Origin: Nitzschia sp. pyKryTriq1
Taxonomy: Eukaryota > Bacillariophyta > Bacillariophyceae > Bacillariales > Bacillariaceae
Reading direction: 5' to 3'
Assembly (NCBI GenBank): GCA_956465555.1
Contig: OY101121.1
Coordinates: 768,722-832,721, forward strand
DNA: 64,000 nucleotides
Part shown: positions 1 through 64,000 of the stretch, piece after piece
Layout of the letters: each line of letters begins with the position of its first letter
How positions within the stretch are numbered: position 1 is the stretch's first letter
The notes under the pieces: model-generated
The model's input: only the letters and a program-made list of their open reading frames with translations
Database searches by the model: none
Told to the model about the DNA's origin: nothing
Position numbers and translations under genes: made by a program

Positions 1-488
1 AAGTGGCTCGTTTCAAAGACGACGACGACGACTCGTCGGAGAGTGAATTGGGGATTGCGAAACGAGTTCAGGGTATTGTTTCAAAGAAGAAATTAAAAAA
101 ATGGAAGATCAAAGAGTCGCCTTGTGTGTTGATCATTTGTTTGTCGGCACGCCGAGCAGTTCATGTGCTGAAAGAGCTTGCCCCACTGAATGTTCGAGCC
201 GCCAAGCTTTTTGCGAAACATATCACTATTGAAGATCAGGTCAAACAACTCCAAGAGTCGCCTTTCGGAATTGCGGTTGGGACTCCGCATCGAATCTTGA
301 CTCTTGCGCAACAAGGAGCCCTCTCGCTGGAACAAACACAATGCGTAGTTTTGGATACTTTTCTCAACGATAAGAAGTACTCGGTATACACACTGCCAGA
401 CACTGTTCCACACACCCAAGATTTTCTAAAAGAATATGCACACCCAGAGCTTTTGAAGCGGCGAGATCTAAACATCGCCTTTGTGTGA
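1..488 (+). CDS. CMS1: CMS1/CMSS1-like 90S pre-ribosome protein, 3' part (5' cut by window edge)
   Basis: C-terminal 161 residues of a protein whose reading frame is already open at base 1, so its start lies outside the window. It matches the CMS1 family (yeast Cms1, human CMSS1), a helicase-like protein of the 90S small-subunit processome in the nucleolus. Visible landmarks are an acidic DDDDD-SSESE stretch, then a strand reading CVLIICLSARRAVHVLKEL, KLFAKHITIEDQV, the motif AVGTPHRILTLAQQGALSL and VVLDTFLNDKKYSV, which correspond in order to the family's decayed DEAD-box motifs. The ATP-binding P-loop is not in the visible part; family members generally lack a working one. The stop is at 486-488. 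Family call is confident; the N-terminal half is not visible. Confidence 0.85.
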   Translation, partial: VARFKDDDDDSSESELGIAKRVQGIVSKKKLKKWKIKESPCVLIICLSARRAVHVLKELAPLNVRAAKLFAKHITIEDQVKQLQESPFGIAVGTPHRILTLAQQGALSLEQTQCVVLDTFLNDKKYSVYTLPDTVPHTQDFLKEYAHPELLKRRDLNIAFV

Positions 489-1225
489 TGGGACGATTTT
501 TTCTACATTGTGCTGGCTTGTTGCGAGTCACTTTCGCTTCGGTTCAGTATTGCGATTGTTGCTCCATATTATTGTAGATTGTTTTCTATCGAGCAACACG
601 CAAAGAAAAAGTATTTTTCTCCGGCAGAACGTGTTCAGTCTCCCGGGTCCCACCTCACACCATCCAATACACGCATATTCTCTAAAGCGGTATTTATGAG
701 ACATATAAAAATCCCTCGGTAAAAGATATCTACGTAACTACTACTGAAGAGTCTTACTACCTCTCTACATGTTGTACTGACTCTACTAGAGTGTAGAGAT
801 GATACTTAAGTCTACAACTCTATGATACTTCATTTTTTTTCACGGGTGGCTCCGTCTTGCAGTACGAGCGCACCTCTCCACGCAAGCAAGCAAGATCTAG
901 GTTACGAACAACATACGTACGTATTTTCACGCGCGCACGGCGCACCTACGAATCATCATCTGAATATCTTTTTATGTCAAAGATACCTGCGCGGCCATGT
1001 CCGTTGAGATGCGCGCTCGCAGAAAATTTTGGTGGAGGATGATGGAAGCATAGTATATCATGATGTTTGCTTGACGACGATGATCCATAATCATCAACTT
1101 GGCCACTGCTTTACCGAAACAAGTAGTGTGACTGATGGAGATTGATTCAATCCATATCCCTATTCTGTCCCCTTTAATGAGTATACGAACATACTACGAG
1201 CATACTACGAGCATAGACTTGTAAG
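489..1225. other. Intergenic, about 740 bp
   Basis: Between the end of the CMS1-like gene and the next ATG. It holds several short self-complementary runs around 740-800 (CTACTACT, CTCTACTAGAGTGTAGAG) and an 11-bp tandem duplication of catactacgag at about 1189-1211, 15-40 bp before the next start codon. The short open frames at 822-1042 have no family features. Probably the 3' UTR plus the promoter of the following gene. Confidence 0.5.
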
Positions 1226-1975
1226 ATGGAGCTTGATTTCTTGTGCTGCTGTGGCGGCGAGGACTCAACACCAGGATTGATCAACAACAACCACAACCAC
1301 AACTCCAAGAAGGGCGGAGATCGACGAGGGCGACGAGGCCGTCGGGGGCGTTCGAGGACTCCCAGGTTGGGTGTGAACTCAAGTTTTGATGATAGTGGCA
1401 GCGCGAACAAAGCAAACCATTCTTTTTTATTCAGCTTCTGGGGAGGTGGAACCCCAAATGCTAAACAAAGAAACGATGGCTATCCCACTGACGAAGAAGG
1501 GTCCCATAATTCACAGAACAGCGCCTGGAGTCAGTTCACTGGCTTTCTCTCCAGAAGTGTCTGGGGTGTTGATGACATAAATATGAATGGGAAACGAGAA
1601 AAGATAAAAAATTGGCCTGTCTTGGAAAAGCCATCGCCCCCACGCCAAACCAACAACACTAGAATCATTCACAATTCGAATGGACCAAGTACACAACATT
1701 TCAGTGACGCCGTCCTGATTCTTCAAGAGACATCAAGCATTGATAATCATAAAACGGACAGCGTTTCACATGAGAAAAGTTTACCAGGATCACCCCCACT
1801 TTCCCCTCGAGCCAGATCTGCTCGTGAAATGAGAGGAAATTCGTCTGTGGGCTCGTCCACGAACGGATCAGGTTCGATTAAAAAAACACCGTCATGGGGT
1901 GCACTGTACGAAAGGGTGTCAAAGGCTAGAACTGCCTCTAATGATCCTAAGGAGGTTCAGCTTTCGTCTTTTTGA
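1226..1975 (+). CDS. Hypothetical protein with Cys-rich N-terminus and basic RGRRGR tract
   Basis: 249-residue protein, not recognised. The N-terminus MELDFLCCCGGED carries three adjacent cysteines, a possible S-palmitoylation site (inference). An Asn/His run, then a basic RRGRRGRRGRSRTPR tract at about 35-50, and a Ser/Asn/Pro-rich remainder with an SPPLSPR stretch follow. No membrane segment or folded domain is evident, so it is probably mostly disordered. The ATG at 1226 is the first in frame after upstream stops, and the frame stays open for 750 bp, which supports it being real. It could be a membrane-tethered scaffold or kinase substrate, but nothing proves that. Confidence 0.6.
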   Translation: MELDFLCCCGGEDSTPGLINNNHNHNSKKGGDRRGRRGRRGRSRTPRLGVNSSFDDSGSANKANHSFLFSFWGGGTPNAKQRNDGYPTDEEGSHNSQNSAWSQFTGFLSRSVWGVDDINMNGKREKIKNWPVLEKPSPPRQTNNTRIIHNSNGPSTQHFSDAVLILQETSSIDNHKTDSVSHEKSLPGSPPLSPRARSAREMRGNSSVGSSTNGSGSIKKTPSWGALYERVSKARTASNDPKEVQLSSF

Positions 1976-2687
1976 AGAAATTGCCCCGGGTATCCCCGGT
2001 GGAGTTTGAAGGGGAAAATATGATATCACACAGGAAGTGCTGGATCGTTTGCCAGTCTCATGGGGCTGAGAAGTGGCTAGATCGACGATTTCGCGCACTG
2101 AAGAGTAAAGGGGAGTTCGATGGACAGTTGTCTACAAATAGCACTGACTAGTCTGTTTGTAGAGGAAATGTTCAAATATCGATTGTTCCGCCAACAGACT
2201 GATTTTCGAATCTTCAACGAAAAACAACTCGCTCGCCTCGGACAATGATCTATAACTAGTCAAGTAATCAGTGAGAGTGTTCATAGTGGAGACGTCTCCG
2301 TCTACTCCTCACTATATAGAGCTCCCTACTTCGTAACTTTACTTTTGATAAACTCCACTCTAGTTGTCTTTGTAGAGCACGACGGAGGAGGCGAGAGGCG
2401 ACAGATCAAAATTCAATAGTAGACTACTACCGGTAGTTGAATTCGTGATGTCAACCTGCGCAGACACGTTCGTGATTGAGAGAGAGAAAATTGACGACTT
2501 CTGCGATCGCCTTATATTTTGCGCACCGTTCTGCGCTGCGTCTGTTCGATCTTTATTGCGCTCTCGCCTCTCGCAGGCTCGCAATCATCACTTCTTTCTC
2601 TCATTCATCGCCTCGCTCGTTTTCATATCCATCATCACCATCGACGACAGAAGCACCAGAAGCAACTTCCCCACCATCCTGCCCTTC
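1976..2687. other. Intergenic / probable 5' region of the AAA+ gene
   Basis: The first part is the 3' region of the preceding gene. The frame of the AAA+ ATPase is open from about 2445, but residues encoded by 2448-2687 look like translated UTR (a Phe/Ile/Ser-rich stretch unlike AAA N-domains). A palindromic run gtggagacgtctccgtctact lies near 2286. Nothing else is recognised. Confidence 0.4.
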
Positions 2688-5183
2688 ATGTTAAAAGGAA
2701 CATGTCGCTGTATTCTGTCGGAGACTCAGCGGCCAACGCAATCCTCGAGGCGCCGGCAGCGGGAAGAACAAAAGGGCGTATCGGAAGGACCAGTCGCAAA
2801 CGTAGTATTAGTGGTGGAGAACGACCCCTCCGCCGACGGTGACGACGGCTCGTCCTTCATATGGCTCTGTCGATGGAGCAGCACGGGTTATCCTCTGAAA
2901 ATCGACAATATCCTATGTTTTCATAAATCCGCTTCAGTCCATCGAATCAAAACAGCAACATGTGGTGGTGGGGAGCCTCCGATGAGCTTCCAGGAGGTCG
3001 TTGCACCACATCATTTTTCATGTCAAGATGTGACGGCTTATGCGGTGGAGACACACTGGGGGGGAATTCCGTGTTTAAATCAGCATTCCCATGTCATTAT
3101 ACGGCGTCAACTGATGATTTTCCAAGACGAATTTTCACAATCCATTCGTGGAGATTGTGTCGTAGCGATTGCTGGCTCCCCCGTGCCTCTAGTGTCCATG
3201 GTGATCAGGGCTACAGGCCACGATGTCGACGGGTCATCATCACCTACTCCATTGCGACAGGCGTCTTGGAAACGACAGTTGGTTGGAAGCATTATAATGT
3301 TCCATCCAGAAAAGTACACTACAACGATCGAACTTGTTGGCTCATCCACCGGCCAGAAGCGGGTATCCTTATCGGTGGAGTCGGTAGCAGCAAGATCGAC
3401 TTCGCGCCAAAATCTTTTTGTGATTCTTCCCAGCACCCGCATCTCACTGCACTCAACATCGGCAGATCCGGTAGGAACGAATTACAACCTTACTTTGACC
3501 CCGACAATCCCGCGTCCATCGGGGGTCTCTCTCATCACCCAGCTGCTATTGCACACTGCACTCTGCACGAATCAACGCATCCCTGTACCACGGACTTTTC
3601 TTCTAAGCGGACCTCCTGGAGTCGGAAAGACATACGCCGTGAAGCAGCTAATGCATCTATGTCCGTTTCCTATAAAATTGGTTTCGTTACGAGGTTCCGA
3701 GATTCTCCAAACAACCCATTCCAATAACGCGGCCCAATCTCTGCAGCTAGAATTCCAAAAAGGTGCCGATGCTACTACTCCTCCTTTATCATCAGGCGAG
3801 AATCATCATCGTCATACAATTGCCATTATATTCTTGGACGAGTGTGATGCGTTAGTGGGTGTTGACGCTATGGCAGCCATGTTAGCCACGCTCTTGGACA
3901 AGGTAGCCACCGAATGGACCCAACTTTTGGTTGTGGGGGCCACAAATCGCATCGATAGTATTCCCGGCTATCTGCGACGAGCCGGTCGGTTTGACAAAGA
4001 AATTCCATTAACACCACCGAATGCCAAGGAAAGAGCAAATATTTTATCGATGCTCATAGAACCAGAGTCGTCGAGCAAGTTGGAAGATGGGACAATGGAT
4101 TGTGACGATTCATTGACGGATGCGGCGAGGAACGAGATTCAGAGGGTTGCGGAGCTGTGCGTGGGCTACGTCCCAGCTGACTTGAATGCTTTGGTCCGAA
4201 AGGCGTCTTTGCTAGCAGCTCGGGAGGAGGAGACTCATGAGAGGGGAGCAGCTGTGATTTATCAGCTGGAATCAGCCATGTCCGAGGTTGGACCATCCGC
4301 CCTTCGTGACGCCTCGCTATCTTCACCTCCCAAAATCACCTGGGACGATATTGCTGGTGACCCGGGGGGCGCCAAAACGGCCCTTCGACAAGCTATTGAA
4401 TGGCCCCGGACCAAAGCTGCTTCCTTTGCCCGACTTGGACTTATCCCTCCGAGAGGGATCCTACTGCATGGGCCTCCAGGCTGTGCCAAGACAACATTGG
4501 CGCGGGCCGCAGCGGGTGCCTCGGGTGTGGCTTTTTTGAGTCTGAGTCCTGCCGAGGTGTATGCATCGAGCTACGTGGGTGAAGCCGAAGCTGTGGTGAG
4601 GCGTGCCTTTTCATTGGCACGATCGGCAGCCCCGTGTGTCTTGTTCTTTGATGAGCTGGACTCTATTTTTGGTGGAATGCAAGACGGAGGACGAGGGAGT
4701 TCGGCCGAGGCCAGGGTGCTTTCCACGTTTTTGAATGAGATGGATGGAATTGACAATAACCGAGGTGCGGATGGCGTCCTAGTGCTGGGAGCAACGAATC
4801 GACCATGGACATTAGACTCTGCTCTATTGCGACCCGGACGGCTGGGCGACAAAATTATCTACATCCCTCCACCCGATTCACTTGCCCGCCACGCCATTTT
4901 GGAAATGCAGTTCCGAGAACAACGCGATACTATGGATCTCGACTGGCTGTCCAGCGATGCCGTGACGGGTCTCATGACTGGAGCAGAGCTAGTAGGCGCT
5001 TGTCAAGAGGCAAAGCTTGAAATACTACGCCATTTGATACAGCCCGCCGCCGCCCATGAACGCGACACGTCGACGATCCAAGAGCATCTAGTCCGTGTTT
5101 TGAGGTCGAAGAAGCCGTTGCTATCCGATCCAGTGGCTTTGAAAGAGTTCCGCCTCTTTGAACAGCATACAGGAAAGCAATAA
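2688..5183 (+). CDS. AFG2: Type II AAA+ ATPase, AFG2/SPATA5-SPATA5L1 (Drg1) family
   Basis: Two AAA+ modules in tandem. Module 1: Walker A GPPGVGKT at about residue 307, Walker B IIFLDECD at about 381, sensor GATNR and RRAGRFD. Module 2: Walker A GPPGCAKTT at about 594, Walker B LFFDELDS at about 652, GATNRP and LLRPGRLGDK. The GPPGC(A/S)KT form in module 2 is typical of AFG2/SPATA5 and SPATA5L1 rather than Cdc48. These ATPases release maturation factors (for example Rlp24) from pre-60S particles, and in animals act in the 55LCC complex. Module 1 has ECD instead of the usual ExD, a mild deviation. The start is uncertain: the frame is open up to ATG 2448, and a better-context ATG at 2702 lies in another frame, so a short 5' intron is possible. 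I give the ATG at 2688 (831 residues). Confidence 0.82.
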   Translation: MLKGTCRCILSETQRPTQSSRRRQREEQKGVSEGPVANVVLVVENDPSADGDDGSSFIWLCRWSSTGYPLKIDNILCFHKSASVHRIKTATCGGGEPPMSFQEVVAPHHFSCQDVTAYAVETHWGGIPCLNQHSHVIIRRQLMIFQDEFSQSIRGDCVVAIAGSPVPLVSMVIRATGHDVDGSSSPTPLRQASWKRQLVGSIIMFHPEKYTTTIELVGSSTGQKRVSLSVESVAARSTSRQNLFVILPSTRISLHSTSADPVGTNYNLTLTPTIPRPSGVSLITQLLLHTALCTNQRIPVPRTFLLSGPPGVGKTYAVKQLMHLCPFPIKLVSLRGSEILQTTHSNNAAQSLQLEFQKGADATTPPLSSGENHHRHTIAIIFLDECDALVGVDAMAAMLATLLDKVATEWTQLLVVGATNRIDSIPGYLRRAGRFDKEIPLTPPNAKERANILSMLIEPESSSKLEDGTMDCDDSLTDAARNEIQRVAELCVGYVPADLNALVRKASLLAAREEETHERGAAVIYQLESAMSEVGPSALRDASLSSPPKITWDDIAGDPGGAKTALRQAIEWPRTKAASFARLGLIPPRGILLHGPPGCAKTTLARAAAGASGVAFLSLSPAEVYASSYVGEAEAVVRRAFSLARSAAPCVLFFDELDSIFGGMQDGGRGSSAEARVLSTFLNEMDGIDNNRGADGVLVLGATNRPWTLDSALLRPGRLGDKIIYIPPPDSLARHAILEMQFREQRDTMDLDWLSSDAVTGLMTGAELVGACQEAKLEILRHLIQPAAAHERDTSTIQEHLVRVLRSKKPLLSDPVALKEFRLFEQHTGKQ

Positions 5184-5278
5184 GACGCGCCCCCCTTGGC
5201 TAACTCAGGTGGTTGACTATAGCGAGACGTTGTGTGCAATCTACAGGCAGAATCAATTGATTGTTGGTCGGCTAGTAG

Positions 5279-6145
5279 CTAGTCGTTTTTCTTCTCGTTG
5301 GCCTCCTTCTCAGGTCGTATTGTGCTCGGGATGAATGGAATGCCCACCCATGTACTCTTTGCATACGCTTCATATTCATCGGGGAAATGTTCGAATAAAG
5401 ATTCTTCTTCGTATGGAATCCTCCGACGAAAGAACATCAATGACGCTGCCGAAAATAGGACCGCAGCGATAGTATTCCCAAGTACCAGTTGTGTGCCAAT
5501 GGACCAATAGTAAAATCCTACGTAACTCGGATGCCTCAGGTATTTGTACACACCGTGAGTGATCAATACGTGGTTGTCCTTTTTGGCAGTCTGAATCAAG
5601 TGATTGAAGGACTCGCCACAGGTGATCATTGCCCAGGAGCGGATAATCTGTGAAACGAGGACGAGCGCCGCCCCCAATGCGTATGCGACCAATGACACAC
5701 GTGGGAAGAAGAAAAATCGGATCCAAAATTCCACAAATGCAATGATAAAAGCCCCTGTGTATGCCTTGGAGTGATTCACCAAGTAGCTTTCGGACGAAGT
5801 CACCGTTGGGTTGTAGACCGCCGTGGTAAAAAATTCCAAGAGATGAAAACAACACATTGAACAAATGTAAAAACACCACCGGCACTCCATAGAAAGACGA
5901 ACCCCATGAATGAACCCGATCGAAACAATATTGGTAAAACCCCAAGCTTGGAAACTCAATAGAACAAGTATCGCCGCATGAACGCCCCATGTGATCCCCA
6001 ACAGCGCGGCGATCAGAGCCACTCGTCCCAGCCCACGCGTCGTTGCAAAATTGCTGTACAGCTCCCAGCCGTCAAAGTCGAGCACATCTTGAATTCGCCC
6101 GAGGAAGACACTCAACGGCTGGAGTTTCTCAATCACCCGATCCAT
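5279..6145 (-). CDS. ICMT: Isoprenylcysteine carboxyl methyltransferase (STE14/ICMT)
   Basis: 288-residue polytopic membrane protein of the ICMT family, which methylates the C-terminal prenylcysteine of CaaX proteins in the ER membrane using S-adenosylmethionine. Several hydrophobic segments are followed by the diagnostic C-terminal half: HVLITHGVYKYLRHPSYVGF, then a hydrophobic hairpin and RRIPYEEESLFEHF-x-EYEAYAKST, which holds the conserved RHPxYxG and E-E-x-x-L cofactor/substrate residues. The length matches family members (about 240-290). The frame extends to 6154 only through a TTG codon; the first ATG is at 6145. The stop lies 95 bp from the stop of the upstream AAA+ gene, so the two genes are tail to tail. 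Confidence 0.95.
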   Translation of the reverse strand: MDRVIEKLQPLSVFLGRIQDVLDFDGWELYSNFATTRGLGRVALIAALLGITWGVHAAILVLLSFQAWGFTNIVSIGFIHGVRLSMECRWCFYICSMCCFHLLEFFTTAVYNPTVTSSESYLVNHSKAYTGAFIIAFVEFWIRFFFFPRVSLVAYALGAALVLVSQIIRSWAMITCGESFNHLIQTAKKDNHVLITHGVYKYLRHPSYVGFYYWSIGTQLVLGNTIAAVLFSAASLMFFRRRIPYEEESLFEHFPDEYEAYAKSTWVGIPFIPSTIRPEKEANEKKND

Positions 6146-6603
6146 CTCCTTCAACTAGACTAGACTATCAATAGGGACTACGTACTGTTTCGGGCGATGC
6201 AGTTTCGTATGAATAGCAGTGATGGCAACTGCAACAAGTTTGTATCATTCTTTATCGCATTTTGCCCGCGTTGTCGTTTTTGTGCGTCGCATTTGCGGCA
6301 GATCGTCGAGACGGACGTCGGGCGGACACACCCTCCGTCCGTCCGTTGACCAGGAACGACCCCTTCGACTTTTTCACTCAGGGGAAGTATCCATACCGGT
6401 ACGATTAGTCTACTAGCAGCATCAAAAGTTGAACATCTCACTGCAAATGGAATAACTCTACGTAGTAGTAGCACATTCCATGTAGGCACATCTCACGATT
6501 CTTATGCTATCTCTCTACTAGAGAGTAGTCTAGTAGCGAATGCTGCTACACTTTCGTCTCTTAGCTCTACGAGTAGAGATAAAAGTGATAATTAACTAAG
6601 CAT
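6146..6603. other. Intergenic, about 460 bp
   Basis: Lies between the 5' end of the ICMT gene and the 3' end of the Noc1-like gene, so it holds the ICMT promoter. A strong self-complementary block CTCTCTACTAGAGAGTAG lies at about 6511-6530. No gene seen. Confidence 0.4.
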
Positions 6604-9600
6604 TTATTTTCGTCGTTGTTTTTTCCCGGAGCTTTGTTTGGTAGGTTTCTTTCCAGCGGATCCTCCCTTGGCCATCTTAGCGAAATCGTTGTTGATCATT
6701 TCCGCGTACTCGTCGGCGTCTGCAAATATTGGTAGCGAATCCATCTTCCTTGCTTTTTTCCTCGACTTTGACTTTGGCTCTTCCTCGCTGTCCTCTTCTT
6801 CGTCTTCGTCTTCATCATCATCATCATCATCATCATCATCTTCGTTGACGAGCACCAAATCGTTCTCGTCATCAGAACTACTGATATTAGCTTCGTCGCT
6901 ATGTTGGAGCGCATCATGAGCAGCATCCTCATCCTCCGAAAGATCGCCTTCGTTTTCCAGGTCACCACTGGCATCGCTGTCGTCGCTATCATCAGCATCC
7001 ATGAAATCATCTTCATCTTTCAAGCCGACATTCTTTCCGTCTTCATCGCCGTCGGATTCTTCTTCTTCTTCATCGTCATCGTCAACCTTGTCATCGTCCT
7101 GTTTGTCATCATTGTCCGAGTACATATCTCCCCAGTCATCCATGTCCGGATCTTCGTCGTCCATGTCCGCCGGTCCATCCGCTGCATCCTCCAATAGCTT
7201 TAAGGCTAAAGAATCAACAAAGGCTTCTTCTTCGGGGTCGGATTCCCAACCACGCTCATATTCCTCAAACTAACAATAAAGCAAGACATCCAAAGCAGAG
7301 AGAATCAGAAGATGAAACCAAAAGGCTGGGATGTACTCGAGCTTTTCACAACTTACGTTCTTCCCTGTATCCAAACCCTCAGCCTCTTCGGCCGCATCGA
7401 GAGCACCCTCCTCAGCTTCTTCAAGGTCTTCCTCGTCCTCGCCTATATCTTGGTTGCTTCCACGTGTGATGCCCTTGATTTCATCACGTCGAGCTCGTTC
7501 TGAAAAGTACCTGTGGAAAAACTCATCTTGTTCATTGACATTTTCCCGGTGAAGAAACTCTGGATCATTCATTGGCAATTCCAATCGTGCTTTCATCAGA
7601 CCATCAGTGCCACTTCTTCGTTCCGCTATGCTTTCTCCACGCTTGAAATGGCCAGTAATCTTGTTCTGAGATTTAGGATTGCGGTAGGCGAATTTGTCAA
7701 GGAATGGTGCCAATCCAAAGTCCTTCAGAGGATCTCCAGCATATTCAATCTCTCCAACACTTCCAGCAAACTTTGCAACTGATGGGTGAAAATGGTGGGC
7801 TACCAGCGATAGTTCCCAGCTAGGAGGATACATGGTCTTTTTGGAGCTTTCAGCTGGGTTGCCATCATCTTCTCCTCCCTTAATAACTAGTGCAGACCGA
7901 GGGTCACGCTTGGATTCGTCCAAAGCAATAAGATTATCAGTCTCAGTAGGTGGTTCTTCCATGCAAACCCGCAAACTCTCGTGAGTCTTTGCAATTTCAT
8001 TCAACAAGAATATACTTCCAGCAATCGGTGGTGGGTTACAGTGAAGCACTGCACACATCAATCGCTTCGCAAAGGCATTGATTCGATTCGCATCCGTGTC
8101 AAATTTCATGGCTTTGTACAGCAAGTTGAAATACATGGTGAGGTGTTTGCCATTTGACACCAACTCGGATTTGGATAAGGTAGCGTAGAGTGCACGGTAA
8201 AAGCGATCCTTGCGAGCATGGGCTGCAGAGCTCGGATCATCTTTCTTTTCGTCTTGTGCTCCGTCGTCTTCTCCTTCGTCGTCCACTTTCGATCCGACTG
8301 CCAAGTTGAATAGGAGCATTAGAGCTTGAGTACACGCAGTGGGAGCCGCCGTATGGACCACTCTATACAGTGCATCCACATGTTCATCCATATCCTTGCT
8401 CTTTTCGGGAAGGTAAGGATGTGCACGATTAACACCAGTCCTATAGAAACAGAGGAAGAGTTAGCGAGTGAGCGAGCGAGTGAGCGAATCTTGCAGTCGG
8501 ATAAGGATCATCATCGTCAAAGATTTATCAAGCGACAAGAACTTACAACAAGGCCGAAAGCAGTCGGCTTTTCATATGCGCTCCTTCGGACTCTGGATTC
8601 TTGTCTTTCTTTATTTTGACGGCCACTTCGAAGAGTCGGAAATATGTCTTGATGAGTGATGCAGGAAGGGCTTCACTTTGCAAGGCCTTGAAAGATTCCT
8701 CCATGTCATCATCATCTTCCTTTGTCAGCTTCAACTGATTCAAAAAGACGATACAATTATAGAGAGCCGACGGAGACAAATGCGGTCGATGGGCTAGTTG
8801 CTGAACTTCTCGTGCCACAATCAACTGCATGTTGGGGTGTTTCTGAAGGACTACTCGGAGCTGATGTCCTGCCGCAGAAGCCGTTTTCTTTCCCGGGTCA
8901 CCCAATTTATTCACCATCATATTCAGGAGCAGGTTTTCGCCTTCAGGAACAGAACTCAAGAGATTACCAGCAGACTGCAATATGGAGATCTTTTGCATCT
9001 CCCCGCCCTCTTGGAGAGTTTGGCTCATGTACTTTCGAAGGTAGAGCTCGTACTTTTCCTTGACCATTTCTTCGAACCTCCAAAGGAGCAAGATTCTAGG
9101 CGACAATGTCTTTTTACTCTTTTTTCCATTCTTCCCCGCCTCGTATCTGTAGAGGGGTCGCTGGGCCAGCGACAACAATTTGCGATCGGGTGGCAGAAAC
9201 GAGTTCAAGAACAAATCATCCAAGGCCTCGGCGGTAAGTTGTGCCACTCGCGAATTGGTTTTGCCGCCTGACTCGGAGCAGCCCACCATGGAAAGAAGAC
9301 CATCCAGTGCATAGAACTTATGGACAGGATCCGAGCTGACGGTCACACTCATTGCAGCGATTCGATCCTTCAAGGTACCTTTTCTCATGGTATTCTCCAC
9401 CCATCGTTCATCCGCACTCGAACCTCTTCCCACCAATTGAATTTCTCGTTGGAAAATCATGTCACCGATGGAACGACATTTGGCGATGAACTTATGATTT
9501 GGTTGATCGGTGGGTTGAGGTGGATCCGTGACAGTGGTATCGTTTCGACCGGGCAAGTTCTTGCCGTAGTCGTACCAGGTCGGAGCATCTTCGTCGAGCT

Positions 9601-9766
9601 GAATCAGCAAGGTCTTGTGCGCCTGGTACGTGTCGACGCTCTCGGCGCCACCACCTCCTCCTCCTCCTCCGAGGTGGGGCACGGTCCCTTCGTCCTTGCG
9701 TCCTCGACGACGCTTCTTATTGTTGTTGTTGGTCTTGTTGTTTGCACCTTTAGATATTTCCGTCAT
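6604..9766 (-). CDS. NOC1: Noc1/Mak21/CEBPZ ribosome-biogenesis factor, 3 exons
   Basis: Spliced from exons 9766-8547, 8440-7357 and 7269-6604 (introns of 106 and 87 nt, both GTAAGT...AG), giving 989 residues, the usual family size of about 1000. Noc1 forms a heterodimer with Noc2 on early pre-60S particles in the nucleolus. Exon 1 has a basic start (NKKRRRGRK), a poly-Gly run and HEAT-like helices. The exon 1/2 join restores KSRLLSALLTGVNRAHPY, a strongly conserved CBF-domain stretch. Exon 2 holds HHFHPSVAKFAGSV at about residue 620 and the DFLLPFLD-like block. Exon 3 is a long Asp/Glu/Ser tail with a poly-Asp run ending in a basic KKQRRK. The ATG at 9766 has an AAC-ATG context and begins MTEISKG; the open frame further upstream is untranslated. 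Confidence 0.93.
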
Positions 9767-10256
9767 GTTGAATTTGGAGACAATAGTACAGGCAATACCA
9801 ATAATGAATGGCAGCACAACTAATGAACGGCATCCAAAGAACAATGGAAATAATCGGGAAATCGCGGTACATATGATGCAGCGTTTTGAGTGATCGCGAA
9901 AGTTGGAAGATTTTTCGTTGGAGTGCAGGAACTGACCCATAACCCAATTAATAGTAAAGTCGAACGATTCGACTGTGGCTCGGCATGCTCGTGCTTGCCC
10001 GGCGCGCAGATGCTCCGATATGTTATTATTTTGTGCAGGATGAAACAACGACGAACGACGGACGACGAACGACAATGATGGCCCAGATGATTGCTTTTGG
10101 CTCTTGCTTGACACACAATGATGGACTCAACAATGCCATCGGTATAGTTGTCATGACAGCAGAGATACAGTACTTGCAACAATACGAGTAGAACAGTATA
10201 GCTTTCCAGAGTAGAACCAGAACAGAACTTCCCCGCAACGAACGTGGCTTCCAAAA
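9767..10256. other. Divergent promoter region, about 490 bp
   Basis: Separates the divergently transcribed Noc1-like gene (-) and the FABP-like gene (+), so it must carry both promoters. Open frames that overlap it have no recognisable protein features. No obvious motif beyond short AT/GTAC runs. Confidence 0.45.
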
Positions 10257-11003
10257 ATGCCACCTTTCTCATCATCATCATCATCATCATCACGAATACT
10301 CGAGGGATCACCGTCAGCCGCGTTTCTCCTGTTCCTTGGATATTCGGTGGGGACATTCTCGTTAGATCAGTGGCAACGTCTGGTCCATGAGATTCTAATC
10401 CCCCTTTATGCTTGCGGCGTGGCGGGATACATTACACTGCGCATCTATCATGTGGTGATTGAGCCACGCTTGGTTCCATCCTCCGCCAAAAAGCGCGCAC
10501 CACCCGGCACTGCTCTTGACGAGTCGTCGTTGTCGTTATCAAAGGCAGCCCTTGCACCTCAGCCAATCGACATGACGGGAACCTTCAAGCTAGTAGAAAA
10601 CAACAATTTTGAAGAGCTTCTAGCGGCTCAGGGGGTTCCATGGGCCCTTCGAAGTGCTGCCAATCGAGCTCGGCCCACGCACAAGATTACCCACAAAGGA
10701 AACCTCTTGACCATCAAGATCGAAGGAATCATTGAGAGCCAAACGAGCTATGAAATCGACGGGGCGCCGACCGAGACTGCAGTACGGGGGCGGTCATTTC
10801 GTGATCATGTCACGTATCTGGAAGACAAGACTGGCATTCAAACATTGAAACGAGCCGTCAATGATGGCTACACAGTCAGAGTATGTCGAAGGCTGGCACC
10901 CGATCGGTCGAAACTAACCATGACATCCACCGTGACATTTGACGATGAGAGCAAGGAGACGGTGGAGTCCGTGCAAATATTTCAAAGGCAAGAAAGTCAA
11001 TGA
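10257..11003 (+). CDS. Membrane-anchored fatty-acid-binding-protein-like (calycin) protein
   Basis: 248 residues. After a Ser run (an ATC/TCA microsatellite in the DNA) come one or two hydrophobic segments at about 20-65 (AAFLLFLGYSVGTF; ILIPLYACGVAGYITL). A C-terminal domain at about 105-245 follows the intracellular lipid-binding-protein pattern: DMTGTFKLVENNNFEELLAAQGVPWALRSAAN (F-x-G-x-W/F-K-L with the helix-turn-helix lid), KITHKGNLLTIK, and a late CRRLAPDRSKL strand. FABPs bind fatty acids or retinoids inside a ten-stranded barrel and are normally soluble; the N-terminal membrane anchor is unusual. The protein may present lipids at a membrane (inference). The start ATG at 10257 is the first in frame. 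Confidence 0.75.
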   Translation: MPPFSSSSSSSSRILEGSPSAAFLLFLGYSVGTFSLDQWQRLVHEILIPLYACGVAGYITLRIYHVVIEPRLVPSSAKKRAPPGTALDESSLSLSKAALAPQPIDMTGTFKLVENNNFEELLAAQGVPWALRSAANRARPTHKITHKGNLLTIKIEGIIESQTSYEIDGAPTETAVRGRSFRDHVTYLEDKTGIQTLKRAVNDGYTVRVCRRLAPDRSKLTMTSTVTFDDESKETVESVQIFQRQESQ

Positions 11004-11168
11004 ATATTATCCTTTTTATTAACAGATTGCCTCTAGCATACTGTCGTACAGTCAGTATTTTCGTCTATTCGTACTGTCTGTATTGCAGATACTTCGTACA
11101 AGTATGAATGAATCAATCGTCCGATACCCGTACAGTAGTCGCAAACTGCCAACGCTGGCTCAACTCAA

Positions 11169-14065
11169 TCAATTCGCTTGCTGGGAACTTAACATTTGTT
11201 GTTCGCGAATCAACTTGAGCTCCGAATCGTCGAGGTTCTCGTCAAAGTCTTCTCCGTATTCCAATGCGTCCATTAATTTGGCCAAGGCAATGATGCTGCC
11301 TGTCTGCTGCAAATATAATACAAAGTCAACGGCGGGCTGTTGGTTCAGTTTGTCGTCGCCTTCCTCCTCGACGTCCTCGTCATCGTCTTTGGTGCCGGTT
11401 GGCTCTAAAGGCTGCGAAGAAGATTTCACAGCGGTCTCTTTAGAGCCGTCGGAAACAATCGAAGCAGTGGACATTCGTGACTGATCGTTCGTTGCTGTGC
11501 TGTCACCTGGTCCATTCTCTGGTTTGCCCTTGTTCTTTTGTTTCGCCTTGTCTTTCTTCTTTTTATTCTTGTTCTTTTTCGAAGACTTCTTCTGCTCCGT
11601 CTTTTGCTCGCTCTCTGCCCAAAGTTCTTCCTGATACGAAAGATGGTAAACCTGACAATTACAGTTCAAACAGACATAGCATTTGCATTCATCGCAAAAG
11701 GTCGCATCGGAAGTCCGGTGTTTGGAGTAGGACTTCTTGCACAGAGCACACGATACAAAGTGCTGCTTCCAAATACGCTCAGCACGTTTGGTGACGGCGC
11801 TGCTGTTGTGGTTTTCCCGAGCTTTTTCGATCAAGGCAGCGCTGACGAGTGTTGGTGTCTTCGTGGAATCGGAATCTTCAATTTCGCCATTCTCAATGCG
11901 CTCTCGACGAATCATTTCGCGCGTCTCTTCTACTTGCAAAACTCGCTCGAGGCCCTCCAATGCCATCATCACCATGGTAGCCTCTGACAAAAGAACGCCC
12001 AAAACTGCAACACAGCCTTCGTCGACCAAAACTTCAATTTGCGAGTCGCTTCCGCAACTGGTTGCATTCAATACAACCCAGCAGGCCTCGCTTCGAACTT
12101 CTTGGTCGGTCTTTTTATCTCTTACTAACTTCACAAGCGGTGGAATGGATCCAGAATCGATGACTGCTTGGATCTGGTCAACGGTACCAGCAGCAATGTT
12201 CGAGAGCGTCCAACATGCCTCCTTTTGAATTTCACGATTTCCATGTGTCACCAATTCTTTTAGTCTAGGAACTGCATTGCATTCCAGAATGACCTCGGTG
12301 TAGTCGGTTGTGGTGCCTTGGTTGCTATCGTCACTGCACTCTGCGCAAACGATGTTTCCTATTGTTCGAAGAGCAGGTTTCGTCACTCTCCAGCTGGGAT
12401 GCAATAGAAGATCAACAAGGCGCGGAACCAATCCTCCTTTCGGTGCCTTTGGATCTCTCGAAGTCACCACTTCGGCAATATGTGACGATGGCCCATCGCA
12501 CAGATGGGAGAGCGTCCAGCAGGTATAACTAAGAACTTCGGAATCAGCTAGTCGGAGAAGCCTTCTCAAAACAGGAAGCAACGTCGGCATTTCAATCTCG
12601 TCGCTACTCGAGTATTCACTTGACTTGCCTCCATTCTTTCCATGGTTCGATTGCTGGAAAATACCTTCGACGAGATTCGACAAGGTCCAACTTCCGATTC
12701 GCTGAAGCGACAGATTCTCGGGGTGTGCCTCCAGACATCGTAGTAATTGATTCATGACACCGGCCGCCAAAATGACATCACGTGCGGAAACTGATTTATC
12801 ACGACCACCTTCCAAACTGGTGCTCGAGGAGCTACCGCCCGATGCACTGGTTCCTGGAGAGTCTCCCACTGCTATGCTACCCAAAATCCACATCGACTGT
12901 TCGTATACGTCTCTGTTGGGGCTTGACAATAGTGAAATTAAAGTTGGAATGGCGTCTGCGTGCCGCAATAGCAAATGTTGGGAGGAAGGTGACAGCTGCT
13001 GTGGGAATGACGATGAACCGCCATGGGATCCGGCGACAGGAGTCGGCGGCGGCAAAAATGAATTGCTCGGAACGGCGCTATGCGCACCACCTGGAGGCGG
13101 CGCCAAGGATGTAAAGTTTATGCCACCTGTTGGTGGTGTCAAGGCAGAGTTCTGGAAAGGTGAAGATAAAGGTGCTGTTGAAGGGAAAAGCGGGGCAGGC
13201 GGCAAAGAAAAGTTGGATTTTCCACTGTTATCGTTCTCGAACACGTTGCCATTCTGAATGGTAGAGGTTAAACTAGCGTCAAAAGCCGCTACAGCCTCGG
13301 CCGAAAGAGTCTGAGAGAAAGAAAGGGGCGGAAAAGGGACACTGCCGGGCGCCGGAGCCACCAATGAGGGATAAGGATAAGTCGTTCCAGCAGTCGAGTT
13401 TCCATCTTTGCCGTTGCCAAATGGATAGAATGGTGGGTTGTTCCCTCCTGTGGAACCTTTGACTGCTGCGGCAGCCGCTTGGGCGGCCGCTGCTACGGCG
13501 CTCGACTGTGCTTGTGTGTGCTGATAATATGATTGCTGTGCGCATAATTCGGCAATGTTCGTCAAAGCCAGCAGGGCCTCCACTTGGACAGCTGGCCTAT
13601 CGTGTAGGTTCAGCCAGTTCAACAATATCGGAATCCAATTTCGCTCTTGCGCTGTAAAGAGAATGTCTCGATTCGAGGGCAGCAACTAACGATTATTGTT
13701 GATTGAATAACGGAATCGTGCCATATGATATATGAAACATAAAGAAGAGTGCGGGTTATAATAATGAGAACAGGACAGGCCTTCCGGGCAAAACAGCTTT
13801 TCGTGCGTGTCTCCATTAGAAAACATACCTCTCTAAGTTTCCTGGCTGTTGCTAATTGCAGGTCCGCGACAGCCTCTCCGGATGTGTTTAATGTACCGTC
13901 CTTGCCAAAAAGTGATGTGCTGCTGTTGGATGATTTTTTCAGGTACTCGTCGAGCTCCTTGGCAAGCCTTTCGGCGCCTTCCTTAACTTCTGCAAGTGCC
14001 GCCGTTCCCGAGCTTTTACCACTCGAACTATTTCCAGAGTTATCATTCTTGTAGTTTCCAAGCAT
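11169..14065 (-). CDS. Importin-alpha-like armadillo protein with low-complexity insert and C-terminal Cys cluster
   Basis: Exons 14065-13829 and 13685-11169 (143-nt intron, donor GTATGT, phase 0) give 917 residues, versus about 520-550 for canonical importin-alpha. ARM repeats are clear: the first at about 75-130 (KLRE/LLPSNRDILF, EALLALTNIAE), then from about 315 onward LLRHADAIPTLISLLSSPN, YEQSMWILGSIAVGD, IGSWTLSNLVEG, SYTCWTLSHLCDG, ALRTIGNIV, KEACWTLSNIAAGT and SEACWVVLNATSCG. About 180 residues of Ala/Pro/Ser/Gly-rich sequence are inserted between ARM1 and ARM2. Residues about 726-762 hold CALC, CDEC and CLNCNC pairs followed by His, a likely zinc site, then a Lys-rich coiled segment. 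The N-terminus lacks the Arg/Lys-rich IBB domain. ARM identity is firm; a transport role is inferred. Confidence 0.85.
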
Positions 14066-14945
14066 GGTACCGTCGGTTGTGATACTATACTGGTAGAGCT
14101 GGGGAATATCTTATAATCCCAGAACTGTACGAGTCAGTCGGTAAACGCAGGTTTCAAATCCAGAAGGGTCCAGAGTGATCGCTTCTTTCCTTAACAGATA
14201 GAACTGGTAAAATATTCGGGCGTGATTTCGATATTCTGTCTACAGCAGCAGGTTCTTGATCGATCGTTTCCCTTCGCGAGCTGGCAGTGGACCTCTGGTG
14301 CTTCAAGGTTATGTTGTCTCCCAGCAGAGAGGCGCTCTTTTCCTCCTCTTGCTCCCCTGCCTTTACTTTATTCGGGGTGTTCCTGCAATCTGCAATCATT
14401 TCGTTTTGCTCCCATACCGTGTACTACTTGTACTCGTAAACCAGCCGCGCTACAAGTACCAGTACAGTAACCCTTTGGGTGGAAGGCGTGAGGTACCAGG
14501 TACCAGCACTGTACCGGTACGAGTACCGGTACATACCGGTACTTGTACAGTACCGGTACAAGTACAGACGCTGCTGTAAACTACCGGTACATTTTGCACG
14601 TATTTTTGTCGTACAGAACTCTACACTATGTACGAGTACTGTACATACCGGTATACCGTACTGTACGAGTTACGAGACGGACGATGTCGAGCGATAGCAT
14701 ATCATCATTATTTCATACGCGACGGACAGCCCGACAGACTGTAGACCGTGAAGAATCACGACTGATTTCTGACTACAACTACATGCACCGTATGTACATA
14801 GTCTCGCTACTACTAGAGTAGAGAGTTAGAGTACTGGTACCAAACGGTTCCAGCTGGTACAGTATAGGCTAGAAAAATCTGAAAGCCATCACAGCATCTA
14901 TATAATTATTATGAAGCAAATTTGATCTTATTGCGATCTTCCATG
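14066..14945. repeat. Intergenic with dense GTAC/ACCGGTAC repeats
   Basis: About 880 bp. From about 14405 to 14690 the sequence is a degenerate array of GTAC, ACCGGTAC and GTACCAG words (accggtac occurs repeatedly, often self-overlapping), with no constant period. Around 14800-14830 a ctactactagagtagagag block follows. No supported gene. The first part contains the importin-like gene's promoter. Confidence 0.6.
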
Positions 14946-15779
14946 TCACCAGCATGTCCATGCCGAACATGACCCCGGCGAAGTATTGTGATCGATGCCA
15001 GACTCTTCCTCCTCCTCCTCGTCAAAATTGTACCGCTGTGTTATCTTGTCGAATTCTTCTTCGCAAATGATATCGAAGGAGTCGTTGTCTCTAGACTCGT
15101 CGATTTCTAGGAAAGTCTCCATCTTCTTTGCGTTTCCATCCAGATTGGAATTTGGCCGAACGACAATCTTCTCCATTCCTTTTTGAATGGCCTCAAGAGC
15201 GCTCGACGAGGATTCAATCGAAATGCATGGGTAGTAGTTTTCCAGCCGCTCCTTGATCAAAGGTGACAATCCGGCGGGGAGTTTGATGTGACTGTTATTG
15301 CCCCCTCGTTGCCGGGGCCTACCTCGCGTGATCTTCGTTGGGCGCCGTGATGAAGGAGACGCGGCAGCACTCTTCATTTGATATTGAGTGTGACTTGATG
15401 GTTGGATCACCGATCCAACATCGCTGTTCCTTGTCATCTGGGATTGGTGAAGCTGGATGGCTTCCTCATCTGATAGCTTGGGTACACAGGTCACTCGACG
15501 ATTAGTGAAATTATATTGAGCAGTGATGCTATTGAAGTAATCATTGTCAAGCATCCAATTGCTTCTTCCCTCTTGTTTGTCGACCTTTGGACCCTTTCCG
15601 TTTGTGCGTAGCGAGGGAGGAACAATCACTTCATATTCTTCAGAATCTTCCTCCTTCTCTGGTTGGCTGGATTTGGGCTTTTCCTTCTTCTCTCTCCGCT
15701 TCCTCCCTTTTTTTCGTCTCTTCTTTGTTCTTCCTCCTTCACCAAAAATGATCGAAAATAATTTGTCCTCGCTCGTCAT
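14946..15779 (-). CDS. Hypothetical charged protein with two YNF motifs
   Basis: 277 residues, not recognised. The N-terminus is followed by a very basic block (KKRRKKGRKRREKKEK at about 18-34), which looks like a nuclear or nucleolar localisation signal. The middle has RGRPRQRGG, an AT-hook-like RGRPR core. Two copies of a short motif occur near each end: YFNSITAQYNF at about 82 and EFDKITQRYNF at about 250, the second followed by an acidic run. The ATG at 15779 is first in frame. It opens away from the gene at 16371 (divergent). A DNA- or chromatin-associated role is only an inference from the basic and RGRPR stretches. Confidence 0.6.
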   Translation of the reverse strand: MTSEDKLFSIIFGEGGRTKKRRKKGRKRREKKEKPKSSQPEKEEDSEEYEVIVPPSLRTNGKGPKVDKQEGRSNWMLDNDYFNSITAQYNFTNRRVTCVPKLSDEEAIQLHQSQMTRNSDVGSVIQPSSHTQYQMKSAAASPSSRRPTKITRGRPRQRGGNNSHIKLPAGLSPLIKERLENYYPCISIESSSSALEAIQKGMEKIVVRPNSNLDGNAKKMETFLEIDESRDNDSFDIICEEEFDKITQRYNFDEEEEEESGIDHNTSPGSCSAWTCW

Positions 15780-16370
15780 GTCAGCAACAACAGTCAGTGA
15801 TCTTTTTTATGGAAAAAAATAGGGAGAACACTCTTTCTTTCTTTGCTCATCAAACAATCGTCAAAAGCAGGTCCCGTGATGTACATGTCCTTCTACCGGT
15901 AAGTGTTGCACTTGGCGCGCTCCAATCTAACGAAGATGGATACAAGTAGTAATAGTTACAACTTGGTTACAACGGTCGATTACGACTTTTAAGGACGACG
16001 CAAAAATATTGTGATACGGTACATCAGACTGCGAGCGCCGGTCGCTCACGAAATGCACTATATTAGAATATGAATATAATAGAAGACCCAACGGCTAACG
16101 CTAAAGAACATCATGGTTACTTAGAGAACACACATGATTGCCTTCATTCGTTGAAACGTCACGGCAGGCGCGGCCGTCTCTTCTGGGATCTTTCTGCTCG
16201 GATGGTCGGACTTTTGTGGCCTCACTTTTTCTCTTCTATTACTCACAGCTATTCGTACTACTAGTACTGCAGAGAAAACTGAACATCGATATTCGTACTG
16301 CACTGCAGAGCAAACTGAACATCGTTTCCTCTACGGAGTTGATGTTCAAAGCTGACAAACATACCTTACC
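15780..16370. promoter_or_regulatory. Divergent intergenic region with a 37-bp imperfect tandem repeat
   Basis: 590 bp between two divergent unknown genes. Close to the plus-strand start, ctgcagagaaaactgaacatcg (about 16265) recurs as ctgcagagcaaactgaacatcg (about 16302), each preceded by a TCGTACTGCA-type lead, so a roughly 37-bp unit is duplicated with few mismatches within 110 bp of the ATG at 16371. It could hold duplicated regulator sites. Confidence 0.5.
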
Positions 16371-18319
16371 ATGTCTTATTATCCAGATGATGATAGTCAG
16401 TATTCAGACTATACAGACGCGACAGAACAGTCAGCCGAAGTACGGAGTGAAGAAGGACCTAAATCTGTTGGGTCCTGGAGCACGACATCATGCTCGAGCA
16501 GTTCCAGCGCCTCGGAAACCTCTGAAACTACAAGAACAACAGCTACTACTGCTACCACGGCAACCTCCTACCGCTACGCGAACAGGCACTTGACTCAACC
16601 TGAAAAACAAAGTCATAGCTGGATGGATGGTCTCTGGTCTTGGTATTTAAACGATGGCAAGGGCGAGAGAGATCGACAAAAGGACGCCGATGATGACTGT
16701 TCCTCTGTGGTCACGGCAGACATTGCCAAGATCAGCCTTGAATCAGAAATAAAGGATCACTCAGTGAGAATCAGGGGGCACAGAGACGAGGAAATCTCCG
16801 TATCTTGTCATCATCGGCATAAGGACGCCGACGGTGACTGTTCCTCTGTGGTCGCGGTAGACATTACCACGACTAACCATGGATCAGAAATAAGGGATCA
16901 CTCATTGAGAGTCCGGGGGCACATACTAGATAAGGGAAATTCCATATCAGAGTCCGAAAAGCGCGGTGACTCTACTTACAAAAAGTTGAAACGAAAAACG
17001 ACAAAGAAAGATCGCTATGACACACACGACGATTGTGACGATTTATCCCAGGCAACTGTGGATAGCGGCAACGTTGCATCGAATTACGTTCAAAGAAAAT
17101 ATAGGAATCGTTCTCGTGTGTCCAGAGAAGAAAGAGACGATCGATCCCTCGGAGAGAAACAGAACGAGGTCAATGCTGGATCAAGCGACAGCGTTGCATC
17201 AAAGCACTCTCGGAAAAAGAACTGGGTTCAATCTCTTGTACCCATAGCAGAAGGAGATAATAAATCACGTGGTGAGCCGAACCAGAATTTCAATGCAGAT
17301 GAAAGCGATAGCATTGTACCGAAATATTCCCGAAGAAAAAAAAGGGCTCGACCTCGTGTATCCAAAGCTGAAGAGGATGATCGATCACTTGGAGATCAAA
17401 GTCAGGAACTCACCGCTGGACACAGCGACAGCGTTGAACCAAATTACTCTCAAAGACTAAACAAGGTTATATCCCTTGTATCAAGAATAGAAAGAAATGA
17501 TCGGTCACTCCTTGCAGAGCAACAGAAGAAACGATCGTGGCAAAATCCTTTCGGCCACAAAGCAAAAGAGCTTCCACCAAGACCTGCAAGAATCACAGGA
17601 ATCCACCAACGTCATCATCCGTCGTCGACCAAGAAAATAAATGAAAGGCCGTCCTCGTCAACTTCCACGGGTGGACCAGTAGAACCGAACTCCATCGATC
17701 TTATTCCGAACCATGCTGCTGCCTCACAACCACGCTTGCTTGGAGCAGGAGAAAAATTTGCATATCCAAAACTGGCAGTAGATTTCATAAGTAATGTGCC
17801 TACTGGTAAGTGGGAAAGGAGATTTGTTGAATATTCGGGCGATTCATGTTCCATCTTCACTCACTTCACATCTCTTACTGTGCAGAGGAAAAAGAAAGCC
17901 GTTCCCATTTTCTTCAAGATGAGGCTTCAGCTACACTCTCGAGCCACGCGACTTTGCAATCACGATATAATGAGCATAGACAAGATGCCGAAGCCACTGA
18001 ACATGCACCAAGAGAACGCCTGCATTGGAACACGTATTCTGGATCCTCGGCTGTTTTCCATACGCTCTCGTCACGAAGTGATATAGAACGACGCAACGAG
18101 ACGTATTCAAGGCCTTTGGGACATCCCTCTATGCCTTCATATACCATGAGCATGGATCGCTACGACAGCAAGAAAGCTTTTGAGATGAACGATGATGATA
18201 CTGATACTGATAGTGTTGTCAGCACGGTTTCGAAACTTATCAGCCGAATTCGCGAGGCCACCTTCTTGGACAACCCAGGCGAGATGAGCATGGATAGGAG
18301 CCACAACATGCCATGGTAG
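16371..18319 (+). CDS. Hypothetical repeat protein, 2 exons
   Basis: Exons 16371-17805 and 17886-18319 joined across an 80-nt GTAAGT...TGTGCAG intron (phase 1) give 622 residues. Not recognised. The N-terminus is Ser/Thr/Asp-rich. Two copies of a roughly 45-residue unit (KDADxDCSSVV...EI(K/R)DHSxR(I/V)RGH) lie at about 103-195. Four degenerate copies of a roughly 40-50-residue unit, keyed on (E/R)DDRSLG...SDSV...YSxRxxK, occupy about 235-390. The C-terminal exon is polar (YSGSSAVFHTLSSRSD, DDDTDTDSVVSTVSKLISRIREATFLD). No membrane segment or catalytic motif is visible. Without splicing the frame ends at 18086; the spliced frame continues in a better-behaved protein. Confidence 0.65.
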
Positions 18320-18560
18320 ATGTAAAGGGTGAATGATAATAAAATATGATCGAAGAGCTAGCCAATCCTCGTACGACGTAGAACTTATATCTATGTGTAC
18401 TGCAATAGATGCATGTACTGTATTAGAAAGCAGAGTGGCACAAGAATCAATTTCAAGAAACTCGGCTAACAGAAAAATCTTAATGTGTTTTATGTTGGCT
18501 ATAATGTTATGTGAGGGTATAAACTATTATTATGGTATTTCTAACTTCCCGCCCTTTTCC

Positions 18561-19637
18561 TCAGGGATCAACCGTATGCAGTCGTGCCTTGATCGCTCGA
18601 ATTCTGTCGAGGGCTTCCTTTCGATCCAGCTTTCGCCTTCTGTAGTCGGCGTCCCCGCGTTTGCCATCTCGAATTGCCCACTCCAAGGGGTCATCTTGAG
18701 CCATGCTGCTGCTACTTGCTTCAGTCTGTGGATGTTTCTTCCGCCCGGCACTCAGGAATACTTGGTCTGTGAGATCAATTGTCTCCACTCTGGAAGCTCC
18801 TTTCCTGCCACTAGATTCACGAGTTCTTCTGGAGGCCGACGGACGTGTGGGGTGAGGCTTTTGACGAATCTCACTTGGATCGTCCGGGAGCCCAGAGGAA
18901 AAGTCCTTCAAGTATTTGATGCGACCGCCATCCCGGAAACGCGAAGTCCGATTGGTAGCTCCTTGATCATCCGCTGGCTCAACTGGGACCCGCCTGGACT
19001 CTCGACGGTTTTGATGCCCATGAGATTGACGATTCTTTGGTCCGTGTCCCAGCGGTGAATAGTGAAATACCTCACCATTACTTCTCGCGCGCTTCTCCTC
19101 CTCGTAATCAACGTCCTCTTGCTCCGGACCAAGGTCTATTTGGATCCGTTGTGCTTTCTTCTTATTCTTCTTCTGCGCACGGTAGTCGGTTTCCTCCTCG
19201 GGTCCGCTGTCTCTTCCAAACATTCCTTGTTTTTCCTCTTGCTTGAGAATACTCAATACAACATCATTTGAGCGGGAGGGCTCGATTACATCTTTCTCTC
19301 GCTGATCCATCTCTTGATCGTCGGAGAGTAAACTATCTAGCTCAATTAGGTGCTTATCAGATTCCTGTTGCGCCTTTTGGATCTTCTCCATATACTTTTT
19401 TGCAAGCTCTTTCTTGCTGCTGCTTCGATGCTTCCTTCTCGCCGGATGAACGTCAGGCTGTTGGTGTCGTGAATCCTCAACGATACCACTATCCAAGTCA
19501 TCATCCAAATAATCGTCTAGGACACATGCCCAAAAACTATCGCACAAGATGGGCGATTCGTCAGCCCGAGTACGGCCCTTTTTCACCATGGTCTTGACCA
19601 CCAAATCAGGCGGTGGAGTGGGAACAACCAAAGCCAT
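18561..19637 (-). CDS. WACVLDDYL-motif protein A (unknown)
   Basis: 358 residues from ATG 19637, or 342 from a better-context ATG at 19589 (GACC-ATGG). Not a known family. The only hydrophobic, ordered-looking part is near the N-terminus: LCDSFWACVLDDYLDDDLD, starting 15-20 residues after the second Met. The rest is highly charged, with coiled-coil-like KKELAKKYMEKIQKAQQESD at about 75-95, a KKNKKKAQR basic patch and a C-terminal RRKLDRKEALDRIRAIKARL helix. The next gene on the same strand (20407-21384) carries the same nonamer at the same place, so the two look like diverged tandem paralogues held together by a short linear motif. Function unknown. Confidence 0.65.
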   Translation of the reverse strand: MALVVPTPPPDLVVKTMVKKGRTRADESPILCDSFWACVLDDYLDDDLDSGIVEDSRHQQPDVHPARRKHRSSSKKELAKKYMEKIQKAQQESDKHLIELDSLLSDDQEMDQREKDVIEPSRSNDVVLSILKQEEKQGMFGRDSGPEEETDYRAQKKNKKKAQRIQIDLGPEQEDVDYEEEKRARSNGEVFHYSPLGHGPKNRQSHGHQNRRESRRVPVEPADDQGATNRTSRFRDGGRIKYLKDFSSGLPDDPSEIRQKPHPTRPSASRRTRESSGRKGASRVETIDLTDQVFLSAGRKKHPQTEASSSSMAQDDPLEWAIRDGKRGDADYRRRKLDRKEALDRIRAIKARLHTVDP

Positions 19638-20406
19638 CGTCGATGTTTTATTGTCTTTCTATTGTACCCTTGAAAGACTTGTTTCATCCGTTGCACTACA
19701 ATGGAGGACAATCCGTGACGAATTGAAAGATCTCTACTCATAGAGAGCTTTGGCGAGATATGCTATTGCACGTGGTGGGTTCCGACTTCCAACGGAAGGT
19801 GTTGGTCCGAGACGAAGTTATCTTGGAACGCGTTGAACCGACACAAGTTCGACCGTTCCGTCGACAAATTCGCGAGTAATCGCACGTCTAATTATCGAAA
19901 TCTCGCCGTAACCGCAAAACACACAAATAAGGCGCCGCGCACTGAAACAGCGAGCCAAAAATAATACGAGGCACAGGCACGCCCTTCGCAAGACGGGACG
20001 ACTAACACATCACTGGTATCGTACTACGAACTGCATGACCGACCACTCTAGAGTAGCAATAGTCTACTCCTCGCAGAGTGAGTTTTTGTTCCTGTCACCG
20101 ATAATAAACTACCGGTACAAGAACGATGACTTGATTGATGAATCTATAGTGTAATAGTGATAGCTCCGCTTACGCCACGCAGAATAAATTATTACCCATC
20201 GGTTTGCTAGCAATAGACTAGTACTAATACCAAGACAGCTCCTTTTTTGTGTAAAGTTGGTATGGTCCCTACTACTAGAGTCCCATACATGTTTGAAGAA
20301 AATTAAGAATAATACGATGAACCAAATATGCATACATAGTTCCTTTCACTCGGGAATTTGTTATGTCAATGTATGAATCTCATTGATTGATCATGTCCGA
20401 ATTACA
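19638..20406. other. Intergenic, about 770 bp
   Basis: 5' flank of motif protein A and 3' flank of motif protein B. Short palindromic blocks occur (CTCTAGAGTAGC near 20046, ACTACTAGAGTC near 20272). No gene or repeat of note. Confidence 0.35.
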
Positions 20407-21384
20407 CTATACTACATATTGTTCTTGTTTCGTCCTCCGCCATTTCGAGGCTAGCTTTTTGCTTGACAAAGTTCGAGCGACAGGTAGAACAACATCCCCA
20501 GATTTTGGCTTCATGGAATCTTTTTTAGGACTCGTCAACTCACTTTCAGCCGGGTTCCCAATCGACTGGCGTCGTGGTCGCGATGCCCCTCTTCGACTCA
20601 GCTCTGCTTGACGTGACTCCAGTAAATTTTCCCATTTTGATGGCGGCGTCTTTCCCCTTCTCCCTTCTCTGGCTTGTTGACTCTTGCCCCTGCTCCTTGA
20701 TGTTGTCGACTTGGTAGATTTCGATTTATTATCCGAGCTTATCCGAGACAATGCCCTGGGCAATAGATCAGAAAGACGCGACGAGCTTTTTGAAGCGAGC
20801 CTTAGAGGCATCGGCATTGGTGCTCCATTCGGACTCTGGTCCTCAGCAGTGTCTCCTGCAGCAGCTTGTTGTTCCTGTTGTTTCTTTTTCTGATGGCGCA
20901 TCCTATGTAATTTTACATTCATGTCCCAGTCTGTAGGAGTATCCCAGTCTATAGGCATATCCCAATCCGGCTCTTTTTTCTCCTCGGGTGCTGGAGGCAC
21001 CGAGAGCCACATTACTGGTGGCATGTCTTGCCCAGAGGCCTCGTCCCAAACCCCAGGTGTTCCATCTCTCTCCTCATCTGATGAATCTAGATCCCTCCCC
21101 CCTCTCGCCCTTGCATCACGTGGATCTACGAACCTTGATTCACGCGGATCGCGAGCTCTCAGACGTCTATTCCTCGGTCTGGGAGTAGCGGTACGAGGTG
21201 TGGCCGCACAAGCAACTATTTCTGGCTTGAGATACCATGGCACTTGTTCGGGTTTGCCAAGGATCTTATTGAATTCGCCCTCTTCTTCTTCGCTTAAATA
21301 ATCATCCAATACACAAGCCCATAATGCTTCTGTTAGTCCCGTCGGACGTACTAGGTGCTGTCCCCCTTTCTGCATCGATGCCAT
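20407..21384 (-). CDS. WACVLDDYL-motif protein B (unknown)
   Basis: 325 residues starting at ATG 21384 (TGACC-ATGG context, MASMQKGG); the open frame reaches 21477 but that part is probably untranslated. The N-terminal LTEALWACVLDDYLSEEEEGE matches protein A upstream (WACVLDDYL identical, acidic residues after it). Downstream is an Arg/Asp region (RDPRESRFVDPRDARARGGRD), a WDMPIDWDTPTDWDM triple repeat at about 140-155, and a Ser/Arg/Lys-rich C-terminus. It looks disordered with one short conserved helix-like motif, which suggests a protein-docking element (inference). No catalytic signature seen. Confidence 0.65.
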   Translation of the reverse strand: MASMQKGGQHLVRPTGLTEALWACVLDDYLSEEEEGEFNKILGKPEQVPWYLKPEIVACAATPRTATPRPRNRRLRARDPRESRFVDPRDARARGGRDLDSSDEERDGTPGVWDEASGQDMPPVMWLSVPPAPEEKKEPDWDMPIDWDTPTDWDMNVKLHRMRHQKKKQQEQQAAAGDTAEDQSPNGAPMPMPLRLASKSSSRLSDLLPRALSRISSDNKSKSTKSTTSRSRGKSQQAREGRRGKTPPSKWENLLESRQAELSRRGASRPRRQSIGNPAESELTSPKKDSMKPKSGDVVLPVARTLSSKKLASKWRRTKQEQYVV

Positions 21385-22135
21385 GGTCAAAGGCTTGAAG
21401 AGGGAAAAACAATAAAACCAGTTGCCGTCAAAGAAACAGAAACGTTTTTCGAGATGATGATGATCATCGATGATCATAGTGGAGGCAGTAATAGCGATCC
21501 ATTGGGAGCGCCGGTGAACCTCGTTTCTTAAATATCTTTGTCATGTGACATTGCCTGAGATCGCCAACGTGCGATAATAATGATCAAAAGGGCATATATC
21601 ATGTCACGCCTGCAATGTCGTCGTCGAGGAGTCGTCCCGTCGCGCGTTTTCAAACATGATGTTGTATTCATTTATCTACTTGTACTATGCAATAGGTATG
21701 TAGCTGCTTTCGCGTCCGGTCCGGTCCGTCCGGACGTCCGCTCCATCCGTGTCCGCTACTCGTACTCCGCTCCATCCGACGTCCGCGGCGGCGGGCCGCC
21801 GCGGGACAGTACCAGAACTCAGTAGCGGTACGACACCCTACTACAACGAGTTACCGGTAGCTACTACCGGTACGGTACCGGTACAGGCATACCGGTATCA
21901 AGTGACGCGATCGACAGATCTTACATCTTACATGACAAAATAATGGCCAGTGGCACTCCTACTCGTACAATTTTCCTGCAAACTCTCTCCTCTCTACTAG
22001 AAACGCTGGGTTGCTCGGGTTACAATCATCTATTTTGCGGCACATAGAAACAATACGCGATCAGACCTGCTGCCGACTTGCAAGCATTGATATAGCGTCC
22101 ATTCAGTACAGTAGTGTTCCAGCATCCAGAAGAAA
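21385..22135. other. Intergenic with GC-rich hairpin
   Basis: 750 bp between two divergent genes. At 21715-21805 the DNA turns very GC-rich, with repeated GTCCG words and a duplicated ccgctccatccg. It ends in a perfect 9-bp inverted repeat ccgcggcgg / ccgccgcgg separated by a CGGG loop (21783-21804). Dense accggtac words follow to about 21900. No gene seen. Confidence 0.55.
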
Positions 22136-22987
22136 ATGGACGACCATTTGACCTTGTTGGACACGGACGCCGCCTTGCAGCCTCTTTTGGATGCAGCCAA
22201 GGATTCTCTGAGCAGCGTTTCCACTGTGAGGGCGGTGGTGGTGAAGGTCCTGGCACATCCTGAAATTTTCTGTGGATATGATCAGATGAAGGCGCTTTTA
22301 GTGCACGGAAATATTGACGATGCCGCACTCTTGGCAACTCTGGACCTGTTTTCGTACGGAAACTTCGTAGCCTACTCTCAGAACCCCGGCTCCTATTTGG
22401 CCCTCAATGATAAGCAAATTGCGAAACTGCGGCAATTGACACTCCTCTCATGCGTGCAAGAAGCCTGCGAGGTGGGCCAAGCAGCTGTGTCATACGCGTC
22501 GGTCGGCGAGGCGTTGCAGCTTTCTGATCAGCGGGCGATGGAACAGGTCATAGTATCCTGCATCTACAGCCGTACCTTGAATGGCAAACTTTGTCAAAAG
22601 ACTCGACAGCTCATGATATCCGATGTTCCCGCTTGTATCAGTCGAGATGTGCCCCTTGACAAAATTTCACATTTGCTGCATCAATTCCAAGTCTTTCAAG
22701 AACGGCTGGCCACTTCGTATTCGGGACTCGAGGAAGCTCATTCCGATGTCTCGCAATCGCTTGCTCAATCAGCGGCGTATTGGAAAATGGTGCAAGATCG
22801 ACAAGCCAAAGCTCAGACACAAGTACAAAGCTCGTCTGCAGGTGGCGGTGGTACAGGAGGAACAGTCCGCATGGCGGGCTGGCCCGAATCCAGTGTAGGC
22901 GCCCGAAGGTCAAGTGCGAGTCGACAGTCGAAGAGGAGCCGCGGGGGACTAGGGGGACCATTTACTGATCCCTTTCAACGATACTAA
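22136..22987 (+). CDS. CSN7: COP9 signalosome subunit 7 (PCI domain)
   Basis: 283 residues, similar in length to CSN7 of animals and plants (about 225-275). CSN7 is a PCI-domain scaffold of the COP9 signalosome, which removes NEDD8 from cullin-RING ligases. Visible: an N-terminal helical part (HPEIFCGYDQMKALL), LLATLDLFSYGNFVAY, then the winged-helix half of the PCI domain, LNDKQIAKLRQLTLLSCVQE, YASVGEALQLSDQRAMEQVIVSCIYSRTLNGKLCQKTRQLMI, which aligns well with the family. A helical region with QVFQERLATSYSGLEEAH and a Gly/Ser/Arg-rich tail follow. Intron-less. The start at 22136 is the only reasonable ATG. Confidence 0.92.
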   Translation: MDDHLTLLDTDAALQPLLDAAKDSLSSVSTVRAVVVKVLAHPEIFCGYDQMKALLVHGNIDDAALLATLDLFSYGNFVAYSQNPGSYLALNDKQIAKLRQLTLLSCVQEACEVGQAAVSYASVGEALQLSDQRAMEQVIVSCIYSRTLNGKLCQKTRQLMISDVPACISRDVPLDKISHLLHQFQVFQERLATSYSGLEEAHSDVSQSLAQSAAYWKMVQDRQAKAQTQVQSSSAGGGGTGGTVRMAGWPESSVGARRSSASRQSKRSRGGLGGPFTDPFQRY

Positions 22988-23147
22988 ATGAGCGAGCAAT
23001 CATCAATTTTTCTTTCTTCGAGCTCACTATCCAATTTCCCTGCCTTGATTAGCATAGTCGAAAACCAATCCCAATTCCAACAATCTAGCTAGAGATAAAG
23101 TACTTTTTACCGCTAGCAAGATGAAAAGATGCGATCCTAATTTTCAA

Positions 23148-24050
23148 TTAGCTCTTTTTCGGAATCAGAACAACACGAATATGATTACCAGTTTCGCTCT
23201 TTTGAGGAGCGTTTTTCTGCACAGCACAGTGTGACAGCAGCTCTTGGATACGTTCGACGAGCTCTGGCCCTGCGTCAGCATCCTCTCTCATCATCCTCGC
23301 CTTGGAAAAGACTGTGTATTCACATTCCATACCCTTTTCCAAAGACTTTGTCATGTCTTGAATTTTTCTAGAGAGATCATGCATATCGATTCCAGCTCGA
23401 AACCGAAAAGTCTTCTTTTGTTTGGATTTGGATGCAGATTTCTGTTTCGCGAAAGCTTGCTCTTTTTTGTACTCGAGCTTGGAAAGTTGAGCGGCACGAA
23501 TAACAGGGGGGTCGCTCTTCATAGCTACGCCAATCAAGTCGGTCATTCGATCCAAGCTGATTTCGATGGCCTCGGCCAAACTGCAGACTTGCACCGTAGA
23601 GGGTTCGTCGGAGCCTTCGTCGATGACAAGGCGTACCTCAATGTTCTCGGGACCTTGCGCGTTGGGGAATTTTTTTCTCAGTTCTACCAACAACTGTTCA
23701 TTGGCTAACACATCAGAGCTCTTTGATTTATCGTTTCGTCTCTGAGAGGAAAATGATCTATGCGGATAGCCGAAGGAAACTGCCGCTGTATCTACCACGG
23801 AAAATATCCTTCTTTGATTGCTTAACGTCCGAGAGGATATCGGCTGTGAAAATTCTCGTATTTGATACGCTGCTGGTGCAGAAGCTCTCGTAAGACTACC
23901 GAACCCGGCATTCATCCCATTCCGTCCACGAGTTGTCGGGTGGTTACGTTGCCGAAGGAAGCCGGCGAGGACCGACGAATAAGCGGGCCGTTGGTATGCA
24001 GATTTTACTAAGGCCTGAGAGCATGTAGCACATGCTTGTAGAGAAAACAT
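23148..24050 (-). CDS. Organellar translation initiation factor IF-3
   Basis: 300 residues: an Arg/Ser/Ala-rich presequence of about 100 residues with no acidic residues early on (MFSLQACATCSQALVKSAYQRP...), typical of mitochondrial import, then an IF-3 core. The core shows the IF-3N pattern (IEVRLVIDEG...VCSLAEAIEISLDRMTDLIGVAMKSDPPVIRAAQLSKLEYKKEQ) and the IF-3C pattern (KKTFRFRAGIDMHDLSRKIQDMTKSLEKGMECEYTVFSK). IF-3 keeps ribosomal subunits apart and checks the start codon. The presequence lacks a hydrophobic signal peptide, so mitochondrion rather than plastid is preferred. Intron-less; its stop is 160 bp from the CSN7 stop. Confidence 0.9.
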   Translation of the reverse strand: MFSLQACATCSQALVKSAYQRPAYSSVLAGFLRQRNHPTTRGRNGMNAGFGSLTRASAPAAYQIREFSQPISSRTLSNQRRIFSVVDTAAVSFGYPHRSFSSQRRNDKSKSSDVLANEQLLVELRKKFPNAQGPENIEVRLVIDEGSDEPSTVQVCSLAEAIEISLDRMTDLIGVAMKSDPPVIRAAQLSKLEYKKEQAFAKQKSASKSKQKKTFRFRAGIDMHDLSRKIQDMTKSLEKGMECEYTVFSKARMMREDADAGPELVERIQELLSHCAVQKNAPQKSETGNHIRVVLIPKKS

Positions 24051-24734
24051 TCTAGCCTGCTCAATAGGCTTTTTTGGCTGCTAGCTAGGTCGTGCGGTCT
24101 AATGAAACTTGTAGGATTTGTAAAGGGGAATAAGTCGGAAATGGAAAGCGAGAAGCGACATTATTCCATTCATGCTATGGTCAATGGTCAACAATGGAGA
24201 AAACAAAGGCTACGTCACGTGTCTCTTCTACAGTATGAGGTGCACAAAAAAAAAGGAAAAAAAGCGATCGGCGGGCGGAGAAGAAAAACCCAAAATCAAC
24301 ACGCATGACGTACATACGAATATCCTCATGCTCTTGATTCATGCATTCGTGATTGGCTGCTTGCTACTCCTACTAGTAGGGTAGCTCTATCTTTCCGCCT
24401 ACTGGTACTTTCGATGGACCTCCAAAACATGTCCAAAACATGTTCTAATGGCATATATCATGAAGTTCCGAAGAAGTGTCAGAATTGGATTCATGTAGTA
24501 CAGAATTGGATTCATGTAGTGTAGGCCTATACCGGTGGTAAGTTTAGTCGTGTACTATTCGTACTACAGTAGCTTATACTAGTATACTTCTGCATGTGAC
24601 CTCCTAGTAGCAATGATTGAAGTGGGCGTCAAAATGGTCGTTCTAGAGTGCTGCGATCGAAAGACAATGGCCATGCTTTAGAGCAAATGGCCGTCTGACA
24701 GCTAGAGAAAATTGATACGATCGAAGATACTATC
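24051..24734. other. Intergenic with two small tandem duplications
   Basis: About 680 bp. ccaaaacatgt is directly doubled near 24422-24443, and agaattggattcatgtagt occurs twice about 21 bp apart (near 24480 and 24501). These are short local duplications. The small open frames at 24102-24384 look like chance. Confidence 0.45.
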
Positions 24735-26059
24735 TCACTTTCCGTCAAGGGTCTGATCGATGTATTTTCGCCACTTGCTCAGCTGCCAAAAAATGCTTCG
24801 TTCGTTCTGCTCTTTCAGCCTCTTTTCAGCTTCGTCAAGCTCGTCTTGGGTGGTGATGCGACGAAGTGGTTCAAAATTGGCAGGATCTTGCTGGCGAGCT
24901 ATGCAAGTACTCAAGTCCATTTCGTAGCAACGTGTGATGTGGTTACGTTCATTTTCGAGCTCGTCCTCCTTGGACAGAGTATCGCGCAGCAATCGCAAAG
25001 TCATTTCGGGGGAAGGTCGAGAAAATAGAACATGGTGCTTGGTAGGAATCCACACAAAACTGAATTGGTCCTCAAACAAAATCAGTTGACCTTCCACAAA
25101 CCGATTATCCTTGAAACCCTGACGTGACACCAGGCGAAGCAGAAAGAGTGTGAGATATCAAATTTAGTAGACCATAGTTAAAAAGTTCGCTCGCACAGCA
25201 ATACTTACTTTGCGCGACACCTGACCCCGCCCCGGATACCGTTGAAACGCTCCATTGCGTTTCTCGCTCATGAGTTGGATTGGAGGCAAGGCAGACGAGT
25301 TGCATGGCGACAAATCTGCCGTGAAAGTAACTTCCCTTCGTGGTACGTTGCGATCACCAGTTACCTTGCTTGCATATATTGTGTCCTCGGAATACGTAAT
25401 ATTGATCAGTTGAGCACCATGCTCTCCATAGCTGAATAAGAAACGAAAATGAGACGAGTAAAACTGTCAGAGAATCAAACAGCATATGAGAAATGTTTGC
25501 AGTGTGTATTTATAATGACTTACTTTCCAACCCAGAGACCATCGAGGTTGAATTGTGGGAGACATTGACGAGCAGCTGCTGCCACATCAGCCCACTTCTC
25601 GATGAGCGCGTCTTTCTCTTGTTTCGATGCATCTTTCATTTTCTGTGCCTGAGAGATAAGCTTCAGAGACTTCTTGTACATCAAGTCGGGGTCTCTGTTT
25701 TCGCCATTTCTGATAGCTTTTTCTAGAGACTCGATCCGAAGTTCGTCTTTCAACGCCTCGGCCCATTGTAGGTTGTGTCGAAGCGATTCTAGGTCAAGCC
25801 GTAGATTCTTTAGCTCTTCGCCCGTCGCAAAGCGCTTGGAATGTTTGTTTTCCTTTGTCCTCCTTGTTTTTCTGGCGGGGGTTTCCTCTCCTTGGATATC
25901 ATCATCGTTTTCAACCGAAAACAAAGACGGCTGACGGGAATTCGTCGAAGAAAACGACGGCAATGACGAATGTCCGCCTCGAACGACTGCCGTAAAAGCG
26001 TCAACGACCAGCCCACTAAGCCAGAGTAGACAAATGAACGAAACAAGCTCGTTTTTCAT
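24735..26059 (-). CDS. Plastid-targeted UVR/EXECUTER-like (F-box-associated type) protein, 3 exons
   Basis: Exons 26059-25524, 25431-25209 and 25118-24735 (introns 92 and 90 nt) give 380 residues. The N-terminus MKNELVSFICLLWLSGLVVDAFTAV is a signal peptide followed by DA-F, the ASAFAP-type site of diatom plastid proteins. Residues about 85-120 resemble a UVR coiled motif (LRLDLESLRHNLQWAEALKDELRIESL). The spliced centre reads GLWVGKYGEHGAQLINITY...SKVTGDRNVPRREVTF, and later GFKDNRFVEGQLILFEDQFSFVW, a pattern shared by EXECUTER1/2 and FBXO31-type domains. EXECUTER proteins sense singlet oxygen at thylakoids in plants. Function in this organism is inferred; splice joins are well supported by the restored motif. 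Confidence 0.8.
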
Positions 26060-26552
26060 GGTAGCAATGTCCAAACTGTATGTACAGTATCGGTGATCGT
26101 ATACTGCCAACAAAATAATGGTCGACGTTTCCAAATAATGGCAAGTGGCAAGTAGTTGTTGTTCTCGCTTGTGAGAAATAAAAGAAAAAGAAGCTCCACA
26201 AAGAAGAATATCTTTGCGATGATGTCATGAAAATGTGAACACCGCGCGCATGGAATCAAGTTATGCTATATTCATTCACGAAGAAAAGATACATCCAGAA
26301 CTACCAATAGAAAAAGATAAAAAAGACACGAGAATTCTAAATTCTCGAACGCGCACGCACGGCCAGCTTTTTTCTCGCTTGCGTGGTCAGTCTGTCGCCG
26401 CCCGTCGAACGCAGCTTCCCGACCAGAAAGATCCCAAGAAAATCCATCACTTTTACAAGCTCCGAAAAAACATTCGACGACATCACCACCAACCACCACC
26501 ATGGCGACACATGATCATTAATCATTAACTAGCTCCTCCTCCGTCACCCAAC
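26060..26552. other. Divergent promoter region, about 490 bp
   Basis: Between the plastid protein gene (-) and the TrmB-like gene (+). Contains the AT-rich repeat catgatcattaatcattaac just before the plus-strand start. No protein signal in the overlapping open frames. Confidence 0.4.
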
Positions 26553-28574
26553 ATGAGGCGTCTCTTGGCAAGATACGCTGCACTGGCGCCAGTAGTATTG
26601 GGGTCAGAAAAGCTGGCTGGGGCACTAGCGTGTGGCGAGATTTTTAGAAGTAGACCAAGGGTCGTCCGAGTTCGACATGAGTGTCACCCTTTTGCCTTTC
26701 AGCAGCGCCATGCGTGTTCGGTTCCTCGACGACGACAACAACAAAATTCCGGAACATCCAGTGGTTTGGGTGCATTGAAAGTGGACCTTTCAGTCGAAAA
26801 TCCTTTCGAGCAATGTTGGGCCGCCAATTCTTGGTCAGTCAATGCTGCCGACTACGAACATATCAACCGAATGGTGGGATCCTTCAATAGCCCAGCTCCT
26901 CCTTCATTTTTTGCATTAACGAGAGCATTGGAACAGAGCCACCCATCCAAGAAATTGGAAGTTTTTCGAATATTTACACGAATGCTCAAGAAGGGATTTT
27001 ATTTTGTGGTTCGTTGTTCGGAGAACGGTGACGTTTTGGAGTGGCAAATTATGGGCAACGCCGATCGCCGAGCTGCCCTCGGGTCGGATTGGCAGGTGGT
27101 GGTAATCACCGAGCCTTTTGGCAGTACGGTACAGATTGCACACCATTTGTTGGAGTTGACAACAGAAGCCAGCGAAAGGCATGAACGTATAGACCCATCT
27201 ACATTGGACGCGTTGGTGGATCTCGCGATCGAACGTCTGTTCATCACGTTGGGGACGGATAGCCGAGGAAGAAGCTCGGCGGATGCAGCGTTTGCGTTTG
27301 CCATGGCCGGTGTGACTCGATCTGAATTATATCGCATTCTTGCGGTAATATCATATCTGGAAATCGACCGAATGGGCCCGAGGCCCTCATTACTAAGCAG
27401 GAATATTCTACAGATTGTCGAGAAACTGGCTGCCGCAGGTATCCAAGGTCCCGATGTTGAACCAGTCTATGAGCTGGCTGCTGAGATTTTATCACTCAAA
27501 AAAGACCGACCCGATAGTGCAACCATTGACGCACTTCGGAGTACAGAAGAAGGTGGGCGTACATTTGGTATGCACTCGACACGATCATTGCTCTGGCTGT
27601 GGCGATTTGCGGCTCGACAATCAAAAGCGAAAATTCCAGCCCCGGAGGGCAAATTGACTCCATTTCCATTACCATCACAAGGACAACCAATGTCTCTTGA
27701 CGATAATACTTGGGTTGAACGTTTCCATGATCCATACAGGCCACTTATTGTTGATGTTGGATCTGGCATGGGTGTTTCACTTCTCGGGCTTTCAGGCTAC
27801 GACCATGGGGAATTCAGTGAAAACGCCGCTGGGCCACTCTCCAGCATTGACTTTTCTCAATGTAATTTTTTGGGTGGTGATTTGAAGTCACTTTCAGTAG
27901 GGTATAGCAGTGGCATTGCATCGAGGTGGGGTCTTGATGGCAAAACACAGTTCCTACATCAGTCTGCCGAAGAGCTCTTACATCAAGTGCATACTTCGTA
28001 TCCCGGCCCCATCGCGCTGATACTTATCCAGTTCCCTACTCCCTTTCGTCTCGCCACCAAAACGGCAAGCGACGATGGAAACGCGCAGTTACCGACCGAT
28101 GCTGCCTCGGGATTCATGGTGACTCCCGCGTTACTGCAACAAGCTCAAAGTATACTACAATCGTCTGTCAACAACAACGACAACAACAACAACAACAGAG
28201 GCAAGAAGAACTGTCCTCCATATCTATTGTTCCAATCCAATGTCGAGGATGTGGCTATTGCCATGAGAGACATGGCCCTAGAAGTTGGTATGGAATGCGT
28301 TGACGCTAGGTCTCCTGTTGCCGATCTACCCTTTGATGCTACTACCGGTAGTAGTAACAGCAGCAGCAGCAGCAGCAGCAGTTTTCCTCTTCCCAAGAGG
28401 ACGTTGGACTGGATCGAGGCGGGTGGGGAACGTGCCATTGGCCCCGAGTGGTCGGCAGAAGCACTACTACCAAGATACGGACAGACTGAAACCGAAGTTG
28501 CCTGTGAATTTCAGGGAACGCCTGTGCACCGATGTTTACTGCGACCGAAACGACAACCACACGAGCATGAATAG
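26553..28574 (+). CDS. TrmB-like (m7G-type) SAM-dependent methyltransferase with long N-terminal region
   Basis: 673 residues, intron-less. The first ~60 residues are Arg/Ala-rich without acidic residues early on, so an organelle presequence is likely. A helical region of unknown type (100-380) precedes a Rossmann methyltransferase: motif I LIVDVGSGMGVSLLGL at about 397, FLGGDLKSLSVGYSSG as the motif II region, and ALILIQFPTPFR at about 490, the counterpart of the D-P-W-P-K-x-R/H motif of TrmB enzymes, which methylate G46 of tRNA at N7. Here the key D and W are replaced (QFPTPFR), so substrate and activity may differ. Asn and Ser homopolymer runs (about 536-546 and 595-610) come from AAC and AGC microsatellites. 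Plants have similar large TrmB-like proteins. Confidence 0.75.
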   Translation: MRRLLARYAALAPVVLGSEKLAGALACGEIFRSRPRVVRVRHECHPFAFQQRHACSVPRRRQQQNSGTSSGLGALKVDLSVENPFEQCWAANSWSVNAADYEHINRMVGSFNSPAPPSFFALTRALEQSHPSKKLEVFRIFTRMLKKGFYFVVRCSENGDVLEWQIMGNADRRAALGSDWQVVVITEPFGSTVQIAHHLLELTTEASERHERIDPSTLDALVDLAIERLFITLGTDSRGRSSADAAFAFAMAGVTRSELYRILAVISYLEIDRMGPRPSLLSRNILQIVEKLAAAGIQGPDVEPVYELAAEILSLKKDRPDSATIDALRSTEEGGRTFGMHSTRSLLWLWRFAARQSKAKIPAPEGKLTPFPLPSQGQPMSLDDNTWVERFHDPYRPLIVDVGSGMGVSLLGLSGYDHGEFSENAAGPLSSIDFSQCNFLGGDLKSLSVGYSSGIASRWGLDGKTQFLHQSAEELLHQVHTSYPGPIALILIQFPTPFRLATKTASDDGNAQLPTDAASGFMVTPALLQQAQSILQSSVNNNDNNNNNRGKKNCPPYLLFQSNVEDVAIAMRDMALEVGMECVDARSPVADLPFDATTGSSNSSSSSSSSFPLPKRTLDWIEAGGERAIGPEWSAEALLPRYGQTETEVACEFQGTPVHRCLLRPKRQPHEHE

Positions 28575-29112
28575 AAAAGCAAACGTAAGTACGATGCTAG
28601 GAGGTAGGAATCAGATCTGTACCAGTCCAAGGTTGGCCATTACTATGTTCTTGTCTCTACTACTAGAGTAGGGATAGAAAAGAATCAATCGTTCGCATAC
28701 AGTACTAGCTAGTAGGTACCACTGCCGGGGTACCAGATACTCGTACCATTAGCTTCTGTACCAGGTAGTTGGTCAAGTGAGTCAGACATTGAAATCCCGT
28801 TCTGCGAGGAGAGGTCGGCGTGCGCGCGCGGGCGATCGGTGTCATTGGGCGGATACTGTAGATGGCCGAATGCCGCCCGACGCGCGGTCCGCGTGATGTC
28901 GCACTGAGTATCGGAGGAGTAAAAAAATTCGACGACACTTCCTCACCAGAACCACACCTCACACCTCCCCTTGTTCATACAATACACCAGTACCGTACGA
29001 CACGGCACCAGTACTCATACAGTATCATCATTGTTGAAGAAGCGGTCCTCCGTCTCTTGCTGTGGAGAAAGGCAGCAGCAGGTTGACAATAAAGGAACGC
29101 GAACCAACAACC
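28575..29112. other. Intergenic, about 540 bp
   Basis: 3' region of the TrmB-like gene and promoter of the DOT1 gene. Holds tctctactactagagtaggg near 28652, GGTACC words at 28710-28765, and a GTACGACACGG stretch near 28994. No gene seen; an in-frame ATG at 29062 is less likely than 29113 as the DOT1 start. Confidence 0.4.
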
Positions 29113-31743
29113 ATGGATCTGGGACTGATGGTGAGCAAGCTGTCAGGCAAGCGCCAGCGCCAAGATGATGTCGGGCGAAATAAGAAGCTGAAAACGAACG
29201 CACGAAATTTGTGGGCGGTGGGGAAACTGGGTAAATTTGCGGGATGGTTGATGCCTACCCGAAAGGCGGCCATTACTGTACACGCTGTACACGCCAATGA
29301 GGATGATGATGACGATGGCGATGATGACGGCGATGACGATGAAGATGACGATGACGACAGCTTGGGCCGAATCAGTCTGCGAAACAACGACAGTATTGCG
29401 AATATTACTGCGACCATTGAGCGACACGAAGGGAGTGTCGAAAATACTACGAGTAGTCACGAAGAGCAGCAGCAGCTACTTCAAGACGACGACGAAGAAG
29501 AAGAAGACCAGGCCTCTCTCAAACCTGCTGTTATTGCCGTACCTACCCCCAACAAATCCCATCTCCCAAAGCCTAGTACTACTTCCGGTAGGATGGAAGG
29601 AGAAGAGTTAGTCCTGGACATTCGCGTCGACAGTCCGCTGGAGAGCAGTAGTAGGATCAGCAGTCCGACGACGACGGCGGTGCTATCTTTGGCCGGCGGG
29701 GGGTCCGTCAACCACCAGGCGTCTCCACCACTCGCAAGCCGGCTAAGACGCCGCACCAAACCGCCGTCTGCATTCAACGAGGACGACAACGATTTGCCCG
29801 CGGATTTGGATCCGCGTCCTTACGTGCCCACATGTTATGCCATCAGTCACGATGGAGCGCGATGCTCGATGTTTCCGACGAAACACCGGGACTATTGTCA
29901 AATTCATTTACGCACAAAACTGAATTTCGGGACGCTGCTGGATCAATCCATCGTGAAGGGAAGTGATAGAAAGTATTGGGGGGAACCTGGATCGACTCAA
30001 TGCCGGGGAGTCAGCCAGCGAGGGACAAGGTGCGAGTATCTGTCCGTCGCCAAATGGGATCTGTGTCGTCGACATTTAAAGTTTCCACCGGGACGGTTTG
30101 TACCATTTGCCCCGCAACGGGCTTCTCGTGGCAATAAATCATTGGCTCGATCCAAACAAACAAGTGATGATCTCACGGATTCGCAGGAGGAAGAATCGGA
30201 TTCGGAAACAGAGCCCGATGACATCATCGACGTTGACGCTTCGAGCCACTCGAGCGCCTCCTCTAGCAGCGTGTCGACGGAGGCCTCTGAGGCGAACATC
30301 AAAACGAAGCATTCCAGTGGATCCGATGATTCTTCAACTTGGGAAGAACCCCATGAGTACGATCATTCAAAGGACAAACGTTTTACTGGCAAATTCACTG
30401 AGGAACGATGTAATTACGTCTCGATCACGGGAGAGCAATGCCCCTATCGGACTACCGATATAAGCGACGACTCGGTGTATTGCCGGGGTCATTTCCCCCT
30501 TATGCGAAGATTGCAATCATTACTAGATGTTCAAGATGGTCCCAAAGGTTCCAAAGACGCAGAATCAGACGACGACGACGACGACGACGATGCCAGTGGC
30601 GACGAGGATGAGGTCAACATTGTTCAAACCCAACCCGACGAGCCCCGACCCTACACTCACAAGGAATTCCTCGACATGTGGAGATATTGTGAAGATTATT
30701 GCGGCGAAGGGACAGCTTCGATTGAAAATACGAAGCAAGTTCGAAGTGCCAATCAAAGCATGTGCCCCGAGGACACCGATGGACAGGCAAAGGCACAGTA
30801 CGGCCGTCTCTTACCGCGTGCCATGAAGGTTAGTTCGACGTACTGCCACTAGACATGGGAGGCTAACGTGGACCATTTTTTCCTTTCGAAACGACGACTC
30901 ACACATCACTGTCGTCTTCCTTCTCTCGTATATTATGTACTGTAGACAATGATGAAAAACATTCTCGGGCTCACTCGTGATGACATTTTCCTGGACATCG
31001 GGCATGGCATTGGCAATACTTGTTTACAAGCAGCATTGACGGCTGGCTGCGAATCACGTGGCATTGAAGTTGTATTTAGTCGTAACTCCATTGCTGGAGT
31101 CTTCCGCGATAGGATGCTTGCTCGTCACAAATTGAATTCAAAAACGCGTGTCATTGGCGATGTATTCTTGCGGCACGGTCGGCTGGAAGACCAGATTCAT
31201 CGCGAATTTTTGACCAAAGGAGTGACCAAGGCTTTCGTGAATAACTTTAATGGTGTCTTTGCAGAACGATCTGTCAAGCTCAACACTCATTGGTTCTTGG
31301 ACGACTACGTCTCTGGTATTTTTGCAATGTTGGTGCCGGGTGCTATCATGGTCACACTGCACCCACTCAACCTCGGCCCGACGCAAGACGAGGCGAACGC
31401 TATCCGTCGGAAACACGATTTAAAGGAAAGCCCAAAAGCCTCCTTCTTTACAGTGGAGTATGTGTTATTGGGAAGAGCCTGCGACACAGTCAAGTGGAAT
31501 AAACATTCGGGGAACGCTAAAAATATATATGTCTACAAATACACCCGTCTATCTCAGGGTCCTGATGCTGGGAACAATGCCGTATTTTTGTGCTGCAATC
31601 CAAGCTGCCCAGATGCGAAAGATTGCACTCCCATCCCGGCAACCACTATCAATGACGAAGGTCGGTGTGTGATCAACCAGTGCAAGTGCAAATTCACCGC
31701 TAAGAATCTTCGACGGCAAAGCAAAAAGGCGTACAATGAATAA
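29113..31743 (+). CDS. DOT1: DOT1-type histone H3K79 methyltransferase fused to three Cys/His knuckles, 2 exons
   Basis: Exons 29113-30828 and 30946-31743 (117-nt intron, donor GTTAGT, phase 0) give 837 residues. Exon 2 is the DOT1 fold: motif I DIFLDIGHGIGNTCLQAAL at about 584 (usually DLGSGVGQ), CESRGIEV, then AFVNNFNGVF with the conserved NNF, and MLVPGAIMVTLHPLNLG. DOT1 methylates Lys79 of histone H3 on nucleosomes. Exon 1 carries acidic runs and three knuckles near residues 239, 296 and 431: C-x6-8-G-x-x-C-x(7-10)-C-x2-H, resembling DUF5763-like zinc modules. The C-terminus adds a Cys cluster (CCNPSCPDAKDC, CVINQCKCKF). The ATG at 29113 (CAACC-ATGG) is preferred; 29062 would add 17 residues. 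Catalytic identity is firm; the knuckle role is inferred. Confidence 0.88.
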
Positions 31744-32205
31744 TATGATCGTACGTACATACCGACCGTACGTTACGATACTTCTTGTGCTGCATACAGT
31801 AGCTACGTATGAGTAGACGAGATCTGGACATTTAGTAGTAACAAAGAGACTTCAACTCTACTAGTATAGGGTCTACTAGCTACTCTACTAGTACGTATGG
31901 TACTGTAGCAAACTTCATCAAAGTCCACCGATAGAGAGCACAAGCAAAAAAAGCAGCGTGACGACTGACGACATAAAAGATCTACTGTAGTAGATACCGT
32001 ACTCGGATTTGTCGTGCGATATTTATCCACGTCTGAAACCAAAGACAACGACACGAACGACAGATCGATATCTTTCGCGGCGTTTCCACGCCGTTCGTCG
32101 TTTATTGTTGTCTCGTGTCTCGTTGACATCCCAGACAACGAGAAACAAGAAGTCAAAAAAGAGTGTCATTACTGCTTATAGATCCAACAGCTACCCTGTA
32201 GCATC
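31744..32205. other. Intergenic, about 460 bp
   Basis: Contains a cluster of near-palindromic CTACTAGTA words (31855-31895: ctctactagtatag, ctactagctactctactagtacg). Probably the DOT1 3' region and the peptidase promoter. No gene seen. Confidence 0.45.
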
Positions 32206-34486
32206 ATGTCCAAGCCCCTCTGCCCCTGTTGCTTCCAAGCCTACGCTTCGTCTCTATTGGCCGATCAACCATCAGCGACGACGACGACAGAAGAAGACGC
32301 CGCCCTTGTGAACTTTCAGTTTTGTGGAACATGTGCCAGTTCCGATGTGGAACACGCTCTGGCAAACAAGGGCGCAAAGGACCGGTCGGTCCCTCCGATT
32401 GTCTGGTTTCTGACGGTCGAAGAAATTGAAACCCAAACGCAAAAGATTTTGGACGACACGAAAGCCAACCTGGACGCGATTGCTGCCCTTCCACTCGATC
32501 AAGTGACGTTTGAGAACACGGTGGCCAAGTTGATGACACCCCCCAACTACAAAACAAATCCTGCGGTTGCCGGTTGCAAGTTCCTCCAGCATTGCTCGAC
32601 GGATCCTGCTATTCGGGAAGCTGCGTCCAAGGCTGGAAAAGCCTTCAGTGCGTCTCGTGTGCAAGGACGAATGCGCAAGGATGTCTATGAACGTGTCAAG
32701 GCTTTCAGCGAAACAGAAGAATGTAAAACTTCTCTTTCCGACTTTCAAAAGCACTTTGTCAAGGCGTCGCTGGAAGACTTTGAAAGGGCTGGGCTAGCTC
32801 TCTCTGAAGAGGACGGCAAGAAACTACAAGGTCTTTTGGAACAAGATGCCGCTGTTTGCTCGGAATATGGAAAGAACTTGGGTGCCGATGCCACCAAACT
32901 CTTCTTTACTCCTGAAGAACTCCAAGGATGTGGCGATGACTTTATTAAGGAGCGTCTTGGCAAGGATGAAGAAGGAAAGTGTACCATCACATTGAAATAC
33001 CCTGATATTATCCCCATCGGCAGTAATTGTGAGGTGGCTGAAACGCGCCGGTTGGTGACTCAAGCGCGCGAGGGGGTGAATGCGTACAAGAACAATTTGG
33101 ACTTAGTCGCCAAGGGGATTGGCTTGCGAAAAGACATCGCGGCGCTTTTGGGTTACCCCAGTTGGGCCGAATACATTTGTAGCAAACGAATGAGCGGGTC
33201 CTACGAGGCTGTGGATACATTTCTGTCTTCATTGCACAGTCAACTAAAGGAAAGCGCGGCAATGGATATCCAATCACTCCTTGATCTCAAGAAGGCTCAT
33301 TGTGAAGAGACGAAAGCCGAATGTGATGGGAAAATGAATGCGTGGGACTCTGGGTTCTACAATGATCTCCTTCTCAAGACAAAGTACGGAGTTGATGCAG
33401 AGAAAATTCGAGAATACTTTCCGCTTGATCATGTTGTTGAAACGACACTAAACATCTACCAGGAATTATTGGGATTGACATTTACAGAGCTTTCCAAGGG
33501 GACCTTTTGGAGTTGGCACAAGGAAGTCCGTTGCTTTGATGTAAAGGATACCGAGTCTTCGGAGCGGATTGGATTCTTCTATTTGGATCTTCACCCGCGT
33601 GAGGGCAAGTATGGTGAGTGATGACGGAGCATGATACATTCACATTATTTTGATACGTAGATGGCGGCGATCTACTAACGCACATGTTTCCTCTACAGGC
33701 CATGCCGCTATCTTCCACCTCGTCAAGCACGGCTTGAACGGTATCAAAGCCGTCGATTGTATGCTTTGCAACCTTCCGGCATCGACCAAGGACAAGCCAT
33801 CGTTGCTGCGCCATTCCAACGTGGTGACCTTTTTTCATGAGTTCGGGCACATCATGCACGGGCTTTGCTCCGAAGGCGTGGGCAACTCGACTCGTTTGGC
33901 CAAATGTCCCCGTGACTTTGTCGAGGCACCTAGTCAGATGTTGGAAAATTGGGTATGGCAGACTGAAATCCTCGAGCGACTCTCCAAGCACTATGAAACT
34001 GGTGACACCTTGCCGACTGAAATGCTAGAGAGTATGCTTCGTGCCAAACATGTCAACGTTGCGATGGGATCCTTGCGTCAAATCTATTTGAGTCGACTGG
34101 ACTTATCCATTCATGGTATGGATCCGCCAAAGGATGCTGAGGGACTCCAAGCTCTTGTGGACGAGCTACGCCCCGAGATTACCATGATTGAGAATCCAGC
34201 AGGAAACAACATGCTCCGAACTTTTGGGCATTTGATGAACCAATACTCGGCAAGCTACTATGGATACATGTGGGCTGAAGTCTTGAGTGCAGACATGTTT
34301 GCTACACGTTTTGAGAAGGAAGGTGTCATGAACCCCAAGGTCGGCATGGACTATCGAAAGATGGTGCTCGCGCCAGGTGGGACGGGTAACATCTCCGACC
34401 ACCTGACAAAGTTCTTGGGACGCCCACCAAGCAACGAATCTTTCCTGAAATCACGGGGCATCCTCACTGGTATAAGTTCGGACTAA
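32206..34486 (+). CDS. M3-family zinc oligopeptidase (thimet oligopeptidase type), 2 exons
   Basis: Exons 32206-33613 and 33699-34486 (85-nt intron, donor GTGAGT) give 731 residues, typical of thimet oligopeptidase/neurolysin (about 680-720). These cytosolic enzymes trim peptides of under about 20 residues. The catalytic zinc site is FFHEFGHIMHGL at about residue 514 (HExxH), with the third ligand in DFVEAPSQMLENW about 25 residues later. The long helical N-terminal half (LPLDQVTFENTVAKL, LGYPSWAEY) fits the family. The splice join restores REGKYG/HAAIFHL. The YSASYYGYMWAEVLSADMFATRF block with the conserved Tyr-rich substrate segment is intact. No signal peptide, so cytosolic. The first residues include CPCCFQ...CGTC, an uncommon pair of Cys pairs. 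Confidence 0.93.
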
Positions 34487-34637
34487 AAATGTTGACATGA
34501 ACGCGTGCCATACGGGTGGGGGAAGTGGTCGGTAGTCTCTGGCTGTAGCTTACTACGAATTTAAACCAGGGGGCGAGGTCTTCTACTTTACTAGTACATT
34601 CAGGCTTTGCTTGCGTATTCTTTGGCCACACAATTAT

Positions 34638-36191
34638 TTAGTCCCACGCACCGACGTCTGTCGAGTTTCCCAAGCAGGACGTTGTAGATTCTTCTTCTAG
34701 CATATCACTGTAATCACAGAGCATGGCCACCACGGAGGCGAATCCATGCAAAACGCTCCTACAAGTTTCTGATGTTCCCATCCGGATCCCTACTGGGCCG
34801 ATTTCTGCATTCGCCATCAACCCAGCAATGGGAGTGTTGGGTGGAAGAAGTCGTTCCACGTGCCTTAAATCGACATTTGGAGCTCCAAAAAGACTTTGAC
34901 CACGACCCATGCAAGAAATTTGTAAGGCACCCAAGGCCTTGCCAGCCTTTTCTCCAAGGAACAGCCGTTCTGTCCCGGCTCTTTCCAGAGTCTTCTTCCA
35001 ATCCTGCATTGCAATCTCCTTGGATTGTACATGAAATCGGAAATAATCACCTTCTTGAATTTGAGGCCCACAAACCAATATTGAACCTGATCTTGGGCGG
35101 AATCCGGTCATTTGTCGAAGGATGAAATCATCCGGAGGCCTTTCATTTAAATTCTCCACAATTCCGTGCTCGTCCTTGTGGATGCCCCCTAAAAAGTCAT
35201 CACTTTGTACATTTCTAATCTCAGGATTTTCACCATCCGACATGACTTGATCCATGATTTCTTTGAGTTTGTCCAATGCACGTTCGCAATCCAGTTCATG
35301 CACTGCCGGGCCGTCGACACTTGTCACGCGGAATGTAGATCCTACCGGACGGCACCCTTGCGTCACGACGACTTGAAGACCTACGTTTCCAGTAAACGTA
35401 GCGCCAATCAAGCTTCCTGGTGGTAACACTCTGGTTCCAATGGCTAAAGATGAGTGACTCGGTGCGGCTACCGAGATTCCGCCGGCGACGATCCCTTCTA
35501 TCTGTTCCAAAGCGGAATGTATTTCATGACAGTGCGGGTCGGCAAACACCAAATGTGACGGCTTTCGGTGTTCCTGTGAAGAAGACGAAGAAGAAATAGA
35601 AGCACCATTGGTCGATCCTTGATATTTTGATTCCATTGTAGCTCGGTTATTCTCGTGGTCCTTATCTGTCAAACTAAAGAGCTCGACGGAGGAATCATAT
35701 GGTAGAACGCCACCCAGAAATGACAAGCCACACGAGTGCTCGGTTTCTTGACCGTCGCCAATGACACCACCACCCACCACCGTCAACAGCTTTGTTTTCT
35801 CGCCCAATTTTTCTTGGGCACTCTTCACAAGGCTCTCCAAGTGAGGTGCCAATGATGGACCGACAAATAGACATCCGAACGCGGGGCTTGTCGGAGGATT
35901 CCAACCGTCCAAAAGATCGTCGAGTGCCGTCTGATACTCAAAGCCACTTTTCGACATCGCTTGTGTGCACTGAAATGACTTGGATGCCAACGACTTGATG
36001 CCTGCATTGGAAAGATATTGTTCCTCCAGAAACAGACCCTTCGCATTGGTCGACATCGACGGCGAAATCGGAGGAGTTTGATCGGCATTTCCATTCGGCG
36101 TTACCTGAAATGCGTGGCTCGTTGTCGTTGTCGACGTCGACGCTAACGAAACCACTGCCCAGAAGGCCCAGTAATAAGAACAAGCTTGCAT
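34638..36191 (-). CDS. FIST-domain protein, probably plastid-targeted
   Basis: 517 residues with FIST_N and FIST_C regions. FIST domains are thought to be small-ligand sensors, found in bacterial signal-transduction proteins and in F-box proteins such as FBXO22. Visible: CLFVGPSLAPHLESLVKSAQEKLG, LLTVVGGGVIGDG and LSFLGGVLP (FIST_N, about 100-300), then GPAVHELDCERALDKL and SLFGAPNVDLRHVERLLPPNTPIAGLMANAEIGPVG (FIST_C, to about 495). The N-terminus has a hydrophobic stretch (YYWAFWAVVSLAS) followed by SHA-FQV, an ASAFAP-like site. A Ser-rich insert (SISSSSSS) breaks FIST_N. No F-box. Intron-less; converges on the M3 peptidase with 151 bp between the stops. Confidence 0.85.
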   Translation of the reverse strand: MQACSYYWAFWAVVSLASTSTTTTSHAFQVTPNGNADQTPPISPSMSTNAKGLFLEEQYLSNAGIKSLASKSFQCTQAMSKSGFEYQTALDDLLDGWNPPTSPAFGCLFVGPSLAPHLESLVKSAQEKLGEKTKLLTVVGGGVIGDGQETEHSCGLSFLGGVLPYDSSVELFSLTDKDHENNRATMESKYQGSTNGASISSSSSSQEHRKPSHLVFADPHCHEIHSALEQIEGIVAGGISVAAPSHSSLAIGTRVLPPGSLIGATFTGNVGLQVVVTQGCRPVGSTFRVTSVDGPAVHELDCERALDKLKEIMDQVMSDGENPEIRNVQSDDFLGGIHKDEHGIVENLNERPPDDFILRQMTGFRPRSGSILVCGPQIQEGDYFRFHVQSKEIAMQDWKKTLERAGTERLFLGEKAGKALGALQISCMGRGQSLFGAPNVDLRHVERLLPPNTPIAGLMANAEIGPVGIRMGTSETCRSVLHGFASVVAMLCDYSDMLEEESTTSCLGNSTDVGAWD

Positions 36192-37600
36192 GCTGCAGAC
36201 GAATATCCAAAGTTAGTACAGTAGGAAGGCAATGCTGCTGCTCCTGAAATAATAATGTCGAACTTCTTGTCAATCCATCTGTGTTCTTGGTTCGGTTGCC
36301 CATCAAAAGTTCGAAAAGAACATCAGAATAACGATCCAAACTAAAATCACCTCTTGTCTGCGCCAGCTTCTTCGAAGGTCTGCTGACCAATCATGGTGCG
36401 GCAATAAATTTGTTGACGTCAGCATGATGATTCCGAACGAAGCGAAGCGAAGAAGGCGGGAAGAGCGAGAAATGGCGAAGAAATTTGGACAATAATAATA
36501 TAATTATTGTTGGAATAGTCCGTTAGTGGTACGTATGGTTACACGTGGAAGGGACACACGTTTTTGATGTTCGGAAATATTCGTACAGGTTCGTACTAAA
36601 CCAAATCCACCCGTAACTCACATCAATTTCATAATCCAGGACTGTCGCACTGGGGGCAGTACAAGTAGTCATATCGTTGTTTGCTCTGTTACCAGTTGGT
36701 AATAGACCTGAGAACGGACGAAGAACATCGTGCTGCCTGCCAGCACGTTGAGTGCGGCGCCCGTGCGTCCGTGGCAGAGGTAGATTATGAGTATTCTTTT
36801 TTTTGTTCCATTACCAATTGGTAATACTGGTAGAGAAGAGAAGAACAGTGTGCTGCCCACACTCGTGCATCCGCGGCAATGTGTATTTTCTACTCTGGAT
36901 TTTCTTGAACTTCTCCTATCAAAACTGTCCTCTGTCTTTTTTACTACCATTTCGACGACGAGAGGACCTTATGGTTGACGGTAGTTTCATGAGATTCATC
37001 GCTCGTCTCTCTTCGGTATCGGCTCAAGTTTGTGTTCGTTCGACTTGTTGTTTGTCCTTCGTTCGTTGGGGGTGTTCAGTGTTCCGTGTTCCATGTTCAA
37101 TACAGTACGATACACGGTCTGTTGGTCGACCGGTCTCAAATAATAATAATCCGGCCCAAACTTTTATCCGGGGAATGACCAACTTCAGATACTCGATAAT
37201 TATTGGACAAAATGGTCTACGTCATCGCGTTCCAGCTGCTCTATACATGTGCCCCTCTCAACACGTGATTTATTCTCGTCTCTACTTCTTTAGTATGAGT
37301 ACTGTAGTAAAAATCATAAATGCCGTCTACTTCGTACAGTTTACGTAGACGGTACAAGGTACTGGTACAGCTCGCTCTTTGTTGATGCTTGCTTGTGGTT
37401 GAACTCTTTAGGCTCTCCCACCTTCCTCATTCGTTCCTCGCTTTCGCTCCCGGCCTTTTGCCACTGTCAAACAATAATTACTATTTGCTCGAAAGAAAAC
37501 AGGATCGAGCATCGGTTCCTTCATTCCTTCGCCTTGGTTTTCAACCCACCACCTGCACCGCACCTCCTCCTTATTCTTATTCCAAAAGTTAATATCTACC
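36192..37600. other. Long intergenic region (1.4 kb)
   Basis: Holds the FIST gene promoter and a 110-bp imperfect direct duplication (see separate entry). The long open frames at 36803-37348 and elsewhere lack family features and cross the duplication, so I do not call them genes. The last 100 bp before 37601 are pyrimidine-rich, as in a 5' leader. Confidence 0.45.
36681..36891. repeat. Imperfect direct repeat, two ~105-bp copies with TACCAATTGGTA cores
   Basis: Copy 1 starts at about 36681 (ttgctctgttaccagttggtaata), copy 2 at about 36803 (ttgttccattaccaattggtaata), 122 bp apart. Both continue through gaagaac(a)-gtgctgcc and end with cgtgc(g/a)tccg(t/c)ggca. Near each start is TACCAATTGGTA (copy 2, a perfect palindrome) or TACCAGTTGGTA (copy 1, one mismatch), which suggests a duplicated binding site. 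Confidence 0.6.
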
Positions 37601-38281
37601 ATGTCATACAGCGTTGGCTCATCAGATGTAGGGGACTACGAAGAGGACCCCAACATCCCTAAGGGCGTCGATTGCGGTTGCGGGCACCATCATGAGGGAA
37701 GCGCCGAGGACCACGATGACAATATTTCGATTTCCAGTGAGATATCCGATCAAAGCATGAACTTCTACGGAACAACCTATGATTGCAAGCCAGATATATC
37801 CGAGGTCGCCAACTTGACGCATGCCGTGAACTACGGCGACCTTGCTATGGCTTGTCACAAGAAGAGCCTGTCGGATGATAACGTCTTGATACTCGATCCG
37901 GTCTACTCGATGGAGGATGCAGAGAAACTTACTTGGAGCCAGCTGCTGGATCATGAAGGGCGGCAACCTCGTATGGGTGTAGAGCAGAGTACCAAATCTT
38001 TCATTTGGACGCAGGGCTACAATGAAAAAAACGCCATGAGCCATTCGGGTGGTTTGTCGTCGGTGTTCCCAGAACCATTCAGCACACCGTACAAGCTCAC
38101 AAGACGACCATCCGATATGAGTTCAATCAGCTTGTTAGGGCTGCATCATCGGCCACGGCCTCTCAATGCTATCAAACGCTTCCTTTCACGACGAAAGACC
38201 AACCGACTTTTTCTCAAGGGCTCTTCTTTTAATACCACAGAAACTACGAACAGCACACGTCAAACGGAAGTTGCTATATAG
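37601..38281 (+). CDS. Hypothetical protein with early Cys-Gly-Cys-Gly-His-His
   Basis: 226 residues, not recognised. Starts MSYSVGSSDVGDYEEDPN, followed by CGCGHHHEG at about 25, a possible metal-binding patch. The middle (ILDPVYSMEDAEKLTWSQLLDHEGRQPRMGVEQS) looks ordered. The C-terminal half is Ser/Arg-rich, with a basic block IKRFLSRRKTNRLFLKG near 190. No signal peptide or membrane helix. ATG at 37601 directly follows a pyrimidine-rich leader (CTACC-ATG). The clean open frame and good start context support it being a gene; its job is unknown. Confidence 0.6.
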   Translation: MSYSVGSSDVGDYEEDPNIPKGVDCGCGHHHEGSAEDHDDNISISSEISDQSMNFYGTTYDCKPDISEVANLTHAVNYGDLAMACHKKSLSDDNVLILDPVYSMEDAEKLTWSQLLDHEGRQPRMGVEQSTKSFIWTQGYNEKNAMSHSGGLSSVFPEPFSTPYKLTRRPSDMSSISLLGLHHRPRPLNAIKRFLSRRKTNRLFLKGSSFNTTETTNSTRQTEVAI

Positions 38282-38618
38282 AGAGAGCTGAATTAATCTC
38301 GATCCTCACGCGGGGGTCTTTTCTAGGGAGAACGTTTTTGCTGTACGAATAGCAATGTATTTCTAGTGTTTGGTTATACTGTAATATACTGTAATATCAA
38401 TATTCGTTTTCTTGGAAAACTAGGAGGAGCTACAAGGACTATATCGTCGACAATGCCGGAGTGGAGGGAAAACACCGCTATCGAGAACCGCAGAGATCAA
38501 ACTACGAGCCAGGACAAGTCCTCACATTTCTCCCTACTGTAGCTACTAGATCATTAGTAGAGAAATTGATTTTATTATAATGCTGATGCAGCCTCGTCCA
38601 TTCGAAAAAATTGCATTT
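38282..38618. other. Short intergenic, tail to tail
   Basis: Between two convergent stops. The doublet atactgtaat occurs twice near 38378-38397, and CTACTAGATCATTAGTAG near 38542 is a palindrome-like block. Nothing else. Confidence 0.35.
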
Positions 38619-39344
38619 TTATCGAAAGATACCCAGCAGAGTTTGATCACGTAGAATGATTACCGTGGCATACAATGCAAACACAGGGAAGATGACCCAA
38701 ATACCATTCGCCACTCCGACAAACCCCACCACTTCGGCAATCGGTCGTCCCACATGACGCTTGTTGAAGAAGAAACTCAAAAAGTAGATCAAGGCACCAT
38801 ACAGGACTTGCCAATACGACGCACATCCCCAGACACCCACCATTAACCATGCGTACTGCCAGCTTTCTTGCAATTGGCCAGGAAAGAGAATGGCGACATT
38901 CCAGAGTAGACAGGGAGGAATGGTCGACCAGCCATTGCCGACATCAATGAAAAACCCAAAGGACTCCTGATTCTGATACGATGGATCCCACAGAGCGTAT
39001 GTCGACCACATGATGGCCCATTTCTCTCCACTAAAAAGGGTTGAAAGGCTCAACGGCATGGTCAGATACTGAAAGGCGGCCTTCCATTCCTTGCCTTCAT
39101 ATTGCTTCTTTCGCTCCAAGTAGTCCTTCTGAATAAAGCCAATATGATTTCCCAAAGCGATTTCGCAAAAGGCAATCAAGATATTCAAGTTGTTGAAAAA
39201 GAGAATTGCCAAACCGATTGCATTCGGGATAGACTCCACAAAGTAGAGAGGCACAACGGTTGTGGTCGCGATCCAAAGCGCGATGGCGCTGGTAATGTTG
39301 AGAAATGGAATCGGGGCAGAACTTGTTTCGACTTTCTTCGCCAT
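38619..39344 (-). CDS. Polytopic membrane protein, family not established
   Basis: 241 residues with about six hydrophobic helices: ITSAIALWIATTTVVPLYFV, IGLAILFFNNLNILIAFCEIAL, LLWNVAILF, WLMVGVWGCASYWQVLYGALIYFLSFFF, VVGFVGVANGIWVIFPVFALYATVIIL. The soluble part between helices 2 and 3 contains HIGFIQKDYLERKKQYEGKEW. Conserved-looking polar residues inside helices (FNNLN, E in FCEIA, N in VANGIW) hint at a channel, transporter or lipid-modifying enzyme; the pattern is loosely like EXPERA/EBP-type four- to five-helix proteins but I cannot confirm it. No clear signal peptide. ATG at 39344 (GCC-ATG-GCG). Confidence 0.6.
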   Translation of the reverse strand: MAKKVETSSAPIPFLNITSAIALWIATTTVVPLYFVESIPNAIGLAILFFNNLNILIAFCEIALGNHIGFIQKDYLERKKQYEGKEWKAAFQYLTMPLSLSTLFSGEKWAIMWSTYALWDPSYQNQESFGFFIDVGNGWSTIPPCLLWNVAILFPGQLQESWQYAWLMVGVWGCASYWQVLYGALIYFLSFFFNKRHVGRPIAEVVGFVGVANGIWVIFPVFALYATVIILRDQTLLGIFR

Positions 39345-40267
39345 GATGTTTGCGTTGGAGGAGTGAGTCCGTCCTACCGGTACTACAGAACTCGTATCGA
39401 TGAGAGAAGTGGAAGTGAAACCTTTGTCTCTGCAGGTAGCTATTAGTAGTCGCTGGTCTAGCTTTAGAGAGAGAATGCGGTGCTACAATGGTGTTTGTGT
39501 TATGAGGAGTGCGTCGTCGTCGTCGTCATGATTTTTCATGAATGATTTTTGGTTTTCTGTGTCCGGCGTCTGGCGTCTGGCGTCTGGCGTCTGGCGTCTG
39601 GCGTCATTGGCTCTACACTGAAGAAAAAGTTTTGCGGCACAGTACTTATTTGTGTACCGGTAGGTTCTACAGTACCCGCTGTGTACCAGAAACTCTTAGT
39701 CGCACGACTCGGAATCAGGGACTCAATCGCTCGTTTCGCCGCGTTACCGCGCAATTTCCCCTCTACTACTACGGGTCCAATCTCTCCAGCTCTACTCTAG
39801 TAGAGACTACTCATTGTTTCATTGATCCAAATAATCCACGTTCAGAAAATGGTAGTAGCTACTTATTTTATTGTAAATCACCGGTATGTACCGTACCGGT
39901 ATGGTGCGATGTACTGTATTACATCCTGCCGTACGAACACAGACCGCTCACAGTCAGTCGAAGGGTTCGATTGACGATGATGATGATTCGCCATTCGCCG
40001 CCGTTTCCAACAATCTGGTCTCACTATTTGTTCCCCCGAAAACAGCAACAACGGCGAGAAACCGAAACTAGAAACGTACAGTAGCAACAAAACAGGTTAT
40101 CCAAGAAGGAAAAATGAATAGCGACAACGGCAACAACAACAACGAGCACATTTCTACTGTTCATTTCATTTGGAAAAGCATCAAGAGGAAGAGGAAGCAG
40201 TAGTAGTAGTCGGTGTCTACTAGTAGAAGTAAGTATCAAGAAGAGAAATTCAAAGAAATACAGAACC
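39345..40267. other. Intergenic, about 920 bp, between divergent genes
   Basis: Holds a TCTGGCG heptamer array (separate entry), several accggta words (39656, 39891) and AAC-rich sequence near 40090-40140. Promoters of the membrane-protein gene and BMT5-like gene lie here. Open frames are interrupted or low complexity. Confidence 0.4.
39561..39605. repeat. Heptamer minisatellite (GTCTGGC)n
   Basis: About six uninterrupted copies of the 7-bp unit gtctggc, the first with one mismatch (gtccggc). A 7-bp unit would shift the frame in coding DNA, and the array lies in an intergenic stretch. Confidence 0.9.
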
Positions 40268-40882
40268 ATGTCAGCTCGTCAATTGTTGTCTCTCTGCCGC
40301 AAGGCCAAAATTCTTTGCGTTGGATCGGGAGACGGATCCCAGCAGGTTGCTCTCGTGAAGGAGGGGTTCACCAATTTGATATCGACCTTCTATGAACCCA
40401 AGGAGATGGTCTTCGAGACGCATCGAAATGCTGAGAAAAACGTCGAGATTCTGGACACCCATGGCCGCCACCCTCCGCTGTTCCAAATCGACGCCGCTGC
40501 TCTGCATTGCATCTTCCCCCACAGCTTCGCCGACGTGGTCTCTTTCCCATTCCCCCATGACGGAACCTCCTACCACGAGCATGGATCGAAACATCACGAA
40601 AACAACCAGGAACTGATCAAGAACTACCTTGGGAGTGCATCACGTGTCATCAAGCCTGATGGCACTATTCACGTCGTACTCAAGGACACGCCATTCTACC
40701 GAAAGTGGCATCCTTCGGATGAAGTCTTACAGGCGCACGACCTCCAAATGTCCTCAATCACGCCCTTTGAGCCTCTGGAGGGGCATCAACCATCGACAAC
40801 TCGCGGTTGGCGCGTCTGCAAGGGAAGAATTCCCAACAATGTGAAGGCCTTGGTCCTATCCTTTGTTCGAAAACAAGAATGA
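40268..40882 (+). CDS. BMT5-like (DUF2431) rRNA uridine-N3 methyltransferase-type protein
   Basis: 204 residues of the BMT5/ferredoxin-fold anticodon-binding-associated methyltransferase family (DUF2431). Yeast Bmt5 methylates 25S rRNA at U2634. Visible: motif I AKILCVGSGDGSQQVALVKEG-F-NLIST (family form GEGDFSF), EAxH-like FETHRNAEKNVEIL, DAAALHCIFPHSFADVVSFPFPHDG (the F-x-F-P-H block), and NNQELIKNYLGSASRVIKPDGTIHVVLKDTPFY, where the family has a similar G-x-IHV-L block. Motif I is GSGDGS rather than GEGDFS, a real deviation, so the target could differ. Family is clear; nucleolar role inferred. Confidence 0.85.
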   Translation: MSARQLLSLCRKAKILCVGSGDGSQQVALVKEGFTNLISTFYEPKEMVFETHRNAEKNVEILDTHGRHPPLFQIDAAALHCIFPHSFADVVSFPFPHDGTSYHEHGSKHHENNQELIKNYLGSASRVIKPDGTIHVVLKDTPFYRKWHPSDEVLQAHDLQMSSITPFEPLEGHQPSTTRGWRVCKGRIPNNVKALVLSFVRKQE

Positions 40883-42364
40883 ATCCTCATCGGTTGGAAT
40901 CCACTTTTCAGCTTTGAAAAACGAGCGTGGTGACAAGTATACCATGAGTCGTCGTCGATGATCCGGAAAGAAAACAGGTTCTTCATCGGTGGTTCAGTAG
41001 TAGGTCCGGCACGTTGATTGCCTCAGCGATCTGCAGACCCGGAGCCCCGACACAAAGTGCAAGTACCGTGCAGTGGAAGAACAAGTCGAATTTGTATACA
41101 GCAGCGTACTGAGTAGCCGTACTGGTACTGTAGATCCATTCATACTCTCAAAACCTGTCGTCCAGTGTGCTGTTCTCCGTAGTTTTTGTCACTGACCAGA
41201 CATACTCGTAGTAGTAGTACTAGAGAGACTACAACAGTGTCTTGCGGTAGGGATTGCTCACTTTTTCCTGCATATAGAAGACAGGGCATCACTCAGCCAG
41301 AATCCGCATCGTTCTCAGATTGATTTCTTCCGACGACAGAGAAGGATCGCAACAAAAGTGGTGCCGATCGATGCGGAATAAGGATGGAAAAGGATGTCTT
41401 TTGATCGATGGTCGACGACAGAGGCAGTCTTCTCGCGTTGGGTGTTGTGGTCATTATTTTGGTGCGCGAGTTTGGGAGCATAACACGACGAATGACTTCT
41501 TCCCCGCCCGCCCGCCGGTGTGAAAAAAATTTTGGGTTATGAGCCTATCTATCGCCCGAAGTATTGTTCGGGCGTGATGACCTTGTTGGATGAACAGACT
41601 GTTTTGTTCTCTCTATGTGTACTGTACCAGGTACTGTATACCGGTAGAGTTTTGAAAATTTGTGAGCTAGCTAGTTGCCTCGTCATCTATTCGACAATGA
41701 TTCTCTCAAGTGTCCCTGTTTCAAGGTGGAACTCTTTGGAGCCCTTTTACTCTCTTTTAGAAACTCATGATTATACTGTAGTAGTAGTAGTAGTAGTAGT
41801 AGTAGTGTTGGTGGTGTCGCCAGGGACCAATCCCTGGGTGTCGCGTTGTTACTGCCTATACGTATGGGTCATTCCTTTCCTTCGCCCTGCGGTAGTTCTC
41901 CAGACGTGCACCTGAGTCGTGTGAAATGGCATCGAATTCTTCTGTTCTCCAGCTTTTCTTCAGAACCTGTACAGTACTGAAAATACGTTAAGTCTATGTA
42001 CGTGAAACTCCAAACCGGGCAGCAGCGTGCGAGCGGACAGACGAAAAGAAGAACACCATCCAAGCCGACGATGGACGGACATGCGTACACTTTAGTACAA
42101 ATCCTACAGGAGCTCCTCTCGACGAAAAATCCGTCCGATTGTGCATCGTGCAGCCACGAAATCCTTGGCCACCAACCCAGACCACGGCGTAGAACTCCGT
42201 AGGAACAGCAGGCGCAAAGATTTCGATCGATTTCTCGTCTTTGGCGGGAAAACCGACGGTGGAGAGAGCATTCGATTCGTGTCCTCTTGATTCATCCTCA
42301 TAATTTCTCGCAAGGGTCGTCAAAACCACTTTCAGCTTTCTTCTATCAAAGAACCTCTTTCACA
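40883..42364. other. Intergenic, 1.48 kb upstream of HSP90
   Basis: Contains the BMT5-like 3' region, a (GTA)n microsatellite at about 41780-41808, a short duplication of CAGGGA/CCCTGG words near 41820-41838, and the HSP90 promoter. Long minus-strand frame 41994-42329 shows no family signal. Near 41936-41975 the TTC/GAA words are dense (GAATTCTTC, TTCTTCAGAA), which could be heat-shock-like elements but none fits the strict nGAAnnTTCn form. Confidence 0.4.
41779..41808. repeat. (GTA)n microsatellite
   Basis: About nine to ten uninterrupted GTA triplets upstream of HSP90. Not in a supported gene. Confidence 0.85.
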
Positions 42365-44662
42365 ATGGTGAGTTATCGTCTAAAACGAAATGAATGTATG
42401 GTGTTTTGTGCCCAAGTTATCTCGGAACCATCGCGAGAAATGACCAGTGAAAAGACCAGGTTGGTCGGTTGGTCGGTTGGTCGTTGTTGTTTACCGCATC
42501 GGAAATAGCTCACACACTCCCTCTTTTTGTCGTCTCTCTACTTACAGTCTGAAACCGAAAGTTACGCGTTTTCCGCTGATATCAACCAGCTGTTGTCGTT
42601 GATTATCAACACCTTCTACTCCAACAAGGAGATTTTCCTTCGTGAGTTGGTCTCCAATGCTTCCGATGCGTTGGATAAGATCCGCTACCAATCCTTGACC
42701 GACAGCTCGGTCTTGGACTCTGAACCCGAGCTCCAGATCAAGCTCATTGCCGACAAAGCCAACAACACGCTCACCATTGAGGATTCCGGTATCGGTATGA
42801 CCAAGGCGGATCTCATCAACAACCTTGGTACCATCGCCAAGTCCGGAACCAAGGCGTTCATGGAGGCCCTTTCCGCTGGAGCTGATATTTCGATGATTGG
42901 TCAATTCGGTGTGGGTTTCTACTCTGCCTACTTGGTTGCCGACCGCGTCGAGGTCATTTCCAAGCACAATGACGACCAGGCTTACAGATGGAGTTCCGAG
43001 GCCGGTGGTTCCTTCACCGTCACCGAGGCCAAGGATGCCAATATCGGCCGCGGTACCCGCCTCACCCTTCACCTCAAGGAAGACATGTCGGAATACCTCG
43101 AGGAGAAGCGCATCAAGGACTTGGTCAAGAAGCACTCTGAATTCATTGGCTTCCCCATCAAGCTCTACACCGAAAAGACCACTGAGAAGGAGGTGACCGA
43201 TGACGAAGACGACGATGAAGAAGAGGGCGATGACGAGAAGCCCAAGGTCGAAGAAGTCGATGAAGACGAAGCCAAGAAGGAAAAGAAGACCAAGAAGATC
43301 AAGGAGGTCAGCCACGAGTGGGAACACCTGAACAACACCAAGCCCATTTGGATGCGCAAGCCCGACGAGGTCACCCAGGATGAATACGTTGCTTTCTACA
43401 AGTCCATCTCCAACGACTGGGAAGAGCATGCTGCCGTCAAGCACTTTTCCGTCGAGGGTCAATTGGAGTTCAAGGCTATCTTGTTCGCCCCCAAGCGTGC
43501 CCCCTTTGATATGTTCGAAGGTGGAAACAAGAAGAAGCACAACCACATCAAGTTGTACGTCCGTCGTGTCTTCATCATGGACAACTGTGAAGATGTCATG
43601 CCCGAGTGGCTATCGTTCGTCAAGGGTGTTGTCGACTCTGAGGATCTTCCCCTCAACATTTCTCGTGAGACTCTCCAACAAAACAAGATCCTTCGTGTCA
43701 TCAAGAAGAATCTTGTCAAGAAGTGTATTGAGATGTTCAACGACTTGACCGAGAACGAAGATGCCTACAAGAAGTTCTACGAGTCCTTTTCCAAGAACCT
43801 CAAGCTCGGTATCCACGAAGACTCCACCAACCGTGCCAAGATTGCCAAATTGTTGCGATTCAGCTCTACCAAGTCGGGCGAAGAAATGACTTCTCTCGAT
43901 GACTACGTTAGCCGCATGGCCGATACTCAACCTGGAATCTACTACATCACTGGTGAATCCAAGCGTGCCGTTGAAACTTCTCCATTCCTTGAAAAGCTCA
44001 AAAAGAAGGGATACGAAGTTATTTTCATGACTGACCCTATTGATGAGTATGCCGTCCAACAATTGAAGGAATTCGAAGGCAAGAAGCTTCTTTCGGCTAC
44101 CAAGGAGGGACTTGACATCGCCGAAGACGATGACGAGAAGAAGGCTTTCGAAGAGGCCAAGGCCAAGACTGAATCTTTGTGCAAGCTCATGAAGGAGGTT
44201 TTGGACGACAAGGTCGAAAAGGTCGTTGTTTCCGACCGTCTTGTTGACTCACCTTGCGTTCTCGTCACTGGCGAATATGGATGGAGTGCCAACATGGAAC
44301 GTATCATGAAGGCCCAGGCACTTCGTGATGCCTCTCAATCGGCGTACATGATGTCCAAGAAGACCATGGAAGTCAACCCTACCAACTCGATTATCATGGC
44401 TCTTCGAGAAAAGGCCGATGCCGACCAAAGCGACAAGACCGTCAAGGATCTTATCTGGCTCCTTTACGACACGTCGCTTCTCACTTCCGGTTTCTCGTTG
44501 GACGAACCCGCTACCTTTGCGTCTCGTATCCACCGTCTTGTCAAGCTTGGTCTTTCAATCGATGATGACGACGAAGAAGCTGATGATGACATGGATGATT
44601 TGCCTCCTCTTGATGGCGATGACGATGACAACGAGGAGTCTGCTATGGAACAAGTTGACTAA
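42365..44662 (+). CDS. HSP90: Cytosolic HSP90 with a one-codon first exon
   Basis: Exon 1 is just the ATG (42365-42367), followed at once by GTGAGT; the 180-nt intron ends CTTACAG at 42547 and exon 2 begins [19 protein letters not shown], giving 705 residues. HSP90 is the ATP-driven chaperone for kinases and receptors. Features: N-terminal ATPase with [22 protein letters not shown] and [13 protein letters not shown], an acidic linker ([14 protein letters not shown]) at about 215-240, middle domain [15 protein letters not shown], and the C-terminal tail MEQVD. The usual cytosolic tail is MEEVD, which docks TPR co-chaperones, so one Glu is changed to Gln. No signal peptide or KDEL. The intron holds three copies of GGTCGGTT. 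Identity is certain. Confidence 0.97.
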
Positions 44663-45050
44663 GCGCGTTCCGTTCCGATTCCTTGTCACTGTATTCAAAT
44701 ATTATTATATTATTGCAAATAGGTAATACTGCGACATTTTTATAGAGCTGAAACTTAGATCAGAAACAATAATGTTATCGTTTGAGCAGTGGCCGATTGA
44801 TTCCGTATTTTCATGTGCTCGGTATTGTATAGCGACAGATTTGTGAGAGTCTCGAACCAATATTTGTGTTGCATGCATAGTGAAACTAGCTTGAGTGTAC
44901 AGGCAATGCGGCTTTTGTAGTAGAAACAATAGGCGTGAATGTTAGTGTCTTATGCATGCTATACTTTCTGTATTAAACTAAATATGAAAATCGAGGATCG
45001 CTACAGGCTGCCTTAGGGATGGCGCCAAGACTTGAACCGTGGTGTCATAG
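44663..45050. other. Tail-to-tail spacer between HSP90 and HSP20
   Basis: About 390 bp, AT-rich, holding both 3' UTRs. No gene or notable repeat. Confidence 0.4.
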
Positions 45051-45821
45051 CTAGGCTTGCACGACTTCCTCCCAAGCGTCATCATGAGTCTGGGGGGAAG
45101 AAGCAGCCTTGCTCCGGCCGCCCTCCTTCTCGAGAACTTCCTCACTATCTTCATTGTCCTCATCGTCGACAGTCTCAACGCTGACGACCTCTTCAGAATC
45201 AGACTGTCCCAAAGGTGCATTCTCACTGGAATTCACTTCAGTTTCGTCATTATTTTCAGTCACATCGGCTGCAGCGCTAGGTGTAACAGGAGTGCTGCTG
45301 CTGCTGATGTCGTCGTCGTCGTCGTTCTTCTTGGTGCTCGCGAGGGTGACAGTGATGGGAACATGACGGCTCTTGGGCGCAGTTCTCTTTTGAATGGTGA
45401 CCTCCAAGACTCCATCTTCCAAATCAGCGTGGACACTGTCTTCATCGTAGATATCGGTCTTGAGGGCAAAGCGGCGGTGAGTCACAAAGGTATCGCCGAG
45501 CTTGTTGGTACGCTTGCCAGAAACCATCAAAACATGGTCCTCGATCTCAACCTTGAGATGTTCCGGTTGGAATCCGGCGACATCAAGGGAGATAGTGGTC
45601 TTCTCGGATGTTTCATTACGATGCAAGGGGGTCTTTTCGAAAACCACCTTGGAATCGGAAATTTGGTTCTTGATGACTCGAGCGGCCGAACAAGGATTGG
45701 AGCGATGAGGACCGCAAGCCGACTTGGCTGAATGGCAACCTGTCTTCGGAACAGTTGCGGCGTCAACACCACATGGGTGCATATTATCATAGAAGGCAGG
45801 ATTGGCGCGGATAAAGATCAT
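45051..45821 (-). CDS. HSP20 small heat-shock protein (alpha-crystallin domain)
   Basis: 256 residues, longer than most (about 150-200) because of an acidic tail. The alpha-crystallin domain spans about 70-165: TTISLDVAGFQPEHLKVEIEDHVLMVSGK, FVTHRRFALKTDIYDEDSVHADLEDGVLEVTIQKR, with the conserved A-x-x-x-x-G-V-L motif read here as ADLEDGVLEVTI. Small HSPs hold denatured proteins in oligomers. The C-terminal ~75 residues are Asp/Glu/Ser-rich. ATG at 45821 is preferred: the frame continues upstream through promoter and transposon DNA and is not coding. It is tail to tail with HSP90. TTCGAA palindromes sit in its promoter (separate entry). Confidence 0.93.
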   Translation of the reverse strand: MIFIRANPAFYDNMHPCGVDAATVPKTGCHSAKSACGPHRSNPCSAARVIKNQISDSKVVFEKTPLHRNETSEKTTISLDVAGFQPEHLKVEIEDHVLMVSGKRTNKLGDTFVTHRRFALKTDIYDEDSVHADLEDGVLEVTIQKRTAPKSRHVPITVTLASTKKNDDDDDISSSSTPVTPSAAADVTENNDETEVNSSENAPLGQSDSEEVVSVETVDDEDNEDSEEVLEKEGGRSKAASSPQTHDDAWEEVVQA

Positions 45822-46195
45822 TTTGAAAAAGTACTGGTAATGTACGTAAACGGCTTGTGGTTGTTGCTGATTTGCAAATTGTGAGCTTCGAAAGTATGCC
45901 AATCTTCGGGGGGAGGGTCGCAAAAAGTGAGCTCCAAGTTTCGAATTAGATCGACGAAGAATGTCTTCGAAAATCGATCTCCAGTAGAAAGCCCACAGAG
46001 AATTAACGTAGAAAAGACATTTTCGGGCGAGGAACCAAATCGAAAGCAATCGAAATCGACTCAGCCGACTGTGTTTTTTCTTCGCCAAGCCCTCCGGACC
46101 TCGTACACGGAGCCCAACAAGAGAGATACTTGTACCGAACCGATACAGTACGAGTACAGTACAGTACCAGTACTGGTACTGTACTACCGTTACAG
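45822..46195 (-). promoter_or_regulatory. HSP20 promoter with three TTCGAA sites
   Basis: Upstream region of the small heat-shock gene. TTCGAA, a palindromic TTC/GAA junction, occurs three times in about 80 bp (near 45887, 45936 and 45965), the last in a GAAGAATGTCTTCGAAAA context. Heat-shock elements are alternating GAA/TTC units, usually with 2-bp spacing; these have none, so the assignment is tentative. A retrotransposon is inserted 375 bp upstream of the ATG. Confidence 0.45.
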
Positions 46196-47418
46196 AGCCG
46201 TGGGCGAGGGCAGCTCCACACTCCTGGCATTCAACGCGGCGGCGTTGACGCTGGCGGAATGTGTCATGTCCGTCAATGCCTCTACTGCGCTTATACGCCG
46301 TGGAGCTGCCCTCGCCCACGGCTCTCTATTGCAGCACATGCGCACCCAACACGGCTCAGTGCCAGGGACCATCGGCACAGCCGATGCCCCCGCGACACAG
46401 CCGCAAGGGTACCGTGTGAGTTTCCCCAAATCCCTCTGCCGGCGCAATTGCCCAGTGGAAGGCTGTGCGGGAACTGCACCGTCTCGCGACAACCTCCGTC
46501 GCCATTTCGCCCACTGGCATCCCAATGACACCATTTGCATCCTAGAGGAAGGCGTCGATCCTCTCCAGCGATGCGAGCGGTGTGGAATGCATGTGACGCC
46601 CAACGCCATACGCGGTGGACACCAATCCTCATTGCTCTGCAAACGAGGACAGGACCGCCGTCGACAGCGGGAAGCACTGGCGGTCAACCGTGAAGCGCGG
46701 GAACACGTGTTCTCCATTTACGGCAACCCCCTCACATCTGTGGTCACCTTCAAGTACCTCGGTCGCCCACTGTCATCCACGGATGATGACTGGCCGGCCC
46801 TGTACCGAAATCTCTCCCGTGCTCGCAAGAGATGGGGACAGATCCGCCGTGTGCTGACACGCGACGGGGCGACCCCAGCCATCTCTGGCATGTTCTACAA
46901 AGCCATAGTACAGTCCGTGCTCCTATATGGAATAGAAACTTGGACCATGACGCCGGCGATGGTGGCGACCCTCCGGGGCTTCCACCATCAGGTTGCGCGC
47001 CGGATCGCCGGACGCAACCCGAAACTACTCCGAAACGGTAGCTGGGTCTACCCGAGAATTGAGGTGGCTCGACGAGAAGCAGGGCTTTTCACGATCGAGC
47101 ACTACATCGCAGTTCGTCAGAATAGTTTTGTCGACAAGGTGGCAACCTGCCCTATCCACCGAGAATGTGAACGTGCTGAGCGACAGACTGGTTCAGCCCC
47201 CAGTAGAGTCTACTGGTGGACACAACAAACGCTAGCGCTACTAGACGAGGATGCGCCAGCCCGCGTTGTGTCCGACTCTGAACCGGACTCGGACGGTGAT
47301 AGTGATAGTTAAAGTACGCATATTAGTGGTCAGCCTAGGTGCCCGCGAGCCTCTGCCGGGATTGGAATCCCATACTAGGCAAGCTCAACGACACCGGAGG
47401 TAGTTAACAACAACAACA
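46196..47418 (+). mobile_element. 5'-truncated, 5'-inverted non-LTR retrotransposon (LINE) copy with target-site duplication
   Basis: Bounded by a 13-bp direct repeat actaccgttacag at 46183-46195 and 47419-47431, the expected target-site duplication. The 3' end is an (AAC)n tail (about 47405-47418), typical of some LINEs. The body has an open frame with C2H2-like fingers and a reverse-transcriptase C-terminal region (separate entry). The first ~103 bp (46196-46298) are inverted relative to the rest: a 26-bp perfect inverted repeat (46194-46219 with 46299-46324) spans the junction, and the minus-strand reading of the inverted block runs in phase into the plus-strand reading after it. This is the twin-priming signature. 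The insertion lies upstream of HSP20. Confidence 0.88.
46301..47312 (+). pseudogene. LINE ORF fragment: zinc fingers plus reverse transcriptase C-terminal region
   Basis: About 337 residues, uninterrupted, ending at the stop 47310-47312. In order: HMRTQHG (end of a C2H2 finger whose Cys pair lies in the inverted segment), CPVEGC-x12-HFAHWH (second finger), CERC...GGHQSSLLC, then FKYLGRPLSSTDDDWPALYR and LLYGIETWTMTPAM, the region just after the polymerase core of jockey/R2-like elements. The catalytic FADD core itself is absent, so the copy cannot be autonomous. The intact frame suggests a fairly recent insertion. Confidence 0.8.
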
Positions 47419-47431
47419 ACTACCGTTACAG

Positions 47432-47741
47432 TACCCAAAACCCATCTGCATTACACGTGGCACACATAAGTCCACGTCTAAAGTCAAAGATCGCGCGGCT
47501 ATTTTTGTTGTTTTCTGTGATCGGCCGTTTCGATGATGTTGTTGGGTCGTTGTGCACAAAACTCACGAAGAAACAAGGAAAATGATGTTCCTATTCATAA
47601 GCAATTATGGCATTATATTGCTCGTCGAGTGTACGAGTTCAAGTTGCGAGATGACGGTGCAATACTTCAAAAATAGTCATGCGATCGCGTCGCCCGTTAC
47701 CAGTATTGTGACTGGATACAAGCAAAGGGCAAGTGTCCAAT
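47432..47741. other. Intergenic, about 310 bp
   Basis: Between the LINE and the 3' end of the glycosidase-like gene. No feature recognised. Confidence 0.35.
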
Positions 47742-50147
47742 CTACTGCGGGTAGTAATACTGGTGAAGACAATCCAGATAGATGCCATATCCTGAGCTGC
47801 TCGCCCAGTTGGGAGTTGACTCCACACCGGTGGCCTCCCCGTGCTCGTTGAAGGAAACAATAAGTTGCCACGGCTCCTCACTGTCGACCATCGATTGGAC
47901 GTTGGAGCAGAACTTCTCTTTACTGAGGCGGGGCAGTAACGCAGTTGCCGTGTCGGCCCTCCAAAACCCAGGAGCAATTGTGGTCGAGTACCCGTTGTAT
48001 CTGAGGGGATCGCCCCTGCCCACGCCATATTGGTGCTGTCGCAGCAATTGCAAGTCGGATCGCTTGTGAGTTTTCCAAGTAATTATACGCGCGGGTATAG
48101 AAATCTTTCTTCTCGTTTCCAGTCAACTTACCCAATGATTAGGCTGAACAGCACAGTCTTTGAAGCCAGGAAATATCTTCAAGACGACGTACCACTCATC
48201 GTTGCTCGCCTCCATCCATCGTTCGGCAATGTCGCAACCCCCTGCGTTCCAGACGAAAATGACGGGACGATCGTCAACATGAGCCCAGACTGGACTCCAC
48301 GCAAACCACTTTTTGATATAGTCAAGGTCCGACTTGATGATTCCCACTGAAGGTCTGTCTTTCATCTCGTCTTCATAATAGAACGTAATCTTGACATTGG
48401 AGTTGGCGTCAATGATCTCTTCCATCATCATGGAAATGCGACCGCGGTCTTGGTTGGTCTCTGGACCCCACCAAGACGATATCAAAAGATCGACCCAGGC
48501 ATACTCAAAAGATTCAATTTGTGCTTGGAAGATGGAAGGATCCGAGTTGGAGTACATGCCGAGATCTGGTACGAATCTCGCGGGGTAGGAGTTTACGTAC
48601 CAAGTTTCGGGGTACCACTGTAATCAAGAAGACGATTGTGTGAGACGGGTATCGAAGCCTACATCATGATCAACGCTTGAACAAGATTCGATACGTACCG
48701 GATAGTAAAACATGCCTCGCACCGGGAATTGCAGATTCTTTGCCGGGCGTCCAGTGTACGTTCCCCTTGGAATGCCCTCCAGCCAAATGGCAAGGTTTCC
48801 CTCAGCAACAGCGATACGCCCACCGTCATCTACCACCAACTGTGCACCGCTATGATCGTAAGTTTGTGAGGTCCAGATTGCCTGATTGTTGCTCCGACGG
48901 ACAATCACATTTCCATCGCTCTGTACGAACAAACGGTGACCATTGGGCGCTGTACCGGCGCTCCAAATTGTATCACCATTGCTGCGTTGAAGAACGAAAT
49001 CGCCTTGATTGGTCAGTCCAACCTTGAACTCCCCATTTGCTAAACAAACGGGAAAACGTACAATTGTGAGAGATGACAGGAGCATAGCATTTCACCGTTG
49101 TTCGACTTTTATTGACTTACGAGAGGACACAAACTCGCCTTTGTTGAGACGACTGTTGGATGCCACGACAACTCGAGAGGGAAAGTTGGTATTCAAATTG
49201 TCGTTGTCTGTACCACTTGGCTGAGGAGTGTTGAGGACTGGGCGAGGGGTCGGAGCAGGCGCTTCGATGCAGTCGCTTCCACTGCAGGAGGTTATTACCG
49301 TGACCCAGTCAATGTTTGGACCTGAACTATTCTCGGCCAGAATCTCCAGGAAATGTTCTCCTTGAGTCAACGAAACAATTTTGGTTTCAACGTCCCAGCT
49401 ATTCCATGCACCAGTGCCCCCAAAGGAGAAGGTCCCCTCGAAATCGCCATCAATGTACATATTGCAATTGCGCTCGTTGACAGTCGCATACTTGACCTTG
49501 ATCTCGTACAACGAAGTCTGTGGAGCATCGATGGACCACAGCAAATATGCCCCCTCACCTCCGTAGTCGGCATAAGCTGAGCCGTCGTAACCACTGTGAG
49601 TAGTATCAAAGGAAACATTGTCGGAGAGCGCTGTTTCTGCTTCGTAAACAACACTCGATGGCCGGTTGTCATCCTTGGGGGACTCTGTTGGAGTAGCCGT
49701 ATCTACCGGTTGGGTTTTCCCAGTCGAGAGGACAGAGAGCCAGTCGACATTGGGCCCGGAAAAGGGGGCTGCCAGCCTTAGGGTATGAGGTCCTTGATCG
49801 AGGGTCAACGACAAGGCGGTTTCCGTACGCCAGCTGGCCCAACTGTCTGTGCTGGGACAGTCGAATCTGACTCTTTTTATCCCATCCACGAAGAGATCCA
49901 ATGGACGTGCGTTCCTCGTCGCATATCGAACTGTAACGTCAACATCACCGGCAGATGCAGCGTTGTAAGTCCATTCAATGCTACCACCTCCAGTATCGCT
50001 GTAGTCGGCAAAACCACTGCCTTCATAACCTTCATGCGTGGTTTTGATAATGACGTCTGTGAGCGAGCCAGTCTCGGCCTGGAAGACAGATACGTCTCCT
50101 CGAGTGCTGGCAACAAGAAGCAGCGCTAGGATACCAAAGAGGCGCAT
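47742..50147 (-). CDS. Secreted GH99-like protein with two CBM6-like modules and a bulb-lectin domain, 4 exons
   Basis: Exons 50147-49121, 49039-48699, 48617-48132 and 48062-47742 (introns 81, 81 and 69 nt) give 724 residues. Signal peptide MRLFGILALLLVASTRG. Two beta-sandwich modules of CBM6 type: VFQAETGSL...GFADYSDTGGGSIEW...PNVDWLSV (about 20-150) and VYEAETALS...YADYGGEGAYLLWSI...PNIDWVTV (about 175-300). A B-lectin-like repeat domain, FKVGLTNQGDFVLQRSNGDTIWS and RLFVQSDGNVIVRRSNNQAIWTS, at about 345-440. The C-terminal catalytic part begins FYYPWYPETWYVN and contains YAWVDLLISSWWGPE, DRPVIFVWNAGG and EEPWQLIVSFNEHGEAT, matching GH99-like (endo-mannosidase/WbsX) proteins. All joins restore conserved strings. 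A surface or secreted polysaccharide enzyme is inferred. Confidence 0.87.
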
Positions 50148-51316
50148 AGTAAGGTAGATGACACAAGAAATCTCACGACTGGATGGGAGGGCGATGCTCG
50201 ACCTTCGGAGTTTACTTTTATGATCAGAGAAGCGACCAAGGAGTGATCTAGAATCCTTTGGTTGACGCAGCCGCATTGCGTCATTTGTTATTTCAATCTC
50301 ATCAACCAATGTGCAATCTTGCGTCATTTGTCATATCAGTCGCGTGGGAAATGAATTCTCACATGCAATTGACTTGGTAGGTGATTCTCACCCGGTGCGG
50401 TATAGCATTAGTAGACTGCTGTAGCTTATACTAGTAGATGAAATATGATGTGCTACTAGCGTTGAAAATCCAAATATCGTGTCCATCATTATTGCCCTCG
50501 CACCGCTACTCATCGGAATGGTCATGCCACATACGACTCAATTCATTCCCGGCCACAAACACCAGTGTCAATCCAACTCCGAGACCGGATTATTATTTCC
50601 GTAGATCCCGTATGAGGAGTCGTCAGTCTACTAGTGTCGACCTATCTTTAGAAGTATTCTAAGTGCCTCTCAATGGTCGCTGTAGCTACTATTCGCACTA
50701 CTAGCTAGTAGTATACGGTAGCTCTGGAGAGACCTACAGTACAAAGACTGAGAAACTGGGTCTTGAGTCGCCGCCGTACATAAGGCTTGATAAGTGGACC
50801 AGCGGGACTCACGATCGTGTGCCAGATTTTTCTTAGATCAACAAAGAAAAGGTGCGCTGCCTCCTCTCTTTGAATGACTTGTGCTACACGGCAGGCACTT
50901 CCTACTAGTAGAGACCACAACCGGATATGGATCCGGAACTCTACTCTCTAGAGAGTAGAGGAGTACTTTTGTTACCATACGAAGAAAGTTTTCGTAATAT
51001 TTCCCCCTAATATCCATTATGTATACGAGTAGACCTGAACGAGACTTCCCCCTACGGTTCTTCCTGTCAGGCAGAAAGCCACCTACGAAGTGTCGTCCTC
51101 TGTGACGACTCATTTTAGGCAATGGCGGGCAGCACACCCTTCTTATCTACATTCAGTGTGGTATTATTTATTACAAAATATTCTACTGGCGTGAACGCAG
51201 ACGTACGGGTTCCGGAATCGTCAATACCTTCGGCGCACCATCGTTGTTAACGCCGACGAGCTTTGATTTGACAGCCCCGTCTCCAATCCTACATAGCCTG
51301 TTGACTCCTCGACCAC
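50148..51316. other. Intergenic, 1.17 kb
   Basis: Promoter of the glycosidase-like gene and 3' flank of the ArfGAP. A long palindrome-like block ctctactctctagagagtagag sits near 50939-50960. Further CTACTAGTAG words near 50432 and 50698. No gene seen. Confidence 0.45.
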
Positions 51317-52886
51317 TTAGGTGCCAAACGAAGAAAAGAAATCATCGGCACTATCGCTTGAAAGCTTTCGCGCAGGGGTCATTCCACCCGATCGGGGTGC
51401 CGGTTGCACACCACCGAATCCACCAGAAGCTGGTGCCGGAGCCACACCTCCAAAGTTTCCAGAGGAAGGTGCGGGGGAGGGCCTGTAGTTTCCAGAAGAA
51501 TGGGCTGGTGTGGGGTTTCCATACGGCGAAGCCGAGGAAGACGCCGAGCTCAAACCACCACCTCCAAATTTAGCTGCCATGCGTGCTTTGGCCTCATCTC
51601 GCAGCCTCGTTTGTCGCGCGACATATTGTTGATCTGATTCACCTGTCAATCTTCCAACTCCGTTGCGGTCTTCACCCGGAAGCCCGGGTGCCTCTTGGAC
51701 CCCTCCAGAAGCGGGAGCTGGTGCCGCGCTACCCATGGAATGTCCCATGGCGTTTCCCATAGAATTTCCCATGGGAGCATTATTGGACCCGAATCCAGCG
51801 TATTTGCTCTGGGCGGGCTTGTTCTGAGAGAACTCTCGCTGCAATGCCGCTAATCCATCGTCACCGTCAGGTTGAGTAATCGTAGACGCCACTTGGCTGG
51901 CAGCTGAACTCAAGGTACCCCAGAAACTTCCAGCAGTAGATCCCAAATTCTGTGCACTCATACTACTGACCGAGGAGGATACGGTATTAGCTGCACCTCC
52001 GACAAGCGACAACCCGGTCGAAAAGACAGAGCTCACACCCGACATGACATCGTCCATACCTCCTCCATAGCCTCCTCCATTTGGATTATAGTTTGGATTG
52101 CTGCCAATACCTTGCATGCCCGAACCCGAGCTGCCTACACCACCCATCTTGCCGCTTCCTCCAAATTTAGCTTGCATCCGTTGCCGAGCTTCTTCTCTCA
52201 ATCGCGTTTGCCTCGCTACATATTGCTGTTCCGACTCGCCGGCCAGTCGCTCCATACCATTGACATCGTTGCTTCCGCCACCGCCACCACCAGCCATGCC
52301 CATGGGACGATTCATACTTGAAGGAGCCGACGAGCTTGTCCTTTGTTTTGGCGGGGGGAGCGAAGTAGGTTCAGGACGACCCTCGACACGGGCTTTGAGA
52401 ACCTCCTTGTACAGCTGAGCGGCATCGCTTTCATATTTTTGCTTGATTGGTCCCTTAGGATCAATGCCCTTGCTTTTCAGGTACTGATTGCATTTATCGT
52501 TACCACCACCTCTCATAATTGCCAGCTGTGCATCCGTCCAAGAGTCCATAGCAATTGACCGCACAAACGAGATATGAACACCCAAGGAACTACAGTACAG
52601 TACAGTACATCACGTACAGTCAGAAAACCAATATGGATAGGGGAAGTGGAAAAAAGTGAGAAACATCATATTAATCATCCTCCAAAGCAACAACTCTCGT
52701 CGTCCACCACCTCAAACAACACTATTCGTATTGCACTTACCGATGAACACCACTGCACTCAAGGCAAAAGACGTTCCCGAAACTAACACTGGCCCATGTA
52801 GGATTCTTCATCCCGCAATCGCAACAGCAGTTGTTGCCAGGAATCGCCTTGACAACTGCCTGGTCGGCAGGGGTCATTTGCACCAT
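51317..52886 (-). CDS. ArfGAP (ArfGAP1-like) with duplicated [11 protein letters not shown] motif, 2 exons
   Basis: Exons 52886-52741 and 52589-51317 (151-nt intron) give 472 residues. ArfGAPs trigger GTP hydrolysis by Arf on Golgi/endosome coats. The ArfGAP zinc finger (CCDC...CLEC, C-x2-C-x16-C-x2-C) sits in exon 1, and the join restores [21 protein letters not shown], which includes the catalytic Arg (VHR) context, then [14 protein letters not shown]. The rest is Gly/Ser/Ala-rich and likely disordered. A roughly 32-residue motif occurs twice: [20 protein letters not shown] at about 155 and [20 protein letters not shown] at about 355. It has an internal [10 protein letters not shown] tract resembling amphipathic ALPS-type sequence. 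ATG at 52886 gives MVQMTPADQ. Confidence 0.92.
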
Positions 52887-53511
52887 CTTGTTGAATGAAG
52901 GTTGGTCTGAAGGACTTGCTTGGAGAAGAGACTAGACTTATGGGAGGACAAGATACCAACAGGAAGACTGCTGTTGCTGATTCTGTTTCAAAGCAAAGCA
53001 GGTTCAAATGACAGGAACAACGGGAAATGGGAAATGGGAGCTACAGCACGAGTACAGTATGTACCAGAAAAGCGAGAACGAAAAAAGACATCGCGTTCTC
53101 GGTCGTTGTTGTTGGAGAGAGCCCGCCGCAGCGTGCCATTTTCGCCCACTAAAATGGATGACCGCCAACAACGACAAAAGTCATCTCAGCGATCATGATG
53201 GACCGACGGCGGAAGGACGACAATAGGGCAGACGACAGACGACGACGACATACATACCGGTACTGTAACGCTCACCGGTCACCGGTACTCTAGAGTAGAC
53301 GACGACTGACTCGTATTACTCGTCCAGTACTCGTAGAAATAGTGCTACCTAGTAGACTGTACTCGTACTTGTGACACATAGCATTTCACTACTCATAGAC
53401 AACTTCGCAGTGCAACAAGAATACTGGCATTGAAATGGAGATAGTCGCTCCCAGAAAAGATAGCTCTGCGATTCCAAAATTCAGGACTAGGTTTTTCTAG
53501 TTGTAGACTCA
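52887..53511. other. Intergenic, about 625 bp
   Basis: ArfGAP 5' flank and 3' flank of the next gene. Near 53255-53290 an accggtactgtaacgctcaccggtcaccggtac block is rich in ACCGGT palindromes. No gene seen. Confidence 0.4.
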
Positions 53512-54114
53512 TCACCCTCCTCTCCCTCTACCGGTACCGCGAGCGCCGCCTCCTCTACTGCCACCACGACCCCGGCCCCTTCCTGATGAAAGCTTGACTG
53601 GCTTCAATCCTGTGACCTTTTCGGCCTCCAACGCGGCCAACAAGGACTCTGCTGCCACAATTTTAGCCGAGTCTCCAGATGCATTGGCCTCCTCTACCTT
53701 TTTCTTGGCTGACGCAATCTTATCCTCCTTTGCTTTCGCCTGCTGGGTGGCTTCTTCTTTGACAGCCCGTTCGACACAATCACGACATCGACTCTTTCCA
53801 TCTCCTTTGGACCACTGGTTTCGATTGTATGATGATTGAGGCAATTCTTTTCCACAAGTAGTACCCGCACATTTCCTTCGCTCCTCGTTCGGATCTGCCT
53901 CCTCCTCAATCTTTTTATTTCGTCTAGCCTGGGCTTCTTCCCGTTCCGCTTGTTCTGCTGCCGACACGCACTGTTTGCATTTTAAGGGTGAGCCATCTTT
54001 TCGGTGCCGTTCCAGAGCCTTTTTTGAAAATTCTTCCCCCATGAGTCGTTTTCTTCGACAAGTTCCACAGTCAAAAGTTCCCGCCCACTTGTTTGTAACC
54101 ACAGGAGTCGACAT
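53512..54114 (-). CDS. Protein with two Stc1-like Cys domains and an RGG tail
   Basis: 200 residues. Two zinc-ribbon-like units: CGTCRRKRLMGEEFSKKAL...CKQC at about 18-52 and CAGTTCGKELPQSSYNRNQW...CRDC at about 85-115. Both have the C-x2-3-C...FS/Y...C-x2-C layout of the Stc1 domain; in fission yeast Stc1 links RNAi to the CLRC histone methyltransferase. A helical, Lys/Glu-rich segment with AESLLAALEAEK follows, then a C-terminal RGRGRGGSRGGGARG tail, a typical RNA-binding RGG region. ATG at 54114 (MSTPVV) is favoured over upstream in-frame ATGs. A chromatin/RNA role is inferred; two-unit copies also occur in fungal proteins with other functions. Confidence 0.7.
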   Translation of the reverse strand: MSTPVVTNKWAGTFDCGTCRRKRLMGEEFSKKALERHRKDGSPLKCKQCVSAAEQAEREEAQARRNKKIEEEADPNEERRKCAGTTCGKELPQSSYNRNQWSKGDGKSRCRDCVERAVKEEATQQAKAKEDKIASAKKKVEEANASGDSAKIVAAESLLAALEAEKVTGLKPVKLSSGRGRGRGGSRGGGARGTGRGRGG

Positions 54115-54317
54115 TATGATCCGAAAGAATACTGTCCACGGAGAGGCCGCCCTGTGCTGATTTGTACTATTTAAAAGTATGATAGAGAGAGGGGATGAAC
54201 AGCAATGCAAGTGTAGACGAATACCGCAACATTTGAAAATTTGGGTGGCTTTGAGCTTCGATCTTCGATCCTTTTTTGGCGTCGTGGTGGCTGGTCGGTG
54301 GCAACGAGATCAAGGTC

Positions 54318-55227
54318 TGGCCACCCCCAACGAACGAAGGACAGACAAGAAGTCGAACGAACACCCAAACCCGAAACCGATACCAAGAGAGACGACCGAT
54401 GAACCTCATAAGATCATCGAGTCAACCTCGGTATCGCAAATCCCAACTTCGGAATTCTAGATTAATTAGCTTTAAAAGCAACTTTCAAACCATTCAATGG
54501 CGCAACCTAGTAACCCGAAGTGGAAGGATTTCCTCCAGGAGCGGATCCAACAGGAAGGATCATGGGCGAAGGCGAAATCGGAAGGGCCACTCGACAATCT
54601 CGAACCGACGAACAACACAACAACCGAAACGATGAAGCTCGAGGTAGCAGCCTCAGGTGGAGACGCCACAATGTTGGTAGCCTTGAACGAAGGAGAAGTC
54701 AAATTCGTCCACAACATTACCTTGGCGAAGACCCAAGAGGGCTTCGTCTTGGTAGGTGTTACTAATCGGAATCGATCAGGGGCATAGGCCAACGAATTAT
54801 TTCACTAACAGTACTATACCATCGGTCTACAGTGTCCGAGAGAGTTGAGGGTTTGTTGGCGCCTGCGCCATGGCCACCCCCAACGAACGAAGGACAGACA
54901 AGAAGTCGAACGAACACCCAAACCCGAAACCGATACCAAGAGAGACGACCGATGAACCTCATAAGATCATCGAGTCAACCTCGGTATCGCAAATCCCAAC
55001 TTCGGAATTCTAGATTAATTAGCTTTAAAAACCCGCCCGCCATCCCTTCACACCTTGACAAGGACGAGGCAAGGAGATGTACCCAAGGGTATCCCCGAGA
55101 GAGGACGATCCTGCTACGCAAATCGGAATCGATCAGGGGCATAGGCCAACGAATTATTTCACTAACAGTACTATACCATCGGTCTACAGTGTCCGAGAGA
55201 GTTGAGGGTTTGTTGGCGCCTGCGCCA
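54318..55227. repeat. Two-unit direct-repeat cluster (A-B-C / A-D-C)
   Basis: A 160-bp element A occurs at about 54318-54477 and 54871-55030 and is nearly identical. A 106-107-bp element C occurs at about 54765-54870 and 55121-55227 and is also nearly identical. Between A and C lies B (about 287 bp) in the first unit and unrelated D (about 90 bp) in the second. Element C ends in tggcgcctgcgcca, a near-palindrome. This is the layout of a locally duplicated unit with the interior replaced or deleted, or of nested short retroelement remnants. No LTR-retrotransposon genes or clear primer-binding site are visible. Confidence 0.75.
54497..54787 (+). CDS. Small open frame within the repeat cluster (uncertain)
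   Basis: 96 residues, MAQPSNPKWKDFLQERIQQ..., running through element B into C. It looks protein-like (amphipathic, mixed composition) and starts 20 bp after repeat A, so A may be its leader and C its 3' part. In the second repeat unit this frame is missing (D replaces B). Unrecognised; it could be a remnant of a mobile element, for example a gag-like fragment, or chance. Confidence 0.35.
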   Translation: MAQPSNPKWKDFLQERIQQEGSWAKAKSEGPLDNLEPTNNTTTETMKLEVAASGGDATMLVALNEGEVKFVHNITLAKTQEGFVLVGVTNRNRSGA

Positions 55228-55646
55228 CGCGGTGCGACGTAAGGTGCGAGTGGTCAAAGGAGTCGTTGTCTTCGTCGGTGCATCGTGACGTGAGAATTCT
55301 TCTTAACAACATCTACAATCTCTGGTACCATAGACTAGCTAGTAGAGACGACTCAATAGTTAAATATCTTGGTCAACTACTACCTACTGTAGGTCTACTT
55401 GCATCCAAAGTCAGCGTTTACTTTTACCGGTATTTTTGAAAGATACGGTCGGATCTCTAGAATAAGTCGTACTAAGCCCTCGTCCAGCACAATGAAAAAT
55501 GCTGCGAGAGCATCCCTGTCAACTTTGATCGGATGTTGAGAGCTGTTCGACGTAGCTAGGCTACGTTTTCTTCCACTGGTCATCACAACATGGAAAGTCG
55601 ATCGGCTAGAAGAAAAAAAAGTAAAGTGTCAATGCATCCACAGCTC
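55228..55646. other. Intergenic, about 420 bp
   Basis: Downstream flank of the repeat cluster and of the next gene's stop. Only CTACTAGTAG-like words near 55335-55395. No gene seen. Confidence 0.35.
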
Positions 55647-56159
55647 TCAGCTTTCGTTGCTGCCCGCGTTCTTGCCCATGAAATCCAAGGCAGTCAAGAT
55701 GCTTGATGGTTTCCCGTTCACAAGGTCGCTATACTGCTGCTGCGATTTCTTGATTTGTGTCGCGATTTCGACGGCCTTCTCTCGATTGTCCACCGCTACA
55801 GAACCATCTTCCTCCACCAGACCATCAAGATCATCCGTCAGTTCAAATATTCTATCTTCAACAACTTCCGCCAGCATGGCCCGCTTCGCCCGTTCTGGAA
55901 CATCCATCTTCGCTACTTTATCTGCGCCTTTCAGAGATAATTCCTCAAATAGCATCTCTTGTTCTTTTCGGGCATCGGATGGTTCCTGGTCCAACGGGTC
56001 ATCACTTCCCTCGCCAGTTGCCATGGTGGCGATGTCGTGTGGTCGGATGCTCCGTTCTTGGTTCCGACGGCCTCTTGAGACGGAGCCTACAGCTATCCAT
56101 CCCTCTGTTTGGATCAGGAGCAATGGCATACAAAGTGAAACTAAAGTGGCCTTTATCAT
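55647..56159 (-). CDS. Hypothetical protein, possibly plastid-targeted
   Basis: 170 residues from ATG 56159. The N-terminus MIKATLVSLCMPLLLIQTEGWIAV is a signal peptide; the following Trp in EG-WIAV fits the +1 aromatic rule of diatom plastid presequences. The rest is acidic and helical: EPSDARKEQEMLFEELSLKGADKVAKMDVPERAKRAMLAEVVEDRIFELTDDLDGLVEEDG, then IATQIKKSQQQYSDLV and a final SSILTALDFMGK. No domain recognised. The frame continues upstream to 56216 but lacks a better start. Intron-less. Confidence 0.6.
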   Translation of the reverse strand: MIKATLVSLCMPLLLIQTEGWIAVGSVSRGRRNQERSIRPHDIATMATGEGSDDPLDQEPSDARKEQEMLFEELSLKGADKVAKMDVPERAKRAMLAEVVEDRIFELTDDLDGLVEEDGSVAVDNREKAVEIATQIKKSQQQYSDLVNGKPSSILTALDFMGKNAGSNES

Positions 56160-58577
56160 GATTATTCGGCACACTTCTAATGCATTTCTTGTTGTCTTGT
56201 TGTGTGTCACTATCATCGTCTGTTGGAAGCAGGTTTTGGATTTTGTTGAAGTTGCGATTCACGATGAATGAAGAAATCTGGGTCGGATGCGTCGGGATGT
56301 TGAAATCTCCGTAGTCTGTACTTCGTCAGCTGACTGATGACTCGTGGGACTACTTCCTCAGTCCCGTGTCGTGTAGTATTGCTAGTAGTTCGTCTGATCT
56401 TCCGATGCACGAACCTATCTCAAGTAAAGTAAAGTAAATTAAACTTTCGTCTCAAACTCGAGATTATGACAATGTTATTCTATCTTTGATAACTCCATTT
56501 GTTGGAATTGGATCTTTGCTCTCGCCGATCAGTCTTGGAACTGCCGGATCCAATTAATCATATCTTCCGCGCATTGCTTTCGGTTTTCAGAAGATGATCT
56601 TGCAGTTGTCTTTGTTTTCTTTTAACCATCCAACGAATCATTCAAGTTCCTTCCAGTGCTCGTTGCCAGGATTGCCGAAATGTTGGGATAGTTCTCTTGC
56701 CGCGTTGCTTCCTTCCGGCATTAACATCTAGAGGCCTGAAAAAAGGCCATAGCGGCCCAAAGTCATGTCGCACATGAAAAAATTGGCCTAAAACAGTAAT
56801 TACTTATACACGCCACTTTATACGGAACGTTGACAATAAGTGTGTACGTGACATATTACTATCAGCCACTACACAACCCGCTACGTCACAGTCCCACAAC
56901 TGCAAAATAAAAGTTTCCGCGCTAAATGAAAATCCTCAACTCTAAATAAATTCCTTCCCGCACCTCTACAGTTTTTCTACTGCAACAGCCGCACATAAAC
57001 TGCAAACCACCTCCTTTTGCGCCTTACCGATTAACCGTCCCCTAAAATTGACCCTGTACATTCCCCTTTACACCTATTTTTCACACACCACCCAAATAGT
57101 CATAAATTCAATTCTCGCCCGCAATGTCCGAATGATTCCTGGTAGGGCATCACACGTACAGCGACAGTTACTACTGTAAACACAGTAATAATAGTTGTAT
57201 TATCACATTTATCATGTGTTTTCTAAAGGGAATATTTTTGACCAATGAATTCTACATACAATGTGTGAGTAGTTATGACTGTCAATACAAGGGATGCATC
57301 TTGACTGACAAAGGCAACTGTTACACTCACACTCGCCACAACTACAAATGCAGAATAAAAACTGCAAATCCAAATAATTTCTACTGTGGGAATATTTGAA
57401 TTGATGGAGTGCGCGTTACAAAGTGCGCACTGTACTTTTGAAATGAGCTACTGGAACATTCATTTTTATACAAAATGGTTTAACAATTTTGCAAGTCCAA
57501 CGCGCGCGGAAACCAAGACGGTGGCCAGGCCCCTAGATGATGGAATGCTGAATGCTAGGGTGCATTTCGTGAAACTTGGCGGTGCTTTCGTCCTGATTGA
57601 ACTCCTTTGTGGATGAACAAGTTTGGTCGTCAATACTACTGGGGTACAATACATTTCAATTTTGCATCTTTATGGACCCATTTTCAAAAATGGGGCTGCT
57701 TTTCCGGGACGGTGGATCTTTTCAGTCTCCACTACCAGGCACTGGTACTGTAGAGTAGACTATCCAGATACTACTTGATGATGCCGTCTACATGGTGTTG
57801 AGGAAGTTCGTGGGATCGATGAGAGATAGAGGACCGGCGATGTCAAGATGAATACAAGTACTGTACCGGGTTGCTCTAGGTCAGTCCGTTGAACAACGAA
57901 CATATATGCCTGTTACATAACGAAAAATGAGATGCACGTGCGAAAGGACGGCGGAAAGTTCGTACTCATCACACTACGAGTACTTGTACTTGTACTGTAA
58001 ATATGGGTCTCGTTCGATAATTCGAACTTCCAGTGCACGTGGACATTTATATAGTACGAGTACTCTACTACTACCGGTAGAGTGGTACTGTACTAGTAGA
58101 GGGAGATAAAGACCATGAGCACGCGACAGCGAAACGGAAGAGTGATACATTGCTCTCGACCGCCAAAGTACTAGCTACAGTAAATTAGACTGCACTTTCT
58201 CTCTGTTTCACGATGTAAAGAAAAAATACTCTCTACTAGCTGGGGTAGTAGAGTACTGTACCTAGTCCCTACTCCTACATCATCTGCTGCACTCGCCTTT
58301 CTCCACCTTGAGAATAAGAGAAAGCCTGCTAAAACAGGAAGACTGGCCAAACGAGTGCTACTGCTACCAGGTGTTGACTTTTTACTTGTAGTAGTATGTT
58401 GTTGGTGATATTAGCAATGGGTTAGTAGCACGATTGCGCCTGTGTTATAAATTGATCTGCCCCAGTGATACGACAGAACTGGTAGAACTGACAATCTATC
58501 GAAATTTCAAATTGTAGCATCATGAGCTACTAGTATTGTCACTTGTTTGTGGTCTATTGTTTGTTCTTCTTATCGTG
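56160..58577. other. Gene-poor 2.4-kb region with transposon remains
   Basis: Base composition turns AT-rich from about 56750 to 57480, with many stops in all frames and a hairpin AGTGCGC/GCGCACT at about 57409-57432. A decayed copia piece lies at its left (separate entry). Around 57480-57660 both strands have readable but broken coding-like stretches that I cannot assign. From 57720 on, the usual CTACTAGTAG/ACCGGT words return (58064-58080, 58236-58255). No supported gene. Confidence 0.45.
56560..56730 (-). pseudogene. Decayed Ty1/copia RNase H-region fragment
   Basis: Read on the minus strand, 56725-56585 gives ARELSQHFGNPGNEHWKELE, a stop, FVGWLKENKDNCKIIF, a stop, then KPKAMR. NPGxEHWKxLxRFVGYLKxNK...KPK is the characteristic link between reverse transcriptase and RNase H in Ty1/copia elements. 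Two in-frame stops show it is dead. No LTRs were found nearby. Confidence 0.6.
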
Positions 58578-58955
58578 CTAGCAGTGCATTTCAGCAAACT
58601 CAAGGTTGGTGCGGCAAGTAGGGCACGACTGGTTTTGGTATCTCCAGTCATTGACACATGAGCGATGGAAGACATGACCACATGGCAGAGTATCGTGGGG
58701 GCCGTCGTTGGCTTTCAAGTCTTCCCAGCAGACCAAGCACTCTTTCATGCAATCTTCTTCTTTGTCGGACGGAGCAACATGGTGTAAACTGAACTTGCAA
58801 GGGACGCAGCGTAATTCTTCGCTCGAGTTGGAGTAATCAGTCGAACTTGTGGAGGACTCCTCGTCAGTTTCCTTGTCAGTGTCGAGTATTTTGGTCGGGG
58901 TCGTTTTCGTCTTGAGATTCGAAGAACCGTTCGTTGTGTGAGATAGCATGGTCAT
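58578..58955 (-). CDS. RING-H2 finger protein
   Basis: 125 residues from ATG 58955 (MTMLSHTT). The C-terminal half is a full RING-H2: CLVCWED-x..-CGHVFHRSCVNDW-x..-CPTC (C-x2-C ... C-x-H-x2-H-x2-C ... C-x2-C), the E2-binding fold of ubiquitin ligases. The N-terminal half is Ser/Thr/Asp-rich (ESSTSSTDYSNSSEE). No membrane segment. The frame is open up to 59195 and a GTAAGA donor occurs near 59141, so an extra 5' exon starting MLTQEGSSDEK is possible; I cannot fix the acceptor. Most likely an E3 ligase; substrate unknown. Confidence 0.8.
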   Translation of the reverse strand: MTMLSHTTNGSSNLKTKTTPTKILDTDKETDEESSTSSTDYSNSSEELRCVPCKFSLHHVAPSDKEEDCMKECLVCWEDLKANDGPHDTLPCGHVFHRSCVNDWRYQNQSCPTCRTNLEFAEMHC

Positions 58956-59996
58956 GGGATTATTTGCCACTTTTCGCAGGCAACAAGTGTTGAAATAAAG
59001 CGTATTGGTTTTGCAAAAACTGTTGTTACACTGATGTAAATAATTTTTATGTGAATGTGAAAAAATGATCGGAGCAAATGAGATCGAGATCAAAGAAACA
59101 CAAACATGATTGACGAATCTTTTCTCGTGTTTCTTACTTTGTTCGCATCGGAAAGTCGGAAGTTTCTCATCACTCGAACCCTCCTGCGTCAGCATAGCGT
59201 GGCGGCCGGCCTCGCTCGATCCCGGCCTCTCGAGACCCAGAATAATACTGTATTATCTCGGTCATTTTAAATTTGGGACCTCTTCTCTATCCCCGCGAGC
59301 GACACAAGCAAAGCAAGAACTTGTTTTGATGACGCAGGCGTTTGGCGATAACACTAGCGATTGCGCGCGCCTTTCGGCGTGCAGGTGCACAACCTCCCAC
59401 CACCCACTGTAAGCCATAATTTCTATTTACGTTCAACTTGTTAGCCTGCGCACGTACCGGTACCCAGACTCGGATCTGGGTACGACAGTTTCGGGAACGA
59501 CCCAGTGTTTGTTTCAGACTGCGCATTACTTTATTGGGTTATGTGCTTAATGTAAGCCACCAAGAGAGCGAGTGCTTTGCCTCTACCGGTAGATGTGCGA
59601 GGAGCGCGAGGAGAGTGAAGATGAAAAGAGTCATAGTGCCACGTGTCGGGGTTGGATGACTGGAGAGAGTCCGTCGTCGTCGGTGTGGCAGTCTGAGATT
59701 AGAGTCAAAGGGGTCAGACGATGGTTCGTCTCAACACTCAACAACCGACAACTCCTCGGAGATGACAGAGGATTATATCCAGATGCTACTAGAGCTGTTT
59801 AGCTGTGATAACGAGACCAGAAACATCACGAGTACCGTAACATCGTCCCCGTAGATTGAAATCTTCCTCGACACGGGTGGGGCGTGGCTAGTCGCTGATT
59901 TCTGATGATAGTTGTCTATCCAAGCTTCGCCAAGTAGAGGATCGAGGTGGAGTTCCTTGGTCTTCTCGTAGAGCAAACCCGAGTTGGCGGTCCGGG
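58956..59996. other. Intergenic, about 1.04 kb, between divergent genes
   Basis: May include a first exon of the RING gene at 59140-59195 (minus). Otherwise there are accggta words near 59458 and 59583 and no supported gene. Confidence 0.35.
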
Positions 59997-60839
59997 ATGG
60001 GGGGTTCAAGGCTAGCAGCTCGGCGCTTCTCCCGTTCCTTATCCTCTTGGCGGCAACGGAACCACAAGTTTCACTCCTTATCGTCATCATCATCAAGCAT
60101 TTCTCCTCGGATCTCTGCATTTCCGACATTAGAGTCGGCAACTGCCAGAGCGAGGAAGCGACGACGTCGCGTTGCCAAGCTGGAGACGTTGGCCGCAAAG
60201 TCAAGTCCTGCTGCCCGCAAGCACACTACAGCGGAGAAGGATAATGTTGTACCGGCTTATCCAGAGGGGAAACCATGGAGAGTGCTGTGGCCGATTGCCC
60301 ACGGCAATCCATCGTATGTTGCAGAATTAAAACCAGTCAGGAGGATTCCGCGCTGGAGGGATATTTCTACAGCCTGGGCGAGATACTTGGAAACATGGGA
60401 AGATGGGTTACGAGGGGAACCTTCGCCAGAAAAACTGAGAAAACGAGAGGCCCTGGAAGCTGCGCAAGCAATGACTGCGACACAACCGCATGATAATGAT
60501 GTTTCCAGTGTCGATAAGCTTCAGACAAATGTGTCTCAGAATTTGCAAGTCGCCAAAGATAGTGCCGCAGACTTATTGGAACAAGCAAAGGAGAAAACGG
60601 ATATTCGTTCAAAGGATGACCTCCAGAGAGTCGCAGGCGACATGATGAAGCTGGCGACGGAATGTGTCAAAGAGTTCATGGCTGGATACCGGCAGGGGCG
60701 AGATCAGGAGGTTGACAAAATGCTTCATGAATATTTTCGGGAAGAAACACCTGACGCTGAACCAGCGGTTGAGGCCGCTGATAGTAAGAAAGAAAAGAAA
60801 TCAAAGCGGAGAAAGCCGCGGCGTGCCATTCTTCGTTAG
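59997..60839 (+). CDS. Hypothetical, probably organelle-targeted protein with C-terminal coil
   Basis: 280 residues. The first ~60 residues are rich in Arg and Ser with almost no acid (MGGSRLAARRFSRSLSSWRQRNHKF...), like a mitochondrial presequence. An ordered stretch follows at about 90-140: YPEGKPWRVLWPIAHGNPSYVAELKPVRRIPRW, WARYLETWEDGL. The C-terminal part is helical (LQVAKDSAADLLEQAKEKTDI, GDMMKLATECVKEFMAGYRQGRDQEVDKML) and ends in a Lys/Arg tail. No known domain. ATG 59997 is the first good start. A structural or ribosome-associated mitochondrial protein is one guess only. Confidence 0.6.
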   Translation: MGGSRLAARRFSRSLSSWRQRNHKFHSLSSSSSSISPRISAFPTLESATARARKRRRRVAKLETLAAKSSPAARKHTTAEKDNVVPAYPEGKPWRVLWPIAHGNPSYVAELKPVRRIPRWRDISTAWARYLETWEDGLRGEPSPEKLRKREALEAAQAMTATQPHDNDVSSVDKLQTNVSQNLQVAKDSAADLLEQAKEKTDIRSKDDLQRVAGDMMKLATECVKEFMAGYRQGRDQEVDKMLHEYFREETPDAEPAVEAADSKKEKKSKRRKPRRAILR

Positions 60840-61183
60840 CGGTGAAATCGTGACATGATGTACAATGAATGCGACTGTGAGCGGAGAATTCAAGAAAATC
60901 CCGACACCGTATTGGAGGATGTTCAACTTGTCACTTGGCTTTACTTTACGATCCATCTGCCAGATAACGACGAGTAAGATGCATCGTTGCCATGATTCTC
61001 ATTGAAAAAATCATTTGATGGTTATGGGTGATGGGCGGAGATACGTGTCTGTGCTTTGTGGTGCCTGGTTTCCCCATAAAATCGATTCACTACAACGCCA
61101 CGGTAATCGGACGTCCCATTCGGATTCAGTAACAGATTTAAAACCGTGCATATTGTGGCATATTGGTGACTTCTAGCGTAAAA
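60840..61183. other. Intergenic, about 340 bp
   Basis: Tail-to-tail spacer. Nothing recognised. Confidence 0.3.
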
Positions 61184-61621
61184 TTATTCAAAAATGTGTA
61201 GCTTTTGGCGCAGGTTGATTGTCATGATGCAGTATTGCTTGACTGGCAGCGCGCTTCGAGTAGCGTTGAAGGCGATTAAATTCTTCCACAGTGTATACAG
61301 CGATGACTCGAATACCGTTGCCACTTTCAGATTTTCTGAGCGGGCTCCTGGCAGATTGTAGAGGAAGAAAAGAGTCTGGTCGTCGCTCGCAACTCTTTGT
61401 TCGGTTGCGAGGGAGTAGGAGGGAGTGGCTCGAGACAGGGCTGAAAGAAGGATCACTTCTTGTGGGAGAGCGTCCCAATCCTCTTCCTCGTCGTGCTGTC
61501 CTATCGTCAGTCTCCCCGAATCGCCTTGATGATGGCAGAGGTTGGCGGTCAATACCACGATGTTGGTCGTTGAATCGATTGTGTAGTAGTACGCTTGTGT
61601 TGTTGGTGGTGGTGCAGACAT
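61184..61621 (-). CDS. Possible small hypothetical protein
   Basis: 145 residues, starting MSAPPPTTQAYYYTIDSTTN with a good AGA-ATG-TC start. Ordered-looking middle: DEEEDWDALPQEVILLSALSRATPSYSLATEQRVASDDQTLFFLYNLPGARS, a mixed composition. A second open frame on the same strand (61188-61676) overlaps it but is Arg/Ser-rich and looks like its shadow. No domain recognised, no splice sites needed. It is the weakest gene call in the window. Confidence 0.4.
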   Translation of the reverse strand: MSAPPPTTQAYYYTIDSTTNIVVLTANLCHHQGDSGRLTIGQHDEEEDWDALPQEVILLSALSRATPSYSLATEQRVASDDQTLFFLYNLPGARSENLKVATVFESSLYTLWKNLIAFNATRSALPVKQYCIMTINLRQKLHIFE

Positions 61622-62235
61622 TCTTGTTTCCTGTCTCGCCTAAAGGCCATGGTGAGGGAATAGTATTATAACTCATTGAATGGATTCAATTTATCGGAGA
61701 GTTTGGTTTTATTGTTGGGTTGTTGTGGGTTTTATGATAGGGGTTTCAAAAAAAGTGGGTGGGATGTATCTACGAGTAGTAGAGGCAAAGATCCCAAGAA
61801 GACGATAAAGTGAACTGACTACTGTGCATACAAGTACCGGTACAGGTGCATGCAGTTTTCAATAACAACTGGGGAACTCAGAACGGCATGGGCATAAATG
61901 TAAAATATCAAGTGGTCATTGTGGGGTCATCCGTCATTGATCGTGCATAACAGTACAAACGATCAATTCGATTAGACAATTTCGAAACTTCAGGCCACTA
62001 AAAATAGCGTATCGCCTTTTTTGGTCTTTCCAAAACGGGTTAACACGATTCCTTCCTGTTGTGTCCATTGTCCAATAGTGAACTGCTGATGACTGATGAT
62101 AACACTATTACCTCTTCGTCTTCTCGGACTCAGACCTTGGTCACATATCAATGATGAATGATAATCAACTTGCAAGTTGATTTTAGCAAAGGCGAAGCTT
62201 TTCAATTTGTATCTCGTAACCGAAAAGAAATTACA
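61622..62235. other. Intergenic, about 610 bp
   Basis: Holds promoter sequence for the gene at 62236; contains an accggtac word near 61836 and AT-rich DNA. The frame of the next gene extends back to 62158, but the ATG at 62236 starts the signal peptide. Confidence 0.35.
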
Positions 62236-63177
62236 ATGAGGCGTTTACTGACTTCCTTTGGGATGCCCGCCGCCGTCTTGGTGGCTCAACTCTCGGTTGT
62301 CCGGGCACAGGGGACTTACTGCGAGCCCTGCGACGGAGAAACACCATCCGAGGATGATGATTGTCGAGATTTGATAGATGATGCTCAGAAGATGATTGCA
62401 AGGACACCACAGTGTGCTGCGCTTCAATTAGAACTCTTTCAAACAGGCTGTTGCACCAAACCGCCGAGGGATCGGTGCACCCTCTGTCCGGATGGAAGGT
62501 CGTTTAGTGGGAGTTCTGTGGTACCCAATTTCAACCCAGGCGATGGAGACGTTTCGTGTGCGGACCTGAATGCTGACGAGTCCTTTCTCGACTACCTCTT
62601 CGAGTCGGGAACTTGCGACGATACCTTGCTCAGGAGAAGCGCTGCATGGTGCGGTTGCCCTGGTGTGGAGAGACAGTGTTCGCTTTGTCCCAATGGAGAA
62701 CGTCCACCCAATCCTGGTCTGGTGGATCCTGTGTATTACGGATGGGACTGTGATACCTTCGATTTTGTTTCGAGTTATTTTTCGGAGGGCGAATGTAGGG
62801 GGTTGGTGGATTCCATCTTTGAATTCGACGCTTCCAGTTTCTGTGGCTGCTCCGATTCACCCATCCCGGGCGTTTGCGACCTGTGCCCGCGTGGTCAAAT
62901 TCTAGTCAACCCCGACATGTACTTGGGGCATAACGATCGATTTACTTGTCGCGAGCTTGCATTATCAACACGATATATCCCCGCCGATGAACCTTGCGAC
63001 CGAGTTTTGTCGACTCACAGATCGAATGGATACATTCGGGCATGTTGCGCTCCGATTGAGACTGTACCAAAGAAATATGGAGGCACTGCTGGGGGGAGGG
63101 CAATGAAGGTCGGTATCCAATGGCTATCCTTGGCTATGCTGGTGTCGTCGAGTCTGTTGCTACTTTGGGGTTATTAA
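62236..63177 (+). CDS. Secreted, membrane-anchored Cys-rich repeat protein
   Basis: 313 residues. Signal peptide MRRLLTSFGMPAAVLVAQLSVVRAQG; a C-terminal hydrophobic helix (WLSLAMLVSSSLLLLWGY) suggests a membrane or GPI-like anchor. Between them are four Cys-rich units of about 65-75 residues, each opening C-x2-C-(P/D)-x-G and later containing a D-x-x-C-x-x-(L/F) and a C-(C/G)-C pair: CEPCDGE, CTLCPDGR, CSLCPNGER, CDLCPRGQ. I have seen this CxLCPxG layout only in diatom-type proteins, but cannot name a family. It could bind the cell wall or a surface ligand (inference). Confidence 0.75.
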   Translation: MRRLLTSFGMPAAVLVAQLSVVRAQGTYCEPCDGETPSEDDDCRDLIDDAQKMIARTPQCAALQLELFQTGCCTKPPRDRCTLCPDGRSFSGSSVVPNFNPGDGDVSCADLNADESFLDYLFESGTCDDTLLRRSAAWCGCPGVERQCSLCPNGERPPNPGLVDPVYYGWDCDTFDFVSSYFSEGECRGLVDSIFEFDASSFCGCSDSPIPGVCDLCPRGQILVNPDMYLGHNDRFTCRELALSTRYIPADEPCDRVLSTHRSNGYIRACCAPIETVPKKYGGTAGGRAMKVGIQWLSLAMLVSSSLLLLWGY

Positions 63178-63268
63178 AATTTTTGGCAAACCTAGCCATG
63201 CTGGTACTATATCAAATTCCACAACTCGACGACTATAAGGAATAGAATCTGATGATATCGTCCATGTG

Positions 63269-64000
63269 CTATCTATGTCGGCTGCTGACTTCCTTTAAGA
63301 AGGACACTGTATGCTCGTGTATCTCCCGTGCAGTTTCGAGTGGATTGCGTGCGCCCGTAATCCCTGTCGCTCGTGCCAACCAAGTGGGGGTGAGCATACA
63401 AGTATCGGAAAACTCGTTGTGGTGAGCTCCTGGAATCACAGCCACTTTGCTTGCCCCTCCCGTAGGTCCGAAGACTCCTCTTTCGTACATATCTCCCAGA
63501 ACTTTGACTCCGCCCCATTTCTTCATTGCCCACTCGTGGCTGAATAATACCAGCATTTCATGATCATGGACGGACGCGGAAAAGTTATCAGTCGCGTTAG
63601 TATTGACTTGCCAAAAGGTGTAGTTGACTCTACTTCCCTCTAATCGCTTGAGATCGAAGAGGCTGGCTCGAGTGGCATCCGGGATCCAATCTGAGGCTGG
63701 CTCGTGCGCAATGATCGAGGCTGGAGATCGTTTGCGGGCCGCATGAAAAGACGTTGCACCACCAAAGGAGTGCCCCATGTAATGGATTTCGTCCACTTTG
63801 AGCTTGTCCACGAACGAAATATTGTGACGTGCCAATTCGGCAATATTTTCTTGATCAAGACCCACCATGGCTTCTACCGCAGCCAGTAGTTCCTCTGCCC
63901 GGTATTCCGTCATGGCACGACGACTGCGTCTGGACAGCTCGTCACGACCCTCAGTGTTGTGAAGTTCGACATGGCTATCATTTCGCCGCAACAGTGATCC
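63269..64000 (-). CDS. PAF-acetylhydrolase-like alpha/beta hydrolase, 5' part beyond window
   Basis: The frame is open to the window edge; 240+ residues of the C-terminal part are present, ending at a stop at 63269. It contains the nucleophile elbow GHSFGGAT (G-x-S-x-G) after KLKVDEIHYM, then AHEPASDWIPDA, and a late PGAHHNEFSDTCMLTPTWLAR with the expected catalytic His. This ordering and the HHxxFSD block match plasma-type platelet-activating-factor acetylhydrolases (PAF-AH), phospholipase A2-like enzymes that release short or oxidised acyl chains. The N-terminal third is missing from view. Confidence 0.8.
   Translation of the reverse strand, partial: GSLLRRNDSHVELHNTEGRDELSRRSRRAMTEYRAEELLAAVEAMVGLDQENIAELARHNISFVDKLKVDEIHYMGHSFGGATSFHAARKRSPASIIAHEPASDWIPDATRASLFDLKRLEGSRVNYTFWQVNTNATDNFSASVHDHEMLVLFSHEWAMKKWGGVKVLGDMYERGVFGPTGGASKVAVIPGAHHNEFSDTCMLTPTWLARATGITGARNPLETAREIHEHTVSFLKEVSSRHR

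What the first reader, a model, noticed from the sequence alone, without database searches (positions are those of the whole stretch)
18561..21384. Tandem unknown genes sharing only a WACVLDDYL motif near the N-terminus
Two neighbouring same-strand genes with no other obvious similarity each carry WACVLDDYL followed by an acidic run, about 18-20 residues after a likely start with the same GACC-ATGG context. Everything else is charged, low-complexity and different. A short linear motif that survives while the rest diverges is what an exact docking or degron-type element would look like. They sit in a 6.5-kb run of four unrecognised genes (14.9-21.4 kb). This is my best candidate for something undescribed.
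Basis: partly seen in the sequence, partly recalled or inferred. Interest (0 to 1): 0.75.

Follow-up and report, generated by a model that had tools for sequence, protein, structure and literature searches.

The report
Diatom tandem genes sharing one helix
Two neighbouring, otherwise dissimilar diatom genes for mostly unstructured proteins share one short, strictly conserved segment, which looks like a docking site kept after an old gene duplication, although its binding partner is unknown.

Summary
The shared WACVLDDYL is real and far beyond chance. Gene A (18561-19637, minus strand) and gene B (20407-21384, minus strand) carry it at residues 36 and 22. With the motif region removed, the family profiles show no remaining similarity. 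Pattern scans of the 40.65-Mb genome found no third copy. Both genes have homologues: 19 other A and 13 other B proteins, plus one A. The only named organism is Nitzschia sp. Nitz4, where A and B are consecutive gene models. The motif, [DE]xxW[AE]CxL[DN]DY[LVI], is in 33 of 35 proteins; the two others, of family A, begin downstream of it. In B it is the best-conserved segment. Neither protein matches Pfam. AlphaFold gives mostly low confidence with short helices. Best reading: ancient tandem duplicates that kept one partner-binding helix, with a second in A at its C-terminus. Partner, duplication and cellular role are inferred, not shown.

The parts
18561..19637 (-). gene A: single ORF, 358 aa, mostly low-confidence (disorder-like) model, two short conserved helices
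   Evidence: 20 homologues, among them NITZ4_001867
19506..19532 (-). WACVLDDYL of gene A (residues 36-44)
   Evidence: third-ranked 9-residue block of family A
18579..18638 (-). C-terminal conserved helix of gene A, RRKLDRKEALDRIRAIKARL (residues 334-353)
   Evidence: coordinates; RIRAIKARL and RKLDRKEAL are the two best-conserved blocks of family A; predicted helix 339-355, block pLDDT 89 and 79
   Evidence: Met in 2 of 18 rows at this column, against 15 of 20 at codon 1
20407..21384 (-). gene B: single ORF, 325 aa, mostly low-confidence (disorder-like) model, Arg/Ser-rich C-terminal half
   Evidence: 13 homologues, among them NITZ4_001868
21295..21321 (-). WACVLDDYL of gene B (residues 22-30)
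   Evidence: best-conserved 9-residue block of family B is LWACVLDDY
20924..20964 (-). 18-nt tandem repeat inside gene B (in the stretch translated DWDMPIDWDTPTDWD)
   Evidence: translation

Best explanation
A and B are an old tandem gene pair of diatoms. Each makes a largely disordered protein that docks by the same N-terminal helix, [DE]xxW[AE]CxL[DN]DY[LVI] followed by mostly acidic residues, onto one shared partner, or closely related partners. The rest of each chain diverged freely except for short family-specific blocks. A has a second near-invariant basic amphipathic helix at its C-terminus, so it probably bridges two partners across a disordered linker. B has only the first hook and an Arg/Ser-rich tail, so it would compete with A or bring different material to the same site. 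Shown: the motif, its conservation, the pairing in this genome and in Nitz4, and the lack of other detectable similarity. Predicted with low confidence: the motif helix and disorder. Inferred: duplication, shared partner, bridging, competition, and nuclear location (from Lys/Arg-rich runs).
For: W, C, L, D and Y of the motif are the only invariant columns in the 32-row alignment of both families, from which two A rows lacking this region (P0024, P0031) were left out. An acidic residue three before W is in 32 of 32 motif-bearing rows. Profile comparison aligns 27 columns around the motif (95% probability) and one column, probability 0.2%, once that region is removed. A and B are consecutive gene models in Nitz4 (scaffold17 123580-124776 and 125253-126008, names) and are probably on one contig in a third source (P0021 and P0009 are both listed with a 10860-base contig). 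Six of 27 codon bases differ, all silently. P0035, found by the profile and not used to build it, has both the motif and the C-terminal helix of A. AlphaFold puts a helix over the motif of A (30-44) and over residues 22-27 of B's.
Against: No partner is identified. Helix confidence at the motif is low (blocks of pLDDT 58-65). Independent gain of the motif in unrelated neighbours is not excluded, because nothing else aligns. Homologues were collected by shared exact words, which favours motif-bearing proteins. Only one relative carries an organism name, so spread across diatoms is not established. A hub that serves only two client proteins in the genome would be unusual.
Confidence: 0.5

Rival explanations
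1. The motif is an assembly helix: A and B bind each other, or themselves, through it, and there is no outside partner for this segment.
For: Pattern scans of the genome found just these two copies, side by side. On an ideal helix the invariant residues fall on two faces (W, L, Y at 340-40 degrees; C and D at 200-240 degrees), as expected for a helix packed on more than one side.
Against: No dimer or coiled-coil evidence was obtained or sought beyond single-chain models; the acidic residues after the motif in both chains should repel in a parallel pair (inference).
Confidence: 0.2
2. The motif is an acidic activation-domain-like helix that recruits a coactivator such as Mediator.
For: Aromatic and leucine residues in an acidic setting, in disorder-like proteins with Lys/Arg-rich runs (sequence).
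Against: Gal4 and Gcn4 acidic activators of different sequence bind Med15 by a fuzzy, sequence-independent mechanism (PMC8044209, abstract and passages), so strict W, C, L, D, Y invariance is not expected. Pfam found no DNA-binding domain.
Confidence: 0.1
3. The motif is a degron or other regulated-stability signal.
For: A DSG triplet follows the motif in the window's A, P0016 and P0017.
Against: DSG was found in the first 100 residues of 3 of 35 proteins, while the motif is in 33 of 35.
Confidence: 0.08
4. The motif is an Atg8-interacting (LIR/AIM) motif, W-x-x-[LIV] with an acid upstream.
For: 28 of 33 motifs fit the loose W-x-x-[LIV] core.
Against: 0 of 33 fit the published xLIR pattern (pattern read in PMC5119064). 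Conservation runs past the core to D and Y.
Confidence: 0.03
5. Chance likeness between unrelated neighbours.
For: Nothing else aligns.
Against: About 3e-6 shared 9-mers expected, and no shared word longer than 6 in 2000 shuffles; both copies are conserved in homologues.
Confidence: 0.01

Closest known systems
Short linear docking motifs in disordered proteins (SLiMs, general class; from general knowledge)
   Same: A short, helix-prone, conserved segment in a fast-changing disorder-like chain.
   Different: Five residues are invariant over two families, and only two genes of this genome were found to carry it; the two known motif classes considered (xLIR and acidic activator) were not matched in full.
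Acidic transcription activation domains (Gcn4/Gal4 type)
   Same: Aromatic and leucine residues in an acidic background.
   Different: Those bind Med15 in a fuzzy, sequence-independent way (PMC8044209, abstract and passages); this one keeps W, C, L, D and Y in 32 of 32 aligned rows.
Atg8-interacting motif (xLIR)
   Same: Trp, in 28 of 33 followed by L, I or V at +3, with an acid at -3.
   Different: 0 of 33 match the xLIR pattern.
NITZ4_001867 and NITZ4_001868 of Nitzschia sp. Nitz4
   Same: Homologues of A and B, consecutive models, same motif; A with the same C-terminal helix.
   Different: Gene models only; no paper in the held library contains these two tags.

Membership tests
[quoted passage not shown]
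   0 of 33 motifs (pattern in PMC5119064)
Acidic activation domain | aromatic/leucine residues in an acidic disordered segment | tested here: met
   seen in the sequence: W, L, Y, L with D/E around them in low-confidence models
Acidic activation domain | loose sequence requirement | tested here: not met
   W, C, L, D, Y invariant in the 32-row alignment
Acidic activation domain | activates transcription when tethered | not testable with these tools
   needs a reporter assay
Tandem paralogues (A and B) | adjacent, same strand, in more than one lineage | tested here: inconclusive
   adjacent on the same strand here; consecutive models in Nitz4, strands not shown; probable third case on a 10860-base contig
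Tandem paralogues (A and B) | sequence similarity beyond the motif | tested here: not met
   hhalign after removing everything up to 8 residues past the motif: probability 0.2%
Any Pfam family | match to a Pfam model | tested here: not met
   0 families up to E=1 for A and for B
Any protein of solved structure | sequence match in the PDB | tested here: not met
   0 for family A up to E=10; for A1 (14 family B rows plus window A) two weak hits, ribosomal uL22 E=0.038 and SRSF1 E=3.4, outside the motif

The most novel reading that the evidence does not exclude
A and B form a lineage-restricted diatom regulatory pair built on a new helical docking code. A is a two-hook tether with a binding helix at each end of a disordered linker, and B is a one-hook version that competes for the same site, both acting on a diatom partner that has not been described.
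Probability: 0.25. Interest if true: 0.65.

Novelty: new member of a known kind. Interest (0 to 1): 0.42.

Why it matters
Only around half of diatom genes could be given a function by homology when one 2010 paper was written (PMC2945787, start of abstract in the listing). Here two unassigned genes come with a testable handle: a 12-residue segment in which five residues are invariant, in adjacent genes, plus a second conserved helix in one of them. One peptide pull-down could identify a partner for both at once. It would also be a clean natural example of disordered duplicates that diverge everywhere except at their docking site.

Tried and rejected
Recent duplication or gene conversion: rejected, because 6 of 27 codon bases differ silently and nothing else aligns. 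A genome-wide motif class: not seen in this genome. Searches found A and B only (0 control matches); one search found A and B only, with 1 match to its reversed control pattern. The loosest pattern found A, B and four others against 2 control matches; none of the four encodes the Cys, one has an in-frame TAG, and I did not follow them. Genome searches with whole proteins found A alone for A, and B plus two weak matches (E 0.37 each, outside the motif) for B. These scans ignore introns. No relatives came from viral contigs (B alone; family A) or prokaryote genome contigs (family A); family B as an alignment was not scanned. An apparent C-terminal similarity of A and B was an artefact, as alignment A1 contained window A itself; the clean comparison is. 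A SUMO-interaction reading of VETIDLT in A (motif recalled): IDLT is in 10 of 20 family A rows, and my first regular expression for it found none; not pursued. The profile search with both families scored only 7993 candidates; it added P0035 but failed to list 10 of the 34 proteins found before, so it is incomplete. Searches used B with one extra codon upstream. Papers: WACVLDDYL and six other motif words were in no paper held, nor the two Nitz4 tags; the listings showed no title on this pair, and I opened none of them. sought motif definitions only.

Full report
Observation. On the minus strand, gene A (18561-19637, 358 aa) and gene B (20407-21384, 325 aa) each hold WACVLDDYL. They are 769 bases apart, with B upstream of A in the direction of transcription. 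BLASTP finds one alignment with E below 1, 17 residues, 10 identical, E=1e-5. Random expectation is about 3e-6 shared 9-mers, and the longest word shared in 2000 shuffles was 6.

Corrections. In the family A alignment the codon-1 column is Met in 15 of 20 rows (three rows begin downstream, and P0033 and P0034 differ), while the codon-17 column is Met in 2 of 18, the window and P0028. The motif therefore lies at residue 36 in A and 22 in B, and the shared start context does not hold for A.

Homologues. A search with B listed 14 proteins, one being the window's own; with A, 20, one being its own. A profile of both families added one more of family A, P0035, E=1.7e-13, though that search scored a capped candidate list and left out 10 of the 34 earlier hits. 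The last hits are weak alone (P0031 to P0034, E 0.003 to 1.5), but P0032, P0033 and P0034 carry both the N-terminal motif and the C-terminal helix of A in order, and P0031, which starts downstream, carries the helix. One organism is named: Nitzschia sp. Nitz4, where NITZ4_001867 (A) and NITZ4_001868 (B) are consecutive models 476 bases apart, each as long as an uninterrupted coding sequence (coordinates). P0021 (A) and P0009 (B) are both listed with a 10860-base contig, so a third adjacent pair is likely but not shown. The diatom assignment of the window rests on this named relative.

Conservation. In 32 aligned sequences of both families the only invariant columns are W, C, L, D and Y of the motif (P0024 and P0031, which begin downstream of it, were left out). 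Among these, W-3 is D or E in 32 of 32; W+1 is Ala in 30 and Glu in 2; W+3 is V in 20, L in 5, A in 3, I in 2, M in 2; the position before the invariant D is D in 19 and N in 13; Y+1 is L in 25, V in 6, I in 1. With P0035 the motif is in 33 of 35 proteins. In family B, LWACVLDDY is the best 9-residue block (mean majority fraction 0.98 against 0.48 over the protein). In family A the best are RIRAIKARL (0.92) and RKLDRKEAL (0.89), then WACVLDDYL (0.80, lowered by the two rows lacking it) against 0.41 overall. That C-terminal pattern is in 20 of 20 family A rows, 4 to 16 residues from the end. Against Nitz4, A keeps 11 of 12 residues at 33-44, 16 of 19 at 335-353, and 52 of 290 between. Because homologues were collected by shared exact words, the sample favours proteins with these segments.

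Relation of A and B. Clean family profiles align over 27 columns around the motif, probability 95%. When the part up to 8 residues past the motif is removed, one column at 0.2% remains. The codons differ silently at 6 of 27 bases. Old duplication with drift of the disordered parts is the simplest reading; independent gain cannot be excluded.

Structure. AlphaFold models are mostly low confidence (mean pLDDT 50 and 51). In A, helices are placed at 30-44, 68-100, 317-335 and 339-355; in B at 16-27, 32-41, 54-60 and 152-175. The last helix of A is the best supported (block pLDDT 89 and 79); the motif blocks are at 58-65. No Pfam family matches A or B up to E=1. On an ideal helix the invariant residues fall on two faces, which suggests, without proving, a helix gripped on both sides.

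Uniqueness. The exact degenerate pattern and two loosened ones found only A and B in the 40.65-Mb genome (one control match, none in the others). Whole-protein searches found A alone for A, and B plus two weak matches outside the motif for B. A much looser pattern gave four more matches against two control matches, none with the Cys. So nothing here points to a general docking code in this genome.

Mechanism. I judge it most likely that the motif is a helix by which both proteins dock on a shared partner (0.5), with A bridging to something else through its C-terminal helix. An A-B assembly helix is next (0.2). Activator-like, degron and Atg8-binding readings are less likely: strictness argues against a fuzzy activator (PMC8044209, abstract and passages), DSG is in 3 of 35 and xLIR fits 0 of 33. 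None of these was tested at the bench, and no partner was identified.

Neighbours. The other two genes of the 'unknown run' (14946-15779 minus; 16371-18319 plus) do not hold the motif. BLASTP without composition correction gave weak low-complexity likeness to A, best E=0.001 with the first and 0.024 with the second.

Noticed in passing
window 16371-18319 (+): The neighbouring unknown gene appears to have an 80-base intron (17806-17885, GTAAGT...GTGCAG) that joins two ORFs in frame into a 622-aa charged protein.
   Followed up: partly
window 54318-54477 and 54871-55030; 54764-54870 and 55121-55227: Two pairs of 100% identical direct repeats (160 and 107 nt) within 1 kb; a recent duplication or an assembly effect.
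   Followed up: no
window 19470-19493 (-), gene A residues 49-56: DSGIVEDS, a phosphodegron-like stretch (recalled) just after the motif; DSG there in the window's A, P0016 and P0017 only.
   Followed up: partly
window 18564-19637 (-), family A: Other short blocks conserved within family A: around EVFHYAPL, RRVPIDPDE and LLSDDxExD, and VETIDLT (SUMO-interaction-like by recall; IDLT in 10 of 20 rows).
   Followed up: partly
window 22136-22987 (+): PCI-domain protein (Pfam E=1.1e-5), possibly a COP9 signalosome or proteasome lid subunit (recalled, not tested).
   Followed up: no
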